Below are positions 1 through 64,000 of a stretch of 64,000 bases of DNA, in pieces; positions within the stretch are counted from its first letter, which is position 1; every line of letters begins with the position of its first letter. The position numbers were made by a program, and so were the translations under genes. Under the pieces are notes generated by a model. That model had not been told where the DNA came from. It made no database searches and worked only from the letters and a program-made list of their open reading frames with translations. The stretch is taken from assembly GCF_003668555.1 (NCBI RefSeq), contig NZ_RCWN01000001.1, positions 2,094,501 through 2,158,500 of the forward strand. The letters are read 5' to 3'. Source of the stretch: Notoacmeibacter ruber. GTDB lineage: Bacteria; Pseudomonadota; Alphaproteobacteria; Rhizobiales; Rhizobiaceae.

Positions 1-237
1 CCGTATAATGGCCGCGGGCTTTCCTATCTGGCGCTCGGCGATGATGAAAACGCCTTTGCCGACTTCAATCAGGCCATCAAACTGGACAATGAAGTCGCGG
101 AAAGCTGGTCCAATCAGGCGCTTGTCTACGAACGCCGCGGCGATAACGTGAAGGCCCGCAGCTCCTATCAGCAGGCAACACAACTCGATCCGTCCTATAC
201 GCCGGCCAAGGAAGGCCTGCGACGCGTCTCGAGCTAA
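1..237 (+). CDS. TPR-repeat protein, C-terminal end (partial)
   Basis: The gene enters from the left edge of the window, and only its last 78 residues are visible before a TAA stop at 235-237. They form about two tetratricopeptide-like helical hairpins, with the typical small/aromatic spacing (YNGRGLSYLALGDDENAFAD followed by a second unit ending in ALVYERRGD and a third start LDPSYTPAKEGL). TPR units mediate protein-protein contacts. The upstream part, which would show a signal peptide or any catalytic domain, is missing, so the role cannot be given. A strong bidirectional terminator follows about 60 bases after the stop. Confidence 0.8.
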   Translation, partial: PYNGRGLSYLALGDDENAFADFNQAIKLDNEVAESWSNQALVYERRGDNVKARSSYQQATQLDPSYTPAKEGLRRVSS

Positions 238-298
238 CTAGGTTTGTCGTCCGGCAAAAGGGCGGCGCGTATCGTATAAACGCATTTCACCGGCTGAA

Positions 299-340
299 AA
301 AAAGGGCTGTAGCATCATTTAATGCCGCAGCCCTTTTTCT
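299..340. terminator. Bidirectional rho-independent terminator
   Basis: The arms AAAGGGCTG (301-309) and CAGCCCTTT (328-336) pair perfectly. A short inner GCAT/ATGC helix extends the stem. A T-run follows on the + strand and an A-run precedes it, so it works in both directions. It separates the rightward TPR gene from the leftward protease gene. Confidence 0.85.
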
Positions 341-385
341 ATCTCGCTTTTGTGAACCGCCGGACATCAACGGCGCTGGATGCTG

Positions 386-1816
386 CTATTCCTCGTAGCA
401 AACAACCTGATGGGTGTAGTCGGCGGCATCCTTGGCAACCGCCGAGGCGCGCTTGTACTCGTCATGCCGATCTGTCGCTTCGAAGGTAATGTTCTGCGCT
501 TTAAGCCAGTCGCGCAGGACAGATGAGCGGATCGCGAAATTCATCGACTGGGGAATATCACCGGTGGCATTCGCAACCGCCATTGCATCGAGCTTGGCGG
601 TGACCATACCGATCACCCGCCCCTCTTCGTCGACCAGCGGGCCGCCCGAATTGCCAGGCTGCACCGACGCCGTCATGCGAAACTGCGTCGGCTCTGAACG
701 TAGCCCGACCATTGAGGACACGCTCCCGCGAGAAAAACCGAGCTCGCTCCCCAATGCCTGGGGAAGCGGATAGCCGAAAGCGAAAACGTCCTCACCGAGC
801 ATCGGCTCGTCACTCGAAAGGGTGGCAGCTTTCAGTTCGCGTGCGCCATTCACCTTGAGGAGAGCCAGATCAAGGCTGTCGTCCTCAAGCATGACCTGCG
901 CTTCACCCAGTCCGGTTACTTCCACTCGACCGCATCCAGCGACCACATGAGCATTGGTCAGGATCGAACCGTTCGTATCGACAACGAAACCAGTCCCGGA
1001 ACCATTCGGAAACTCGCCGTCGCTGGGCGCATTCGGCAGCGAAATTGCCCGCATACCATCTTCATTGCTCGGCGAAGACGCGAAAAGCGAAGGCGTTTCG
1101 ACAGGTGCGAGATCGAGGCTGTTGGTCATCGCAGCCAGAAGGTGACCATTCTGTCCGACAAGATCGCGATCCATCCAGACGAATATGCCGCGCAACTGAT
1201 CGCCGAAAAGCTTGGCGTCCATGCGCAGGATCTCCGTAGAGTCGCCTCCTCTAATCGTCAAAACGCCGTTCTCGAAGCGCACAGCCGAGGTCTCGAATCC
1301 GGGAACGTCTTCGAAAACGTGCTCGCTGAAGGTTTCGACCTTTTCAGTACTCATATCAGCGATACGGAAGGAGGAGATACGAAGCGTCTTTTCCGGATCG
1401 GCAAAGTTCAGCCCGTTCCACTCGTTTTCGCCGACCACGGAGACCAGAGAATAGGGAAGGCCGTAGGTGAGGCCGGCATCGCCGTCCGTGCCGATCGTGA
1501 ACTGCGCAGTCTTGTAGGCACTGCGGGCGGCTTCACCCATGGCTTCGGCCTCACCGACCGCCAGAACACCGTCGGAACCGTAACCGTTATCTTCCTGCCA
1601 GGCGCGAATGGCTGCGACCGTCTGCGGACCAATCGATCCATCGATCGGCGCATCGTAATGGCCGGTCCACACCAGATAATCCTGAATGTTGCGACGAGCT
1701 TCTTCCGGCAGGGTATCGTAATATCCGGCATAGGCAGGAGAGACGGCCGTCACGGCGGCGACAAGCGCTGCGCCCGCCATCATCTTGCCTGTCAGTGATC
1801 CCGCCTCGAACTGCAT
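386..1816 (-). CDS. Secreted trypsin-like serine protease with N-terminal peptidoglycan-binding domain
   Basis: The protein has 476 residues. The start chosen is the ATG at 1816, with GGAGAGGG just upstream, and it places a signal peptide (about residues 1-30, cleavage after AYA) at the very N-terminus. A longer reading to 1942 would bury the signal. Residues about 42-78 resemble a peptidoglycan-binding domain type 1 (YLVWTGHYDAPIDGSIGPQT). A middle region of about 180 residues is not recognised. A trypsin-fold (DegP/S1-like) domain follows from about 272, with triad His290 (ILTNAHVV), Asp316 (DLALL) and Ser390 (PGNSGGPL). No PDZ domain is visible. The expected location is the periplasm, probably cell-wall associated. 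The substrate is unknown. Confidence 0.88.
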   Translation of the reverse strand: MQFEAGSLTGKMMAGAALVAAVTAVSPAYAGYYDTLPEEARRNIQDYLVWTGHYDAPIDGSIGPQTVAAIRAWQEDNGYGSDGVLAVGEAEAMGEAARSAYKTAQFTIGTDGDAGLTYGLPYSLVSVVGENEWNGLNFADPEKTLRISSFRIADMSTEKVETFSEHVFEDVPGFETSAVRFENGVLTIRGGDSTEILRMDAKLFGDQLRGIFVWMDRDLVGQNGHLLAAMTNSLDLAPVETPSLFASSPSNEDGMRAISLPNAPSDGEFPNGSGTGFVVDTNGSILTNAHVVAGCGRVEVTGLGEAQVMLEDDSLDLALLKVNGARELKAATLSSDEPMLGEDVFAFGYPLPQALGSELGFSRGSVSSMVGLRSEPTQFRMTASVQPGNSGGPLVDEEGRVIGMVTAKLDAMAVANATGDIPQSMNFAIRSSVLRDWLKAQNITFEATDRHDEYKRASAVAKDAADYTHQVVCYEE

Positions 1817-1951
1817 TTTCCCTCTCCGGACCTCAAGTCGTGTGAGAGATGAACGTGCATTCCGGCAAAAAGGTTCAATTCCGTCGTTCACACTTCGGTT
1901 ACGATACCGCCAGGGTGAAGAGATACAGGGCCGGAACTTCATGATTCATAA

Positions 1952-1984
1952 AGAAAACCCCGCCGCAGCAGCGACGGGGTTTTC
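1952..1984 (-). terminator. Rho-independent terminator of the pnt operon
   Basis: Arms AAAACCCCG (1954-1962) and CGGGGTTTT (1975-1983) enclose a 12-base loop. On the minus strand the stem lies 25 bases after the pntB stop and is followed by TTTTCTTT. Confidence 0.85.
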
Positions 1985-2008
1985 ATTGCTGCAATCGAGG
2001 GCGAAAGC

Positions 2009-3418
2009 CTAGATTCCTTCCATCGCCTTGACGATTTCCTCGGTCATCTTCTTGGCATCGCCAAGAAGCATCATCGTGCCGTCCTTGTAGAACAGCGTAT
2101 TGTCGATGCCGGCATAGCCGGAGCCGAGTGACCGCTTGACGAAAAGGCAGGTCCGCGCTTTGTCGACATCGAGGATCGGCATGCCGTAGATCGGCGACGA
2201 CTTGTCATCGCGCGCAGACGGGTTCGTCACGTCGTTCGCGCCAATGACATAGGCGACATCGGCCTGCGCGAACTCGCTGTTGATGTCCTCAAGTTCGAAG
2301 ACCTCGTCATAAGGCACATTCGCTTCGGCCAGCAGGACGTTCATATGGCCGGGCATGCGGCCAGCCACCGGGTGAATGGCATACTTCACCTCGACCCCTT
2401 CTTCCTTCAGCGCATCGGCCATTTCCCGAAGCGCATGCTGCGCCTGCGCCACCGCCATGCCGTATCCCGGCACGATGATGACCTTGGAAGCATTCTTCAT
2501 CAGGAAGGCTGCATCGTCGGCGCTACCGCGCTTGACGGTCCGCTCGATGCCGTCGTCACCCGTAGTGGCCGCGCCTCCATCGGAACCGAAGCCGCCGAGA
2601 ATGACCGAGATGAAGGAGCGGTTCATGCCCTTGCACATGATGTAGGAGAGAATGGCGCCCGACGAGCCGACCAGTGCGCCGGTGATGATCAAGGCGAGGT
2701 TGCCGAGAGTGAAGCCGATGCCTGCCGCGGCCCAGCCTGAGTAGGAATTCAGCATGGAGACGACCACCGGCATATCGGCGCCGCCGATCGGGATGATGAT
2801 CAGCACGCCAAGAGCCAGCGAAACAGCCACGATCAGCCAGAAAACAAGCGGCGATGCGCTCATCACCAGAATGACGATCAGGACGACCAATGCCAATGCC
2901 AGAGCCGCATTGATCACGTGACGCATCGGCAGCATGATCGGTGCGCCGCTCATCCGGCCGTCGAGCTTCAGAAAGGCGATGATCGAGCCAGTAAAGGTGA
3001 TGGCGCCGATCGCCACTCCAATGCTCATTTCCACGAGCGCCTGGCCGTGAATGTCACCGACCGTGCCGATGCCGAAGCTCTCCGGCGCATAAAGTGCAGC
3101 AGCAGCCACCATGACAGCGGCAAGGCCGACAAGGCTGTGAAACGCGGCCACAAGCTGCGGCATATCCGTCATCGGAATGCGGCGGGCGATCACCGCACCG
3201 GCACCACCGCCGATAGCCAGACCGAGCACGATCATCAGGAAGCCGCCGAGACCGGGAGGCGCGATCAGCAAGGTCGTCAGAATGGCGATACCCATGCCGA
3301 CCATGCCGAAAGTATTACCCTGACGGCTGGTGGTCGGGTGCGACAGGCCGCGAAGGGCCAGAATGAAGAGGACGCCCGAAACGAGGTAGAGAAGGGCTGC
3401 GAGATTGAGGCCGATCAT
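2009..3418 (-). CDS. pntB: NAD(P) transhydrogenase subunit beta
   Basis: At 469 residues this is the normal length for PntB. The N-terminal two thirds is a run of hydrophobic helices (the proton channel, domain II). The C-terminal part from about residue 290 is the NADP(H)-binding domain III, with the signature VIVPGYGMAVAQAQ, then GRMPGHMNVLLAEA and the terminal GSGYAGIDNTLFY. The enzyme couples hydride transfer from NADH to NADP+ to inward proton movement across the inner membrane. It is the last gene of a leftward operon. Its start lies 4 bases after the pntA2 stop, and a terminator follows. Confidence 0.97.
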   Translation of the reverse strand: MIGLNLAALLYLVSGVLFILALRGLSHPTTSRQGNTFGMVGMGIAILTTLLIAPPGLGGFLMIVLGLAIGGGAGAVIARRIPMTDMPQLVAAFHSLVGLAAVMVAAAALYAPESFGIGTVGDIHGQALVEMSIGVAIGAITFTGSIIAFLKLDGRMSGAPIMLPMRHVINAALALALVVLIVILVMSASPLVFWLIVAVSLALGVLIIIPIGGADMPVVVSMLNSYSGWAAAGIGFTLGNLALIITGALVGSSGAILSYIMCKGMNRSFISVILGGFGSDGGAATTGDDGIERTVKRGSADDAAFLMKNASKVIIVPGYGMAVAQAQHALREMADALKEEGVEVKYAIHPVAGRMPGHMNVLLAEANVPYDEVFELEDINSEFAQADVAYVIGANDVTNPSARDDKSSPIYGMPILDVDKARTCLFVKRSLGSGYAGIDNTLFYKDGTMMLLGDAKKMTEEIVKAMEGI

Positions 3419-3422
3419 CGTC

Positions 3423-3857
3423 TCAGCGCTCCTTCTTCTTGTACATTGCCAGCATACGCTGCGTGACGAGGAAGCCGCCGAAGATGTTCACCGAAGCGAG
3501 GATCAGCGCGACGAAGCCGAACCCGGTTGCAAGGCCCGAAGCCGAAATGCCCACGGCCAGCAAGGCGCCCACGATGATCACGGAGGATATGGCGTTGGTC
3601 ACGCTCATCAGCGGCGTATGCAGCGCCGGCGTCACGCTCCAGACGACGTAATAGCCGACAAAGATCGCGAGGACGAAGATCGCGAGGCGGAAGACGAACG
3701 GATCGACAAGCCCGCCACTAGCCGCATGGGCGGTTGCGCCTGCGGCGTCGGCGACCCCGTCGATCGGAGCGAGAAGTTGCTCGCGTGCGGCGTCGCGCAC
3801 CGCTTCGGTCGCGCTCTCCAGCTGTTCGAGCGCGTCTTGCAGAGTGGTTTCCATCAC
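3423..3857 (-). CDS. pntA2: NAD(P) transhydrogenase subunit alpha part 2 (membrane part)
   Basis: This 144-residue protein has three to four hydrophobic helices after a short polar N-terminus (for example [22 protein letters not shown]). It matches the membrane section that is fused to domain I in enterobacterial PntA but is separate in many alphaproteobacteria. Its ATG overlaps the pntA1 stop by 4 bases (3854-3857), so translation is probably coupled. Together with PntB it forms the transmembrane domain II. Confidence 0.95.
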
Positions 3858-5110
3858 GCTTTTCCTTCGCTCGTATTGCCTTTGCCGGCATCACTGTCGC
3901 CCGTACCGGGCTCAACGGCAGGGGCCGCCTCACCTTCCGGGCTTGCGCCGTCATCTGGAGCCGCTGCCGGTGCCTCGGTGGATGCTCCGCCAAACCGTTC
4001 ATGGACGACCTTGCCGCCATGGGTGAGAAGCGTCGCGGAGACAAGTTCGTCTTCGCGATCGATCGCCACCGAGCCGCTCTCGCCGTCGACCATCGTTTCC
4101 AGAAAGGCGTAGAGGTTCTTGGCGTAAAGCTGCGAGGCCGTTGCCGCTATCCGTCCAGCCACGTTGAGATGGCCGATGATCGTGACGTCGTTTTTCGTCA
4201 CGACGACTTCACCGGCCTTCGAGCCCTCGACATTGCCGCCACGTTCGACTGCAAGGTCGACGATCACCGAGCCGGGCTTCATGGAGGCGACCATGTCCGC
4301 GTCGATCAGTTTCGGCGCCGGGCGGCCCGGAATGAGCGCCGTGGTGATGACGATATCCTGCTTGGCGATATGACCGGCGACGAGTTCAGACTGCGCCTTC
4401 TTCTCATCATCGGTCAGTTCGCGGGCATAGCCGCCCTCGCCCGAAGCATCCTTCAACGCTTCGGTCATGATGAACTTGCCACCAAGGGATGCCACCTGTT
4501 CGCCGGCGGCGGCCCGGACGTCGGTCGCGGAAACCACGCCACCGAGACGCTTGGCCGTTGCAATGGCCTGAAGCCCGGCGACGCCCGCGCCCATGACAAA
4601 GACCTTTGCGGCAGGAACCGTGCCGGCTGCCGTCATCATCATGGGTAGCGCCCGGTCATAGGCTTCAGCCGCGTCGATCACGGCCTGATACCCTGCCAGA
4701 TTGGCCTGACTGGAGAGCACGTCCATGACCTGAGCGCGCGTAATGCGCGGCATCAATTCCATGGCAAAGGCCGAGAGACCGGCATCCGCCATTGCAGACA
4801 GAGCCTCTTCGGCACCGAACGGATCCATCGTCGCAAGCACGATGGCGCCTTGCTTATAGGCAGCGATTTCTTCGGTCGTGGGTCGACGAACCTTCAAAAT
4901 CACGTCGGCCGAGGTCGCATCGGACGCCGAACCAATACGAGCGCCCGCAGTCTCATAGTCTGAATCGAGAATGCGGGAGGCTCGTCCAGCCTCCGTTTCG
5001 ACAACCACATCCAGGCCGAGCGCCTTGATCCGTTTGACCGTGTCCGGCGAAGCGGCCACCCGCCCCTCGTCAGCCAAACTCTCTTTCGGTACGAAAACCG
5101 TTTGCGCCAC
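3854..5110 (-). CDS. pntA1: NAD(P) transhydrogenase subunit alpha part 1 (NAD-binding)
   Basis: The protein has 418 residues and resembles alanine dehydrogenase/PntA domain I: the N-terminal [15 protein letters not shown] motif, the NAD(H) Rossmann segment [21 protein letters not shown] near the middle, and [13 protein letters not shown] further on. I chose the GTG at 5110 because GGGGAGGG sits 6 bases upstream and the family begins there. An ATG at 5170 would add 20 unconserved residues. The last 40 residues form an Ala/Pro/Glu/Gly-rich acidic tail that replaces the membrane segment encoded by the next gene. A hairpin precedes the ribosome-binding site. Confidence 0.94.
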
Positions 5111-5135
5111 TTGGCACCCTCCCCTGTGGATCAGC

Positions 5136-5155
5136 GGAGCCGCGTCATCGGCTCC
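5136..5155 (-). other. Short hairpin in the pntA1 leader
   Basis: Arms GGAGCCG (5136-5142) and CGGCTCC (5149-5155) with a 6-base loop lie just upstream of the pntA1 ribosome-binding site. There is no T-run, so it is not a terminator. It may affect mRNA stability or processing between the cox gene and pntA1. The role is a guess. Confidence 0.4.
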
Positions 5156-5198
5156 GTGTCGAAGTCTCATCCGGCAGCCATATGGCAGCCAGCGATTC

Positions 5199-5426
5199 TT
5201 ACTTGATCAGAAATGCGCTGACGACCAGCAACAGAATGAAAAGGATGGTGGACGAGATAAAGCCGGCCGTCGTGAAGAAACCAAAAGCCATCGCAATCAG
5301 CAATGCGACGCAGAAAAGCGCGCTCCACTTGGTCACCGAAAGGAACATCGAGTAGGTCTTCTCGTGCTCGCCATAATCCATTTCGGCGCCCGTCTCGAAC
5401 TTCGCCTCATCAAGATGTTCGGCCAT
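5199..5426 (-). CDS. aa3-type cytochrome c oxidase subunit IV (short bacterial form)
   Basis: This 75-residue protein has an acidic N-terminus carrying the family motif MDYGEHEKTYSMF (residues 16-28), followed by a hydrophobic hairpin ending in AFLIK. This is the small, non-catalytic subunit IV of alphaproteobacterial aa3 oxidases, an inner-membrane protein. GAGGAG lies 10 bases before the ATG. It lies 88 bases upstream of pntA1 on the same strand, an arrangement that recurs in alphaproteobacteria, and may be co-transcribed. The oxidase core genes are not in this window. Confidence 0.9.
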   Translation of the reverse strand: MAEHLDEAKFETGAEMDYGEHEKTYSMFLSVTKWSALFCVALLIAMAFGFFTTAGFISSTILFILLLVVSAFLIK

Positions 5427-5542
5427 GGATGCGTCTCCTCGCTAGCGGCTCGTCCTTTGAATGTCAGCCAATAGCGAAATGCGACCAAGGGAGCAAGCAG
5501 CCCTGTCTCTTCGCGCCCACATCAGACGGTCGGACGGCCGCC

Positions 5543-7021
5543 TCATTCCTCTACCTTGTCGGTCGGGCAGGAAGGCGCCTCGGCACGCTCATCGCCAATC
5601 TGAGACGTGAGCGCAGACGATCCGTTTCGAGCAGAAGAGCCCGCCGCGGCTGGAAGCTCGAGCGGTATCTGCGCAAATACCCCGCCACTCCATTGCAGGA
5701 AAACCGGTTCGGCCGACCCCGCATGATCGGTGCACGAAAGTTTCAAAGCGGAAGGCAATGGCGCGAGACCGAGCGCTTTCATGCGCTCCGGCGTAAGATT
5801 GACGCGTTCCAGCGCAGTGCGAACATCCCCACGCGCCGGATAACGGTCATTCGCCAGTTCCTGTGCTGCTCCCAGCGCCTCGACGGATAATGCTCCGACC
5901 AGTTCACCAGTGGCGCGCAGCGGCGGCGTGCCCTCGCCCTTACCTTTACTCGCATCGTCATCGGTCTCGGGCGATGGCGAGCTGGCGGGCGCGGTCATGG
6001 CCACCACGCCGAAGCCCTTTCCGCGAGCACCGAGATCCACAAGTGTTTCGTACGCTGCATCGGCAAAGCCACTGACGAGCTGGCCCACCGGATAATCACG
6101 CTTTACCGCTTCGCGAAGGACGGTATCGGCGACACCGCCATTACCCCATATAATGATCCGATCGGGCGGACTGACGCCGAAATCCCGAAAGGTGGAGATG
6201 ATGTCCTGCGCTTCACCGGCTCTCACGGAATAGGTCTGCAAGGTGAAGCCCTGCCGCTCGGACGCGCTCATCAGAGCATCGCGCATATCGCCCCCCCAGG
6301 CATCCGCCGAGTGGAAGAGAGCGATGCGCTGCACCGGCTCCTTCTTGTCTGCAGTGCTGGAGGCGGCTTCGAGCAGAGCCAATGCCTGCCGGGAGAGCGA
6401 AAGAGGCGGCGCGAAAGACCAGCGCAGCTCCTCACCCTGACTCAGCGCGTCGCGTCCCGCGACGGCGATGAGCGGAAAACCGGATCGCTCGGCTTCGATA
6501 GCGAAGGCTTCCAAATCTTCTCGCGGCCAGACGATTGCGAGGCGCGCTTCTGCGGCTGCACCGTTGCAACCCGACGCGCCGAGAAGCGTCGCCGCTTCGG
6601 CACCAGCCGGGATATCACATTCCTTCAAATCTACAGTTATATTGTTCAATCCGCCGTCGCGACCGTTTACCGCCGAAACGGCATCCGCAAGCCCCTTCCC
6701 GAAGGCTTCGCCGCCATCGTCGCGGCGTCCGGCCTGCCTGAAATACAAAATGGTGAGGGGAGCGCCTTGCGCCTCACCGGACTTGGCATCAGTGGACGCT
6801 TCAGCGCCCTCCGCTTTTGGTGGCTCCGGCGCCGTTTCCTGCGCCTCCACCGCCCCGGCCAGTATCACGAACGTGATAAAGGCTACGCAAAACCGTGCAA
6901 ATCCACCAAAGGATGAACGCAAACCAACTGGACAACGCCGAAGAGCTCGTGCCAATAAAGTGCTCTGCAGGAGGGCAGGCAATCCGTAATAGTGACAGTA
7001 AAGGGAAGGGCGCGACCGCAT
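5543..7021 (-). CDS. Periplasmic type I binding protein (ABC-receptor-like)
   Basis: The protein has about 492 residues from the ATG at 7021, which has GAGGA 5 bases upstream. The hydrophobic export segment lies unusually far in (FARFCVAFITFVILAGAVEA, about residues 42-61), so a later non-ATG start is possible. After an acidic Ala/Glu/Pro linker, the mature part shows the periplasmic-binding-protein type I pattern of the Leu/Ile/Val receptor group (TILYFRQAGRRDDGG; IALFHSADAWGGDMRDAL; DRIIIWGNGG). No ABC permease or ATPase gene accompanies it. It diverges from the TRAP membrane genes, with overlapping start codons. It may act as a sensor or orphan receptor. The ligand is unknown. Confidence 0.72.
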   Translation of the reverse strand: MRSRPSLYCHYYGLPALLQSTLLARALRRCPVGLRSSFGGFARFCVAFITFVILAGAVEAQETAPEPPKAEGAEASTDAKSGEAQGAPLTILYFRQAGRRDDGGEAFGKGLADAVSAVNGRDGGLNNITVDLKECDIPAGAEAATLLGASGCNGAAAEARLAIVWPREDLEAFAIEAERSGFPLIAVAGRDALSQGEELRWSFAPPLSLSRQALALLEAASSTADKKEPVQRIALFHSADAWGGDMRDALMSASERQGFTLQTYSVRAGEAQDIISTFRDFGVSPPDRIIIWGNGGVADTVLREAVKRDYPVGQLVSGFADAAYETLVDLGARGKGFGVVAMTAPASSPSPETDDDASKGKGEGTPPLRATGELVGALSVEALGAAQELANDRYPARGDVRTALERVNLTPERMKALGLAPLPSALKLSCTDHAGSAEPVFLQWSGGVFAQIPLELPAAAGSSARNGSSALTSQIGDERAEAPSCPTDKVEE

Positions 7022-7649
7022 GACGTTCCTCATCGGCCTGTCGTCGATCATTGATGCCGTAACGCGGTTCATGGGGAAGGCCGTCTCCTGGCTCGTACTC
7101 GTCGCTGTTCTCGTTTCGGCCTACAATGCGACCATCCGTTACCTGGGAGGTTCGGTTCCGGACTGGATCCCGATCCCCCGCGCGTCAAACGCGCTTCTGG
7201 AACTCCAGTGGTACCTTTACGGAGCGGTCTTTCTCATAGCGGCATCATGGACATTGCAGGATAACGAACATATCCGCATCGATCTGCTTTCCAACCGTTT
7301 TTCGAAGCGCACGCGCGATATTGTCGATCTCGTCGGGCATCTCGTCGTCCTTCTGCCCTTTACCGGCCTCATGGTCTGGCTCGCATGGCCCTGGTTCTGG
7401 CGCTCATACAATAGCGGCGAAATCTCCGGCAACGCCAACGGCCTGATCCTGTGGCCGGCGAAGTTCATCCTGCTTTTCGGTTTTATTCTTCTCTTCATCC
7501 AGGGCGTGTCGGAAATCATCAAGCGCGTTGCGGTCCTGATGGATCGCATGGAAGACCCGCACCTCGAAGATTATGATCTGCCGCCCGCAGTCGCAGAGAT
7601 GGAAAGCGGCAGCGGCCTTTCCGGTGAAGAACAGGGAGGCCACTCGTGA
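7020..7649 (+). CDS. dctQ: TRAP transporter small permease (DctQ type)
   Basis: This 209-residue inner-membrane protein has four predicted helices and the DctQ-type pattern: W(S)WLVLVAVLVSAYNATIRY in helix 1, ELQWYLYGAVFLIAASWTL in helix 2, then DNEHIRIDLL. It supports the large permease in sodium-driven uptake of an organic anion delivered by a periplasmic receptor. The start has GGGAAGGG about 10 bases upstream. The stop overlaps the next gene's GTG by 4 bases. The acidic C-terminal tail is ordinary for the family. The likely receptor gene is on the opposite strand at 11858-12964. Confidence 0.92.
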   Translation: MTFLIGLSSIIDAVTRFMGKAVSWLVLVAVLVSAYNATIRYLGGSVPDWIPIPRASNALLELQWYLYGAVFLIAASWTLQDNEHIRIDLLSNRFSKRTRDIVDLVGHLVVLLPFTGLMVWLAWPWFWRSYNSGEISGNANGLILWPAKFILLFGFILLFIQGVSEIIKRVAVLMDRMEDPHLEDYDLPPAVAEMESGSGLSGEEQGGHS

Positions 7650-9589
7650 TCGATCTTATCGCCCACGAACTCGCGCCCATCATGTTCGTTACCGTGATGG
7701 CGATGCTGCTGATCGGCTATCCGGTCGCCTTCACCCTGGCCGCTGGCGGTCTCGCCTTCTTCGTCATCGGCGTGGAGATGAGCAGCATTTCCAGTGAGAT
7801 CCGTTTGTTCTGGCCCCTGCTCGGGAGCCACCCTGAACGGATCTACGGCATCATGTATAATGATACGCTGCTGGCCATTCCGTTTTTTACCTTTATGGGC
7901 CTGGTCCTCGAACGCAGCCGCATGGCCGAGGATCTGCTTGACACGATAGGACAGTTATTCGGTCCCATTCGCGGTGGCCTGGCCTATGCCGTGGTTCTGG
8001 TAGGCGCCCTTTTGGCCGCAACGACCGGCGTCGTCGCCGCTTCCGTCATCGCCATGGGCCTCATCTCGCTGCCGATCATGATGCGCTATGGCTATGACCG
8101 CTCGTTTGCGACGGGAACGATCGCCGGGGCCGGCACGCTGGCTCAGGTCGTGCCGCCCAGCCTTGTTCTGATCGTGATGGCCGACCAGCTCGGCCGTTCG
8201 GTCGGCGATATGTATGTCGGTGCGCTACTGCCCGCTGCCATCATCATCGGTCTCTATTGCCTTTACGTTTTCGGCGTCACGCTCGCTCGACCGGCATGGG
8301 CGCCCGCCCTGCCCCCGGAAGCGCGAACATTGGGCACTGGCGTCCTCTCGCTACTTGTCATGATGGCGCTGGCTGCGGGTATCTACGTCGCGGGGCGGAA
8401 CTACCTCTTCGCCGATTTTCGATACGAAGTTTCGGTGGTGTGGTCGGCCGTCGCGGCGGTCGCCTTTGCGCTGGTGGTCTCGCTGATCAACAGATATGCA
8501 AAACTGGGGCTCATCAGCCGGCTGGCGGAGCAGGTCATCATCGTCCTGATCCCACCGCTGGCGCTGATCTTCCTCGTGCTCGGCACGATCTTCCTCGGCA
8601 TCGCCACCCCGACCGAGGGCGGCGCGATGGGCGCCACCGGCGCACTGGCTCTTGCCCTTATGAAACGGCGGATCAACGGCGAGGTGCTGCGCCAGGCCCT
8701 CTATTCGACCACGAAACTCTCCAGTTTCGTCATGTTCATCCTGATCGGTGCACGCGTCTTCGGCCTGACCTTTTACGGCATCAACGGCAATGTCTGGATC
8801 GAGGATCTGCTGCTTGCTCTGCCCGGCGGCGAATATGGCTTCCTGATCGTCGTCACCATCATCGTCTTCATCCTTGGCTGCTTCCTCGATTTCTTCGAGA
8901 TCGCCTTCATCCTCGTGCCCTTGCTGGCTCCGGTTGCCGAAAAGCTCGATATCGACCTGATCTGGTTCGGCATCATTATCGGCCTCAACCTCCAGGCCAG
9001 CTTTCTCACGCCGCCCTTCGGTTTCGCGCTTTTCTACCTGCGCTCGATCGCACCGAAATCGGAATGGCTGGACGAGGTGACGGACCGCATGATGCCGGCG
9101 ATCCGGACAACGGATATCTACAAGGGCGCCCTGCCCTTCATCCTTTTGCAGATGCTGGTCATCGGCCTGATCATCGCGTTCCCCGGCCTTGTCACCCATT
9201 ACAAAGACGAACCGGTCAAGGTCACCGCTCCGGCAGAGCCGAATACGGGCGGCGGCCAGACGCAGGAACAGCAGGTCCAACCCGACAACCCGTTCCAACT
9301 GCCGCCACTCAATCTTGGTCCGCCATCGCCAGGCCCTGCTGGCGAACCGGGCAATGGCGAGGGATCGTCGTCAAACCCGCAATTGCCGGGCCTTCAGCTT
9401 CCACCCCTCGAATTCGGCCCGCCCGGCGGAACCTCTGGGGGCGAGCAAGGCTCGTCGCAATCCCCCAGCGCGGAGAGTGGAGAAACGTCAGGCAACGGCA
9501 CCGGCACACCGCCCGGTTTCCAACTGCCCGATCTTCAGCCTCTCGGCTCGCCCGTTATGCCGCCACAAAATCCGACCGATCAGAACTGA
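7646..9589 (+). CDS. dctM: TRAP transporter large permease (DctM type) with repetitive C-terminal tail
   Basis: The protein has 647 residues and starts at GTG 7646 inside the GTGA overlap with dctQ, with GGGAGG upstream. Residues 1 to about 510 are the large polytopic permease of the type with longer loops (VGALLAATTGVVAASVIAMGLI, IAGAGTLAQVVPPSLVLI, TPTEGGAMGATGALAL, and ASFLTPPFGFALFYL). It catalyses sodium-coupled import across the inner membrane. The last 120 or so residues are a hydrophilic Pro/Gly/Ser/Gln-rich tail with repeated units of the form QLPPLNLGPP, QLPPLEFGPP and QLPDLQPLG. This tail is not part of the transporter fold and is unusual. Confidence 0.92.
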   Translation: MIDLIAHELAPIMFVTVMAMLLIGYPVAFTLAAGGLAFFVIGVEMSSISSEIRLFWPLLGSHPERIYGIMYNDTLLAIPFFTFMGLVLERSRMAEDLLDTIGQLFGPIRGGLAYAVVLVGALLAATTGVVAASVIAMGLISLPIMMRYGYDRSFATGTIAGAGTLAQVVPPSLVLIVMADQLGRSVGDMYVGALLPAAIIIGLYCLYVFGVTLARPAWAPALPPEARTLGTGVLSLLVMMALAAGIYVAGRNYLFADFRYEVSVVWSAVAAVAFALVVSLINRYAKLGLISRLAEQVIIVLIPPLALIFLVLGTIFLGIATPTEGGAMGATGALALALMKRRINGEVLRQALYSTTKLSSFVMFILIGARVFGLTFYGINGNVWIEDLLLALPGGEYGFLIVVTIIVFILGCFLDFFEIAFILVPLLAPVAEKLDIDLIWFGIIIGLNLQASFLTPPFGFALFYLRSIAPKSEWLDEVTDRMMPAIRTTDIYKGALPFILLQMLVIGLIIAFPGLVTHYKDEPVKVTAPAEPNTGGGQTQEQQVQPDNPFQLPPLNLGPPSPGPAGEPGNGEGSSSNPQLPGLQLPPLEFGPPGGTSGGEQGSSQSPSAESGETSGNGTGTPPGFQLPDLQPLGSPVMPPQNPTDQN

Positions 9590-9671
9590 ATATTCGGCGA
9601 GGATCGCAAAAGCGTTATCATGACGCGTTTGCGGCTCCCCTTGGCATTATAGAACGGTGCAAGATGGTTCG

Positions 9672-11774
9672 ATGAACGAAACGATACGTATCGGCCATAC
9701 GGCCTGCCCGCATGATTGCCCCTCCACCTGCGCCCTCGAGGTGGAAATCCTCGATAGCGGCCGCATCGGCCGCGTGCGGGGTGCCAAGGCGAATAGCTAT
9801 ACCGACGGCGTGATCTGCGCCAAAGTCGCGCGCTATGCCGAGCGTGTTCACCATCCCGACCGCCTGACAAAGCCGCTTATCCGCACAGGTTCGAAGGGCG
9901 GCGGCGCATGGAAGGAAGCCGGCTGGGACGAAACGCTGGACCTGATTGCCGAGCGCTTTCGGCAGGCGGCTGAACGGTATGGCACCGAGACGGTCTGGCC
10001 GTATTACTACGCTGGCACGATGGGCCTCATTCAGCGGGACGGCATCCATCGCCTCCGCCATGCCATGCGCTGGAGCTACCAGTTCGATTCGATCTGCATC
10101 AATCCCGCATGGACTGGCTACCATGCCGGATGCGGTGCCGTGCGCGGGCTCGATCCGCGCGAAATGCACGAGTCGGATGTGATCGTGATCTGGGGGACGA
10201 ACGCCGTCGCGACCCAGATCAATGTGATGCGGCACGCCACGCAGACCCGCAAGGAACGCGGGGCGAAGATTGTTGTGATCGACGTCTACGATACCGAGAC
10301 CATGCGCCAGGCCGATATGGGCCTTATGCTCAAGCCCGGCTCGGACGCGGCCCTCGCATGCGCCGTCATGCATGTCCTTTTTCGCGACGGCCTGGCCGAC
10401 CGCGATTACATGGCGCGTTTTACACGCGGCTCCGAGGCTCTGGAAACCCATCTGAAATCGCGCGGACCGCAATGGGCCGCGCCCATCACTGGATTGAGCG
10501 TCGAGGAGATAGAGGCCTTCGCCCATCTCGTAGGGCGTACGAAGAACAGCTTTTTCCGCCTTGGCTACGGCTTCACCCGCGGGCGCGGCGGGGCGGTGTC
10601 CATGCATGCCGCCCTTTGCATTCCCGCTGTCACGGGCGCCTGGCAGGTGAAAGGCGGCGGCGCGCTTCACGGCAATGGCGATATTTTCGGCATCGATAGC
10701 TCGGTGGTGAAAGGAACGCGCCGTGCGGACCCGTCGATCCGCCATCTGGATCAAAGCCGTATCGGTGCCATCCTGACCAACGACCCGGAGGCGTTGAATG
10801 GCGGCCCGCCTGTAACGGCCATGCTGATCCAGAATACCAATCCCGTGAATGTTGCGCCCGAACAGGAAAAAGTGCGGCGCGGTTTTCTGCGCGACGATCT
10901 TTTTACGGTGGTCCACGAGCAGTTCATGACCGAGACGGCCGAACTGGCCGATGTGGTCCTGCCGGCCACGATGTTCGTCGAACATGACGATATCTATCGC
11001 GGTGGCGGACATACGCACATCCTTCCGGGCCCGAAACTGATCGACCCGCCGGAAGGGCCGAAGCCAAACCATCATGTGATCGAGGAATTGGCGCGCCGCC
11101 TCGGTGTGAGCGAGATGGAAGGGTTCGGCCGGACCGAACGTCAGTTGCTCGATAATCTAACAGAGCGCAGTTGCCTTGGCACTTATGATGAGGTGGTCGA
11201 GAAACGCTGGGTCGACAAGGCCATTGCGTTCGAGGAAGCCCACTACCTGAATGGCTTTGCCCATCCCGATGGCCTTTTTCACTTCGATCCGGACTGGACG
11301 GATGTCCACAACGGACAGCGGCCAGCCAAGACGATGGGTTTGCAGGGACAGGTTGAGCGTCTCGGAACCCTGCCCGACCATACCGGCCACCTGCTGGAAG
11401 AGGCCGACGCGGGTCATCCCTTCAGGCTCGTGACGGCGCCGGCGCGCAACTACCTCAATTCCTCCTTCGCCGAGACAGCGACGTCACAGAAGAAGGAAGT
11501 CCGTCCGACCGCCATTCTCAACGAGCAGGATGCGGCGCATCTGAAGATTGCCGAGGGCGACCCTATTGCCCTGTCGAATGGGCGCGGCGAGGTCGTTCTT
11601 CATGCCGTGATCGCCAACAAGGCGATGGTGGGCACGGTCGTTGCGGAAGGCATCTGGCCGAACAAGGCCCATGAGAACGGGTGCGGCATCAACACTCTGA
11701 TCGGCGCGGATCCCATCGCACCGCACGGCGGCGCGGCTTTTCACGATTGCCGTGTGGCTATCCGAAAGCTCTGA
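9672..11774 (+). CDS. Molybdopterin-dependent oxidoreductase, single subunit with [4Fe-4S] site
   Basis: The 700-residue protein starts with GHTACPHDCPSTCALEVE (three N-terminal cysteines of a 4Fe-4S cluster, the fourth in VICAKVARY), followed by the MGD-binding Mo/W enzyme fold: WGTNAVATQINVM, the VIDVYDTETMRQADM region, and a C-terminal dinucleotide-binding barrel (RNYLNSSFAET). There is no Tat or Sec signal, so it is cytoplasmic. I chose the ATG at 9672. A GTG at 9657 would add five residues. Neither has a strong ribosome-binding site. No electron-transfer subunit or chaperone gene lies nearby. Its place between the TRAP permease and TRAP receptor genes suggests it acts on the imported compound. 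The substrate is unknown. Confidence 0.88.
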   Translation: MNETIRIGHTACPHDCPSTCALEVEILDSGRIGRVRGAKANSYTDGVICAKVARYAERVHHPDRLTKPLIRTGSKGGGAWKEAGWDETLDLIAERFRQAAERYGTETVWPYYYAGTMGLIQRDGIHRLRHAMRWSYQFDSICINPAWTGYHAGCGAVRGLDPREMHESDVIVIWGTNAVATQINVMRHATQTRKERGAKIVVIDVYDTETMRQADMGLMLKPGSDAALACAVMHVLFRDGLADRDYMARFTRGSEALETHLKSRGPQWAAPITGLSVEEIEAFAHLVGRTKNSFFRLGYGFTRGRGGAVSMHAALCIPAVTGAWQVKGGGALHGNGDIFGIDSSVVKGTRRADPSIRHLDQSRIGAILTNDPEALNGGPPVTAMLIQNTNPVNVAPEQEKVRRGFLRDDLFTVVHEQFMTETAELADVVLPATMFVEHDDIYRGGGHTHILPGPKLIDPPEGPKPNHHVIEELARRLGVSEMEGFGRTERQLLDNLTERSCLGTYDEVVEKRWVDKAIAFEEAHYLNGFAHPDGLFHFDPDWTDVHNGQRPAKTMGLQGQVERLGTLPDHTGHLLEEADAGHPFRLVTAPARNYLNSSFAETATSQKKEVRPTAILNEQDAAHLKIAEGDPIALSNGRGEVVLHAVIANKAMVGTVVAEGIWPNKAHENGCGINTLIGADPIAPHGGAAFHDCRVAIRKL

Positions 11775-11800
11775 AACCACCCTGCACTCACTGCACAGCT

Positions 11801-11837
11801 AAAAAAGCCCGGCGATCGCAAGACCGCCGGGCTTTTC
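11801..11837. terminator. Bidirectional rho-independent terminator
   Basis: Arms AAAAGCCCGGCG (11803-11814) and CGCCGGGCTTTT (11825-11836) are perfectly complementary, with an A-run before and a T-run after. It lies between the convergent molybdopterin enzyme and TRAP receptor genes. Confidence 0.9.
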
Positions 11838-11857
11838 AGTTTTCAGGGTCGAAGAGA

Positions 11858-13902
<2,045 letters not shown>

Positions 13903-13921
13903 CAGGCAGGATGGGGCCTCT

Positions 13922-14335
13922 CTAATGGTCACTCCCGCATAGGGCGTGATCGGCCAGCGACTGGATCACATGGCATTCGCCGAGACAGTCTGCGTCGGAG
14001 ATATCGACGATCCGCACCAATTCCCGTTCCAGCCTTTTCAGCTTGCGGATGCGTGCCCGGACGGAGGCCAGATGGGCCGATGCGATATGGTGCGCTTCGC
14101 CGCACGGCCGCTCCGGCTCCGACGCCAGTTCGACGAGTTCGCGGATATCCTCGATCGAAAGGCCGAGCGCTCTGGCATGCCTTATGAAGGAGAGGCGCTC
14201 CAGCCCGGATCGGCTGTAGCGTCGCTGATTGCCTGAGGTTCGCTCCGGGGCCTCCAGCAGGCCGGCCTTTTCATAATAGCGAATGGTCGGAACCTTGACG
14301 CCGGTCCGCAGCGATAATTCTCCGATCGAAAACAT
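13922..14335 (-). CDS. MerR-family metal-responsive regulator
   Basis: The 137-residue protein starts at ATG 14335. It has the canonical N-terminus MFSIGELSLRTGVKVPTIRYYEKAGLL (winged helix), the dimerisation coiled coil at about 80-118, and cysteines placed as in zinc/cadmium/lead/copper sensors: one in ERPCGEAH at the start of the coiled coil, and a pair CLGEC near 119-123 followed by HVIQSL and a last cysteine near the C-terminus. The pair is spaced C-x3-C, unlike the C-x7-C loop of CueR, so a divalent metal is more likely than copper. It diverges from a CDF exporter whose promoter carries a textbook MerR operator. Confidence 0.9.
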   Translation of the reverse strand: MFSIGELSLRTGVKVPTIRYYEKAGLLEAPERTSGNQRRYSRSGLERLSFIRHARALGLSIEDIRELVELASEPERPCGEAHHIASAHLASVRARIRKLKRLERELVRIVDISDADCLGECHVIQSLADHALCGSDH

Positions 14336-14346
14336 GAAAACACCCC

Positions 14347-14377
14347 TTGAACCTCTAGTGGCTAGAGGTTGTACATG
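14347..14377 (+). promoter_or_regulatory. MerR-type promoter/operator for the CDF exporter gene
   Basis: A -35 box TTGAAC (14347-14352) and a -10 box TACATG (14372-14377) are separated by 19 bases, the over-long spacer typical of MerR-activated promoters. Inside it is the perfect dyad ACCTCTAG-TGG-CTAGAGGT (14351-14369). The MerR gene starts 12 bases to the left and the exporter 84 bases to the right, so the regulator probably also controls itself here. Confidence 0.92.
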
Positions 14378-14460
14378 ATCTGGCATGTCTGAAAAAGGAT
14401 ATGACCATCCGGATAGTCCCGGTCTCGTCAAAGGCGCCGGAGGAACAAAGGAAACCCACA

Positions 14461-15417
14461 ATGCCGCATAGCCATCACGGACACGCCCATGTCGACCCGG
14501 AAGCCGGCGATGCGCGCGTCTTCTGGGCGGTTCTCGTCAATCTAGGCCTGACGGTCGCGCAGATCGTCGGCGGCATCCTGTCGGGCAGTCTCGCGCTGAT
14601 CGCCGACGCTATTCACAACCTCTCCGATGCGCTGGCGCTGATCATTGCGTTCTTTGCACGGAAGATCGCACGTCGCGACGCGGACGAGACCATGACCTTC
14701 GGCTATGGGCGCGCCGAAATCGTCGCCGCGCTTATCAATTACACCACGCTGATCGTGATCGGTCTCTACCTGATCTACGAAGCTGCCTTGCGGATCATCG
14801 ATCCTCAAGGCGTGGACGGGTGGATGGTGGTGATCATTGCCGGCGTTGCGCTGGTGGTCGACGTCGTCACCGCGCTTCTGACATTTTCCCTCTCCAAGGA
14901 GAGCATGAACATTCGTGCGGCTTTCCTTCACAATGTGGCCGATGCGCTGGGTTCGGTCGCCGTGATTTTCGCCGGTACGCTGATCATCCTCTATGACTGG
15001 CGTCTGATCGACCCGATCGTCACCTTGATGATCGCTGCCTATATTCTCTGGCAATCCTTCGCGGAGATTGGCGGCGTGATCCGGATCCTCATGTTGGGCA
15101 CGCCGCCCGAAATGGATGCCTATAAGGTGATCGAACGGATGCGTGCGGTAGATGGCGTCGCGGACGTTCATCATCTTCATCTCTGGCAGATGCAGGAGCA
15201 TGAAAACGCAGTGGACGCGCATGTGGGCATCCAGCCTGGCCGCTGGAGCGAAGCCGACGCCATCAAGCAGGCCGTCAAGGAGCGATTGAAGAGCGAATTC
15301 TCAATCGCGCACACCACACTGGAGTGCGAATGCGCAATCCACACCTGTTCGGATCCGGCGATTATCGGGCATGGCAAACCTGAGGAGGATCACGGCCACA
15401 CAGATCATCAGCATTAA
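14461..15417 (+). CDS. Cation diffusion facilitator, zinc/cadmium-type exporter
   Basis: The 318-residue protein starts at ATG 14461 with AAAGGAAA upstream. It has six predicted membrane helices. The metal-binding quartet is seen as DAIHNLSD in helix 2 (His and Asp) and FLHNVADALGS in helix 5 (His and Asp), the arrangement of the CzcD/ZitB group. Histidine-rich N- and C-termini (HSHHGHAH; HGHTDHQH) and two cysteines in CECAIHTC may bind metal in the cytoplasm. It exports divalent metal in exchange for protons. The MerR-type promoter upstream suggests induction by metal excess. Confidence 0.92.
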   Translation: MPHSHHGHAHVDPEAGDARVFWAVLVNLGLTVAQIVGGILSGSLALIADAIHNLSDALALIIAFFARKIARRDADETMTFGYGRAEIVAALINYTTLIVIGLYLIYEAALRIIDPQGVDGWMVVIIAGVALVVDVVTALLTFSLSKESMNIRAAFLHNVADALGSVAVIFAGTLIILYDWRLIDPIVTLMIAAYILWQSFAEIGGVIRILMLGTPPEMDAYKVIERMRAVDGVADVHHLHLWQMQEHENAVDAHVGIQPGRWSEADAIKQAVKERLKSEFSIAHTTLECECAIHTCSDPAIIGHGKPEEDHGHTDHQH

Positions 15418-15467
15418 AGAAAAGCGGGTCAGAAACCACAGGACGTAATCGGTCTGACGTCAGATTC

Positions 15468-15875
15468 TCAGTCGAAAGTGGCGATCAGATCGATCAACTT
15501 GCCGCTGTCCGGAGATGCCTCCCAGCCATTGCCGTCGGAAGCGGACAGGTGAAGGAGGTCTTCACCTGCCTCGTTTCTGACGGTCAGGTCACCGGTCCCT
15601 CTCTGGAGAACGGAAACGAGCTGGGGATGGCCGATGCCGAGCTTGGAGCACTCAGGCCCGGCGAACCGATAGGCGATCTCGTCTTTGACCTGGCTCATCC
15701 AGCAGCGCACGACTTCGCCCTCCACGGCAGCCTGATAGACGGCACGTGGCTGATCGATCGAGCCCGTGGAAATCGCGTCTGTACCCGTTATGGGATCGGG
15801 GCCAGAGCGGCCATCGGCGAGGAACGCGGCCGCGCCCACCGACAGGAAGAAACAGATTCCGAGAGCAGTACGCAT
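15468..15875 (-). CDS. Small secreted protein, possibly Inh/AprI-like
   Basis: The 135-residue protein has an N-terminal signal (MRTALGICFFLSVGAAAFLADG). The mature part has two cysteines 19 apart (CWMSQ...PECSKL) that could form a disulphide, then a beta-rich segment VSVLQRGTGDLTVRNEAGEDLLHLSASDGNGWEA. That pattern recalls the alphaproteobacterial Inh-type metalloprotease inhibitor domain, but the match is by eye only. It sits between convergent CDF and downstream LacI-regulator genes with no evident operon partner. A basic description as an exported hypothetical protein is safe. The inhibitor idea is tentative. Confidence 0.6.
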   Translation of the reverse strand: MRTALGICFFLSVGAAAFLADGRSGPDPITGTDAISTGSIDQPRAVYQAAVEGEVVRCWMSQVKDEIAYRFAGPECSKLGIGHPQLVSVLQRGTGDLTVRNEAGEDLLHLSASDGNGWEASPDSGKLIDLIATFD

Positions 15876-15960
15876 GGCAGGGACTCGCTAAACGAAGACA
15901 GTGCCATGCTTGCAGGCTATGGTTAACGGGACATTACGATCCCGCCCTCTCCGATGGCTT

Positions 15961-16983
15961 TTAGCGATCCGGTTTTGGAGCGGCAGTCGATTTGCGGACA
16001 TGCAATTCCGGCGAGATCAGCTGTAGCCCTGTCACCGTCGGATGTTCGTTGATCCGCGCGACAAGCGTTTTGGCCGCCATGCGCCCAACTTCCCGTTGGC
16101 CGTTCCAGACGGTGGTCAACGCAGGCGTCGCGATGGCCGCCTCCTGAAGATCATCATATCCCGTGACGGAAAAGTCCTCGCCGATCGAGTAGCCCGACCG
16201 GATGAGCCCGTTCATCAGGCCGATCGCCACGAGGTCGTTCCAGCACACCGCCGCCGTTGGCCGGTCGGGCAGGTTCAGAAAGGCCTCTGCCGCCTCGAAC
16301 CCGGCAAGCTTGGTACGTGGGCCGGAAATGCGCCAGTCTTCTCGAACCTTGAGGCCGGCGCGGTCCATGGCCTGCCGATAGCCGGCATAACGGTCACGGC
16401 CTGTCGAGGTCTGGTCGGTCCCGCCAATATGCGCGATCCTCTTGTGCCCGAGTTCGATGAGATGATCGGTTGCAAGCCCGGTTCCGAAGGAATCATCTCC
16501 CCGAAAGGAAGGTGTCGAAACCCCATCCACCGAACGCGCGATCAGAACCGCGGGCATCGCGTTGCGCTCGGCCAGCTTGATGTCCTCGGCGGGCGTCCCG
16601 ATGGCCGGGCTCATAATGACGCCGTCCGCGCCGAGCTGAAGCAGGGTCTCGATGAAATCGCGCTGCTTCTCGACTGAGTCGTAATGGTTGGAGAGAATGA
16701 ATGTCTGTTTGCTGCGGTCGAGTTCGCTTTCGATCGACTTCAGAATCTCCGCGAAAAAGGGATTCATGATGTCGTGCACGACGACGCCGACAATCCCCGA
16801 GCGCGAAGTGCGCAGGGATGCAGCGCGCCGATTGTAGATATAGCCGATCTCGCGGGCATAGGCTTTCACCCGCTCCCGCGTGGTCTCGGCGACCAGCGGA
16901 CTGTCGCGCAGGGCCAGCGACACCGTCGCAGTTGAGACGCCGAGCGCTTCGGCAATTGTCGAAAGCTTGATCTTTTGTGCCAG
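15961..16983 (-). CDS. LacI-family transcriptional regulator, apparent CTG start
   Basis: With the usual start codons the reading would begin at GTG 16923 and lack the first helix of the DNA-binding domain. Extending in frame gives AQKIKLSTIAEALGVSTATV before SLALRDSPLV, a complete LacI helix-turn-helix plus hinge helix (YNRRAASLRTSRSG). The frame is closed by TAA just upstream, and the only near-standard start between is CTG at 16983, with GGGGA about 9 bases before it. The 340-residue product then has the normal length. The sugar-receptor-like effector domain follows (GIVGVVVHDIMNPFFAEILK). A 17-base perfect dyad lies 22 bases upstream. Target genes and effector are unknown. Confidence 0.85.
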   Translation of the reverse strand: MAQKIKLSTIAEALGVSTATVSLALRDSPLVAETTRERVKAYAREIGYIYNRRAASLRTSRSGIVGVVVHDIMNPFFAEILKSIESELDRSKQTFILSNHYDSVEKQRDFIETLLQLGADGVIMSPAIGTPAEDIKLAERNAMPAVLIARSVDGVSTPSFRGDDSFGTGLATDHLIELGHKRIAHIGGTDQTSTGRDRYAGYRQAMDRAGLKVREDWRISGPRTKLAGFEAAEAFLNLPDRPTAAVCWNDLVAIGLMNGLIRSGYSIGEDFSVTGYDDLQEAAIATPALTTVWNGQREVGRMAAKTLVARINEHPTVTGLQLISPELHVRKSTAAPKPDR

Positions 16984-17005
16984 AGCTTCGTTTCCCCGAA
17001 CGCGA

Positions 17006-17022
17006 AATTAAACTGTTTAATT
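17006..17022. promoter_or_regulatory. LacI-type operator candidate
   Basis: AATTAAAC-T-GTTTAATT is a perfect 8+1+8 palindrome placed 22 bases upstream of the LacI-regulator start. Odd-centred AT-rich dyads with an AAAC/GTTT core are typical of LacI-family binding sites, so autoregulation is likely. Confidence 0.75.
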
Positions 17023-17111
17023 ATGGCCGATCAGGCGGCAAAATCAAATCTGTTTGGCGCAATACCGCAACCGCACGGCCACTGCCCTTCACAAGCCGGA
17101 AGAACAGCGTC

Positions 17112-17627
17112 TCAATCCCGGCGGCCTTGCGAGGTCTTGGAAAGTTCCGCAGTCAGTTCGATATCGATCGATTCGAGAAAGCGCAGAAGCGTTTTCTTCT
17201 GCGTCTTGTCCAGCGAGCCAAGCATCTTCCGCTCGACCTTCTTGACTGTCTTCTTGACGTCGTCGACCAGCGCATGGCCGTCATCCGTCAGGGCGATATG
17301 GCTCACCCGGCCATCCTCCTCCGAAGGCGTGCGGAAGACGAGCCCCTGCGCTTCAAGCCGTGTGATTGCACGGGTTATGGTCTGCGCTCTCACCCCGAGG
17401 TGATCGGCAATCCCGGAAAGCGGCATGCGCTCTTCTTCGCTGAGCGCCAGAAGAATCTGCTCCTGGCCGGCGTGCAGACCAAGCTCGGAAAGCTGTGCCG
17501 AAAGCGCGGTGCGCGCATGGCGGGCTGTTGCCGACAACTGGCTAAGTACGGCCCCTTTCGGCGCCTTGTTCATCTTCTTCGGGTTCGACGGTAGTCGTCC
17601 CATCGCCTCCTTGTCGATCTTGGCCAT
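17112..17627 (-). CDS. MarR-family transcriptional regulator
   Basis: The 171-residue protein starts at ATG 17627 with GGAG 5 bases upstream. A basic N-terminal tail of about 25 residues (MAKIDKEAMGRLPSNPKKM) precedes the MarR winged helix: LGLHAGQEQILLALSEEE, then GIADHLGVRAQTITRAITRLEAQGLVFRTPSEEDGR with the DGR wing motif. The C-terminal helices complete the dimer domain. It diverges from the creatininase gene across 87 bases, which contain a short CGAAGCTTCG palindrome (17695-17704), so it may control that operon. The ligand is unknown. Confidence 0.88.
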   Translation of the reverse strand: MAKIDKEAMGRLPSNPKKMNKAPKGAVLSQLSATARHARTALSAQLSELGLHAGQEQILLALSEEERMPLSGIADHLGVRAQTITRAITRLEAQGLVFRTPSEEDGRVSHIALTDDGHALVDDVKKTVKKVERKMLGSLDKTQKKTLLRFLESIDIELTAELSKTSQGRRD

Positions 17628-17714
17628 TATACTCCGGCGTCCCTTTACCCTTGACCGCCCCCGGTGCGGACTGCTGGAAGAATAAGTCAGCCAGCGAAGC
17701 TTCGAGCCCTTGAT

Positions 17715-18485
17715 ATGACACAAGTTCATCCGACGTCCACCGATGCGCCGACAATCGCCGTCCTGCCCCTCGGCGCAACCGAGCAGCATGGCCCGCATCT
17801 GCCGCCGGAGACCGATACGCTGATCGCATCCGCCATGGCGAAAGCGCTGGAGGAGGCCGCGCCCGATCTGCACCTGGAAATTCTTCCCACCGAAGCGGTC
17901 GGCTATTCGCCGGAACATCTCAACTGGCCAGTGACGCAATCAATGGAATGGAACGAGGCGATTGACCGCTGGATCGGGATTGGCGACGATCTTGCAGCGC
18001 GCGGCATCCGCCGCCTTCTCCTTTTGAACGCCCATGGCGGCAACTCGCCGCTTCTGACCATTGTCGCGATGGAGCTGCGACGCCGCCATGCCATGTTGTG
18101 CGTCGCGACGAACTGGCACCGGTTCATCCAGCCGGGCGGCATCGTTTCCGCTGAAGAACGCGCGCTCGGCATTCACGCCGGCCAGATCGAGACCTCGGTC
18201 ATGCTGGCTATCGCGCCCGAGCGTGTAGAAATGCAAAAGGCGGCCGATTTTCCCAGCGCCCAGTCCGATTTCTCCGAGCGTTTCACCCATCTGCGCGCAT
18301 ATGGCTCGCACGCCTTCGGCTGGATGATGGACGATCTGAATGCCGACGGTGCTACGGGCGACGCGGCTGCCGCCAATGCCGAGATCGGGCGTCAGCTTAT
18401 CGATCTGGCTGCACAAGGCCTCGCGGCCCTCGCCCGCGACATTGCAGCGTTTGATCTGACGCGCTTTTCGTCCTCCGCCCCCTAG
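17715..18485 (+). CDS. Creatininase-family amidohydrolase
   Basis: The 256-residue protein carries the family metal-ligand motifs: [17 protein letters not shown] (Glu23, His25, Asp34), NAHGGN, and [10 protein letters not shown]. The family includes creatinine amidohydrolase, the mycofactocin peptidase MftE and formamidopyrimidine hydrolases. The sequence alone does not tell which reaction it performs, and creatinine is not assured. I took ATG 17715 as start since it precedes the conserved region. The ribosome-binding site is weak. The next gene, a CobW-type metal GTPase, starts 53 bases later on the same strand and might supply or guard the metal, a plausible but unproven link. Confidence 0.85.
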
Positions 18486-18538
18486 GAACGCGGCACCGCT
18501 CGCTCCTATATGGGGCCAAACATTTCAGAGGTTCTTTC

Positions 18539-19609
18539 ATGACCGAAGCCGCTCAGCAGCAGCTCACACCCATCACCGTTCTCACCGGCTATCTTGGGGC
18601 AGGTAAGACCACCCTCCTCAACCGCATTCTCTCTGAGGCCCACGGCAAGCGTTATGCGGTCATCGTCAACGAATTCGGTGAGATCGGCATCGACAATGAC
18701 CTCATCGTCGAGAGCGACGAAGAGATCTACGAAATGAACAATGGCTGCGTCTGCTGCACGGTGCGCGGCGATCTCGTCCGCGTCGTCCAGGGCCTGATGC
18801 GCCGACCGGGGCGCTTCGACGCTATCGTCGTCGAGACGACCGGCCTTGCCGATCCTGCACCCGTGGCGCAAACCTTCTTTATGGATGACGACGTCCGCTC
18901 GAAGACGGCGCTCGACGCCGTGGTCGCTCTGGTCGACGCCAAGCATCTGCCCCAGCGACTGAAGGACAGCCGCGAGGCCGAGGACCAGATTGCCTTCGCC
19001 GACGTCGTCGTCCTCAACAAGACGGATCTGGTTTCCGCCGATGAACTGGCCAATGTCGAACGCCTCGTGCGGTCTCTCAATCCGATCGCGCCGATCCATC
19101 ATGCCGAGCGCTCCAATGTCGATCTCGCGAAGGTTCTCGATCGCGGCGCGTTCGACCTGAAACGCGTGCTCGATAACGATCCGCATTTCCTCGATCACGA
19201 CGATCCCGCTCACGAATGCGGGCCGGCTTGCGATCATCACCATCATGATCACGACCATGAACACCATCATCACCACCACGGCGATGGCCCGGCCGATATT
19301 CACGATCTGACGGTCAAGAGCGTCTCGCTGCGCGGGGGCGCGATGGACCAGAGCCGCTTCTTCCCCTGGATCCAGAACCTGACGCAGGTGAAAGGGCCTG
19401 ACATTCTGCGCCTAAAGGGCATCATCGCCTTTGATGGAGATGATGATCGTTACGTCGTTCAGGGCGTGCACATGATCATTGAAGGGGACCATCAGCGTCC
19501 CTGGCGCGCGGACGAAGCCCGCGAGAGCCGGCTTGTCCTGATCGGTCGCGATCTGGACGAGGCCTCTCTTCGGGAGCAATTCGAAGCCTGTCAGACGAAA
19601 GCCGCCTGA
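18539..19609 (+). CDS. CobW/G3E-family metal GTPase with histidine-rich loop
   Basis: The 356-residue protein has the P-loop GYLGAGKTT (17-25), the CxCC metal motif Cys70-Val-Cys-Cys73, Walker B-like ETTGLADP, and NKTD for guanine specificity. A loop of about 20 residues near 215-240 is very rich in His and Asp, with two cysteines ([18 protein letters not shown]). The C-terminal CobW domain follows ([16 protein letters not shown]). G3E GTPases deliver or insert zinc, cobalt, iron or nickel into target proteins. The His-rich loop and the nearby creatininase suggest zinc. The ATG has GAGG upstream. The stop overlaps the WD40 gene by one base. Confidence 0.93.
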
Positions 19610-20580
19610 TGCCCTCGGTCGCTCCACTCGATGTTGACGGCCACGTTGCCCATCTCGGCTGGCTGGGAGACGTTGCATTTTTTGGCGATGCCGATGGTTT
19701 TCTCCATCGGCTTGGCGGCGAGACCGGCAAAATCGAAGTCCATGATGGCCTTCTTTGCCTCGCGGTCGATCAGAAGCGCCGCCGCATTCTGACCGGCGGC
19801 GAGGATGGCCGCGTGGTTGCGACCAACGCCGACGGGACGACCGAGGAACTGGCTCGTGAGAAAGGCAAATGGATTTCCGCCATTGCCTATGCGCCGGACG
19901 GAACGGTCGCTTATTCCCATGGCAAGTTTGCCAAGGTGCTTCTAAAAGGCGGAGCGAAGTCCATCGAGCACGAGCGAAGCGTGGAAGCCATGAGTTTCGC
20001 GCCGAAAGGCCTGCGCCTTGCCTGCTCGCATTATAATGGCGTGAGCCTGCACTTTCCGGCCACCGAAAGCCTGCCGACGATTCTGGGCTGGGCCGGGGCG
20101 CATCTGCTTGTCACCTTTTCCCCCAATGGCGACAGCCTGGTTACAGCCATGCAGGAGCCCGCTCTTCACGGCTGGCGCTTGGCAGACGGCCGCCACATGC
20201 GCATGGAAGGCTACCCCTCCAAGGTCAAAAGCCTCTCCTGGAGCGCGAAAGGCAAATGGCTTGCGTCCTCCGGCGCCAACGCCGCCGTTGTCTGGCCGTT
20301 TCAGGGCAAGGACGGACCGATGGGCAAGGCGCCGCTTGAACTCGGCACGCGTGGCGACTCGCAGGTCACCGCCGTCGCGTGCCATCCCAAGGAAGAGATG
20401 GTCGCCATCGGCTATCAGGACGGGATGATTCTGGCTGTCCGGTTCGAAGATTCCAAGGAGGCGCTGTTGCGACGCCCCGGCAAAGGGCCGATCACCGCCA
20501 TAGACTGGGATGGAACAGGCAAACGTCTGGCCTTCGGATCCGAAGCCGGCGATTGCGGCATCGTCGATATCAGCGCGTAA
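19609..20580 (+). CDS. WD40-repeat protein, CobW partner
   Basis: The 323-residue cytoplasmic protein is built of about seven beta-propeller units (for example RRRILTGGEDGRVVATNADG; ISAIAYAPDGTVAYSHG; VKSLSWSAKGKWLASSGANAAVVWPF; VTAVACHPKEEMVAIGYQDGMILAV). There is no signal peptide. The start codon overlaps the cobW stop (TGATG), so the two are translationally coupled. This gene pair recurs in alphaproteobacteria. The propeller is probably a scaffold for the GTPase or its client. No enzymatic residues can be named. Confidence 0.9.
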   Translation: MPSVAPLDVDGHVAHLGWLGDVAFFGDADGFLHRLGGETGKIEVHDGLLCLAVDQKRRRILTGGEDGRVVATNADGTTEELAREKGKWISAIAYAPDGTVAYSHGKFAKVLLKGGAKSIEHERSVEAMSFAPKGLRLACSHYNGVSLHFPATESLPTILGWAGAHLLVTFSPNGDSLVTAMQEPALHGWRLADGRHMRMEGYPSKVKSLSWSAKGKWLASSGANAAVVWPFQGKDGPMGKAPLELGTRGDSQVTAVACHPKEEMVAIGYQDGMILAVRFEDSKEALLRRPGKGPITAIDWDGTGKRLAFGSEAGDCGIVDISA

Positions 20581-20611
20581 CGACGCGGTTCGCCGCTTAA
20601 CGGCTTCTTCA

Positions 20612-20630
20612 GATTCGATTTTATCGAATC
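20612..20630. repeat. Perfect inverted repeat behind the WD40 gene
   Basis: GATTCGAT-TTT-ATCGAATC forms an 8-base stem with a 3-base loop, 32 bases after the WD40 stop and 20 bases before the SOS promoter. No T-run follows, so a classical intrinsic terminator is not clear. It could be a weak terminator or a protein-binding site. Confidence 0.5.
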
Positions 20631-20649
20631 GGCGCGAATCGATGTTCTA

Positions 20650-20682
20650 TTGACGTGAACCTAACACGAACATAAACTGAAC
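20650..20682 (+). promoter_or_regulatory. LexA-controlled promoter with three GAAC half-sites
   Basis: The -35 box TTGACG (20650-20655) and -10 box TAAACT (20673-20678) are 17 bases apart. Three GAAC half-sites at 20657, 20668 and 20679 are each separated by 7 bases, giving two overlapping copies of GAAC-N7-GAAC, the direct-repeat LexA site of alphaproteobacteria. LexA binding would cover the spacer, the -10 box and the start site. The predicted transcription start coincides with the ATG at 20685. Confidence 0.85.
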
Positions 20683-20684
20683 AT

Positions 20685-21917
20685 ATGGGTAAACTCAGTG
20701 TTCGGGATAAGCTGTCGATTCTGTCCGATGCCGCCAAATATGATGCGTCCTGCGCGTCGAGCGGGTCGGCCAAGCGCGACAGCCGCAAGGGCGGCCTCGG
20801 CTCAACCGAAGGCATGGGCATTTGCCATGCCTATGCACCGGATGGCCGCTGTATTTCGCTGCTGAAAATTCTGCTGACCAATTTTTGCATCTACGATTGC
20901 AGCTATTGCATCAACCGATCGTCGTCGAACACGAAACGGGCCCGCTTCACCATTGCCGAAGTGGTGGATCTCACCATCGAATTCTACAAGCGAAACTATA
21001 TTGAGGGGCTGTTCCTCTCATCGGGGGTCATCCGCTCGCCCGATGACACGATGGGCGAGATGGTCGAGATCGCCCGTCGCCTGCGCAATGACCATGGCTT
21101 CAAAGGCTATATTCACCTGAAGACCATTCCTGAATGCGACCCGGCCCTGCTGGAACAGGCGGGGCAATATGCCGACCGTTTGTCCATCAATGTGGAACTG
21201 CCGACCGATAGCGGCGTGCAACGCCTTGCCCCGGAAAAGAAGCCGCAGACGATCCGCCGTGCCATGGGAACGGTGCGCGGCGCGATCGAAGAGAAGAGCG
21301 AACCGACCCTCCGCACACGAAAAAAGCCACGCTTCGCGCCGGCCGGTCAATCCACGCAGATGATCGTCGGTGCCGATCCGGCGCCGGATGCGGTGATTCT
21401 GAAAAGCTCTGCCAGGCTTTACAGTTCATATCATCTGAAGCGCGTCTATTATTCGGCCTTTTCACCCATTCCGGACTCATCAGCCGCCCTGCCCCTGATG
21501 AAACCGCCTTTGATGCGCGAGCACCGGCTTTATCAGGCCGATTGGCTGATGCGATTTTACGGATTCGATAATGAAGAGATCCTGGCCGGATCGCCCGACG
21601 GCATGCTCGATCTTGCGATCGACCCGAAGCTCGCCTGGGCGCTGCGGAACCGACATCTTTTTCCAGTCGACATGAATCGTGCCGACAAGGAGACCTTGCT
21701 TCGCGTCCCTGGTTTGGGTGCCAAATCGGTGATGAAAATTCTGCAAGTGCGCCGCTACCGCACGCTCCGGCTGGAAGATATCGGCGCGCTTGTCCAATCC
21801 ATCGAAAAGATCAGGCCGTTCATTACGGCGGTGGGCTGGTCACCCGGCGGCTTGACCGAGATGGAAAACCTTCGCGCGCGTCTCTCGCCAGAGCCGCAGC
21901 AACTGGCCCTTTTTTAG
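20685..21917 (+). CDS. Radical SAM protein, putative DNA modification/repair, UDG-linked
   Basis: The 410-residue protein belongs to the radical SAM family that accompanies UdgX-type uracil-DNA glycosylases. The N-terminal DKLSILSDAAKYDASCASSGS block is diagnostic. The 4Fe-4S/SAM motif is Cys68-x3-Cys72-x2-Cys75 (CIYDCSYC). A helix-hairpin-helix at about 338-355 (RVPGLGAKSVMKIL) would hold DNA. A radical reaction on damaged or modified DNA is inferred, but no reaction is established for the family. There is no ribosome-binding site, and the ATG lies at the predicted transcription start. The UdgX fusion gene follows after 10 bases, so the two form an operon under LexA control. Confidence 0.92.
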   Translation: MGKLSVRDKLSILSDAAKYDASCASSGSAKRDSRKGGLGSTEGMGICHAYAPDGRCISLLKILLTNFCIYDCSYCINRSSSNTKRARFTIAEVVDLTIEFYKRNYIEGLFLSSGVIRSPDDTMGEMVEIARRLRNDHGFKGYIHLKTIPECDPALLEQAGQYADRLSINVELPTDSGVQRLAPEKKPQTIRRAMGTVRGAIEEKSEPTLRTRKKPRFAPAGQSTQMIVGADPAPDAVILKSSARLYSSYHLKRVYYSAFSPIPDSSAALPLMKPPLMREHRLYQADWLMRFYGFDNEEILAGSPDGMLDLAIDPKLAWALRNRHLFPVDMNRADKETLLRVPGLGAKSVMKILQVRRYRTLRLEDIGALVQSIEKIRPFITAVGWSPGGLTEMENLRARLSPEPQQLALF

Positions 21918-21927
21918 TGGGGCGACA

Positions 21928-23433
21928 ATGACAGAAGATGCGGGAACTGCGAGCGAGTATTTTACGATCTCGTTGAAAACCGAGACCGATTTCGAGGGCT
22001 GGCGCAAAGCCGCACGCGCTTTGGCGATGTCGGGCGTACCTGCGTCATCCGTCACGTTCCTGACACCGTCATCGTCGTCGCAATCGCTTTTTGCCGGCGC
22101 CTCAGAACCTCTGCCCAACGCGTCTGGAGATATCACTTTCGATATTGCCAAAAGTTTCGTGCAGAAGGCGCAAACGGCCACCCATCACTCCGATGCAGAT
22201 CGCTACGACTTTCTCTATCACCTGCTTTGCCGGCTTCTCGCCGAGCCCAATCTGATGAAAATCGCGTCCGACCCCGACATTCGGCGCCTCGAAGCCATGG
22301 GGAAGTCCATTCGCCGCGACGCGCACAAGATGCATGCTTTCGTGCGCTTTCGAAAGACCGGCGATATGGACGCGAGGGACGACGAAGCCCATTATGTCGC
22401 GTGGTTCGAACCCGATCATTTCATCGTCGAACGTGAGGCCGGCTTTTTCACGCGCCGCTTCGCGCAGATGAACTGGTCGATCCTGACGCCGAAGGGGTCG
22501 ATACATTGGGATCGTGAAACGCTCACTGCGGGACCGCCCGCGCGACGTTCGGATGCACCGTCAGATGATGCGACCGAGGAACTGTGGCGCACCTATTTCT
22601 CCAACATCTTCAACCCTGCCCGATTGAAGGTGAAGGCAATGCAGTCGGAAATGCCGAAGAAATACTGGAAAAACATGCCGGAGGCGGCGCTCATTCCGGA
22701 CATGATCGCGGGTGCCGAGAACCGGGCGAAGGCCATGGTTGCCGCCATGCCCAGCACCCCTCCGCCGACCCATGCCGCCATTCGCGACCGGCACTGGAGG
22801 AGTGCTCATATGGCCGAAACCGACAATGCGCCGCCGCCTCCTGCCAACGACTTGGCCACCTTGCGAAAACAGGCGGAGGCCTGCCGCCTCTGCCCCCTCC
22901 ACGAGCCGGCCACCCAGACGGTTTTCGGCGAAGGGCCGGCCGATGCGCGGCTCGTCTTCGTCGGCGAACAGCCGGGCGACAAGGAGGATATTGCCGGCCA
23001 GCCGTTTATCGGACCGGCCGGGCAGCTTTTCGATTCAACACTTGAGGAAGCAGGCATAGACCGCTCATCGGTCTATGTGACCAATGCAGTCAAGCACTTC
23101 AAATTCCAGCCGCGCGGCAAATTTCGGCTGCATCAGAAACCGAATGGGGATGAAGTCCAGACCTGCCGCTGGTGGCTCGGTCAGGAACTGCAGCTGATCG
23201 ATCCGGAGCTCACCGTGGCGCTGGGCGCAACAGCAGCGCAAAGCCTTCTCGGCCGGTCGATGGCAGTCACCAAAGAGCGCGGCCAGATCCTGGAAAGTGA
23301 AGGAGGCAGACAGGTCTTCATCACCGTGCACCCCTCCTTCCTGCTGCGCATTCCCGATGAGAGACACAAGGCGGATGAGCGCGCGCGCTTTCGCGACGAC
23401 ATGATCGCCGTGCGCGAATTGATGGCGGCTTGA
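21928..23433 (+). CDS. DUF4130-UdgX fusion, uracil-DNA glycosylase superfamily
   Basis: The 501-residue protein has two parts. Residues about 85-260 are the DUF4130 domain (RYDFLYHLLCRLL, KSIRRDAHKMHAFVRF, ARRFAQMNW-like core) that accompanies the radical SAM protein. Residues about 308-500 are a UdgX-type glycosylase: Cys319 and Cys322 (CRLC), GEQPGDKED at 346-354, NAVKHFKF, then the lysine/arginine loop KFRLH with His402, Cys413, and HPSFLLR at 468-474. His402 matches by motif the histidine with which mycobacterial UdgX traps the abasic sugar covalently after uracil removal. The two halves are joined by a Pro/Ala-rich linker. Converges on the thiolase gene with a 12-base gap. Confidence 0.9.
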   Translation: MTEDAGTASEYFTISLKTETDFEGWRKAARALAMSGVPASSVTFLTPSSSSQSLFAGASEPLPNASGDITFDIAKSFVQKAQTATHHSDADRYDFLYHLLCRLLAEPNLMKIASDPDIRRLEAMGKSIRRDAHKMHAFVRFRKTGDMDARDDEAHYVAWFEPDHFIVEREAGFFTRRFAQMNWSILTPKGSIHWDRETLTAGPPARRSDAPSDDATEELWRTYFSNIFNPARLKVKAMQSEMPKKYWKNMPEAALIPDMIAGAENRAKAMVAAMPSTPPPTHAAIRDRHWRSAHMAETDNAPPPPANDLATLRKQAEACRLCPLHEPATQTVFGEGPADARLVFVGEQPGDKEDIAGQPFIGPAGQLFDSTLEEAGIDRSSVYVTNAVKHFKFQPRGKFRLHQKPNGDEVQTCRWWLGQELQLIDPELTVALGATAAQSLLGRSMAVTKERGQILESEGGRQVFITVHPSFLLRIPDERHKADERARFRDDMIAVRELMAA

Positions 23434-23445
23434 GCCGTCCGGTTA

Positions 23446-24651
23446 TCAGACAGCTTCCATAGCAAGCGCAATTCCCTGTCCGACACCGATGCACATGGTG
23501 GCCAGAGCCAGCTTGCCGCCGCGTTCCTTCAACTCCAGAGCGGCCGTTCCGCCAATGCGTGCACCGCTCATGCCGAGTGGATGACCCAGCGCGATCGCCC
23601 CGCCATTCGGGTTCACATGTTCGGCTGTCTCCTCGATGCCGAGATCCCGCAGCACGGCAATCCCCTGACTGGCAAAGGCCTCGTTCAGCTCGATCACATC
23701 GAAATCGCCAGACTTGAGGCCGAGCCGCGCGCAGAGTTTCTTCGTCGCCGGCGCGGGGCCCATTCCCATGATGCGAGGGGGCACGCCGGCCGTCGCTGCG
23801 CCGAGAACACGTGCAATGGGGGTGAGCCCATGGCGCTTGGCAGCCTCTTCCGACGCTATGATGAGAGCCGCCGCTCCATCATTGACACCAGACGCATTGC
23901 CGGCCGTCACCGTGCCGCCCTCGCGAAAAGGGGTCGGCAATCCGGACAATTTCTCCAGTGTGGTGTCGGGTCGGGGATGCTCGTCCGTGTCGACGAGAAT
24001 CGGTTCCTTCTTGCGCTGGGGGATCGAAACAGGGACGATCTCCCTGGCGAAGCGGCCATTCTTCATCGCTGCGGCCGCCTTCTGCTGGCTGCGCATCGCA
24101 AAAGCGTCCTGGTCGTCTCGACTGATATTATAGGCCTCGGCGACATTTTCACCGGTTTCCGGCATGGAATCGGTGCCATACTGCTCGGCGAGTTTCGGAT
24201 TGACGAAACGCCAGCCGATCGTCGTGTCGTAAACGGTGTTGTCACGCGAAAAAGCACTGGTCGCCTTCGGCATGACGAACGGTGCACGGCTCATACTTTC
24301 GACCCCGCCAGCGATCATCAGATCCGTATCGCCCGCGCGGATGGCACGAGCGCAATCGGCAATCGCGTTGAGGCCCGAGCCGCATAGCCGGTTCAGCGTC
24401 GCACCCGGCACGAGGTCGGGCCAACCGGCCAGCAGCACGGCCATCCGGGCGACATTGCGATTATCCTCGCCCGCCTGATTGGCGCAGCCGAGCAAAACGT
24501 CGTCGATGGCTTCCAGATCCATGGAGGGATTGCGTTCCGCGATGGCCTTCAGGGGAATGGCGCCGAGGTCATCGGCACGCACCGGCGCGAGCGCGCCACC
24601 GTATCGGCCTATCGGTGTACGAATATAATCGCAGATAAATGCCTCGGTCAT
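23446..24651 (-). CDS. pcaF: Acetyl-CoA acyltransferase (3-oxoadipyl-CoA thiolase type)
   Basis: The 401-residue protein is a biosynthetic/degradative thiolase. The active-site Cys lies in LNRLCGSGLNAI, with NEAFASQ, GHPLGMSGAR (His) and CIGVGQG (second Cys). The first residues, EAFICDYIRTPIGRYGGAL, and the length resemble PcaF/PaaE, which split 3-oxoadipyl-CoA into succinyl-CoA and acetyl-CoA. No other beta-ketoadipate genes are near, so a general acetyl-CoA acyltransferase role (for example for fatty or amino-acid breakdown) is also possible. GAGGAGGG lies upstream of the ATG. An isolated TetR-type palindrome lies about 50 bases upstream. Confidence 0.88.
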   Translation of the reverse strand: MTEAFICDYIRTPIGRYGGALAPVRADDLGAIPLKAIAERNPSMDLEAIDDVLLGCANQAGEDNRNVARMAVLLAGWPDLVPGATLNRLCGSGLNAIADCARAIRAGDTDLMIAGGVESMSRAPFVMPKATSAFSRDNTVYDTTIGWRFVNPKLAEQYGTDSMPETGENVAEAYNISRDDQDAFAMRSQQKAAAAMKNGRFAREIVPVSIPQRKKEPILVDTDEHPRPDTTLEKLSGLPTPFREGGTVTAGNASGVNDGAAALIIASEEAAKRHGLTPIARVLGAATAGVPPRIMGMGPAPATKKLCARLGLKSGDFDVIELNEAFASQGIAVLRDLGIEETAEHVNPNGGAIALGHPLGMSGARIGGTAALELKERGGKLALATMCIGVGQGIALAMEAV

Positions 24652-24699
24652 GGCTCCCTCCTCTGAACGCCCGGCTCGATCCTTCTATCGTAAATTTTG

Positions 24700-24711
24700 C
24701 CGACCGGTCGG
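24700..24711. promoter_or_regulatory. TetR-type operator candidate upstream of the thiolase gene
   Basis: CCGACCGGTCGG is a perfect 12-base palindrome, 48 bases upstream of the thiolase start and 13 bases past the DUF2474 stop. GACCGGTC-cored dyads are common TetR-family sites at acyl-CoA metabolism genes. No TetR gene adjoins it. Confidence 0.6.
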
Positions 24712-24723
24712 TCAATAAAAGGT

Positions 24724-24858
24724 TCAGGGTCCGATCATCAGCCGAATGCCGTAACCAAGGGCCGAGACCGCAAGTACGCCGAAGAGCCAAAGCAGGAGAA
24801 ACCAGCCGAGCTTCGCGGCCATGCTCCGCTGCGATTTGCTTGGCTCAGGACCTTTCAA
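24724..24858 (-). CDS. Tiny bd-oxidase-associated membrane protein (DUF2474/CydX-like)
   Basis: The protein has 44 residues from TTG 24858, which overlaps the cydB stop by 4 bases, or 32 from ATG 24822. The sequence AAKLGWFLLLWLFGVLAVSALGYGIRLMIG is a single membrane helix with an Arg near its end, the pattern of the small DUF2474 protein that follows cyanide-insensitive oxidase genes. By analogy with CydX it should stabilise the oxidase in the inner membrane. I prefer the TTG start because of the coupled overlap and because ATG 24822 has its purine tract too close. Confidence 0.8.
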   Translation of the reverse strand: MKGPEPSKSQRSMAAKLGWFLLLWLFGVLAVSALGYGIRLMIGP

Positions 24859-25862
24859 TGATAGCCGCTTTCCGGATCGACCTTCCCGCGGAAGACCCAA
24901 TAGGCATAGATCGTATAGCCGAGGATCATCGGCACCAGAACGATGGCGCCGACAAGGAGAAACTCCAGCGAGGCCTCCGGTGCGGCAGCCTCTTCGATCG
25001 TCAGCGCGGCGGGAACGATATAAGGATAGAAGCTGATCCCGATGCCGATATAGCAGAGAATGAAGATGCCGAGCGCTGACAGGAACGGCCATGCATCCCT
25101 GTTTCGAACCATGCCCTGCCACATGATCCAGACGCAGCCAACAATCGCGGCAGGCACGAGAAACGAGAAGATTTCCGTCGGAAACGTGAACCAGCGCTCG
25201 TAATAAAGCGGGTCGATAAAGGGCGTCCAGAGACTAACGATTCCGATCAGGGCCAGTGTGGCCAGCATCGCCCACCATACGAAGCTGCGCGCGCGCTCAC
25301 GCACAGCGTCGGTCGTCTTCATGTTCAGCCACGTCGCACCCAGAAGGGCGTAGCCGACAGCAAGAGCCGCCCCTGTGAGCATGGAAAAAGGCGTCAGCCA
25401 GTCCCACCACCCGCCGACATATTCCCGATTTTCGATCGCAATGCCTTGCACCAGCGCACCGAGCGCGATGCCCTGCGCCAGTGCCGCGACCAAACTGCCG
25501 GAGAAGAAGGCCCAGTCCCAGATCCATCGTGCGCGATGGGTACGCCAGCGATATTCGAACGCCACGCCCCGAAAGACGAGGCCGAGCAGCATGGCGATGA
25601 TCGGCGCGTAAAGAGCCGGCAGCACGGTCGCGTAAGCCAGCGGAAACACCGCCATCAATCCGCCGCCTCCAAGAACGAGCCACGTTTCGTTACCGTCCCA
25701 GACGGGCGCCACCGAGTTCATGGCCTGGTCCCGCTGCACCCCCTTGTCGAAAAGCGGAAACAGGATGCCCACTCCAAGATCGAAGCCGTCCAGAATGACG
25801 TAGGCCAGTACCGCGAAAGCGATCAGCCCGGCCCAGATGAATGCGAGATCAAACTCAGGCAT
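24855..25862 (-). CDS. cydB: Cytochrome bd-type quinol oxidase subunit II
   Basis: The 335-residue inner-membrane protein starts at ATG 25862 and has about eight or nine helices. Family marks are the opening FAVLAYVILDGFDLGVGILF, then WDGNETWLVLGGGGLMAVFPLAYA and FRGVAFEYRW. With CydA it forms the quinol-oxidising terminal oxidase that reduces oxygen to water at high affinity. The start overlaps the cydA stop by 8 bases. The short-loop CydA and the DUF2474 partner point to the cyanide-insensitive (CioAB) branch. Confidence 0.95.
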   Translation of the reverse strand: MPEFDLAFIWAGLIAFAVLAYVILDGFDLGVGILFPLFDKGVQRDQAMNSVAPVWDGNETWLVLGGGGLMAVFPLAYATVLPALYAPIIAMLLGLVFRGVAFEYRWRTHRARWIWDWAFFSGSLVAALAQGIALGALVQGIAIENREYVGGWWDWLTPFSMLTGAALAVGYALLGATWLNMKTTDAVRERARSFVWWAMLATLALIGIVSLWTPFIDPLYYERWFTFPTEIFSFLVPAAIVGCVWIMWQGMVRNRDAWPFLSALGIFILCYIGIGISFYPYIVPAALTIEEAAAPEASLEFLLVGAIVLVPMILGYTIYAYWVFRGKVDPESGYH

Positions 25863-27270
25863 GGTCGGCCGCATCCTTTCCGTGGCTTGGGCCGGGCATG
25901 ATACCGCCCGCACGTACCGGCCCTTCGCTGTCGACCGGTTCATCGATTGCGATCGCTGGACGGTTCATCAAGCGCAATATGTAATAGGTGCCCGCGCCGA
26001 AGACGGCCGTATAGATGACGATGAAGGCCATGAGCGAGGTGCCGACGGCGGGCGCCGCCAGAGGCGAAGCGGCCTCTGCCGTCTTCAGCATGCCGTAGAC
26101 CACATAGGGTTGGCGGCCGACTTCCGTGGTGATCCAGCCGCAGAGAACGGCGACGAAGCCCATCGGCGACATGATCACCGCTGCGCGGTGCAGCCACGGC
26201 GCGCGATAAAGCCGGCCGCGCCAGCGCGCCCAAAGGCTCCAGATACCAAAGCCGAGCATAGCAAAGCCAATGGCGACCATCACCCGGAAGGTCCAGAAAA
26301 TAAGTTCCGCCGGTGGCCGTTCGTCTTTGGCCCAGCTTTTCAGTCCGCGCAGGGGGCCGTCCAACTCATGCGTGAGAATAAGCGAAGAGAGTTTCGGGAT
26401 TTCCACGCTGTAGCGAACCGTCTCAGCATCATCGTCGGGCAGACCGAAGAGGATCAGCGGCGCCCCGTCGGGGTGATCGTCGTAATGACCTTCCATCGCA
26501 GCGATCTTGGCCGGCTGATGCTCAAGCGTGTTCAGTCCGTGCAGGTCGCCTGCGAAAATCTGGATCGGCGCGACGAGCGTCGCCATCCACATCGCCATCG
26601 AAAACATCGTCCTGGCACCAGGCGTATCGATATCCCGTCGCAGCAGGTGAAGCGCACCGACACCCCCGACGACGAAAGCGGTCGTCAGGTAGGCTGCGAG
26701 CACCATGTGAACGAGGCGATAGGGAAAGGACGGATTGAAGACGATCGCCCACCAGTCTTCCGGCACGAACTGACCGACCTCATTGATGGAATATCCTGCC
26801 GGTGTATGCATCCAGCTGTTCACGGCAAGGATCCAGGTGGCGGAAATCAGGGTTCCGACGCCGACCATCGCCGTGGCGAAAAAGTGCAGTTTCTCGCCCA
26901 CCCGTTCGCGACCGAACAGCATCACCCCTAGAAAGCCGGCTTCGAGGAAGAAAGCTGTCAGAACCTCATATCCCATGAGCGGACCGAGTACGGGGCCGGT
27001 CTTGTCGGAAAACACGCTCCAGTTGGTGCCGAACTGGTAGCTCATCGTGATGCCGGAGACGACGCCCATACCGAAGGCGACGGCGAAGATCTTTTTCCAG
27101 TAGTCGAAAAGGGAGAGATAAACCGGCTTGCCGGTCCACAGATGCAAGCCGTTCAATACGGTGAGATAGCTGGCGAGACCAATGGAAAAGGCTGGAAAGA
27201 TGATATGAAAGGAAACGGTGAAGGCGAACTGCAAGCGCGCCAGAAAAATCGCATCGAACCCTTCGAACAT
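25855..27270 (-). CDS. cydA: Cytochrome bd-type quinol oxidase subunit I (CioA-like)
   Basis: The 471-residue protein starts at ATG 27270 with GGAGAAGGGA directly upstream. It has nine predicted helices. The haem and quinol landmarks are the N-terminal RLQFAFTVSFHIIFPAFSIGLA (haem b595 His), GRERVGEKLHFFAT, and GWITTEVGRQPYVVYGMLKT, the variant of the GRQPW motif. The protein is shorter than the E. coli form and its periplasmic Q-loop is short, as in cyanide-insensitive oxidases. It is the first gene of a three-gene leftward operon. No FNR-type site was found directly upstream. Confidence 0.95.
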   Translation of the reverse strand: MFEGFDAIFLARLQFAFTVSFHIIFPAFSIGLASYLTVLNGLHLWTGKPVYLSLFDYWKKIFAVAFGMGVVSGITMSYQFGTNWSVFSDKTGPVLGPLMGYEVLTAFFLEAGFLGVMLFGRERVGEKLHFFATAMVGVGTLISATWILAVNSWMHTPAGYSINEVGQFVPEDWWAIVFNPSFPYRLVHMVLAAYLTTAFVVGGVGALHLLRRDIDTPGARTMFSMAMWMATLVAPIQIFAGDLHGLNTLEHQPAKIAAMEGHYDDHPDGAPLILFGLPDDDAETVRYSVEIPKLSSLILTHELDGPLRGLKSWAKDERPPAELIFWTFRVMVAIGFAMLGFGIWSLWARWRGRLYRAPWLHRAAVIMSPMGFVAVLCGWITTEVGRQPYVVYGMLKTAEAASPLAAPAVGTSLMAFIVIYTAVFGAGTYYILRLMNRPAIAIDEPVDSEGPVRAGGIMPGPSHGKDAADHA

Positions 27271-27421
27271 TCCCTTCTCCGGTCTCGTCGAACAGGAAGC
27301 GTTTCGCCTCCAGAACATCGGAGGCCCAGCCCTCGAAGGGCAATCGCTTCTCATGCTAAGTGGGTTGCTGGACCAGGGGCTTCAATGCTTGCGCAGACGG
27401 CCTGCCAGCCTTCAAACGATT

Positions 27422-28321
27422 TTATTTCCGGCTTTCGGATGGTGCCTCTTCTGCCGCGTCCTTCCGAAACCGTGCACATGGGTCGCCTCTGTCGACGGCC
27501 GGCGTCAGGCGGATCACGTCAAATGCAGCCCCATCGGCCGGCTCGGGCGCTGTGTCGCTCTCAATCTGTCCGATCGCCAGGCTCTGATCCGCTGGCAAGA
27601 ATCGTGGCACGCCATGATCGCGCCGGACATGGCCGTCCCCGGCAATGAGAATCGCACCGACCGATCCTGCCTCGATCATGATGCGCGCCATCGCGCCATC
27701 GCGGGCGCTTTGCATCAGCACCATCGGTTCGGCAGACCTCTCATCCACCATGCCGCAATGGCTTTCAACGATGGTCCGCAGCAGGGTCTGTCGCCCCGCC
27801 GCCTCTAGCGGTCGATCCAGCAGAAGTTCCTTTGTCCGCGCCGACGAAAGGGCGTCGCGTCCGCCCGTGCCGATTTTCATCAGCTCGTCACGTTCCAGGG
27901 CCGCGCCGCGCATCCTCAGACCATGGGCTTTCGCAGCGTCGAAGATCGGTCGGTAGATTTCGAAATCCGGCCAGCCGCTCTCATTCCAGCCAAGCGCCGG
28001 CTCCAGTTCCTCCGGCTGGAGTTCGCCGGCGATCCATCGATCGAGAACCTCGTCCATGGCCCGTGTCACCATCTCCAGCACGATCTGCGGCTCGCGGCCA
28101 CGATCGGCAAGCGCCTCGATCAGCCGTGCCTGGAAAGCGTGGTGGCTCGCTGCCGGATGGATTTCGCCGATCAGGATAAAGCGCTTCTCCACCGCCCGAT
28201 CCAGAAGGCTGGCGAAGCGCAAGTCGTCTTCGCCAGCCGCGCCGACCAGACGCGCTTGGGCGGCTGTCAGCGACAGCAGCAGGAAGGGCAAAAGAAAAAG
28301 ACCTCGTAAAATGAAATGCAT
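27422..28321 (-). CDS. ChaN-like haem-binding/EreA-Tiki superfamily lipoprotein-type protein
   Basis: The 299-residue protein starts at ATG 28321. A GTG at 28342 is also possible. It has a signal peptide (FILRGLFLLPFLLLSLTAAQA). The mature part has the ChaN/DUF399 pattern: FILIGEIHPAASHHAFQARLIEAL, IVLEMVTRAMDEVLDRWIAGE, then ILIAGDGHVRRDHGVPRFL. Campylobacter ChaN binds haem with help from iron uptake, and related proteins are TIKI-type metalloproteases. The conserved GE-H and GDGH motifs fit a metal or haem site. No iron-uptake gene adjoins it. The 151-base gap to cydA holds nothing recognisable. Confidence 0.78.
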   Translation of the reverse strand: MHFILRGLFLLPFLLLSLTAAQARLVGAAGEDDLRFASLLDRAVEKRFILIGEIHPAASHHAFQARLIEALADRGREPQIVLEMVTRAMDEVLDRWIAGELQPEELEPALGWNESGWPDFEIYRPIFDAAKAHGLRMRGAALERDELMKIGTGGRDALSSARTKELLLDRPLEAAGRQTLLRTIVESHCGMVDERSAEPMVLMQSARDGAMARIMIEAGSVGAILIAGDGHVRRDHGVPRFLPADQSLAIGQIESDTAPEPADGAAFDVIRLTPAVDRGDPCARFRKDAAEEAPSESRK

Positions 28322-28368
28322 TCGGTGGGACCGCCTTTTCACGTGCGATTTTTCTTGGCGCGATTCGC

Positions 28369-28386
28369 CTGACCAGATCGGGTCAG
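28369..28386. promoter_or_regulatory. Dyad CTGACC-N6-GGTCAG upstream of the ABC operon
   Basis: A perfect 6+6+6 inverted repeat lies in the 273-base region between the ChaN-like gene and the receptor gene at 28595. It could be a regulator site. No regulator gene adjoins it. Confidence 0.45.
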
Positions 28387-28440
28387 AACACTTTTACCCT
28401 TTCCTGCATATAAAAGAGGCAGTTTTCAGCGAATTATTTT

Positions 28441-28480
28441 TGCAGTGCAAATTAAATCGAGCCGATTTACTGCGTTGCAC
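28441..28480. promoter_or_regulatory. Compound nested dyad upstream of the ABC receptor gene
   Basis: TAAATCG-AGC-CGATTTA (28453-28469) is a perfect 7+3+7 dyad. It is flanked by GTGCAA (28445-28450) and TTGCAC (28475-28480), also complementary, so two inverted repeats are nested. It lies about 115 bases before the receptor start and may be an operator or an mRNA leader structure. Confidence 0.5.
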
Positions 28481-28594
28481 ATAATACCTTCGCCGCAGTT
28501 TTGCCGTCTTTGCTTCAAAATGGGAAAGAACCCTCTTAGTGTTTCGCGACCAACGGCCGGGGAGGGCCGAAGGCAAAACCCTGGGAGGATGCTT

Positions 28595-29947
28595 ATGTCC
28601 AAACTGAATTTTTCGCGCCGCGGTCTGCTCAAGGCCGGTGCGGCGACCGGCGTGGCGCTTGGCGCGCCGATGCATTTCATCAAAGGCGCGTATGCGCAGG
28701 ACCAGATGTCCTGCAACGTACCGACCGGCAGCGAAGTCGTGCTCGGCTTCAACGTTCCGCAATCCGGTCCCTATGCGGACGAGGGCGCGGATGAATTGCG
28801 CGCCTATCAGCTCGCCGTCGATATTCTTAACGGCGATAGCGATGCGAGCGCCATTTCCGCCTTTTCGGGCGCCAGTAACCTGAAGGGCAACGGCATTTTG
28901 GGCAAGAAGGTCACTTATGTGACCGGCGACACCCAGACCAAGTCCGACGCCGCACGGGCATCCGCGCAGAAGATGATCGAGGATGGCGGGGCCATCATGG
29001 TCACGGGCGGCTCTTCCTCCGGCGTTGCGATCGCGGTTCAGTCGCTCTGTCAGGAACGCGGCGTCATCTTCATGGCGGCGCTGACACACTCCAACGACAC
29101 GACCGGCAAGGACAAGAAGCGCTATGGCTTCCGCCACTTCTTCAACGCCTACATGTCCGGCGAAGCGCTCGGCACTGTTCTGGCCGAGGAATATGGCACC
29201 GACCGCACGGCATACCACCTGACCGCCGACTACACCTGGGGATGGACCCAGGAAGAGTCGATCAAGAACGCCACTGAGAAGCAGGGCTGGAAAACGGCGC
29301 AGGCTGTCCGTACCCCGCTCGGCGCAGGCGATTTCAGCCAATACATCACCCCCGTGCTCAATTCCGGCGCCGATGTGCTCATCCTGAACCACTACGGCAA
29401 GGACATGGTCAATTCCCTCACCCAGGCCGTGCAGTTCGGCCTTCGTGACAAGCAGGTCAACGGGAAGGATTTCCAGGTCGTCGTGCCGCTCTTCTCGGAA
29501 CTGATGGCGCAAGGCGCAGGGCCGGCCATCAAGGGCATTCTGGGAACGGCCAACTGGGACTGGAAGCTGGACAATGAAGGCACCAAAGCCTTCACGCAGG
29601 CCTTCGGCAAGAAATATGGCCAGCCGCCGAGTCAGGCAGCCCAGACGGCCTTCGCCCAGACCATTCTCTACGCCGATGCGTGCGAGCGGGCGGGCACTTT
29701 CTTTGCGCCAGAGGTCATCAACGCGCTGGAAGACTACGAGCACGACGGTCTTGGCAACGGCCCGACGCTTTATCGCGGCGCCGACCACCAGTGCTTCAAG
29801 GACGTGCTGGTGGTGCAGGGCAAGGACGACCCGAAGGATCAGTTCGACCTCCTCGAGGTTCGAAAGATCGTCGCCCGCGATCAGGTCACCTACGATCCGT
29901 CGATCTTTGGCGGTGACCTCGGCCCGGCAGACGCCAAGAAGTGCTGA
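28595..29947 (+). CDS. Branched-chain-type ABC transporter substrate-binding protein, Tat-exported
   Basis: The 450-residue protein starts at ATG 28595 with GGGAGG 6 bases upstream. The N-terminus NFSRRGLLKAGAATG is a twin-arginine signal. The mature part is a type I periplasmic-binding protein (EVVLGFNVPQSGPYADEGADELRAYQLA; IMVTGGSSSGVAIAVQSLCQERG). Five cysteines or more, and 40 residues more than LivK, set it apart from classical leucine receptors. This subgroup takes up amides, urea, or aromatic and other organic acids. The ligand cannot be told. It heads a five-gene operon with livHMGF-type genes, separated from livH by a hairpin. Confidence 0.9.
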   Translation: MSKLNFSRRGLLKAGAATGVALGAPMHFIKGAYAQDQMSCNVPTGSEVVLGFNVPQSGPYADEGADELRAYQLAVDILNGDSDASAISAFSGASNLKGNGILGKKVTYVTGDTQTKSDAARASAQKMIEDGGAIMVTGGSSSGVAIAVQSLCQERGVIFMAALTHSNDTTGKDKKRYGFRHFFNAYMSGEALGTVLAEEYGTDRTAYHLTADYTWGWTQEESIKNATEKQGWKTAQAVRTPLGAGDFSQYITPVLNSGADVLILNHYGKDMVNSLTQAVQFGLRDKQVNGKDFQVVVPLFSELMAQGAGPAIKGILGTANWDWKLDNEGTKAFTQAFGKKYGQPPSQAAQTAFAQTILYADACERAGTFFAPEVINALEDYEHDGLGNGPTLYRGADHQCFKDVLVVQGKDDPKDQFDLLEVRKIVARDQVTYDPSIFGGDLGPADAKKC

Positions 29948-29971
29948 GCGCCAATAAACGGTCATGAATGA

Positions 29972-29995
29972 GATCGGCCGCATTGGCGGCCGGTC
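29972..29995 (+). other. Intercistronic hairpin between receptor and permease genes
   Basis: GATCGGCCGC (29972-29981) pairs with GCGGCCGGTC (29986-29995) with one G-U pair and a 4-base loop. A loosely T-rich stretch follows. It probably stabilises the receptor mRNA or terminates part of transcription, giving more receptor than permease. Confidence 0.65.
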
Positions 29996-30055
29996 TTCCC
30001 CTTCATTTTCGTAGCTCACGCCACGAACACCGTAACAGGGCAGGATCGCAACGCG

Positions 30056-31081
30056 ATGGACGCGCTGATTCTTCAACTACTCAACGGACTGGACAAGGGC
30101 GGCGCCTACGCGCTGATCGCTCTCGGCCTGACACTCGTCTTCGGCACGCTGGGCGTCGTCAATTTCGCCCATGGCGCTCTTTTCATGCTTGGCGCCTTCT
30201 GCGCCGTGGTCTTCAACCGTCTCCTGAACATCGAAACCGTGAGGATCGACGAGACTCAGACCACCCCATGGGGCACGCCGATGGAAATTCGCGAGCCTTA
30301 TGTGCAGGCGATGCTTGGCGATGTGGGCGGTTTTCTTGTCGACTATTCCGTTCCCATCTCTATCCTGATCGCCATTCCCATCATGCTGGTCATCGGCGTG
30401 ATCATGGAGCGCGGATTGATCCGCCATTTCTATAATCGCCCTCATGCCGATCAGATTCTGGTGACATTCGGCCTCGCCATCGTTCTGCAGGAGGTCATCA
30501 AGCACTTCTTCGGAGCCAATCCGATCCCTCAGGGCGCACCGGACGTAGTGAACGGAAGCGCCAATATCGGCGCCATGCTCGGGGTCGACGGCTTCATCGT
30601 CTACCCGTGGTGGCGGCTGATCTACTTCCTCTTTTCCCTGCTCTGTATCGGAGCCGTCTTCGCCTTCCTGCAATTCACCACCTACGGCATGGTGGTTCGC
30701 GCCGGCATGCGCGATCGCGAGACCGTCGGCCTTCTCGGCATCGACATCGAAAAGCGCTTTACGGTCGTCTTCGGCATCGCCGCAGTCGTCGCAGGCCTGG
30801 CGGGGGTCATGTACACGCCCATCCTGCCCCCGGATTACCACATGGGCATGGACTTCCTGGTCCTGTCATTCGTCGTGGTCGTGGTCGGCGGCATGGGATC
30901 GCTCGCAGGAGCGGTGCTGGCCGGCTTCCTCCTCGGCATTCTGCAATCCTTCGCTTCCATGACCGAGGTGAAGTCCATTCTGCCTGGCATCGACCAGATC
31001 ATCATTTACCTCATCGCCGTCGTCATCCTGCTGATCCTTCCGCGTGGATTGATGGGTCGAAAAGGCGTCATGGAGGACTGA
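30056..31081 (+). CDS. livH: ABC transporter permease, LivH type
   Basis: The 341-residue inner-membrane protein has eight or so helices and the LivH pattern: [40 protein letters not shown] at the N-terminus, [20 protein letters not shown] in the cytoplasmic coupling loop, and [19 protein letters not shown] near the end. A periplasmic insert of about 45 residues (near 58-100, with [14 protein letters not shown]) is longer than in E. coli LivH. It forms the import channel with LivM. The livM start follows after one base. Confidence 0.93.
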
Positions 31082-31082
31082 C

Positions 31083-32234
31083 ATGTTCGGCAATATGTCC
31101 GGAAAAGACTGGCTCCTGTTTCTCGGCTTTTCGCTCGTGGTACTGACGGCACCGATATGGCTCGCGCCGCTGGGCGCGGCCTATCCAGGCCTCATGCAGA
31201 AATTCTGCATCTTCGGTATCTTCGCGATCGGCTTCAATATCCTGTTCGGCCTGACCGGCTATCTGTCCTTCGGTCACGCCGCGTTTCTGGGCGTCGGCTC
31301 CTATGCGGCGGTCTGGATGTTCAAGCTCCTGAGCATGAACGTCATCATCTCGACCCTCTTCGCGATGGTCTGCGCCGGTCTTTTTGCCCTCGTCATCGGC
31401 TATGTCAGCCTGCGGCGTTCGGGCATCTACTTCTCGATCCTGACACTGGCCTTCGCGCAGATGATGTACAATGTCGCCTATTCGGTGCTGACACCCATCA
31501 CCAATGGCGAGACCGGCCTTCAGCTTGAACTCAGCGATCCAAGGATGCTGGATCGGGCGCTCGGTGTTTCGGAGGGCATCGGCCTGCCGCGCACCAGCTT
31601 CTTCGGCTTCGATATCTCCGGCGGCGGCATTGCCGGCTTCTATTTCTGCGCCGTTCTGCTCATCATCTGTTTCTTCCTTTCGATCCGCATCTTCCGCTCG
31701 CCCTTCGGCATGATGCTGCGGGCGATCAAGTCGAACCAGACGCGTATGCGCTATACGGGCTTCAACCCCCGGCCCTATCTGCTGGCAGCCTTCGTGATCT
31801 CCGGCATCTATGCCGGCCTCGCCGGATCGCTAATGGCCGCGACAGACCCCTTGGCCGGTGCCGAGCGCATGCAGTGGACCGCATCGGGAGAGGTCGTGCT
31901 GATGACGATTCTCGGCGGTGTCGGCACCCTTGTCGGCCCCATGATCGGCGCCACCGTCATCAAGTATTTCGAGAACATTTTCTCGGCCTTCAACGAGAAC
32001 GCGCTCAACGCGACCTTTTCCTTCCTGCCTGCCGACCTGCGCGAGCTGGTCGTGGAAGTGGCCAGTCTTTTCGTGGGCGAAGGATGGTTCCTCACGCTGG
32101 GCCTCGTCTTCATGATCGTCGTGATCTTCCTTCCCGGAGGTATCATGGAAGGCATTGCGCGGATCCGCGCGCTTTTCTCTCGCAAGAAATCCCAGGACGA
32201 TGCCGCCGAAGGCAGCGTCGTAGCGGCGGAGTGA
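31083..32234 (+). CDS. livM: ABC transporter permease, LivM type
   Basis: The 383-residue inner-membrane protein has the LivM marks: [36 protein letters not shown], then [56 protein letters not shown] and [20 protein letters not shown]. It is the second pore subunit. A periplasmic loop (about 135-175) is long, and the C-terminus ends in a charged tail rich in Lys/Asp/Glu. Confidence 0.93.
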
Positions 32235-32238
32235 CCCG

Positions 32239-33003
32239 ATGAGCAATGAAAACGTCGTCCTGCACGTCGCGGATGTGAACAAGAGCTTTGGAGGCCTCAA
32301 AGCCCTCACGGACGTCGATCTGTCGGTAAAGGAGGGCACGGTCCACGCTATTATCGGGCCGAATGGCGCAGGCAAGAGCACATTGCTCAATGTTTGCATC
32401 GGGCGCATTCCCCCCGATACCGGGCATGTGATCTTCGATGGCAACACGCTCGACGAAATCACGCCGCACCAGATCAATCAGCTCGGCGTGAGCCGCGTCT
32501 TTCAGACTCCGGAGATTTTCGCCGACCTGTCACTGCTCGAAAACGTGATGATTCCCGCCTTTGCGCGCCGTGATGGCGCGTTCAAGTTCAACCCGATGAG
32601 GGCCTTGGCAGGAGAAGGCGAGATCCGCGAACAGGCCGAGGCCAATCTTCAGGATGTCGGCCTCTACGAGAAACGGCATACCGATGCGGGCTCCCTGTCG
32701 CGCGGCGACAAGCGCCGCCTGGAGATGGCGATGTGCCTGATCCAGAAGCCTCGCCTGCTCTTGCTGGACGAACCGACGGCCGGGATGGCGCGACACGATA
32801 CCAATACGACGATCGAGCTTCTGAAAACGCTGAAGGATCGCGGCATGACCAAGGTCATCATCGAGCACGACATGCATGTGGTCTTCTCGCTGGCCGATCG
32901 CATTTCTGTTCTGGCACAGGGCCGGATCATCGCAGAAGGCACGCCGGACGAGGTGCGCAACAGTCCCAAGGTCAAGGAAGCCTATCTCGGGGAGAGCCAT
33001 TGA
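32239..33003 (+). CDS. livG: ABC transporter ATP-binding protein, LivG type
   Basis: The 254-residue cytoplasmic ATPase has Walker A GPNGAGKST, the Q-loop SRVFQTPEIF, the signature LSRGDKRRLEMA (a variant of LSGGQ usual for this branch), Walker B LLLLDEPTAGM and switch His in IEHDMHVV. It pairs with LivF to power import. Its TGA overlaps the livF ATG by one base. Confidence 0.95.
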   Translation: MSNENVVLHVADVNKSFGGLKALTDVDLSVKEGTVHAIIGPNGAGKSTLLNVCIGRIPPDTGHVIFDGNTLDEITPHQINQLGVSRVFQTPEIFADLSLLENVMIPAFARRDGAFKFNPMRALAGEGEIREQAEANLQDVGLYEKRHTDAGSLSRGDKRRLEMAMCLIQKPRLLLLDEPTAGMARHDTNTTIELLKTLKDRGMTKVIIEHDMHVVFSLADRISVLAQGRIIAEGTPDEVRNSPKVKEAYLGESH

Positions 33004-33767
33004 TGAACGTCGCGGCAAGCCCCGAAAGCCTGGCAGGAGCCCACGAAATGACAGAAACACAGGACTCCTTCTTCTCCGTTCGGGATATCCACGCCTATTA
33101 CGGCGAGAGCTATATCGTCCAAGGCGTCTCATTCGACCTGAACAAGGGAGAGGTCCTCTCGCTCCTCGGCCGCAACGGCGCGGGCAAGACCACCACGCTG
33201 CGCACATTGGCGAGGCTCGACAATCCGCAACTGCGAAGCGGTGAGATATGGCTGAATGGCGAACCGCTTCACAACAAGAAATCCCACCAGGCGGCGCAGA
33301 TGGGCATCCAGCTCGTGCCGGAGGATCGCCGTATCATCGGGGGGCTGACGGTCGAGGAAAATCTCGTCCTGTCGCAGGTCTCCGGCGAAATCGGTTGGGA
33401 AATCGAAAAGATCTACGAGTATTTCCCGCGACTCGCGGAGCGCCGGAAGCAGGAGGCGCCCACCATGAGTGGCGGCGAGCAGCAGATGCTGGCCGTGGCG
33501 CGTGCGCTGGCTCGCGATATCAAGGTTCTATTTCTTGACGAACCCTATGAGGGCCTCGCGCCGGTTATCGTGCAGGAGATCGAGGGGATCGTCCGGCAGA
33601 TCCGCGATATCGGCATCACGACCATCATCGTCGAGCAGAACGCTGTCGCGGCCCTGCGGCTGTCGGATCGGGCCGTCATCATGGATACCGGCCAGATCGT
33701 CTATGAAGGCACGGCGCAGGAAGTGCTCGATAACGAGCAGCTTCGCCACGAATATCTGGCCATCTGA
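33003..33767 (+). CDS. livF: ABC transporter ATP-binding protein, LivF type
   Basis: The 254-residue ATPase has Walker A GRNGAGKTT, the Q-loop region IQLVPEDRRIIGGLTVEENL, signature MSGGEQQML, Walker B LFLDEPYEGLAP and the switch motif IIVEQN, where Gln follows Glu as in LivF. A second good start, ATG 33048 with AGGAG upstream, would remove the first 15 residues. It is the last gene of the operon. A weak stem CCTCTG/CAGAGG (33773-33797) follows before the convergent DUF2783 gene. Confidence 0.94.
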   Translation: MNVAASPESLAGAHEMTETQDSFFSVRDIHAYYGESYIVQGVSFDLNKGEVLSLLGRNGAGKTTTLRTLARLDNPQLRSGEIWLNGEPLHNKKSHQAAQMGIQLVPEDRRIIGGLTVEENLVLSQVSGEIGWEIEKIYEYFPRLAERRKQEAPTMSGGEQQMLAVARALARDIKVLFLDEPYEGLAPVIVQEIEGIVRQIRDIGITTIIVEQNAVAALRLSDRAVIMDTGQIVYEGTAQEVLDNEQLRHEYLAI

Positions 33768-33804
33768 CGCTGCCTCTGCGCGCCGCTCCGACAGAGGTCC
33801 GAGT

Positions 33805-34011
33805 TCAGCCGGATTGGCGGGAGGCCTTTCTCGCCACCTCCAGCGCTTCTTCGATAATGCCCTTATCGCCGATGTGATTGAACAGCGTCAGGATGAGCCG
33901 GGCATTGAGCGCCGCGCTCTCATCGTCGGAAAGACCTTCATGAGCCGCAATCAACGAGGCGTAAATACCGTCGGCATCCGGGATATTCCGGCTTCTGTTC
34001 AGCTTTGCCAT
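33805..34011 (-). CDS. DUF2783 small protein
   Basis: The 68-residue protein starts at ATG 34011 with GGGAGG 6 bases upstream. It is a helical, soluble protein (IPDADGIYASLIAAHEGLSDDESAALNARLILTLFNHIGDKGIIEEALEVAR). It lies one base after the FAD-enzyme stop and is the last gene of the leftward homogentisate operon. Small proteins of this family follow FAD-dependent aromatic hydroxylase genes. A structural or regulatory partner role is likely but unproven. Confidence 0.85.
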   Translation of the reverse strand: MAKLNRSRNIPDADGIYASLIAAHEGLSDDESAALNARLILTLFNHIGDKGIIEEALEVARKASRQSG

Positions 34012-34012
34012 C

Positions 34013-35638
34013 TCAAGCCTCCCGCACTTTGCCGGCGGCCCGGTCAAGGGCCTCGCGCACCGTATTGACGTTCCAGTCTGGCCAGCGTCCGGCAATATGC
34101 TGGTCGGGACGGATCAAATAGACCGCCTGCTCCACATTACCGAGATAACGTTCATCGATGAGCGGGACGGCCCCCTTGGAAAACACGATGCGGTCCGCAT
34201 CGAGGTCCCCTTCGAAATCGGGAACATCCACACCGATCGCCAGTACGGCGAAACGGTCTCCGATCCGATCCAGAAGGAAGTCGCCGTCGAGCGGCGCGTC
34301 AGGGCAGACGGCGCCGGGACGGCTTCGGGCGGGAGCATCCGGTAGAGCGTCCTCGGTATTCAGAGAAGAGCCGTCGAGCGTCGCCGGCACGGAAAGCCGG
34401 CCTGAATTGACGAAAGGCCGCGCGAAATCATTTTCTTCCGACAGATCGAGCACCGCATTTCGGAAAATCTTGCTCATCTTCGATTTCGGCGTGATGAAAT
34501 CGGTCGCCCGTGTCGAGTTCAGAATGTTCTCGTCGGTGGCGACCAGCCGCTCTTCATCATAGGTGTCGAGAAGGTGTTCCGGCGATTGACCGTCGATCAC
34601 CCGCTTCAGCTTCCAGCCGAGATTGTCTACATCCTGCATCCCGCTATTGCAGCCGCGCGCACCGAAGGGTGAAACCTGATGCGCGCTATCGCCCACAAAG
34701 ATCACATGGCCGTGGCGGAACTTCTCCATTCTGCGGCATTGAAAGGTATAGATCGACGTCCAGACGATCTCGTAATCGATACCAAGAGGCCCCAGCATGG
34801 CGTCGAGACGCGCACGGATATTTTCTTCTTTGAGTTCTTTCTTCCGGTCGATGTCCCAGCCGATCTGAAAATCGATGCGCCATTCGCCATCCGGCTGTTT
34901 ATGCAGCAGGGCGGAATCGCCCGAACCCTTGAAAGTCGGCTCGAACCAGAACCGCCGCTCGACCGGAAAATCGGCCTTCATCCGCACATCGGCGATCAGG
35001 AAATTATCTTCGAAGACTTTCCCCTCGAAACCGAGGCCCATCATGGTGCGGGTCGGTGAACTGGCGCCGTCGGCCACGATGACCCAGTCGGCGGTCAGGC
35101 TGTAGTCGCCATCGGGCGTCGCGACCCGAAGCGTAACCTTCTTCTCGGACTGCTCGATTCCCGTGACCTTGTTGCGACCACGAATCTCGATCGGCACGCC
35201 TTCGTCCTGCGCCTGCCGGATGCGCTCCACCACATATTTTTCGAAATAGGGCTGCTGCAGATTGATGAAGGCCGGGAACCGGTGGCCCTCTTCCGGCAGG
35301 AGGTTGAAATCGAAGACCTCTTTATCGCCATGAAAGACGCGCCCGAGGCTCCACTCCACCCCCTTTTCGATCATTGGATCCGCACAACCGAGCCGGTGAG
35401 CGACCTCCAGACAGCGTTTCGAAAAACAGATGGCGCGACTGCCCTGCCCGACACCTTCATGATCGTCCAGAACCAGAACCTCGATCTCCTTGAGACCCAG
35501 TTCCAGCGCGGCAGCCATTCCCACCGGTCCTCCACCAATGACAATGGCCTTGTGATGAACCGGCTGGGCCGCCTCCTGATCCTGCGATCGCGCATACGGA
35601 TAGAGCCGATGCGCCAGAGCGTAACGGTCTTCAAGCAT
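34013..35638 (-). CDS. FAD-dependent aromatic hydroxylase (group A flavin monooxygenase)
   Basis: The 541-residue protein starts at ATG 35638 with GGGAGG upstream. It shows the FAD/NAD motif IVIGGGPVGMAAALELG (31-47), the DG motif ADWVIVADGASSPTR, and the GD motif VIFVGDSAHQVSPFGARGCNSGMQDVDNLGWKL, which define single-component hydroxylases of the phenol/MhpA type. The C-terminal thioredoxin-like domain is present (DFLLDRIGDRFAVLAIG). It hydroxylates an aromatic acid with NAD(P)H and oxygen. In this cluster it may feed homogentisate or a related ring-fission substrate. The substrate is not known. Confidence 0.9.
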   Translation of the reverse strand: MLEDRYALAHRLYPYARSQDQEAAQPVHHKAIVIGGGPVGMAAALELGLKEIEVLVLDDHEGVGQGSRAICFSKRCLEVAHRLGCADPMIEKGVEWSLGRVFHGDKEVFDFNLLPEEGHRFPAFINLQQPYFEKYVVERIRQAQDEGVPIEIRGRNKVTGIEQSEKKVTLRVATPDGDYSLTADWVIVADGASSPTRTMMGLGFEGKVFEDNFLIADVRMKADFPVERRFWFEPTFKGSGDSALLHKQPDGEWRIDFQIGWDIDRKKELKEENIRARLDAMLGPLGIDYEIVWTSIYTFQCRRMEKFRHGHVIFVGDSAHQVSPFGARGCNSGMQDVDNLGWKLKRVIDGQSPEHLLDTYDEERLVATDENILNSTRATDFITPKSKMSKIFRNAVLDLSEENDFARPFVNSGRLSVPATLDGSSLNTEDALPDAPARSRPGAVCPDAPLDGDFLLDRIGDRFAVLAIGVDVPDFEGDLDADRIVFSKGAVPLIDERYLGNVEQAVYLIRPDQHIAGRWPDWNVNTVREALDRAAGKVREA

Positions 35639-35660
35639 GTTTTTCCTCCCGGCTAGAAGA

Positions 35661-36611
35661 CTAGCCCTGCAACTCCGCCCACATTTCCTTGTCGCGCTCC
35701 GCCGTCCAGATACGCGGATTCTCAATGCCGCGCGCTTCATCGAAGGCCCGCGCCACATTGAACGGCAGGCAGTGCTCGTAAATCGCATAGTCGCCGAATT
35801 TCGGGTCGCAGGCGGCACGGACAGCCGCCATGGCCTCCTTGAGCGAGCCACCTCTTGCCGCCACTTTCGCAGCCGCGTCATAGGTCGAGCGAACGAAATC
35901 GGCCGTATTGTCCAGCGCCTCATTGACCATTTTCGAACCGGTCAGCGCATCGCCACGGCCCGGCGCGATGGCTGCCAGATCATATTGGCGAATCGACTCC
36001 AATGTGCCCGGCCAGTCACCATAATGGCCGTCTCCGCAGTAGCAGGCCGAGTGATATTCGACGATATCGCCAGTGAACATCACATTCTCATCCGGCACGT
36101 GGATCACGATGTCGCCGGCTGTATGAGCGCGGCCCACCTGCTTGATGTCGACCCGGCGATTGCCGAGCCAGACCGTCATCGAGCCGGTGAAGCTGATGGT
36201 CGGCCAGGTCAGGCTCGGAATTTCCTCATGGCCCTGAAACAGACGCGGAAAGCGGTCGAACTCGCTGTCCCAATCCTCTTGACCGCGTTCCACCACCATC
36301 GAGCGTGCCTTGTCGCTCATGATGATTTCACGCGCGTCGAAAGCGGAAGCACCAAGCACGCGGACCGCGTGGTAATGCGTCAGCACAACGTGGCTGATCG
36401 GCTTGTCCGTCACCGAACGCACGCATTCGATCACTTTTCGCGCCAGACGAGGCGTGGCCTGGGCTTCGACGATCATCACGCTTTCTTCGCCGATGATGAC
36501 GCCAGAATTCGGATCGCCCTCGGCGGTGAAAGCGTACAGCCCCTCCCCGATCTGGCTGAAGCTGACATTCTTTTCCGCCATGTCGCCGGCGGATGCGAAT
36601 TGCTTGCTCAT
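35661..36611 (-). CDS. Metallo-beta-lactamase-fold protein with half a metal site
   Basis: The 316-residue cytoplasmic protein starts at ATG 36611. The fold is clear, but the usual HxHxDH motif is His79-Tyr-His81-Ala-Val83-Arg84 (THYHAVRVLGASAF). His163 (GRAHTAGD) and Asp182 (FTGDIVEYHS) are kept, while the last histidine (normally PGHG) is Arg219 (APGRGDAL). So the site-1 ligands are intact and the three site-2 ligands are gone. It lies between the FAD enzyme and the FAH-family hydrolase genes and is probably a hydrolase or isomerase of the aromatic pathway. The reaction is unknown. Confidence 0.88.
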   Translation of the reverse strand: MSKQFASAGDMAEKNVSFSQIGEGLYAFTAEGDPNSGVIIGEESVMIVEAQATPRLARKVIECVRSVTDKPISHVVLTHYHAVRVLGASAFDAREIIMSDKARSMVVERGQEDWDSEFDRFPRLFQGHEEIPSLTWPTISFTGSMTVWLGNRRVDIKQVGRAHTAGDIVIHVPDENVMFTGDIVEYHSACYCGDGHYGDWPGTLESIRQYDLAAIAPGRGDALTGSKMVNEALDNTADFVRSTYDAAAKVAARGGSLKEAMAAVRAACDPKFGDYAIYEHCLPFNVARAFDEARGIENPRIWTAERDKEMWAELQG

Positions 36612-36633
36612 AATCTTGTCCCGCTTCCTCGGC

Positions 36634-37656
36634 TCAGTCCTGTTTTTCGACGGTCTGCTCGATCGCGCCAAAGATCGAATGGCCCTCCGCATCCTTCATC
36701 TCGATCCGGACCTTATCGCCGAACGCCATGAAATCGGTCTGCGGCTTGCCGTTCTGGATGGTCTCGATCATCCGCTGCTCGGCAAGACAGGAATATCCTG
36801 CCCCGCCCTCCGAAACAGGCTTGCCGGGATCGCCATCAGGCCCCTTGTTGGAGACGGTGCCCGACCCGATGATCGCGCCGGCGGCGAGCGGCCGTGTCTT
36901 GGCGGCATGGGCCACCAGCCTGCCGAAATCGAACGTCATGTCCGTGCCGGCATCGGCCTTGCCGAACGGCTTATCGTTCAAGGAGACCAGAAGCGGCAGG
37001 TTCACCTTGCCGCCGTCCCACGCATCGCCCAATTCGTCGGGCGTGACCGCAACCGGCGAAAACGCGCTGGAGGGCTTACTTTGGAAGAACCCGAATCCCT
37101 TTCCGAGTTCGTTCGGAATCAGCCCGCGCAGCGACACGTCATTGACCAGCATGATGAGGCGGATCGCCTTGCGCGCGGTTTCCTCGTCGGCACCGAGCGG
37201 CACATCGTCGACGATCACCGCGATTTCGCCCTCGAAATCGATTCCCCAGCCCGGCACGGCCTCTGCCGGAAAGACGATCGGCTCACGCGGACCGAGAAAA
37301 GCGTCCGAGCCACCCTGGTACATCAGCGGATCGGTCCAGAAACTCTCTGGCATCTGCGCGTTGCGCGCCTTGCGCACCAGTTCGACATGATTGACGTAGG
37401 CCGAGCCATCCGCCCACTGATAGGCACGCGGCAATGGCGATGCCGCCGCATGTTCGTGAAACCGCTCACTGGGCTGACTGCCCGATTTCAGCCCTTCCGC
37501 CACACGCTCCAGACGCGGCGCGACATGGCACCAGTCATCCAGGGCTTCCTGAAGGGTCCGTGCAATATGCGGCACCTCCGAATAGCGGGTCAGGTCGCGC
37601 GAGACGACCACAAGACGTCCGTCACGAGTGGAATCCTTAAGGGTTGCGAGCTTCAT
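36634..37656 (-). CDS. Fumarylacetoacetate hydrolase family protein
   Basis: The 340-residue protein starts at ATG 37656 with GGAGG upstream. The FAH-fold catalytic domain has the metal ligands in WGIDFEGEIAVIVDDV (Glu, Glu, Asp) and the pattern NDVSLRGLIPNELGKGFGFFQSKPSSAFSP, followed by GAIIGSGTVSNKG. Next to hmgA it is the obvious candidate for cleaving the ring-fission product to fumarate or maleate plus acetoacetate. No maleylacetoacetate isomerase (MaiA-type glutathione transferase) gene is present in the cluster. Confidence 0.9.
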   Translation of the reverse strand: MKLATLKDSTRDGRLVVVSRDLTRYSEVPHIARTLQEALDDWCHVAPRLERVAEGLKSGSQPSERFHEHAAASPLPRAYQWADGSAYVNHVELVRKARNAQMPESFWTDPLMYQGGSDAFLGPREPIVFPAEAVPGWGIDFEGEIAVIVDDVPLGADEETARKAIRLIMLVNDVSLRGLIPNELGKGFGFFQSKPSSAFSPVAVTPDELGDAWDGGKVNLPLLVSLNDKPFGKADAGTDMTFDFGRLVAHAAKTRPLAAGAIIGSGTVSNKGPDGDPGKPVSEGGAGYSCLAEQRMIETIQNGKPQTDFMAFGDKVRIEMKDAEGHSIFGAIEQTVEKQD

Positions 37657-37700
37657 CAATCCTCCAGAGCAGGCAATTTCTTGAAATTTGAAATATGAGG

Positions 37701-37727
37701 GACCCGGCCGAAATAGAAAGGCCGGTC
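37701..37727 (-). terminator. Stem-loop immediately after hmgA
   Basis: GACCCGGCC (37701-37709) and GGCCGGTC (37720-37727) pair with one bulge. The stem touches the hmgA stop codon. The T-run downstream on the minus strand is weak, so it may be a processing or partial-termination element within the operon. Confidence 0.55.
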
Positions 37728-39087
37728 ACTTCACGCCGGGCGTGCCATCGAATTTCTTTTCCAGAGTTTCCCAGCAATCGATGTAGTTGTCCTGAAGCGG
37801 CGCTTCCTTGGCGGCGAAGGCCGTCAGGTGCTGCGGGAATCGGGTTTCGAACATGAAGCTCATCGTATTGTCGAGTTTTTCCGGCTGAAGTTCGCTGTTG
37901 GACGCCTTTTCGAACGCCTCGCGATCAGGCCCGTGCGGCAACATCATGTTGTGAAGGCTCATCCCGCCCGGTACGAATCCCTGCGGCTTGGCGTCATACT
38001 GGCCATAAATGTTGCCCATCAGCTCACTCATCACGTTTTTGTGATACCAGGGCGGACGGAACGTATCCTCCATCACCATCCAGCGTTCGCGGAACAGTAC
38101 GAAGTCGATATTGGCGGTGCCCGGTACGCCCGACGGTGCCGTCAGAACCGTGAAGATCGACGGATCGGGATGGTCGAACAGGATCGCGCCGACCGGGCAA
38201 TAAGTCTTCAGGTCGTACTTCACCGGAGCATAATTGCCGTGCCAGGCAACGACATCGAGCGGACTGTGATCGATCTCGGTCGTGTGGAACTGGCCGCACC
38301 ATTTCACTGTGACGGTCGAGGGTGCATCGCGATCCTCGAAAGCAGCGACCGGCGTCTTGAAGTCGCGGCGGTTGGCCATGCAATTGGCGCCAATCGGTCC
38401 ACGCCCCGGCAATTCGAATTTCTGGCCGTAATTTTCGCAGACGAAGCCGCGCGCCGGCCCTTCGATGACCTCCACCCGATAGACGAGGCCGCGCGGCAAG
38501 ACGGCGATTTCCTGCGGTTCGAGATCGATGATGCCGAGCTCCGTGGAGAACCGCAGGCGGCCCTGCTGCGGCACCACCAGCAATTCGGAGTCAGCCGAAT
38601 AGAAATAGTCGTCCACCATCGATTCGGTGACGAGATAGATATGGGTCGCCATGCCGACCTGCGTATTGACATCCCCAGCGGTCGTCATGGTCCGCATACC
38701 GGTCAGCCAGTTCATACCGCCCTCGGAATGGGGCACCGGATCCCAGCGGTACTGGCCAAGCGAGATCACGTCCGGATCGACATTCGGCGCACTCTTCCAG
38801 TACGGCAGATCGATCTTCTTGAACCGGTGCGTATGCTTGACCGACGGCCGGATACGATAACACCACGTCCGTTCGTTCTGGTGCGCTGGCGCAGTGAAGG
38901 CGGTGCCCGTCAGCTGCTCGCCATAGAGGCCGTAATTGCATTTCTGCGGGCTGTTCATTCCCTGGGGAAGAGCACCGGGCAGCGCCTCGGTCTCGAAATC
39001 ATTGCCAAAGCCGGGCATATAGCCTTCAGTGGTGCCGATGGGCGTCGCTGCCTGCGTCAGAGCCTCGGTCTTCGTCTGCTTGTTCAT
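37726..39087 (-). CDS. hmgA: Homogentisate 1,2-dioxygenase
   Basis: The 453-residue protein has the full-length HmgA pattern: [20 protein letters not shown] and [38 protein letters not shown] at the N-terminus, and the iron-binding region [44 protein letters not shown] near 340-385. It opens the ring of homogentisate, an intermediate of tyrosine and phenylalanine breakdown, to maleylacetoacetate. GGGAGGAG precedes the ATG. It heads the leftward operon and diverges from a MarR regulator with a shared operator. Confidence 0.97.
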
Positions 39088-39122
39088 GTCGATCTCCTCC
39101 CGACAATTTGCGCAGGAGCCTA

Positions 39123-39142
39123 ATAGTTGCTTTTGTAACTAT
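39123..39142. promoter_or_regulatory. Operator between hmgA and its MarR regulator
   Basis: ATAGTTGC (39123-39130) and GTAACTAT (39135-39142) form an inverted repeat with one mismatch across TTTT. It sits in the 106-base divergent region, 36 bases from hmgA and 52 from marR, the place expected for a MarR-family repressor of both. Confidence 0.75.
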
Positions 39143-39193
39143 CAACCCGAAAGATCGAGCCGATAAAACAGATGAAGAGGAGAAAGAACCACG

Positions 39194-39643
39194 ATGACTG
39201 AGAGCGGTGCGTTCGATCTGAAAGGATTTCTCCCCTACCTTCTGAACCAGGCGGCCGAAGAAACAAGCCTCCACTTCAGCAACACCTATCGCGAGCGTTA
39301 TGGCCTGTTGCGAACCGAGTGGCGTGTTCTGTTTCACCTTGGCCGTTATGGCGATCTGACCGCTTCGCAGATCAGCACCATGGCCAAGATGCATAAGACG
39401 AAGATTTCCCGCGCCGTCAGCGCCTTGGAAGACAAACACTTTCTGAAGCGCGATGAATCGCGCGAGGACCGGCGCCGCGAAATCCTCTCTCTGCTCCCCC
39501 AGGGAAAGGCGGCCTATGACGACCTCACTGCGGCGGCCGAGATCTATAATAGGGAGTTGGCCTGCCAGTTTTCGCCGGAAGAATGGGCTATCCTGAAAGA
39601 CAGCCTGACGCGGCTTGCCCAACTGCCGCAAACCGGAGAATAA
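39194..39643 (+). CDS. hmgR: MarR-family regulator of the homogentisate cluster
   Basis: The 149-residue protein has AGGAGA upstream of its ATG. The winged helix is LLRTEWRVLFHLGRYGDLTASQISTMAKMHKTKISRAVSALEDKHFLKRDESREDRR. Its N-terminal helix FLPYLLNQAAEETSLHF and C-terminal helix form the dimer. Position, divergence and the shared dyad make it the likely repressor of hmgA and the genes behind it, with a pathway intermediate as inducer. The symbol is by position only. Confidence 0.85.
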   Translation: MTESGAFDLKGFLPYLLNQAAEETSLHFSNTYRERYGLLRTEWRVLFHLGRYGDLTASQISTMAKMHKTKISRAVSALEDKHFLKRDESREDRRREILSLLPQGKAAYDDLTAAAEIYNRELACQFSPEEWAILKDSLTRLAQLPQTGE

Positions 39644-39720
39644 CGCGGGCCAACAGACGGCATATCGCCCTCGACCCTCTCTCTTTCCGTTCCGACAGCA
39701 CGCGTGAAAGCGGACTCCGC

Positions 39721-39761
39721 TTGACTCTCAGCAATAACCAGAATTAGAACATAAAGAGAAC
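39721..39761 (+). promoter_or_regulatory. LexA-controlled promoter of imuA-imuB-dnaE2
   Basis: The -35 box TTGACT (39721-39726) and a -10 candidate TTAGAA (39744-39749) are 17 bases apart. The LexA site GAAC-ATAAAGA-GAAC (39747-39761) covers the end of the -10 box and the start site. Its N7 spacer differs at only two positions from one in the radical SAM promoter at 20668. Confidence 0.85.
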
Positions 39762-39787
39762 ATTTAGACCCTGATGACCCATGCCTG

Positions 39788-40459
39788 ATGACCGGATTTC
39801 ACGCCCGAATTTCGGCAAGGGAGCCGTCTGTGTCCGTCCCCTTGCCAGATGGGCGGCCCCGGCTTGCCGAAGCCTTTTCCTCGCGCTCCGCAGATGGGGC
39901 CAATACGGGATTCGTGCTGGCGCATCTGAGCAGGACGACCCGGCCGTTTCTGTGGATCACCGACCGGCTGACGCTATGCGAAATCGGCGAGCCCTATGCG
40001 GTATCCAGACCTTTCATTCGCGCGCGCTTGTCCAGACCCGCCGATGTATTGATCGCTGCCGAAGAGGGGTTGCGCTGTGGTGCGCTCTCGGCGGTCGTGG
40101 CGGAAATATGGGGCAACCCGAAAGTGCTGGACTTCACCGCCAGCAAGAGATTGGCCATGCGGGCCGAGACCAGCGGCACACCGTGCTGGCTGATCCGTCA
40201 TGGTGCGAAAGCCGATCTCAGCGCCGCGCGGGACCGCTGGCGGCTGCACTCGCTTCCCTCTGCTCCGCTCCCTTACGATCCGAAAGCGCCAGGCGGCTCG
40301 CTCTGGCATGCCGAACTGTTTCGCTCCCGTGACCGGCGCCCGGGCCACTGGGTGGCATCCTATGACCGCGCGGCGCATCGTCTCCATCTGGCTCCCGCGC
40401 TTTGCGATGGAACGCTGGCTGGCGTGGCGGAAGAGGCAGGCAGACGAGCCGCCTCCTGA
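39788..40459 (+). CDS. imuA: Translesion mutagenesis protein ImuA
   Basis: The 223-residue protein resembles alphaproteobacterial ImuA, a RecA/SulA-like accessory factor of the ImuB-DnaE2 mutasome: FVLAHLSRTTRPFLWITDR, AAEEGLRCGALSAVVAEIWG, DFTASKRLAMRAETSGTPCWLIRHGA. It lacks a Walker A motif. The start at ATG 39788 has no good ribosome-binding site, about 30 bases after the predicted transcription start. Its 3' end overlaps imuB by 98 bases in another frame, a larger overlap than usual. Confidence 0.88.
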   Translation: MTGFHARISAREPSVSVPLPDGRPRLAEAFSSRSADGANTGFVLAHLSRTTRPFLWITDRLTLCEIGEPYAVSRPFIRARLSRPADVLIAAEEGLRCGALSAVVAEIWGNPKVLDFTASKRLAMRAETSGTPCWLIRHGAKADLSAARDRWRLHSLPSAPLPYDPKAPGGSLWHAELFRSRDRRPGHWVASYDRAAHRLHLAPALCDGTLAGVAEEAGRRAAS

Positions 40460-41891
40460 CCTGCCGCTCGCTCTGATCGCGGACGGCCCGAAAGGCCCGG
40501 TCATCCATGATCTCAACGAAGGGGCCAGAAAAGCCGGCGTCCGCAAGGGGGCAAGAGCCGTCGACATGCGCGCCCTTTGTCCGACGCTTCAGCTCGAACA
40601 AGCCAATCCTGTCGGCGACAGGGCCGCGCTGGAAAAGCTGGCCTTCTGGTCGCGCCGCTGGTGTCCCTGGAGCGTGGCTGAAGGCAGCAACGGCTTGCTG
40701 CTCGATACCACCGGTTCCGATCATTTGTGGGGCGGAGAAGCCGCCATGCTGGCCGATATGGAGGCGCGATTTGGCAGCCTTGGCTATGGCTGCCGCATTG
40801 CCATCGCGCCTACCATCGGCGCCGCCCACGCCTTCTCTCATTATGGCGAAAGCCATACGCTCTGCATGGAGCCGGCGGCGGACCTTGCGTCCCTGCCGGT
40901 CGCGGCCCTTCGGCTGGAGGCCGAGACCGTGCTGTTGCTGCACAGGTTGGGCTTGCGACGGATCGCCGACCTGATGAAGATGCCTCGCCTGCATCTGACA
41001 CGGCGTTTCTCGCGCAGCGAATTGTCCGCCAATCCCCTTTTGCGTCTCGATCAGGCGCTGGGGCGAACGGAAGAACCCCTATCCGCGCCAAACGAAGCGC
41101 CGCATTTCGCTGTCCGCAAGAGACTGGCCGAACCGATCATCGACCCTGTCAGCCATTTACCGGAACTGTGCGACCGGCTCTGCGAGATTCTTCTGGAGCC
41201 GGGGCAAGGCGCCAGGCGTGTCCGTCTCTCCGTTTATCGGACGGATGGAGAAACAAGCCGTATTGAAGCGGCCACGGCCGCACCGACACGCGACGCAAAC
41301 CATATGGTTTCGCTCTTTGCCGAGCGGGTCGAAAAGCTCGATCCCGGCTTTGGCTTCGACGTCATCATGCTGGAAGCTCTGGCAACCGAAGCCATGAATA
41401 CGGTCCAGTCGGATCTGACCAGCCCGCTCGGGGACGACCTCGATCTGCCTCGCCTTATCGACCGGCTGACCAACCGCTTTGGCAACACAACCATCTACTG
41501 CCCCCACCTCTACCCAAGCCATGTGCCGGAACGGGCACGCCGAAACGGCGCGCCTCTGGCGGAGCAGGAAGACGCCGTCGACGAAGCAGAAAGGAAAGAA
41601 CGCCCCCTTCGCCTGCTCGATCCGGCCGAGGAGGTGCGCGTACTCTATGCCGTGCCGGAGGGACCGCCCGCCCAATTCGTCTGGCGCCGCCGCCCCCATC
41701 GCATCGCTCGCTATCAGGGGCCCGAGCGGATCGCTCCGGAATGGTGGCGCGACCGGTCAGGAACGCGGCTTCGCGATTATTACAAGGTGGAAGACGCAAC
41801 CGGCTGCCGGTTCTGGATCTATCGCGAAGGCCTGCACGATGACGGTCGCGGCAGCGAACCGCGCTGGTTCCTGCATGGCCTTTTTGCGTGA
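40362..41891 (+). CDS. imuB: Inactive Y-family polymerase ImuB
   Basis: The 509-residue protein starts at ATG 40362 (MTARRIVSIWLPRFAMERWL), with GGTGG upstream. A longer in-frame reading to 40200 lies wholly inside imuA. It has the Y-family fold but lacks the acidic catalytic motif of active polymerases, as expected of ImuB: LPLALIADGPKGPVIHDLNEGA, LLLDTTGSDHLWGGE, and the C-terminal YYKVEDATGCRFWIYREGL. ImuB binds the sliding clamp and recruits ImuA and DnaE2 at lesions. dnaE2 starts 10 bases later. Confidence 0.93.
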   Translation: MTARRIVSIWLPRFAMERWLAWRKRQADEPPPDLPLALIADGPKGPVIHDLNEGARKAGVRKGARAVDMRALCPTLQLEQANPVGDRAALEKLAFWSRRWCPWSVAEGSNGLLLDTTGSDHLWGGEAAMLADMEARFGSLGYGCRIAIAPTIGAAHAFSHYGESHTLCMEPAADLASLPVAALRLEAETVLLLHRLGLRRIADLMKMPRLHLTRRFSRSELSANPLLRLDQALGRTEEPLSAPNEAPHFAVRKRLAEPIIDPVSHLPELCDRLCEILLEPGQGARRVRLSVYRTDGETSRIEAATAAPTRDANHMVSLFAERVEKLDPGFGFDVIMLEALATEAMNTVQSDLTSPLGDDLDLPRLIDRLTNRFGNTTIYCPHLYPSHVPERARRNGAPLAEQEDAVDEAERKERPLRLLDPAEEVRVLYAVPEGPPAQFVWRRRPHRIARYQGPERIAPEWWRDRSGTRLRDYYKVEDATGCRFWIYREGLHDDGRGSEPRWFLHGLFA

Positions 41892-41900
41892 GGCTGCACC

Positions 41901-44900
41901 ATGCCGCAGAACGACCACCAGCACCCGCGCAAGATGATCAGTGGAGACTTCACCGCTAACCCCCGCACGCCTTATGTCGAGCTCGGCGTGATGAGCGCCT
42001 TCTCCTTTCTTCGCGGCGCCTCCGATGCAGCGGAACTGGTCGGCACCGCCTGGGCGCTTGGCTATGATGCTCTCGGCATTGCCGATATCAACAGCATGGC
42101 CGGTGTGGTGCGCCTTCATGCCGATGCGGTGAAAGCCAATATCCGCCCGGTGATCGGCTGTCGCCTGCACCTGCTGACCGGCGAGGCCTTTCTGGCCTAT
42201 CCGAGCGACCGCGCCGCCTATGGCCGGCTCTGCCGCCTGCTCTCCAAGGGAAAGATGAACGATGCCGAGGGCAACTGGCAGCAAAAGGGTGTGTGCGACA
42301 TCACTTTGGGTAATCTGGCCGCCCATGCCGAAGGCACCCAGCTTATTCTTCTGCCGCCGGACGATCTGCCGGAGGATCTCTCCTACCTGACGGCCAGTCT
42401 GCCGACGCTTCGTCATCTGGCGGCCTGCCACCATTATCGGGGCGATGACCGCGCACGCATCAACCGGCTCGACCGGATCGCCCGGCAGAACGGGTTGGGC
42501 CTGCTGGCCACCAACGACGTGCATTATCACGAGGCGGCGCGTCGCCCGCTGCAGGACATCATGACCTGCATCCGCGAAAAGACCACGATTCAGAAGGCCG
42601 GCTTCCTTCTCGACGCCAATGCCGAGCGGCATTTGAAGTCACCACAGGAGATGGTTCGCCTGTTCGCCGAATGGCCGCACGCTGTCGCCGCAACGCGCCA
42701 GGTTGCCGATGCCTGTCATTTCGACCTGAGAGAACTGGCCTATCACTATCCCAATGAAACAGTGCCTGAAGGCGAGACAGCGCAGAGCCAATTAGAGAAA
42801 CTGACCTGGGCCGGGGCGGCCAGACATTATCCGTCAGGCATTCCCGACAAGGTTCGAAAGACGCTGGACAAAGAATTGTCGCTGGTGCGGAAGAAGAAGA
42901 TTCCGCAATATTTTCTGACCATCCACGACATTGTGACGTTCGCGCGAGACCAGGGCATTCTCTGCCAGGGGCGCGGCTCGGCCGCCAACTCCGCTGTCTG
43001 CTATGTCCTCGACATCACCTCGGTCGACCCGGCCGAAAACGAAATGCTCTTCGAACGATTCATCAGCGAAGAGCGGGAGGAACCGCCCGATATCGACGTC
43101 GATTTCGAGCATGAGCGGCGCGAAGAGGTTATCCAGCATATCTATGAAAAATACGGGCGGCATCGTGCCGGCCTCTGTGCCACCGTCATCCACTATCGCC
43201 CCCGCTCCGCCATTCGTGAAGTCGGCAAGGCGATGGGCCTGTCGGAAGATGTAACGAGTGCGCTCGCCCGAACCGTCTGGGGCAGTTTCGGCCGCGAAAT
43301 GGGCGAAAAGAACGTCAATGAGGCGGGGCTCGACCTGTCCGACCCCATCCTGTCACGCACCATCCGTCTCGCCACGGAAATGATCGGCATGCCGCGCCAT
43401 CTCAGCCAGCATGTTGGCGGCTTTATCCTTACCGAAGGCCCATTGATAGACACCGTCCCCATCGGCAATGGCGCCATGGCCGACCGCAGCTTCATCGAAT
43501 GGGACAAGGACGATATCGATGAACTGCGCATCCTGAAGGTCGATGTGCTGGCGCTCGGCATGCTCACCTGCATCGGAAAATGCTTCGACCTGATCGCAGC
43601 CCATTACGGCAAGCGTTATGAGCTCGATACCGTGCCGAAGGAGGACACGGCAACCTACGAGATGCTTTGCCGCGCCGACAGCCTCGGCGTCTTCCAGGTC
43701 GAAAGCCGGGCGCAGATGAACATGCTGCCCCGCCTGAAGCCGAGAGAACTCTACGATCTGGTGATCGAGGTGGCGATCGTTCGGCCCGGACCGATTCAGG
43801 GCGATATGGTCCATCCCTATTTGAGGCGACGGAACAAGCAGGAGAAAGTCGACTACCCAAAGCCTGCCCCGCCGCACGATCCTGATGAGCTGAAGAACAT
43901 TCTGAAGCGAACGCTCGGCGTGCCGATCTTCCAGGAGCAGGCCATGAAAATCGCGCTCGAGGCTGCCCAGTTTTCGTCCGAGAAGGCCAACGAACTGCGC
44001 AAGGCCATGGCAACGTTCCGCTCCCGTGGCACGATCGGCGCGCTTCAGAACGAAATGATCGAAGGCATGGTAAAGCGCGGCTACGAAGAAAGTTTCGCGC
44101 GGCGATGCTTCGATCAGATCAAGGGCTTCGGCGAATACGGTTTCCCGGAGAGCCATGCGGCCAGCTTTGCCAAGCTGGTCTACATCTCGTCCTGGCTGAA
44201 GTGTCATTACCCGGATGCCTTCGCCGCCGCGCTTCTCAATTCGCAGCCCATGGGCTTTTACGCGCCGGCGCAAATCGTCCGCGACGCGCGCGAACACGGC
44301 ATCGAGGTACGCGAGGCGGACGTCAATTATAGCGCGTGGGACAACACGCTGGAGCCATCCGGGACAGGCTGGGCGCTAAGGCTTGGCTTCCGGCAGATCG
44401 AAGGACTGGGCAAAGAAGCCGCAGCCCGGCTGGGTGCAGCCCGCGAAGCACCGTACGAGACGGTTGAAAGCCTGAAAAGCCGTGCCGGCCTTGCCAGTGG
44501 TGCGATCCATACGCTGGCCGCAGCAGACGCTTTTCGTTCGATGGGGCTGGACCGTCGCGCCGCGCTGTGGGAAGCGCGTGCCATTCGCGATGCACCGGAC
44601 CTGCCATTGTTCCGTCAGGAGCACGATGAAGGAAAAGAACAGCCGGTCCTGCTGCCGGCCATGTCGATCTGCGAACATGTGGTTGCCGATTACCAGACCA
44701 CGCGTTTGTCCCTGAAACAGCATCCCATGCACTTTCTGCGCAAGTCGATGGAGCGGCAGGGCTATAGGACGGCGGCGGATTTGAAAGCGCTGCGATCGGG
44801 CGCGCGCCTCAAGCTCGCCGGCCTGGTCCTGATCCGTCAGCGGCCCGGCAGCGCCAAGGGTGTTTGCTTCATCACGCTGGAGGATGAAACCGGCGTTGCC

Positions 44901-45179
44901 AATCTCGTCGTCTGGCCGAAAGTGATGGAAACATTCCGCAAGGCGGTCATGACGGCCCGTCTGATGGCGGTGGAAGGCTCGATCCAGAGGGATGCCGATG
45001 TGATCCATGTCGTCGCACGACGGTTGACCGACCGCAGCGACGCACTGGAACGGCTTTCAGAAGGACGGCTCGCAGCTCAGCTCTGCCGGGCCGATCATGT
45101 CACAAACCCGTTGCCACCCATGCAGATGCGCCACCCGCGCCAGGCACGCATCATTCCAAAATCCCGTGATTTCCATTGA
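41901..45179 (+). CDS. dnaE2: Error-prone DNA polymerase III alpha subunit DnaE2
   Basis: The 1092-residue protein has normal DnaE2 length. The PHP domain begins [23 protein letters not shown]. The polymerase active-site aspartates lie in [21 protein letters not shown], with [16 protein letters not shown] and later [16 protein letters not shown]. A C-terminal OB domain follows ([31 protein letters not shown]). It performs translesion synthesis with ImuA and ImuB after DNA damage. The operon is under the LexA site at 39747. The 256 bases after it hold no clear terminator. Confidence 0.97.
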   Translation: [1092 protein letters not shown]

Positions 45180-45435
45180 ACCGGAAAGCGTCACTTTCAC
45201 AAATCAGCGGCGTTGTGAAGATCATTGAATCCGTCCTTGAAGCCCCCGAGGAAAAAAACGGCTTTTGTGGATGGTGGATCAAGGAATCTCTGCCTTACCA
45301 AAGGGCATGACTTGTCATCAGCCCAATTCTGTCGTTTGTTGCACGCCAAGGCTGCGCCCTTCGAGCGATTACCGCCGGGGATGAGACGCGGCCCTTGCCA
45401 AGAAGCAAGATGTTCCAATTGGGAGATTCCATACG

Positions 45436-47040
45436 ATGAAACTCAGCCGTAAAGTTCTGGCAGCCACCGCTTTGTCCGCTGCCATGGCCGCCGGCTTGCC
45501 TCTGGCCGCCCAGGCCAAGACGCTCGTCTATTGCTCCGAAGGCTCGCCCGAAGGCTTCGACCCGGCTCTCTATACCGCCGGCACCACCTTCGATGCGTCC
45601 TCCAAGCCGGTCTATAACCGTCTGGTCCAGTTCAAACCCGGCACGACCGAGCTGGAAAACGGCCTCGCCGAAAGCTACGAGGTTTCCGACGACGGCCTGG
45701 AATACACCTTCCATCTTCGCCCAGGCGTGAAGTTTCATTCCACCGACTATTTTACGCCGAGCCGCGAATTCAACGCCGACGACGTGATTTTCTCCTTCGA
45801 GCGGCAGATGAATGAAGACAACCCTTTCCATCAGTATGTGGAAGGCGCGTCATGGGAATATTTCAACGGCATGAGCATGCCGGACCTCATCGAGTCGATC
45901 GAGAAGGTCGACGATATGACGGTGAAATTCACCCTCACCCGTCCGGAAGCGCCCTTCGTCGCCAACCTCGCCATGGATTTCGCGTCCATCCTGTCGAAGG
46001 AGTATTCCGACCAGCTGGCTGAAGCCGGTAATGAAGCGCAGCTCAATCAGCAGCCGATCGGCACCGGTCCGTTCCAGTTCGTTGCCTATCAGCCCGATGC
46101 CGTCATTCGCTACAAGGCCAACCCGGACTATTTCCGCGGCAAGCAGCCGATCGACGACCTCGTTTTCGCCATCACGACCGACACCTCGGTCCGCCAGCAG
46201 AAGCTGCAGGCCGGCGAATGCCAGATCATGCCCTATCCGAACCCGGCCGATATCGAGAGCCTGAAGTCGAACGACGACCTGACCGTGATGGAGCAGGAAG
46301 GGCTGAACGTCGGCTACATGGCCTACAACACCAAGATGGAGCCCTTCGACAAGCCAGAAGTGCGCAAGGCGCTCAATATGGCGATCAACAAGGAAGCCAT
46401 TCTCGACGTCGTCTTCCAGGGTGCCGGCGAGGCCGCGAAGAACCCGATCCCGCCGACAATGTGGTCCTACAACGAGGCGATCGAGGACGACGCATACGAT
46501 CCGGAGCAGGCCAAGAAGATGCTGCAAGAAGCCGGCGTCGAAAACCTTTCCATGAAGGTCTGGGCGATGCCGGTAGCCCGTCCGTACAACCCGAATGCCC
46601 GCCGCATGGCCGAGCTGATCCAGGAGGATTTCAGCAAGGTCGGCGTCGATGTGGAAATCGTCTCCTATGAATGGGGCGAGTATCTGGAACGTTCGAAGGC
46701 CGAAGATCGTGACGGTGCCGTCCTACTCGGTTGGACGGGCGACAATGGTGACCCGGACAACTTCCTCGCCGTTCTGCTTGGCTGCGATGCAGTCGGTGGC
46801 TCCAACCGCGCCCAGTGGTGCAATGAAGAGTTCAACGACCTGATCACCAAGGCCAAGTCCGGCACGCAGGAAGAGCGCGCCGAGCTCTACAAGCAGGCTC
46901 AGGAAGTCTTCAAACGGGAGGCGCCCTGGGCGACCATCGCTCACTCCGTGACGGTCATGCCGATGAGCAACAAGGTCACCGGCTATAAACAGGATCCGCT
47001 CGGAGGCCATGCTTTCGAGGGTGTGGATCTCGAAGACTAA
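45436..47040 (+). CDS. dppA: Dipeptide ABC transporter periplasmic binding protein
   Basis: The 534-residue protein is very similar to E. coli DppA along its length: AKTLVYCSEGSPEGFDPALYT directly after the signal peptide (residues 1-27, cleavage AQA), RPEAPFVANLAMDFASILSKEYSDQL, NECQ-like GECQIMPYPNPADI, and PNARRMAELIQEDF. It binds dipeptides in the periplasm and may also deliver haem or delta-aminolaevulinate as in enterobacteria. GGGAG lies upstream of the ATG. The upstream 256 bases show no regulator site I recognise. A GC-rich hairpin separates it from dppB. Confidence 0.95.
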   Translation: MKLSRKVLAATALSAAMAAGLPLAAQAKTLVYCSEGSPEGFDPALYTAGTTFDASSKPVYNRLVQFKPGTTELENGLAESYEVSDDGLEYTFHLRPGVKFHSTDYFTPSREFNADDVIFSFERQMNEDNPFHQYVEGASWEYFNGMSMPDLIESIEKVDDMTVKFTLTRPEAPFVANLAMDFASILSKEYSDQLAEAGNEAQLNQQPIGTGPFQFVAYQPDAVIRYKANPDYFRGKQPIDDLVFAITTDTSVRQQKLQAGECQIMPYPNPADIESLKSNDDLTVMEQEGLNVGYMAYNTKMEPFDKPEVRKALNMAINKEAILDVVFQGAGEAAKNPIPPTMWSYNEAIEDDAYDPEQAKKMLQEAGVENLSMKVWAMPVARPYNPNARRMAELIQEDFSKVGVDVEIVSYEWGEYLERSKAEDRDGAVLLGWTGDNGDPDNFLAVLLGCDAVGGSNRAQWCNEEFNDLITKAKSGTQEERAELYKQAQEVFKREAPWATIAHSVTVMPMSNKVTGYKQDPLGGHAFEGVDLED

Positions 47041-47048
47041 AACGAAAC

Positions 47049-47070
47049 GGCCGGGCCTCAGGGCCCGGCC
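47049..47070 (+). other. Intercistronic hairpin dppA-dppB
   Basis: GGCCGGGCC (47049-47057) and GGCCCGGCC (47062-47070) pair perfectly over 9 bases with a TCAG loop, 8 bases after the dppA stop. The T-run is too weak for a full terminator. It probably protects the dppA mRNA or attenuates transcription into dppB. Confidence 0.75.
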
Positions 47071-47088
47071 TCTTCCATCAGAACAGAC

Positions 47089-48093
47089 ATGCTACGCTTT
47101 TTCCTCAAGCGCTTCGGACTGCTGATCCCGACCTTTATCGGCGTTTCGATCGTCACTTTTGCATTCATTCGTCTCATTCCCGGCGATCCCATCCTGATGC
47201 TGGCTGGCGAGCGCGGTATGAGCGCGGAGCGCTATGCCGAACTGCGCGCGCTCTACGGCTACGACCAGCCGCTCTTCATGCAGTATTTCGACTATGTGTG
47301 GAGCGCCCTGCAGGGTGATCTCGGCACATCGGTCGTCACCAAGCGCCCGGTTCTGGAAGAGTTCTTCACGCTCTTCCCGGCCACGATCGAGCTGGCATTC
47401 GTCGCCATCATCATCGCGGTGGCCGTGGGCATCCCGGTCGGTGTGCTGGCCGCCGTGAAACGCGGCTCGTGGCTCGATCAAAGCCTGATGGGCGTAGCGC
47501 TAGTGGGCTACTCCATGCCGATCTTCTGGTGGGGCCTTCTGCTCATCATCCTGTTTTCCGGCATTCTTCAGTGGACGCCTGTCTCGGGCCGTATTTCGCT
47601 TCTCTATTTCTTCCCGCAGGTGACAGGTTTCATGCTGATCGACAGCCTGCTGTCGGGACAGGAGGGCGCGTTCCTTTCAGCGCTCAGCCATCTCATCCTG
47701 CCATCGGTCGTGCTGGCGACGATTCCGCTCGCGGTTATCGCGCGTCAGACGCGTTCGGCCATGCTCGAAGTTCTGGGTGAGGATTATGTCCGAACCGCAC
47801 GTGCCAAGGGGATGCCGCCCCGCCGCGTGATCGGCCTGCATGCGCTCAGAAATGCGCTCATTCCTGTCATCACCACCATTGGCCTGCAGGTAGGGGTGCT
47901 GCTCGCCGGCGCCATCCTGACGGAAACGATCTTTTCCTGGCCGGGCATCGGCAAGTGGATGGTCGATAGCGTTTTCAAGCGCGATTATGCCGTCGTTCAG
48001 GGTGGGCTGCTGCTGATCGCGGGCATCATCATGATCGTCAACCTGCTTGTCGACGTCGCCTATGGCCTCGTCAATCCACGTATCCGGCACTGA
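47089..48093 (+). CDS. dppB: Dipeptide ABC transporter permease
   Basis: The 334-residue inner-membrane protein is of DppB type: LRFFLKRFGLLIPTFIGVSIVTFAFIRLIPGDPI at the N-terminus, RYAELRALYGYDQPLFMQYFDYV, then the EAA-like loop TRSAMLEVLGEDYVRTARAKGMPPRRVIGLHALRNALIPVI and ILTETIFSWPGIGKWMVDSVFKRDY. It forms the channel with DppC. The spacing to dppC is 9 bases. Confidence 0.96.
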   Translation: MLRFFLKRFGLLIPTFIGVSIVTFAFIRLIPGDPILMLAGERGMSAERYAELRALYGYDQPLFMQYFDYVWSALQGDLGTSVVTKRPVLEEFFTLFPATIELAFVAIIIAVAVGIPVGVLAAVKRGSWLDQSLMGVALVGYSMPIFWWGLLLIILFSGILQWTPVSGRISLLYFFPQVTGFMLIDSLLSGQEGAFLSALSHLILPSVVLATIPLAVIARQTRSAMLEVLGEDYVRTARAKGMPPRRVIGLHALRNALIPVITTIGLQVGVLLAGAILTETIFSWPGIGKWMVDSVFKRDYAVVQGGLLLIAGIIMIVNLLVDVAYGLVNPRIRH

Positions 48094-48102
48094 GGAACCA
48101 TC

Positions 48103-49038
48103 ATGGTCCATGTCGAAGCTCAGGAAAGCGACGCGCATACCAAACCCGTCGGAGAGGTGACCGTCTGGTCCATCCGCCGGCAGCGGGCGCGCGAATTCTG
48201 GCATTATTTCTCTCGCAACAAGGGCGCCGTGATCGGCCTGATCGTCTTCGCGACCATCGTCCTGATCGCCATCTTTGCACCGTTGATCGCACCCTATGAT
48301 CCCGCCGCTCAGGACCGCGGTGCACTGCTCCTTCCGCCCTTCTGGCAGGAGGGAGGCACCAGCGCATATCTGCTGGGCACGGACGCGGTTGGCCGCGATC
48401 TGCTGTCACGCCTCATCTACGGCGCGCGCTTCTCGCTCTTTGTCGGGCTTTTCGTCGTCGCCCTCTCGGTTTCCGTCGGCGTCATCATCGGCCTGATCGC
48501 CGGATGGTTCGGCGGCTGGATCGATACCGCGATCATGCGGATCATGGATGTGATCCTGGCTTTCCCATCCCTTCTGCTGGCGCTCGTGCTTGTCGCCATT
48601 CTGGGACCGGGCCTCATCAATGCGATGATCGCCATCGCGCTCATCCTTCAGCCGCACTTTGTGCGTCTGACGCGCGGTTCCGTCCTGGCAGAAAAGAGAC
48701 GTGAATATGTGACGAGTGCCGAAGTGGCCGGCGCCGGGCCGCTTCGTCTGATGTTCGTCACCATTTTGCCGAACTGTCTGGCACCGCTGATCGTGCAGGG
48801 CACGCTCGCCTTTTCCAATGCCATTCTCGACGCTGCGGCGCTCGGCTTCCTTGGCATGGGCGCCCAGCCGCCCACACCGGAATGGGGCACCATGCTGGCC
48901 GAGGCCCGCGAATTCATTCTTCGCGCATGGTGGGTCGTCACCTTTCCGGGCCTCGCCATTCTCGCAACCGTCCTCGCCATCAATCTGATGGGCGATGGTT
49001 TGCGTGACGCCCTCGATCCCAAACTGCGGGAGAGCTGA
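48103..49038 (+). CDS. dppC: Dipeptide ABC transporter permease
   Basis: The 311-residue inner-membrane protein is of DppC type, with GAVIGLIVFATIVLIAIFAPLIAPYDP, LLGTDAVGRDLLSRLIYGARFSLFVGL, the coupling loop LAEKRREYVTSAEVAGAGPLRLMFVTILPN and GFLGMGAQPPTPEWGTMLAEAREFI. GAGGAACC precedes the ATG. It works with DppB, and energy comes from DppD and DppF. Confidence 0.96.
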   Translation: MVHVEAQESDAHTKPVGEVTVWSIRRQRAREFWHYFSRNKGAVIGLIVFATIVLIAIFAPLIAPYDPAAQDRGALLLPPFWQEGGTSAYLLGTDAVGRDLLSRLIYGARFSLFVGLFVVALSVSVGVIIGLIAGWFGGWIDTAIMRIMDVILAFPSLLLALVLVAILGPGLINAMIAIALILQPHFVRLTRGSVLAEKRREYVTSAEVAGAGPLRLMFVTILPNCLAPLIVQGTLAFSNAILDAAALGFLGMGAQPPTPEWGTMLAEAREFILRAWWVVTFPGLAILATVLAINLMGDGLRDALDPKLRES

Positions 49039-49042
49039 CGCC

Positions 49043-50065
49043 ATGGCTCTTCTTAACATTGAAAATCTCTCCGTCACCTTCGCCACGGCCTCCGGTCCGT
49101 TCCGTGCGGTCGACAACGTCTCGCTATCTTGCGACGGCGGCGACATTCTTTCGATCGTCGGGGAGAGCGGCTCCGGCAAGTCGGTCTCCATGCTGGCGCT
49201 GATGGGTCTTCTGCCCTTCACGGCCACGGTGACGGCCGACCGGCTGGAATTTGACGGCAATGATCTGCTGACGATGAAGACGCGCGAGCGCAGGAAGCTG
49301 CTTGGCCGTGACATCGCCATGATCTTTCAGGAGCCGATGAGCAGCCTCAATCCCTGCTTTACCGTCGGCTTCCAGATCGGTGAATCCCTGCGCAAGCATC
49401 TCGGCCTTGGTCGAACCGAACGCAAGGAGCGGACGATCGAACTTCTGTCGCTTGTCGGCATCCCTTCGCCCGAGACACGCCTGTCGCAATTTCCGCACCA
49501 GCTTTCCGGCGGCATGAGCCAGCGCGTCATGATCGCCATGGCGCTCGCCTGCGATCCGAAGCTCCTCATTGCCGACGAGCCGACCACCGCGCTCGACGTC
49601 ACCATCCAGGCACAGATTCTGGACCTGCTCGGAAATCTTCAGCGCGAACGCGGCATGGCGCTCATTCTGATTACCCACGATATGGGCGTCGTGGCCGAGA
49701 CGGCTCAGCGCGTTCACGTGCAATATGCAGGCCAGCGAGTCGAAGAGCAGGATGTACGCCCGCTCTTCGAAAACCCGCATCACCCCTACACGGCGGCACT
49801 GCTCTCCGCCCTGCCGGAGCGGGCCACGAAACATGGCCGTCTGCCTGCCATTCCCGGCAAGGTGCCGGGCGCCGATGACAGGCCGACCGGCTGCCTCTTC
49901 TCGCCCCGCTGTGCGTTCGCCACCGACCTTTGCCGGCGTACCGTCGAGCGACAGGGTACGGAATTCGGACATGCATTGTGCAACTATCCGCTGGAACAGG
50001 GCGTCCCGCGCGGGCACCCCTACCCCACGCCCGTTGGTCAGGCAATGGCGGAGTTGACGGAATGA
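49043..50065 (+). CDS. dppD: Dipeptide ABC transporter ATP-binding protein DppD
   Basis: The 340-residue ATPase starts at ATG 49043 with GGGAGAG upstream. It has Walker A GESGSGKSV, Q-loop IFQEPMSSLNP, signature LSGGMSQRV, Walker B LLIADEPTTALD and switch His in ITHDMGVV. The C-terminal oligopeptide-transporter motif with cysteines (GCLFSPRCAFATDLCR...CNYP) resembles the iron-sulphur or regulatory site seen in DppD/OppD types. The stop overlaps the dppF start (ATGA). Confidence 0.95.
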   Translation: MALLNIENLSVTFATASGPFRAVDNVSLSCDGGDILSIVGESGSGKSVSMLALMGLLPFTATVTADRLEFDGNDLLTMKTRERRKLLGRDIAMIFQEPMSSLNPCFTVGFQIGESLRKHLGLGRTERKERTIELLSLVGIPSPETRLSQFPHQLSGGMSQRVMIAMALACDPKLLIADEPTTALDVTIQAQILDLLGNLQRERGMALILITHDMGVVAETAQRVHVQYAGQRVEEQDVRPLFENPHHPYTAALLSALPERATKHGRLPAIPGKVPGADDRPTGCLFSPRCAFATDLCRRTVERQGTEFGHALCNYPLEQGVPRGHPYPTPVGQAMAELTE

Positions 50066-51090
50066 GCATGGCGCAAACCACCAGCGAAACACCGGTCCTT
50101 CGCACGCGCCACGTCGGCAGCGAAGAGCCCCTTCTGATCGCCCGCGACCTGAAGCAACGCTACGAAGTTGCCCGCGGTTTATTCCGCGAGAGTGGCACCG
50201 TTCACGCCGTGGATGGCGTCTCCTTCGATCTCTACGCCGGGCGGACGCTCGCGGTTGTCGGAGAAAGCGGCTGCGGCAAATCGACGCTTGGCCGTATGGT
50301 CACGATGATCGAGGCTCCGGCCGAAGGCAGCATCACCATCGACGGCAAGCCGCTCGACAGGTCTTCAGCGGAAATGCGCAAGGCGGTCCAGATCGTCTTC
50401 CAGAACCCTTATGGATCCCTCAATCCGCGTCAGAAGATCGGTGCGATCCTTGAAGAGCCTCTCAAGATCAATACCGATGACGATGCACCGACGCGCCAGC
50501 GCAAGGCAAAAGCCATGCTGGAACGCGTCGGCCTGCGCGCCGAGCACTATCAGCGCTTTCCGCACATGTTTTCGGGCGGCCAGCGCCAGCGCATCGCCAT
50601 CGCGCGCGCCCTCATGCTCAATCCGAAGGTGCTGGTCCTCGACGAGCCCGTCTCGGCACTGGACGTTTCCATCCAGGCTCAGGTCCTGAACATCCTGATG
50701 GATCTTCAGGATGAGTTCGGTCTCGCCTACCTTTTCATCAGCCATGACCTGTCCGTCGTCCGGCACATCGCCGACGAGATCATGGTCATGTATCTTGGCA
50801 AGCCGGTCGAGGTCGGTGAGGCCGAGACGGTCTTCAACCAGCCGCGCCATCCCTATACCGCCGCGCTGCTCTCCGCCACGCCGGTGGCCGATCCATTCGC
50901 GCAGAAGAACCGTATCCGTCTTGAGGGTGAATTGCCGTCTCCTCTCAATCCGCCGACCGGCTGCAACTTCAATCCGCGCTGCTTCAATGTGCTGGAGAAA
51001 TGCGGCAGCCAGGAGCCGCCATTGGAGCCTGTCGACGAACGTCTTTGCGCCTGCTTCAACCCCGTCACCGAGAAGGTGGAAGGGGCCTAG
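50062..51090 (+). CDS. dppF: Dipeptide ABC transporter ATP-binding protein DppF
   Basis: The 342-residue ATPase starts at ATG 50062 within the 4-base overlap with dppD. It has Walker A GESGCGKST, Q-loop VFQNPYGSLNPRQ, signature FSGGQRQR, Walker B LVLDEPVSALD, switch His ISHDLSVV, and the C-terminal cysteine motif GCNFNPRCFNVLEKC. It is the last gene of dppABCDF. The convergent guanine deaminase gene ends 20 bases away. Confidence 0.95.
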   Translation: MSMAQTTSETPVLRTRHVGSEEPLLIARDLKQRYEVARGLFRESGTVHAVDGVSFDLYAGRTLAVVGESGCGKSTLGRMVTMIEAPAEGSITIDGKPLDRSSAEMRKAVQIVFQNPYGSLNPRQKIGAILEEPLKINTDDDAPTRQRKAKAMLERVGLRAEHYQRFPHMFSGGQRQRIAIARALMLNPKVLVLDEPVSALDVSIQAQVLNILMDLQDEFGLAYLFISHDLSVVRHIADEIMVMYLGKPVEVGEAETVFNQPRHPYTAALLSATPVADPFAQKNRIRLEGELPSPLNPPTGCNFNPRCFNVLEKCGSQEPPLEPVDERLCACFNPVTEKVEGA

Positions 51091-51110
51091 CGAAACAAAG
51101 CGTTTCAGCT

Positions 51111-52487
51111 TCAGAGATCGTGGCCCGAACGTCGCTCTCCGCCGACCCAGACGGAAGCGATGTTTGCGCGGCTGGCATTGAACAGGATGGTCTGCAGGAT
51201 CTGGTCCCCCTCGTAGAGATCGGGCCAGAGGCGGATCGTCCCGCGCGGCGCGTCGGGATCAACCAGAATGGCGTCGAACTGCTGACCCACCTCGAAACTG
51301 CCGACCGGCAGGCCAACAGCGTGCCCTCCACCGGCCGTCGCCAGATGAAACGCCTCGCGAAAATCGATCCGCACATCGCCGCGCCGGGACCGCTCCTCCC
51401 GAGAAAGGGCAGGATCTGTGCCGCGTTCCAGAAGGCGGGCGCTGGAAACCGTGCTGCGCACGCTGTCGAACATGCTGGCTGAAGGGCCACCGGAAATATC
51501 GGTCCCGAGGCCGACCCTCAGGCCTTTCTGAAGCGCGGACTTCAGGGGGAAGACCGCGTCGGAGAAGTAGATATTGGAAAGCGCACAGTGCGCAATTGCC
51601 GACTGGCGCACCTTGATCTTCTCCATATCGCTTTCGGATATGAAGTTGCCATGCGCAAGAACGGTGCCGGATCGTAGAAGCCCGAATCTGTCAAGGCTCT
51701 CCGTATCCGTCATGCCGTGCCGCTCCAATACGTAGCCATGTTGCCAATCGCTCTCGGAACAATGGGTCTGCGTCGTGCAGTCATGTGCAGCGGCAAGCGC
51801 GCCGAGTTCGCCGAGAAGTTCATCGGTACAGGAAGGGATAAAGCGGGGCGTGACGATCGGTCTCACCCGCTCGTCCTTATTATCGGGATGCGACCGAATG
51901 TGTTCGATCAGCCCCGCAGTGCCGGTAAGCGCCTCCGCGACTCCGGCATCACGGTAGAAGTCCGGACATTCTTCGGGATTGTCCATTGCCACACGTCCGA
52001 CGAAGGCGCGTTGCCCCTTCTCGATGCAGAGGTCGGCCAGCAGACGGTTCGCATCATCGTGGATCGTGCCGAAATAGACCGCCGTCGTCGTCCCGGACGC
52101 CAGAAGGTCATCGACGAGTACGGTGTAGGACCGACGCGCGAAGGCGAGATCCGCATAGCGTGCCTCGAGCGGGAATGTATAGGTCTGCAACCAGACCTCC
52201 AACGGCACGTCGAGGGCGTTGCCGAGTTGCGGATATTGCGGGGCGTGAATGTGGAGGTCCACGAAGCCTGGCAGAAGGATTGCATCATCCGGCAAATCGA
52301 CAAGCGACTCGCTTTGGCGCGCCGATCTCAGCGTCTCCTCATAGGCATCATCTCCGGACCGTAAGACCGCCTCGATCATTCCATCGGCCCCGATCCGAAT
52401 CAGGGAATCATCGAAATGATCGATCTCGCCGCAGACGGGCGCGTGAAATCCGGTCGCCCGAAGAGTTTTGCCTCGAAGATTATTCAT
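51111..52487 (-). CDS. guaD: Guanine deaminase
   Basis: The 458-residue amidohydrolase has the metal ligands of the family: His-x-His in LPGFVDLHIHAPQY, a histidine in TTQTHCSESD, another in TVLAHGNFIS, and Asp in LGTDISGGPSASMFD. The stretch PQYPQLGNALDVPLEVWLQTYTFPLEARYAD is the guanine-specific signature. It converts guanine to xanthine and ammonia, feeding purine breakdown. No xanthine dehydrogenase genes are in the window. Together with dipeptide uptake it would help nitrogen scavenging, but the two are on opposite strands. Confidence 0.94.
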   Translation of the reverse strand: MNNLRGKTLRATGFHAPVCGEIDHFDDSLIRIGADGMIEAVLRSGDDAYEETLRSARQSESLVDLPDDAILLPGFVDLHIHAPQYPQLGNALDVPLEVWLQTYTFPLEARYADLAFARRSYTVLVDDLLASGTTTAVYFGTIHDDANRLLADLCIEKGQRAFVGRVAMDNPEECPDFYRDAGVAEALTGTAGLIEHIRSHPDNKDERVRPIVTPRFIPSCTDELLGELGALAAAHDCTTQTHCSESDWQHGYVLERHGMTDTESLDRFGLLRSGTVLAHGNFISESDMEKIKVRQSAIAHCALSNIYFSDAVFPLKSALQKGLRVGLGTDISGGPSASMFDSVRSTVSSARLLERGTDPALSREERSRRGDVRIDFREAFHLATAGGGHAVGLPVGSFEVGQQFDAILVDPDAPRGTIRLWPDLYEGDQILQTILFNASRANIASVWVGGERRSGHDL

Positions 52488-52698
52488 GATCCTGCGCGCT
52501 CGCTTTCAATAGACGGCACAAAAGCCTCTGGCGACAATAACCGCCTTCAACGCCCTTTTGCGAACCGTTCTTGTCGGAAAAGGTCAGTCTTTCGCTTTTT
52601 GAAAGCCGCCATTGGAGGGCCGCCCATCAAGCACTAGACCCTCAATCTCCATATTCCAGTGACAATTTCGCCACAGTCGAAACAAGCCACTGAAACGC

Positions 52699-52712
52699 TT
52701 GATCTAAATCAA
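52699..52712 (+). promoter_or_regulatory. FNR/FnrL-type site upstream of ompW
   Basis: TTGAT-CTAA-ATCAA is a perfect match to the FNR/FixK consensus half-sites, centred 72 bases before the ompW start codon. It suggests activation of ompW at low oxygen, as known for enterobacterial ompW. The rest of the 290-base gap shows no gene. Confidence 0.85.
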
Positions 52713-52777
52713 ATCATACGCCTCTCACAAGCCTAGCGTCCGGCCGTCGAAACACAAATGATTAGAGGGGTTTAATC

Positions 52778-53452
52778 ATGCTCTCCAAGACGCTCGCCCA
52801 AACCGGCATTGCCGCGCTTGGGCTTCTTCTCGCAGGCCCCGTTGCCCAGGCCGCAGATTACCAGGTTGTCGATTATACGGAAGCTCCGGTTGCTGCCAGC
52901 CGCTGGCAGGTCCGCGCACGCGCCGTCTTTGTCGGCGTCGAGGACGAAGGTGGTATTGACGATCTTGACGATTCCGAACTGGATTTTTCCGATACGGTCA
53001 TCCCTGAGATCGACATCTCCTACTTCTTCACGCCGAACATCGCGGCAGAACTTATTCTCGGAACGACCTATACCGACGTTTCGGAAGAAGGCCTCGGCCT
53101 TGGCGATGTTGGTAGCACGTGGGTCCTGCCCCCCACACTGCTCCTGCAGTATCACTTCACCAATTTCGGCAAGTTCCAGCCCTATGTCGGCGCCGGTATC
53201 AACTACACGATCTTCTATGAAGAAGAAGGCGAAGGTGCGCTTGCTTCCATGGATATCGACGATGCCTTCGGTGCTGCCGTGCAGGTCGGCTTCGACTACA
53301 TGGTCAACGACCATTGGGGCGTGAACTTCGACGTCAAGAAGCTGTTCCTGGAAACCGAGTGGGAAGCCACGACCGTTGCAGGCGACGAGCTGACCGGCGA
53401 CGCCAACATCAATCCTTGGCTGATCGGCGCGGGCGTCACCTACCGCTTCTAA
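52778..53452 (+). CDS. ompW: OmpW-family outer-membrane protein
   Basis: The 224-residue protein has a signal peptide (residues 1-26, cleavage AQA) and an eight-stranded barrel pattern of alternating hydrophobic residues: WQVRARAVFVGV, VIPEIDISYFFTPNIAAELILG, PPTLLLQYHFTNFGKFQPYVGAGINYTIFYEEE, FDYMVNDHWGVNFDVKKLFL, and the terminal GAGVTYRF ending in Phe. OmpW forms a narrow hydrophobic channel. GAGGGG lies upstream of the ATG. A strong terminator follows. Confidence 0.95.
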   Translation: MLSKTLAQTGIAALGLLLAGPVAQAADYQVVDYTEAPVAASRWQVRARAVFVGVEDEGGIDDLDDSELDFSDTVIPEIDISYFFTPNIAAELILGTTYTDVSEEGLGLGDVGSTWVLPPTLLLQYHFTNFGKFQPYVGAGINYTIFYEEEGEGALASMDIDDAFGAAVQVGFDYMVNDHWGVNFDVKKLFLETEWEATTVAGDELTGDANINPWLIGAGVTYRF

Positions 53453-53487
53453 GCGGGGACGAGCCTGCAGTAGAGACTACGATAGCT

Positions 53488-53535
53488 ACCCCACTGGGCC
53501 TGGTCGGAGATCAGGCCCAGTGGGGTTTTCTCTTT
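53488..53535 (+). terminator. Rho-independent terminator of ompW, shared with the next coding region
   Basis: ACCCCACTGGGCCTG (53488-53502) pairs perfectly with CAGGCCCAGTGGGGT (53512-53526) over 15 bases, followed by TTTTCTCTTTT. The right arm also encodes the last residues of the convergent enoyl-CoA hydratase, whose stop is at 53511. Confidence 0.92.
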
Positions 53536-54302
53536 TCAAGAAACGACGCTATGCCTTCACGGGCTTCATCTGTTTCCCATGCATCGGCAAGCTGCGCGAT
53601 CGTATGCTCGATCACCTGCTCATCGATTCTGGGACCCAGCGAACGTGCAAGGTGCTTTGCGCGGCCCACCGCCTCGCGCGGCAATTTCAGATAAGGCGCC
53701 ACTTCCGCCTCGACGGCCTCGTCCATCTGATCCGCAGCAACCGCCTTGGCGACAATCTCGAGTTCGGCAGCTTCCCCGCCATTGAAAAGACGCGCGCTCA
53801 TGAAGACGCGCCGCGCCTTTCCTTCACCCATCCGGGCGAGAACGTAGGGACTGATCGTCGCCGGAATGATCCCGAGCCGCGTTTCGGTAAAACCGAATCG
53901 ACAATCCTCTGCCGCAATGGCGGTATCGCAAATGCAGGCCATGCCAATACCACCGCCCATGGCAACGCCTTCAACCCGGCCGATCAGGGGCACGGCCATT
54001 TCGTTCATGGCCTTCAGCATGAAAGCCAGCCGCCGCGCTTCTTCCATCCGGCCCTGCCGGTCGGTCTCGATCTGCGTCATCATCCAGCCCAGGTCGCCGC
54101 CCGCGCAGAATGTCTTTTCAGAGCCGGCCAGCACCACCGCCCTGATGCTCCTGTCATTTTCCACCAGCCGGACGAACTCGATCAGTTCGTCCATCATGCC
54201 GGCTGAGAGGGCGTTCTTCTTCTCGGGGCGGTCAAGCGTGAGATAGGCAACGCCCCGTTCATCGGTCGCGACGGAGATGGTCGTGAAATCACCTTTCATC
54301 AT
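53511..54302 (-). CDS. liuC: Enoyl-CoA hydratase, probable methylglutaconyl-CoA hydratase
   Basis: The 263-residue crotonase-fold protein starts at ATG 54302 right after the AMP-ligase stop. The oxyanion-hole motifs are AVVLAGSEKTFCAGGDLGWM and GRVEGVAMGGGIGMACICDTAIA, with the catalytic glutamate in FGFTETRLGIIPATISP. Position at the end of the leucine cluster identifies it as the step from 3-methylglutaconyl-CoA to HMG-CoA. GIIP with a single conserved Glu fits that subgroup. Confidence 0.9.
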   Translation of the reverse strand: MMKGDFTTISVATDERGVAYLTLDRPEKKNALSAGMMDELIEFVRLVENDRSIRAVVLAGSEKTFCAGGDLGWMMTQIETDRQGRMEEARRLAFMLKAMNEMAVPLIGRVEGVAMGGGIGMACICDTAIAAEDCRFGFTETRLGIIPATISPYVLARMGEGKARRVFMSARLFNGGEAAELEIVAKAVAADQMDEAVEAEVAPYLKLPREAVGRAKHLARSLGPRIDEQVIEHTIAQLADAWETDEAREGIASFLEKRKPHWA

Positions 54303-54303
54303 T

Positions 54304-55968
54304 TTACCCTGCCTCCTGCGCAGCCGTTTCGCGCAGTTTTGCACGGATGATCTTGCCGGTGGTCGTCATCGGCATTTCGTCTACAAATCGTATGATGCGC
54401 GGATACTCATGAGCGGCGAGGTGCGACTTCACGAACTCCGCGATCTCTTTCGCCAGTTCGTCAGACGGAACGGCCTCCTCCGCCAGCACGATAAAGGCCG
54501 CAACCACATGGCCGCGAAGATCGTCAGGCCAGCCGACCACGCCGGCCATTTTGACAGCGGGGTGCCGCAGCAGGCAATCCTCGACCTCGGCGGGACCGAT
54601 CCGATAACCCGCCGAAGAGATCACATCATCATCCCGTCCGATAAACCGGATGCGGCCATCGTCCTCGATGACGCCGCGGTCTCCCATCAGCATCCATCCG
54701 TCGTTCACATCACCCGTCACGAACTTCTCTGCCGTCGCCTCAGCTCTGTTCCAGTATCCCAGAAACATCACCGGGTCAGGCGCACGCACGGCGATGGCGC
54801 CCTCTTCTCCCACTGCCAGAGGCGAGCCGTCGTCTTCATCGACGACGATGACCTCGTGGCCGGGTGATGGCCGACCCATGACACCCGGTTTGGCCGGCTC
54901 CAGCTCTGCGCATGAGGAGACGACCATGTTGCATTCGGTCTGGCCGTAGAATTCATTGATCGTCACGCCAAGCGCATCACGACCCCATTCGATCAATTCA
55001 ACGCCGAGGGTTTCGCCGCCACTGGCGACCGACCTCAAATCGACAGATGCGCGCTTTTCGGGTGGCACCAGTCGCATCATCTTCAGAGCCGTTGGCGGCA
55101 GGAAGGTATTGCGAATACCATGCTCGGCGATGAAGGCGAACGCCCCCTCACCCGTGAATTTGCGAAAACGGTGCGCCACGACTGGAACACCGTGATGCAG
55201 CGCCGGCATCAGAACATCGAGCAAACCGCCGATCCAGGCCCAATCGGCTGGCGTCCACATGCGGTCGCCGGGTTGAGGCAAAAAATCATGGCTGATCTCG
55301 ACGCCGGGCAGATGGCCGAGCAGCACGCGATGCGCGTGCAGCGCGCCCTTCGGGGCACCGGTCGTGCCGGAGGTGTAGATAATCAGGGCCGAATCGTTCG
55401 CCGCCGTATCCACCGGCGTGAAAGAGCTGCTGCCCCCGGCACAGAAGGTCTCAAAATCCTCGCACCCTTCCTGTGGCCCATCCACGCAGAGAATGAGTTT
55501 CAGATCGGGAAGATCGGGGCGGAGCGCCGCGAGTTTGGCTGCGCCTTCGACGTCGGTCACGACCACCGAGGCACCGGAATCGGCCAGCCTGTGCATCAGG
55601 GCTTCGGGACCAAAAAGCGTGAAGAGCGGAATGGAGATGGCGCCGAGCTTAAGCGCTGCAATATGAGCGACCGCCGTCTCGATCCGTTGCGGAAGAAGAA
55701 CGCCGATGCGATCACCGTTCGCTTCACCGGCCCGTCGTCCGACGCCGCGACCGGCCAGAGCACTGGCGAGCTTGTCGGTCATGGTCCGAAGTTCACCGAA
55801 ACTGTAGCGCCGCACGCTCCCGTCCTGTGCAACTTCGGCAATCGCTTCCCGGTCGGGCTCGGTTTCGGCCCACCGGTCACAAATATCGACCCCGATATTG
55901 TAACGCTCGGGTATCTGCCACCGAAACGACGTCCGCACATCCTCCCAGTCTTTGCCCCGGGTCAGCAT
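54304..55968 (-). CDS. AMP-forming acyl-CoA synthetase
   Basis: The 554-residue protein starts at ATG 55968, overlapping the HMG-CoA lyase stop by 7 bases. ANL-family motifs are SALIIYTSGTTGAPKGAL (A3), TINEFYGQTECNM (A5), GDRGVIEDDGRIRFIGRDDDVISSAGYRIGP (A7-A8) and the C-terminal PMTTTGKIIRAKLRE with the acylation lysine. It is closest by eye to acetyl/medium-chain acyl-CoA synthetases. In this operon acetoacetate (product of HMG-CoA lyase) or isovalerate are the likely acids. Which one is not settled. Confidence 0.88.
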   Translation of the reverse strand: MLTRGKDWEDVRTSFRWQIPERYNIGVDICDRWAETEPDREAIAEVAQDGSVRRYSFGELRTMTDKLASALAGRGVGRRAGEANGDRIGVLLPQRIETAVAHIAALKLGAISIPLFTLFGPEALMHRLADSGASVVVTDVEGAAKLAALRPDLPDLKLILCVDGPQEGCEDFETFCAGGSSSFTPVDTAANDSALIIYTSGTTGAPKGALHAHRVLLGHLPGVEISHDFLPQPGDRMWTPADWAWIGGLLDVLMPALHHGVPVVAHRFRKFTGEGAFAFIAEHGIRNTFLPPTALKMMRLVPPEKRASVDLRSVASGGETLGVELIEWGRDALGVTINEFYGQTECNMVVSSCAELEPAKPGVMGRPSPGHEVIVVDEDDGSPLAVGEEGAIAVRAPDPVMFLGYWNRAEATAEKFVTGDVNDGWMLMGDRGVIEDDGRIRFIGRDDDVISSAGYRIGPAEVEDCLLRHPAVKMAGVVGWPDDLRGHVVAAFIVLAEEAVPSDELAKEIAEFVKSHLAAHEYPRIIRFVDEMPMTTTGKIIRAKLRETAAQEAG

Positions 55969-56825
55969 GACGGCCTCAATGTCCGGGCAAAGCGGCCTGC
56001 CTCTGTCAGCGCATCCCGGTCGATACCGGTCGCAAAGCCTTCCCCTTCCAGCATATCCACCACCGCTTCCGTCGCGACATTGCCTTTCGCCCCCGGCGCG
56101 TATGGACAACCGCCCAGCCCGCCAGCAGTCGAGTCGAACGTGCGAAGACCGAGGGCGAGACTGGCTTTGATGTTGTCCAGCGCGCGACCACCCGTATCGT
56201 GGAAATGACCAGCGAGCCTGTCCGCAGGTAGCCGCTCCAGAACCGCCCGAAGCATCACGGAGACGGTTTCGGGCGTACCCTTGCCGATCGTGTCACCGAG
56301 CGAGACTTCGTAAACGCCGAGCGCATCGAGATCGGCGGCCACATTCGCCACCGCTTCCGGCGCGATCTCGCCCTCATAGGGGCAGTCGGTGACGCAGGAC
56401 ACATAGCCCCGCACCGGCAGCCCCGCCTGACGCGCCGCCTGGACCACAGGCGCGAAGCGCTCCAGGCTTTCGGCGATGGAGCAGTTGATATTCTTCTGGC
56501 TAAAGCTCTCCGAAGCGCTTGCGAAGATCGCGACTTCATCGACATTGGCCGCGATGGCGCGCTCCAAGCCTTTGATGTTCGGCGTGAGCGCCGTGTACCG
56601 CGTTTTCTCGCGGCGTTTTATACCGGCCAGGACTTCAGCGCCGTCTGCCATTTGCGGGACCCATTTGGGCGACACGAAACTGGCGGTTTCGATCTTTTGA
56701 AACCCGCAGACCGAAAGCTTGTCGACCAGCGCGATCTTCTGCTCCGTCGAAATCGGCGTCTTCTCGTTTTGCAAGCCGTCTCGAGGCGCCATCTCGAAGA
56801 TCAGGACGTCGTCTCCTGCTGCCAT
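55962..56825 (-). CDS. liuE: Hydroxymethylglutaryl-CoA lyase
   Basis: The 287-residue protein starts at ATG 56825 with GGAGGAG upstream, 4 bases after the carboxylase stop. It has the DRE-TIM barrel signature FEMAPRDGLQNEKTPI, GYVSCVTDCPYEGEI, HFHDTGG (metal His pair) and the catalytic cysteine in GGLGGCPYAPGAKGNVATE. It splits HMG-CoA to acetoacetate and acetyl-CoA, the last step of leucine breakdown. Confidence 0.95.
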   Translation of the reverse strand: MAAGDDVLIFEMAPRDGLQNEKTPISTEQKIALVDKLSVCGFQKIETASFVSPKWVPQMADGAEVLAGIKRREKTRYTALTPNIKGLERAIAANVDEVAIFASASESFSQKNINCSIAESLERFAPVVQAARQAGLPVRGYVSCVTDCPYEGEIAPEAVANVAADLDALGVYEVSLGDTIGKGTPETVSVMLRAVLERLPADRLAGHFHDTGGRALDNIKASLALGLRTFDSTAGGLGGCPYAPGAKGNVATEAVVDMLEGEGFATGIDRDALTEAGRFARTLRPSC

Positions 56826-56829
56826 CGGA

Positions 56830-58824
56830 TCACTCCTCCTCCGGTTCAAGCTGGAGCAGGACCGCGCCTTGTTCGACCTGATCGCCTTCCTTCACCATCA
56901 GTTCGGCGATCACACCGTCGCGTGGCGCTGTCAGCGAATGCTCCATCTTCATCGCCTCCAAGACGATGAGCGTCTGGCCCTTCTCGACTTCGGTGCCTTT
57001 CGACGTGCTGACCTGACGGACAAGCCCGGGCATTGGAGCGACCAATCCGTCGCCGCCGAGCCCCTGATCCGTCGCGGCGGGATCGTGCCGCGTGAAACTG
57101 TGAGCGTGTCGGCCGCGCGCCACCGTGACCGTGCCGCCATCTCGGATGATGACTGCGCGACCAAGATGCCCGTTCCGTCGGAAGGTGAGCGCGCCATCGG
57201 GGCCGATCTCGAAGGCTTCAAAACTGAGAAGCCCTTCGGGCAGACTCACATGGCGGGCGCCATCCCTTTCGCTCCGGACGGCGATTTCCTGCGCGCCTCC
57301 ATCCTTGTCGTCCAGGAGGACGAGCTGCTGCGCGGCACCATAGAGCCGGAAATCGGCAAGTGCCTCGAACGGATCGGTGAACCGGCCAGGCTCTTTGCGT
57401 TGTAGAAGCGCGAGAACGGCGAGTGCCTTCGTTTCGGCATCGGCCTCGTCAGCGGCCGCCAGTTCATCCTGCTTTCGAGCGATCAGGCCGGTATCGACGT
57501 CGCCTGCGGCAAAGTCGGGATCGGCAGCCAGCCGCGCGAGAAAGGCGCGATTCGTAACCGAGCCGGTGATGATCGTCTCTTCCAGCGCTCGTTCGAGTTT
57601 GGCGAGCGCGCTGCTGCGATCCGGTCCATAGGTTATGATCTTCGCGATCATCGGATCGTAATGCGGGGTGATGGCATCGCCTTGGCGCACGCCCGTATCG
57701 ATACGGACACCTCCCGTTTCTTCGGCAAAGCGAAGCGTTTTCAGCTCACCCGTTGCCGGCAGAAAGCCCGCCTCGGCATCTTCGGCGTAAAGGCGCGCCT
57801 CGAAGGCGTGGCCGGAAAGTGTCAGGTCGTCTTGCGCAAAGGGCAGCTCCTCGCCCTGCGCCACCGCAATCTGAAGTGCGACGAGATCAAGACCCGTAAC
57901 ATACTCCGTCACCGGATGCTCGACCTGCAGACGCGTGTTCATTTCCATGAACCAAAAGCCATCCGGGCGCAGACCATCCGACGCATCGACGATGAACTCG
58001 ACGGTGCCGGCACCGGCATAGTTCACGGCCTTCGCCGCCTGCACGGCAGCTTCGCCCATGGCGGCACGCATGTCCTCGGTCATGCCGGGCGCCGGGGCTT
58101 CCTCGATCACCTTCTGGTGACGCCGCTGCAACGAACAGTCGCGTTCGAACAGGTGAACCACATGGCCATGCTGGTCGCCGAAGATCTGCACTTCGATGTG
58201 GCGCGGCTTCTCGATATATTTCTCAATCAGACAGGCGGGATCGCCGAAGCTGTTCTGCCCCTCGCGGCGGGCACTGGCGAAGGCCTCCTCGAAATCCTCG
58301 GCACGTTCGACAAGGCGCATGCCTTTACCGCCTCCGCCCGCACGCGCCTTGATGAGAACCGGGTAGCCGATCTCACCAGCCTTTTCTTTCAGCGCAGCCG
58401 GATCCTGATCGTCGCCGTGATAGCCGGGCACGACAGGCACGCCCGCCTTCTCCATCAGCGCCTTGGCCTGATCCTTGAGGCCCATGGCGCGAATGGCCTC
58501 GGCGGACGGACCAACAAAAACCAGTCCGGCCTTTTCGACGGCATCGACGAAATCGGGATTTTCCGACAGGAAGCCATAACCCGGATGGATCGCGTCCGCG
58601 CCTGTCCGGGTCGCGGCATCGATGATCGTATCGCCCTTGAGGTAGCTCTCGCCGACCGGCGCGGGACCGATGCGAACGGCCTCATCCGCCATGGCGACAT
58701 GCATGGCCGACGCATCGGCATCCGAATAGACGGCGACGGTCGCAATGCCGAGATCGCGCGCCGTGCGGATCACCCGGCAGGCGATTTCGCCGCGATTGGC
58801 GATGAGGAGTTTTCTGATGGTCAT
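56830..58824 (-). CDS. liuD: Methylcrotonyl-CoA carboxylase alpha (biotin) subunit
   Basis: The 664-residue protein has the biotin carboxylase domain (KLLIANRGEIACRVIRTARDLG; KARAGGGGKGMRLVE; FMEMNTRLQVEHPVTEYVTGLDLV), a middle linker domain, and the C-terminal biotin-carrier domain with the biotinyl lysine at about 626 in VLEAMKMEHSL. It carboxylates its biotin with ATP and bicarbonate and passes CO2 to the beta subunit, converting 3-methylcrotonyl-CoA to 3-methylglutaconyl-CoA. Confidence 0.96.
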   Translation of the reverse strand: MTIRKLLIANRGEIACRVIRTARDLGIATVAVYSDADASAMHVAMADEAVRIGPAPVGESYLKGDTIIDAATRTGADAIHPGYGFLSENPDFVDAVEKAGLVFVGPSAEAIRAMGLKDQAKALMEKAGVPVVPGYHGDDQDPAALKEKAGEIGYPVLIKARAGGGGKGMRLVERAEDFEEAFASARREGQNSFGDPACLIEKYIEKPRHIEVQIFGDQHGHVVHLFERDCSLQRRHQKVIEEAPAPGMTEDMRAAMGEAAVQAAKAVNYAGAGTVEFIVDASDGLRPDGFWFMEMNTRLQVEHPVTEYVTGLDLVALQIAVAQGEELPFAQDDLTLSGHAFEARLYAEDAEAGFLPATGELKTLRFAEETGGVRIDTGVRQGDAITPHYDPMIAKIITYGPDRSSALAKLERALEETIITGSVTNRAFLARLAADPDFAAGDVDTGLIARKQDELAAADEADAETKALAVLALLQRKEPGRFTDPFEALADFRLYGAAQQLVLLDDKDGGAQEIAVRSERDGARHVSLPEGLLSFEAFEIGPDGALTFRRNGHLGRAVIIRDGGTVTVARGRHAHSFTRHDPAATDQGLGGDGLVAPMPGLVRQVSTSKGTEVEKGQTLIVLEAMKMEHSLTAPRDGVIAELMVKEGDQVEQGAVLLQLEPEEE

Positions 58825-58834
58825 GATAATCTCC

Positions 58835-60445
58835 TCACATCCGGAACAGGCCGAAGCGCGTCTCTTCGATCGGCGCGTTCAGCGTGGTGGCCAGCGAAAG
58901 CGCCAGCACGTCGCGGCTCTTTGCCGGGTCGACGATACCGTCGTCCCAGAGGCGGGCCGATGCGTAGAGCGGATGGCTCTGGCGGGCGAACATCTCTTCC
59001 GTCGGTTTGCGGAAAGCGGCCTCGTCCTCTTCGCTCCATTGCTCGCCTCGCTTTTCCATGGCCTGGCGTTTGACGATGGCAAGCGTCCGCGCGGCTTGCT
59101 CTCCGCCCATCACCGCGATGCGGCTGTTCGGCCAGGACCACAGGAAACGGGGGGAATAGGCGCGCCCCGCCATGCCGTAATTGCCGGCGCCGTAAGAGCC
59201 GCCGACGATCATCGTGATCTTGGGCACCGCCGTTGTCGAAACAGCCGTGACGAGCTTTGCGCCGTGGCGCGCGATGCCGCCGGCCTCCGCCTGCCGCCCG
59301 ACCATGAAGCCGGTAATGTTCTGCAGGAAGAGCAGCGGGATCTTCCGCTGGCTGCACAGTTCGACGAAATGCGCGCCCTTCACGGCGCTTTCGGAGAACA
59401 GGACGCCATTATTGGCCAGAATGCCGACCGGCATTCCGTAAAGATGCGCAAAGCCGCAGACCAGCGTTTCGCCGAAGCGCGACTTGAACTCGTCGAAGCG
59501 CGAACCATCCACCAGACGCGCGATCACTTCACGAATATCATAAGGCGTTTTCGGGTCGGCGGGAACGATACCCATCAGTTCGGAGGGATCATAGGCTGGC
59601 GCTTCGGGCGTCAGGAGGTTGAGCGAGGTTCGCTCGGCCGGACCGAGATTACCGACGATGCGCCGCGCGATGGCGAGCGCATGCGCGTCATTCTCCGCCA
59701 AGTGGTCGGCAACGCCGGAAAGGCGCGTATGAAGATCGCCGCCGCCGAGTTCTTCGGCCGTGACATCCTCACCCGTCGCCGCCTTGACGAGCGGCGGACC
59801 GGCCAGAAAGATCGTGCCCTGATCGCGGACGATGATCGTCTCGTCGCTCATGGCCGGCACATAGGCCCCGCCCGCCGTGCACGAGCCCATAACAACCGCG
59901 ATCTGCGCGATGCCCTTGGCACTCATCTGGGCCTGATTGAAGAAGATTCGCCCGAAATGGTCGCGATCGGGGAAGACCTTGTCCTGGTTCGGCAGATTGG
60001 CCCCGCCGGAATCGACCAGATAGACGCAGGGCAGACGGTTCTGTTCGGCGATTTCCTGCGCGCGCAGATGCTTCTTGACCGTCAGCGGGTAGTAGGTCCC
60101 ACCCTTCACCGTGGCGTCATTGGCCAGCACCATAACGTCGCGGCCCATGACGCGGCCAATACCGGCGATAGCGCCTGCCGCCGGTATTTCATCGCCATAA
60201 AGTCCGTTTGCGGCCAGCAGCCCCACCTCCAGAAAGGGGGAACCGGGGTCGAGCAGGCTCTGAACACGGTCGCGAGGCAACATCTTGCCACGCGAAAGAT
60301 GGCGCTCGCGCGCCCGCTCGCTGCCTCCCGCAAGTGATTTCTCCGCAACCTCGCGGACCGCCTCCATCTGGCTTTCCATAGCCTGCCGGTTCGTTTCGAA
60401 TGCTTCGGAACGAACGGCAAGCTGACTCTGAATGATCGCGCTCAT
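58835..60445 (-). CDS. liuB: Methylcrotonyl-CoA carboxylase beta (carboxyltransferase) subunit
   Basis: The 536-residue protein has the carboxyltransferase pattern: [88 protein letters not shown] and [20 protein letters not shown]. Its start overlaps the acyl-CoA dehydrogenase stop (ATGA) and the alpha subunit follows 10 bases later. The pair and its neighbours identify leucine breakdown rather than propionate. Confidence 0.96.
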
Positions 60446-61605
60446 GCCGTCTCCGTGAAGAGTTCGCGGCCGATCAGCATGCGGCGAATTTCGCTGGTGC
60501 CGGCACCGATCTCGTAGAGCTTCGCATCACGCAACAGGCGACCGGTGGGATATTCGTTGATGTAGCCGTTACCGCCCAGCGCCTGAATGGCCTCGAGCGC
60601 GACCTGCGTCGCCTTTTCCGCAGCGTAGAGAATGCAGCCGGCAGCGTCCTTGCGCGTCGTTTCGCCACGGTCGCACGATGCCGCGACGGAATAGACATAG
60701 GCGCGGCAGGCATTCAGCGTGACGTACATATCTGCCACTTTCGATTGCATGAGCTGGAAGGTGCCGATCGGCTGACCGAACTGTTCGCGTTCATGAATAT
60801 AAGGCACGACCACATCGAGGCAGGCCGCCATGATGCCGAGCGGCCCGGCGGCGAGCACCACCCGCTCATAATCGAGCCCGCTCATCAGAACGCGGACGCC
60901 GCCATTCTCCTCGCCGAGAATGTTCTCATAAGGGACTTCGCAATCCTCGAAGACGAGTTCGCAGGTATTGGAGCCGCGCATACCGAGCTTGTCGAGCTTC
61001 TGGGCGGTCGAAAATCCCTTGAAATCCTTTTCGATCAGGAAAGCGGTAATGCCGCGTGGTCCCGCATCCGGCTCGGTCTTGGCGTAGACGACCAGCGTAT
61101 CGGCGTCCGGCCCGTTGGTGATCCACATCTTGTTGCCATTCAGGATAAAGCGGTCATTGCGCTTCTCGGCCTTCAGCTTCATCGAAACGACGTCGGAGCC
61201 GGCACCCGGCTCGCTCATCGCAAGCGCGCCGACATGAGCGCCCGAAATGAGATTGGGCAGATAGTCCTGCTTTTGCTCTTCGCTGCCGTTGCGGTTGATC
61301 TGGTTGACGCAAAGATTGGAGTGGGCGCCATAGGAAAGCCCCACGGAAGCAGAAGCGCGGGAAATCTCTTCCAGTGCGACGCAGTGGGCGAGATAGCCCA
61401 TCTCGACGCCGCCATAGGCTTCCGGCACGGTCACGCCGAGCAAGCCGAGATCCCCCATCTTCCGCCAAAGGTCGGAGGGGAATTCGTTGCTGGAATCAAT
61501 CTCGGCGGCACGCGGCGCGATCTCCTCCGCCGCGAAACGGCGAACCGTCTCGCGAAGCGCGTCGATCTCCTCTCCGAGAGCGAAATTCATGGTCTGGTCG
61601 AACAT
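60442..61605 (-). CDS. liuA: Isovaleryl-CoA dehydrogenase
   Basis: The 387-residue flavoprotein has the acyl-CoA dehydrogenase motifs [57 protein letters not shown] and [18 protein letters not shown]. The catalytic glutamate lies in [17 protein letters not shown], the position specific to isovaleryl-CoA dehydrogenase. It oxidises isovaleryl-CoA to 3-methylcrotonyl-CoA and passes electrons to ETF. The start overlaps the tetR stop by one base. Confidence 0.96.
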
Positions 61606-62243
61606 CAGTCCTCTCCTCCAATGGGGTAATCGATCCCCACACTTTGCAATGTTATCTGTACGTAACTCTCGATGACGTCACGGCGACCGAGACGTCCGCC
61701 TTCCCGGTACCAGACGGTGACACCCGTCATCATGGCGATGAGCGCGCGCGCCTGAACCGCTGCATCCGGCCCGCGAAAGGCGCCGTTTCTCAGCCCCTCG
61801 GCCAACACGTCCCGCAGGACGGCCTCGTAGCGATTGCGCAGGGCATGGACCCGCTCGCGGCCCTCCGGCTCGAGATTTCGGAGTTCCATGTAAGCGATGA
61901 AGACATCGTCTGGCTTGTCGATGTGGTAGCCGACATGGAACCGAACGAAGGCCTGCAGCCTGGCGATCGGGCCGCTTTCTCCCGACAGAGCCTCATCCAG
62001 AGCCAGGATAAGCGTTTCCATATGTTCGATCATCAAGGCGGCGAGCAGATCCTGCTTGCCGGCAAAATGATTGTAGATCGCACCCTGCCGCACACCGACC
62101 GCCTCGGCGATATCGCGCATCGAGACCGCTGCGTAGCCGCGCTCGGCAAAAAGCCGCAGCGCTTCGCGGCGCAACTCATTGCGGGTATCGGGACGGCGTG
62201 TCTTCAACAAAAGCAGCTCACCGGTTAATGAATGATCGTTCAT
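61605..62243 (-). CDS. TetR-family regulator of the leucine degradation operon
   Basis: The 212-residue protein has the TetR helix-turn-helix [43 protein letters not shown] and a ligand-binding C-terminal domain. It heads the seven-gene leftward operon. The ATG at 62243 sits inside a 22-base dyad and has no ribosome-binding site. A TTG about 15 codons in, just before [13 protein letters not shown] and with GGTGAG upstream, may be the true start. It probably represses itself and the operon, with an acyl-CoA as inducer. Confidence 0.88.
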
Positions 62244-62248
62244 TCATT
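62227..62248. promoter_or_regulatory. TetR operator overlapping the tetR start
   Basis: AATGAATGA (62227-62235) and TCATTCATT (62240-62248) form a perfect 9+4+9 inverted repeat over the annotated start codon. It is the likely autoregulatory site of the leucine operon. Confidence 0.8.
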
Positions 62249-62315
62249 GCATTTCGCAGGGAGAAATGCAAGCCAGCGGACGTTGAATCCAGATGCTTGG
62301 GCAATGTGAAACGGG

Positions 62316-63056
62316 TCAGCCCGCCAACCAGACCACCGGGCTGGCAAAGACATATCCCGCTCCGTAAACGGTCCGGATGAAGTTCGGGCTCTTGGGATTG
62401 TCGTTGAGTTTCTTGCGAAGGCGCGAGACACGCACATCCACGCTCCGGTCGAATGGCTCTTCACCGCTTGCAAAAAGGCATTCGAGCAGAAAGTCGCGGG
62501 TAATCACCCGCCCGGACGCATTGAGAAATGCTTTCAGAATTTCCGCATCGGCGTTCGAAAGAGACTGGACCACGCCATCCGGGCCGGTCAGTTCATAACG
62601 TGTGAAGTCGCACCGCCAGCCGGAAAACTCAGCAATTCGCTCTCGGTCGGCCTGGTTGGCAGGGGCTTTCGCCAGTTGAGCCGACTGACGCGAACGGCGC
62701 AGCACGCTTCGCACACGGGCGACCAGTTCTGCCGGTTCGACAGGCTTTGGCAGATAATCATCCGCTCCCTGTTCCAATCCCTTGAGCCGATCGTCCAGCG
62801 TGCCCCGTCCGCTGACGACGACGGTCGGAACGCCGGCATCGCCAAGGCGGTTACCGAGCACCGATAGTCCGTCGCCATCGGGCAGACCGAGATCGATGAT
62901 GCAAAGTGAAGGCGCTCGCTGCTCCAACGCCGCGCGAAAATCCGATAGCCGCTGAAAATAAGAGACGGCCATGCCGGCAGCTTCCAGCTCCCGTCGGAAG
63001 ACCGCGGCAAGGTCCCGCTCGTCTTCCAGCAGATAGATCAGATCCTGTTCACTCAT
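62316..63056 (-). CDS. OmpR-family response regulator
   Basis: The 246-residue protein starts at ATG 63056, overlapping the kinase stop (TGATG). The receiver domain has the acidic pair near DERD, phospho-acceptor Asp in CIIDLGLPDGDG, Thr/Ser in VVVSGRGT and Lys in YLPKPVEP. The winged-helix output domain is at about 150-240 (LSNADAEILKAFLNASGRVITRDFLLECL; RSVDVRVSRLRKKL; FIRTVYGAGYVF). It is the partner of the hybrid kinase. Target genes are not known. Confidence 0.93.
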   Translation of the reverse strand: MSEQDLIYLLEDERDLAAVFRRELEAAGMAVSYFQRLSDFRAALEQRAPSLCIIDLGLPDGDGLSVLGNRLGDAGVPTVVVSGRGTLDDRLKGLEQGADDYLPKPVEPAELVARVRSVLRRSRQSAQLAKAPANQADRERIAEFSGWRCDFTRYELTGPDGVVQSLSNADAEILKAFLNASGRVITRDFLLECLFASGEEPFDRSVDVRVSRLRKKLNDNPKSPNFIRTVYGAGYVFASPVVWLAG

Positions 63057-64000
63057 CAATCCACACTCCGGTCGGCACCGGCTCTTTCATGCTCGATGAA
63101 CGAGGCCGCCACGGCAAGACTCGATGCTATGGCCGCCGCATCCACCGGCTTGTGCGCAATCGGCACACCGGCGGGCAGTCGTCCATCCTTGGCTTCCGCG
63201 CCATAGCCGGAGAGAAGCGTCACAGGCAAATTCGGCCAGTTCCGACGAACGGCACCGGCCAGCTCTATACCGCCCATCACGGGCATCGACACGTCGGACA
63301 CCACCGCCGCTATTCCCGGCACGCTCTCCAGAAGTTCCAGCGCCTCCGCTCCATTATCGGCTTCGAGGATATGCGCGCCCGAGGCCACCAAGTCGCGCCG
63401 CAGAACATGGCGCACGGCATCCTCATCGTCGACGAGAAGAAGGAGTTTGCCCGAGAGGGCAAATGTCTGACTGGTCACGATGGAGCCATCGACAAGAGCA
63501 CTGACGCCATCTTCGACCAACGAATTGGCGGCCGGCAGATCCAGCGTGAATACGGTCCCCTGCCCCGTCGCGCTTTCGACTGAAATTGCCCCACCTGAAT
63601 CGGTAACGAACCCCTGCACCATGGTGAGGCCGAGACCGCTTCGTTCCCCACCCGGCTTGGTCGAATAGAAGGGTTCGAAGATCCGCGTACGCTGCTCCTC
63701 ATCCATGCCTTTGCCATCATCGGCGACGACGATCTGAACCGTATCGCCCGCTCCGTTGCGCGCACTGATGGTGATCGTGCCATGACCGTCGATCGCATCG
63801 GCAGCATTAATGACAAGATTGATGAGGCTGGTTTCCAGGAGCGCTGGATCGGCATAGGCATGAGGTTCCTCATGGCTGCTTTGCAGAACCAGTTCCACAT
63901 CTTCGCCGAGCGAGGGGCGGACAAGATCGGTGACCGTTCGGATTGAGTCATTCAGATCGACCCGCATGGGAGAGAGCGGCTGGCGTCTGGCGACGGCGAG
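63056..64000 (-). CDS. Hybrid sensor histidine kinase, C-terminal part (partial)
   Basis: The gene continues beyond the right edge. The reading frame stays open to 64000 (RRQPLSPMRVDLN) with no start of its own, so an internal methionine at 63967 is not the true start. The visible 314 residues hold the end of the histidine-phosphoacceptor region, the ATPase domain (N box LVINAADAI, G1 DDGKGMD, G2 SGLGLTMV) and a C-terminal receiver domain (LLLVDDEDAVRHVL, phospho-acceptor in VVSDVSMPVMGG, and HKPVD). The sensor part is outside the window. Confidence 0.92.
   Translation of the reverse strand, partial: LAVARRQPLSPMRVDLNDSIRTVTDLVRPSLGEDVELVLQSSHEEPHAYADPALLETSLINLVINAADAIDGHGTITISARNGAGDTVQIVVADDGKGMDEEQRTRIFEPFYSTKPGGERSGLGLTMVQGFVTDSGGAISVESATGQGTVFTLDLPAANSLVEDGVSALVDGSIVTSQTFALSGKLLLLVDDEDAVRHVLRRDLVASGAHILEADNGAEALELLESVPGIAAVVSDVSMPVMGGIELAGAVRRNWPNLPVTLLSGYGAEAKDGRLPAGVPIAHKPVDAAAIASSLAVAASFIEHERAGADRSVD

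Follow-up and report, generated by a model that had tools for sequence, protein, structure and literature searches.

A two-gene operon in Notoacmeibacter ruber joins a radical SAM protein to a fusion of DUF4130 with UdgX, and raises the questions of which of these parts form the core of the system, how the operon is tied to the SOS response, and what the parts may do together on DNA. We know of no reaction for the TIGR03916 radical SAM enzyme. The window that we analyzed, a stretch of 64,000 nucleotides of N. ruber DNA, confirms a radical SAM gene followed by a DUF4130-UdgX fusion gene:

20685..21917, + strand: radical SAM protein, 410 amino acids (TIGR03916, 569.7 bits against a cut-off of 343.5; PF04055)
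21928..23433, + strand: DUF4130-UdgX fusion gene, 501 amino acids (TIGR03915, TIGR03914, Pfam DUF4130 and UDG)
21979..22686, + strand: DUF4130 domain (TIGR03915, 212.5 bits against a cut-off of 112.25)
22690..23409, + strand: UdgX domain (TIGR03914, 326.6 bits against a cut-off of 189.95)

The fusion gene starts 10 bases past the radical SAM stop codon, and Pfam also finds both DUF4130 and UDG in its product. The models of the annotated families TIGR03916, TIGR03915 (putative DNA repair protein), and UdgX (uracil-DNA binding) all exceed their cut-offs here, which bears out the gene pair proposed in a preliminary description of this DNA; the gene order is identical at most of the loci that we fetched, and nothing sets the window proteins apart from ordinary members at family level.

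The radical SAM protein and DUF4130 together make up the core of the system, and UdgX is an optional fusion. When 398 genomes of the phylum were sampled, 84 had a TIGR03916 protein over cut-off; none of these 84 lacks DUF4130, and DUF4130 occurs without the radical SAM protein in 3 of 87 genomes. Both families also score in the Caulobacter control genome. UdgX is not a marginal add-on, since it is present over cut-off in most genomes with the pair (63 of 84), and the DUF4130-UdgX fusion is found at 153 of 192 loci. The remaining 21 pair genomes have no UdgX over cut-off: 20 carry DUF4130 only, and in the last one a UDG domain is fused but stays below the cut-off. In a search of 31 genomes whose pair has DUF4130 alone, not one held UdgX over cut-off. 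On the 21 pair genomes and these 31, we reject a core role for UdgX. Records of Phocaeicola, Fusobacterium, and Acinetobacter hold DUF4130-only pairs as well. Of the 78 genomes that have UdgX, 15 are without the radical SAM protein.

The UdgX domain carries motif A GEQPG, an R-loop KFRLH, and motif B HPSFLLR, and matches PDB 6AIL at E 8.2e-55 with the catalytic residues aligned:

23119..23133, + strand: UdgX R-loop KFRLH, with H402 aligned to H109 of Mycobacterium smegmatis UdgX

Sections of PMC10359453 give H109 of the M. smegmatis enzyme as the covalent nucleophile and E52, Q53, R107, and H109 as the UdgX signature. Both GEQPG and KFRLH align to 6AIL, and the E, Q, R, and H of the signature are kept in 150 to 152 of the 153 fusions. 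A UdgX would further be expected to trap AP-DNA covalently once uracil has been excised. The domain shares motif A, the R and H of the R-loop, and motif B with M. smegmatis UdgX (PDB 6AIL, 6AJO), and differs from it in being fused to DUF4130 and in reading KFRLH rather than KRRIH. The same sections of PMC10359453 describe the physiological role of UdgX as largely unknown, and name RecA-dependent pathways or proteases for the resolution of its adducts.

The preliminary description had placed UdgX trapping at the center, with the radical SAM protein perhaps resolving or preparing the lesion. In this view, UdgX would covalently cap uracil-derived abasic sites during the SOS response, and the radical SAM protein and DUF4130 would prepare or resolve the adduct. 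The nearly universal retention of catalytic residues in the fusions, the frequency of the fusion itself, and the statement in parts of PMC10359453 that UdgX adducts require some resolution all speak for such a scheme. It fits poorly, however, with the UdgX-free genomes in both the phylum sample and the DUF4130-only set, with the UdgX genomes that have no radical SAM protein, and with the DUF4130-only pairs in records of the three genera named above, and we consider it quite unlikely.

The radical SAM protein has the following features:

20751..20852, + strand: codons of conserved C23, C47, H48, and C56, a possible second metal site (each residue in 195 of 196 aligned proteins)
20886..20909, + strand: radical SAM motif C68-x3-C72-x2-C75, CxxxCxxC (196 of 196 aligned proteins)
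21666..21755, + strand: helix-hairpin-helix (HhH) of DNA-binding type, a weak match (PF12836, 21.2 bits, below the cut-off of 27)

C23, C47, and C56 are three further cysteines N-terminal to CxxxCxxC, and may form an extra metal site; they are jointly missing from a single divergent relative, whose score falls short of the family cut-off and whose next gene is not DUF4130. Against the PDB, the HhH region also gives a ComEA-type match, which is weak (E 0.045). Spore photoproduct lyase (SplB) is likewise a radical SAM protein with a link to DNA repair, and passages of PMC3765255 connect DUF4130 with 'SplB-like radical SAM photolyases'. Unlike SplB, the window protein matches no SPL model at E up to 0.001, and only TIGR03916 is listed for it.

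LipA and MiaB have a site-differentiated auxiliary cluster. By analogy, the three N-terminal cysteines might hold such a cluster, and the protein might be a two-cluster radical SAM enzyme of the sulfur-inserting or methylthio type that acts on DNA and modifies a base instead of reversing damage, which we judge to be distinctly improbable. The near-invariance of the cysteines ahead of CxxxCxxC, and their joint loss in the divergent sub-cut-off relative, speak for such an enzyme, but their spacing is unlike the LipA and MiaB motifs, and the cysteines could also be zinc-binding or structural.

The distribution of the system is patchy (54 of 121 genomes of the same family are over cut-off) and 158 plasmid records carry it, and this, together with the family name 'DNA modification/repair', could suggest a DNA modification or anti-phage defense module whose SOS box senses phage-induced damage. 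We regard this as very unlikely. Neither protein has a PADLOC or PHROGs match at E up to 0.001, and we reject membership in a catalogued defense or phage family on this ground; no third partner recurs outside the pair, the largest neighbor cluster being found at 13 of 80 loci in a search that spanned about 4 kb on each side and less at contig ends; and LexA boxes conserved across lineages fit ordinary repair. One match named 'Acinetobacter phage MD-2021a' was rejected as phage, as glyS and glyQ lie alongside and the DNA is probably bacterial.

The tie of the operon to the SOS response begins with its promoter:

20650..20678, + strand: promoter-like TTGACG-N17-TAAACT (promoter scan), overlapping the GAAC triple
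20657..20671, + strand: LexA-type box 1, GAACCTAACACGAAC (motif scan)
20668..20682, + strand: LexA-type box 2, GAACATAAACTGAAC (motif scan), its position kept in relatives
39747..39761, + strand: LexA-type box GAACATAAAGAGAAC before imuA-like, imuB-like, and dnaE2 genes (motif scan; comparison site)

Three GAAC half-sites (20657-20660, 20668-20671, and 20679-20682) lie with N7 between neighbors, such that the first half-site of box 2 is common to box 1 and box 2 spans the -10 element. Promoter-like sites are weak evidence alone, with 2 in the upstream stretch of the operon against 1.1 expected. There is no obvious Shine-Dalgarno stretch upstream of the radical SAM ATG, and the operon mRNA is probably leaderless, because transcription would be expected to begin roughly at the ATG. 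The GAAC-N7-GAAC pair pattern alone is not striking: the window holds 5 matches against 1.97 expected, a count that 4 of 100 shuffles reach, and the whole genome holds 108 against 50 for the reversed control. The triple, by comparison, has a single occurrence in the genome and none for the control, and of the 80 named loci that of Notoacmeibacter marinus alone shares it with N. ruber. In the N. ruber genome, lexA and recA are also preceded by the same box type. In the gene group behind GAACATAAAGAGAAC, DnaE2 scores 1439 bits and the imuB-like gene is an ORF with an IMS domain (PF00817, 31 bits); the imuA-like ORF has no Pfam match and reaches 22.7 bits with the ImuA model, far below its cut-off of 150.

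Conservation of the box is lineage-specific and extensive. All of the best 30 same-family loci have GAAC-N7-GAAC upstream of the operon, where the control gives none. The counts are 78 against a control of 2 for the 80 named loci from Alphaproteobacteria, and 55 against a control of 2 for the 55 loci of that class that pass the cut-off in the phylum sample. In 162 pooled loci, which count some species twice, the N7 spacing occurs in 160 and each other spacing from 0 to 15 in 0 to 6, and simple shuffles of these loci give a mean of 1.2 and a maximum of 5 matches; chance is thus ruled out as the source of the operon's GAAC box by the specificity of the spacing and by the shuffles. Other classes carry CTG-N10-CAG before the operon at 24 of 29 loci, where spacings from 6 to 14 other than N10 give at most 3, and the CTG motif precedes lexA in three of four CTG-type genomes checked, the fourth having no CTG box within 300 bases of lexA.

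Control by the SOS response is not universal. Three of the five loci of other classes that have no CTG box belong to one genus, which has lexA over cut-off; a TTAG-type box stands before lexA in the two genomes that we read and was not found before the radical SAM-DUF4130 operon. The operon of this genus has a palindrome, GGTCTCATCCAATGAGACC, with the look of an operator. Its exact core pattern occurs only at the operon in two of three genomes and is absent from the third; we therefore reject it as an operator and find a hairpin more likely. Two DUF4130 genes stand well away from their radical SAM partner; the first carries a box of its own, the second none. Three others that lie about 2 to 3 kb from the radical SAM gene have no box within 400 bases.

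Given the promoter anatomy, the same box at lexA and recA, and the conserved lineage-specific boxes, the predicted control of the operon by LexA and the SOS response is well supported. The preliminary description had read the three half-sites as covering the promoter and had linked the pair to the SOS response, and our coordinates, the overlap with the promoter-like element, and the conservation in relatives agree with it; the site that it placed before imuA-imuB-dnaE2 lies before an imuA-like gene, an imuB-like gene, and dnaE2. We find it extremely improbable that the GAAC repeats belong to promoters in general or serve a regulator other than LexA: GAAC pairs are frequent across the genome, but the exact N7 spacing, the promoter position, the presence of the box before lexA, and the switch in other classes to CTG-N10-CAG, at lexA as well, stand against this.

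LexA control of the pair is not new and was partly known before. COG4277 is an HhH/radical SAM family, which we take to be the TIGR03916 protein here. In the portions of a 2021 paper, PMC8565304, that bear on the pair, SOS regulation of COG1573-COG4277 is cited for Verrucomicrobia and Alphaproteobacteria on the basis of Caulobacter and Verrucomicrobia papers, and is predicted for Bacteroidetes; the statement in the preliminary description that the SOS link was unsettled was too strong. As far as COG names tell, this 'UDG base excision repair' operon is the same pair, with LexA-type control common to both, but those portions interpret it as a uracil glycosylase system, whereas the constant part here is radical SAM plus DUF4130, with UdgX optional. 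Passages of PMC9380542 list a Streptomyces radical SAM gene among LexA targets. We found no open-licence PMC literature joining UdgX with radical SAM or with the SOS response, a weak absence; the words radical, SOS, operon, fused, and RecA are all absent from the UDGX paper PMC10776899, and excerpts of PMC9611098 and PMC1839093 hold nothing decisive.

We consider it probable that this SOS gene pair is a widespread DNA-lesion repair unit, built of a radical SAM enzyme and its obligate DUF4130 partner. On the strong suggestion of the sequence, LexA bound to GAAC-N7-GAAC at the -10 and start region would block a promoter that is probably leaderless, until damage to the DNA relieves this block and induces the operon. 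The radical SAM protein may then attach to DNA via its HhH region and employ a 5'-deoxyadenosyl radical in the repair or conversion of a base lesion, with the putative metal site at C23, C47, and C56 assisting the chemistry and DUF4130 serving as the required partner for lesion recognition or a second step. Where UdgX is fused, it may catch uracil where the DNA was processed, or close by, with the R-loop histidine holding it covalently. A more specific version, which we put forward tentatively and think rather unlikely, is that the pair, equipped with a second metal site, is a so far unrecognized enzyme that repairs pyrimidine lesions by direct reversal, and that the fused UdgX immediately captures uracil exposed on reversal, because cytosines in pyrimidine lesions deaminate. 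If true, this would account for the pair as the core, for a UdgX that is optional yet common, for LexA control, and for the fusion of UdgX to DUF4130 and not to the radical SAM protein.

The operon thus presents a putative DNA-acting radical SAM enzyme, under predicted SOS control, that is present in 84 of 398 genomes of the phylum sample. The partner that stays constant is DUF4130 rather than UdgX, which makes the UdgX-free pair the minimal system. The extra cysteines would offer a direct entry point to the radical SAM chemistry, and the predicted regulation of the operon places UdgX in an SOS context.

The operon lies on the plus strand behind a promoter region, laid out as follows:

20650-20678, promoter-like TTGACG-N17-TAAACT, from the promoter scan
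20657, 20668 and 20679, three GAAC half-sites, N7 between each
20685-21917, plus strand, radical SAM gene (TIGR03916)
21928-23433, plus strand, DUF4130-UdgX fusion gene

The window sequence places the three half-sites across TTGACG-N17-TAAACT, and these positions and this overlap confirm the preliminary description, which had proposed three GAAC half-sites, 7 bases apart, over the operon promoter. The third ends two bases upstream of the radical SAM ATG at 20685. Since no obvious Shine-Dalgarno sequence precedes that ATG in the window, the mRNA is probably leaderless, its first base falling on the start codon. The genome (3.25 Mb) contains a single triple site (reversed control, 0), and this arrangement is lineage-specific: Notoacmeibacter marinus alone has it among 80 named alphaproteobacterial loci, and in the family set no locus shares it with the window except one from its own genus. 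The simple GAAC-N7-GAAC pair is common (108 in the genome versus 50 for the reversed control), and our argument therefore rests on conservation, not on the window alone. Just upstream of the operon, at 18539-20580, a CobW-family GTPase gene overlaps a WD40-repeat protein gene by one base.

In N. ruber itself, GAAC-N7-GAAC boxes precede lexA (GAACATGAGAAGAAC, starting 66 bases ahead of the matched region), recA (GAACGACAGGAGAAC, starting 180 bases ahead) and the imuA-like gene of the window (GAACATAAAGAGAAC), the last bearing out the claim that the same type of site stands before imuA-imuB-dnaE2. A second LexA-family match on a small contig (G000:C3:27038-27391) is UmuD-like and aligns to the model's C-terminal part alone, at 64.3 bits, below the cut-off. 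Elsewhere in the genome, minus-strand and plus-strand boxes start about 42 bases apart at G000:C1:762293-762349 and about 131 bases apart at G000:C1:1282353-1282498, both arrangements resembling a divergent SOS promoter pair.

The search for GAAC-N7-GAAC in related genomes, proposed at the outset as a check, found the box before the radical SAM gene in 30/30 best loci of the same family (control, 0), in 78/80 named alphaproteobacterial loci, the best 80 of 580 confirmed stretches (control, 2), and in all 55 alphaproteobacterial loci over the cut-off in the phylum-wide sample (control, 2). These sets partly overlap: the window itself is in both the 30 and the 55, and some species are in more than one. 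Across 162 pooled loci, N7 spacing was present in 160 and each other spacing from 0 to 15 in 0 to 6; shuffled windows of the pooled loci averaged 1.2 and never exceeded 5. The two named loci lacking the box, from Niveispirillum and Chthonobacter, retain GAAC-like remains nearby. The distance from the box to the nearest in-frame start codon was measured at 144 loci, and at 68 of them the gap is exactly two bases.

The 29 loci from other classes, all of those over the cut-off in the phylum sample, carry a different motif. In 24 of them the upstream region holds CTG-N10-CAG, the LexA box of Beta- and Gammaproteobacteria (CTGT-N8-ACAG in 19), while other spacings of the CTG pattern, 6 to 14, occur in at most 3. 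The same motif precedes lexA in three of four checked genomes of the CTG type, and LexA-type control therefore appears to be retained across classes though the motif has changed. Five loci lack the CTG box: in one of the genomes LexA matches only in part and below the cut-off, in another the LexA match is likewise below it, and the remaining three belong to one genus and have lexA over the cut-off. A TTAG-type box stands before lexA in both loci read from these three genomes, though none of their operons has such a site, and SOS control of the operon would thus be frequent, not universal. In one genus that lacks a LexA box at the operon, a palindrome, GGTCTCATCCAATGAGACC, closely precedes the radical SAM gene (L153, L165 and L176; imperfect in L165); in two of the three genomes its exact core pattern occurs nowhere else.

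Co-occurrence of the radical SAM protein and DUF4130 is strict in our sample, and UdgX is optional. Among 398 genomes of the phylum, 84 had radical SAM, 87 DUF4130 and 78 UdgX matches over the cut-off. None of the 84 had radical SAM without DUF4130; three had DUF4130 without radical SAM (G317, G334 and G403, two of them also with UdgX over the cut-off). UdgX accompanied radical SAM in 63/84 genomes and occurred without it in 15; of the 21 radical SAM genomes without UdgX over the cut-off, 20 were DUF4130-only and one (G501) had a fused UDG domain below it. Of 192 loci, 153 pair the radical SAM gene with a DUF4130-UdgX fusion and 33 with DUF4130 alone; the partner is split at 1 locus and not adjacent at 5. 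L121 and L151, both counted, are the same place. The 33 DUF4130-only loci gave 31 genomes for a UdgX search, the repeat L121 and L180 being left out. L180 is probably a fusion that was cut, since its contig stops there and a second contig from the genome ends in a fragment of UdgX. The profile search found UdgX over the cut-off in 0/31 genomes and UDG-superfamily matches below it in 22. All five genomes without adjacent DUF4130 encode it elsewhere; in Jiella pelagia (L211) it lies far from the radical SAM gene with its own box, GTTCATCTTATGTTC, 297 bases ahead of the matched region. DUF4130-only pairs also occur in Phocaeicola, Fusobacterium and Acinetobacter records, where all three have radical SAM over the cut-off, DUF4130 by Pfam and no UDG domain. 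We found no core-versus-accessory test of this system in the open-licence literature.

Family models and Pfam identify the first protein as a typical member of the radical SAM family TIGR03916 and the second as a DUF4130-UdgX fusion; for both, the closest named relatives are those of N. marinus (91% and 84% identity, respectively). Like M. smegmatis UdgX, to which it aligns, the UdgX part keeps the catalytic residues GEQPG, the R-loop R and H, and motif B, signature residues whose roles are described in PMC10359453. Sequence searches found no solved relative of the radical SAM protein (best PDB match E 0.045, in the HhH part) or of DUF4130, the fusion's PDB matches at E 0.001 or better all falling within the UDG part. 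An alignment of 196 radical SAM proteins, in which some species are represented more than once, shows CxxxCxxC to be invariant and C23, C47, H48 and C56 each to be present in 195. The Gemmatirosa kalamazoonensis plasmid 1 relative (L214; 33% identity, 303.3 bits, below the TIGR03916 cut-off) lacks the three extra cysteines, is followed by a sensor kinase gene and is possibly a separate family. Because the extra cysteines track the DUF4130 partnership, they suggest a second metal site tied to a joint reaction with DUF4130, a contrast that rests on this one exception. No mention of these cysteines was found in the open-licence literature. In at least 90% of 308 sequences, DUF4130 conserves R140, R177, W183, W220, Y223, R232 and W247 and the acidic E161, D214 and E252; its richness in arginine and aromatic residues would suit nucleic-acid binding, and the conserved residues name no catalytic class.

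The radical SAM gene is also on 158 records of the plasmid collection, 58 from Phaeobacter. One contig filed as 'Acinetobacter phage MD-2021a' (CAKLQH020000003.1), on which the radical SAM-DUF4130 pair adjoins glyS and glyQ, probably comes from a bacterial chromosome.

PMC8565304 cites earlier reports of SOS regulation of the UDG-based pair COG1573-COG4277 in Verrucomicrobia and Alphaproteobacteria, predicts it in Bacteroidetes and interprets the pair as base excision repair. PMC3765255 describes DUF4130 as a predicted mutagenesis-related enzyme that is linked both to uracil glycosylases and to radical SAM proteins of the SplB-like type, and in PMC13130816 a protein of the same name is reported as up-regulated in desiccated Acinetobacter. 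On these statements, both the pairing, correctly described as recurrent, and the SOS link, which the preliminary description had thought unsettled, are already known.

Gene order, box anatomy, box conservation, the strict radical SAM-DUF4130 co-occurrence within our sample, the optional nature of UdgX and the kept catalytic residues are established here; the mechanism is a proposal. LexA would repress the operon until DNA damage induced it; the HhH region of the radical SAM protein would bind DNA, and the protein, with a metal held at its extra cysteines, would repair a base lesion by radical chemistry; the fused UdgX would capture uracil. The most attractive unifying idea is that the system may directly reverse pyrimidine lesions, which would expose uracil where cytosine had deaminated.
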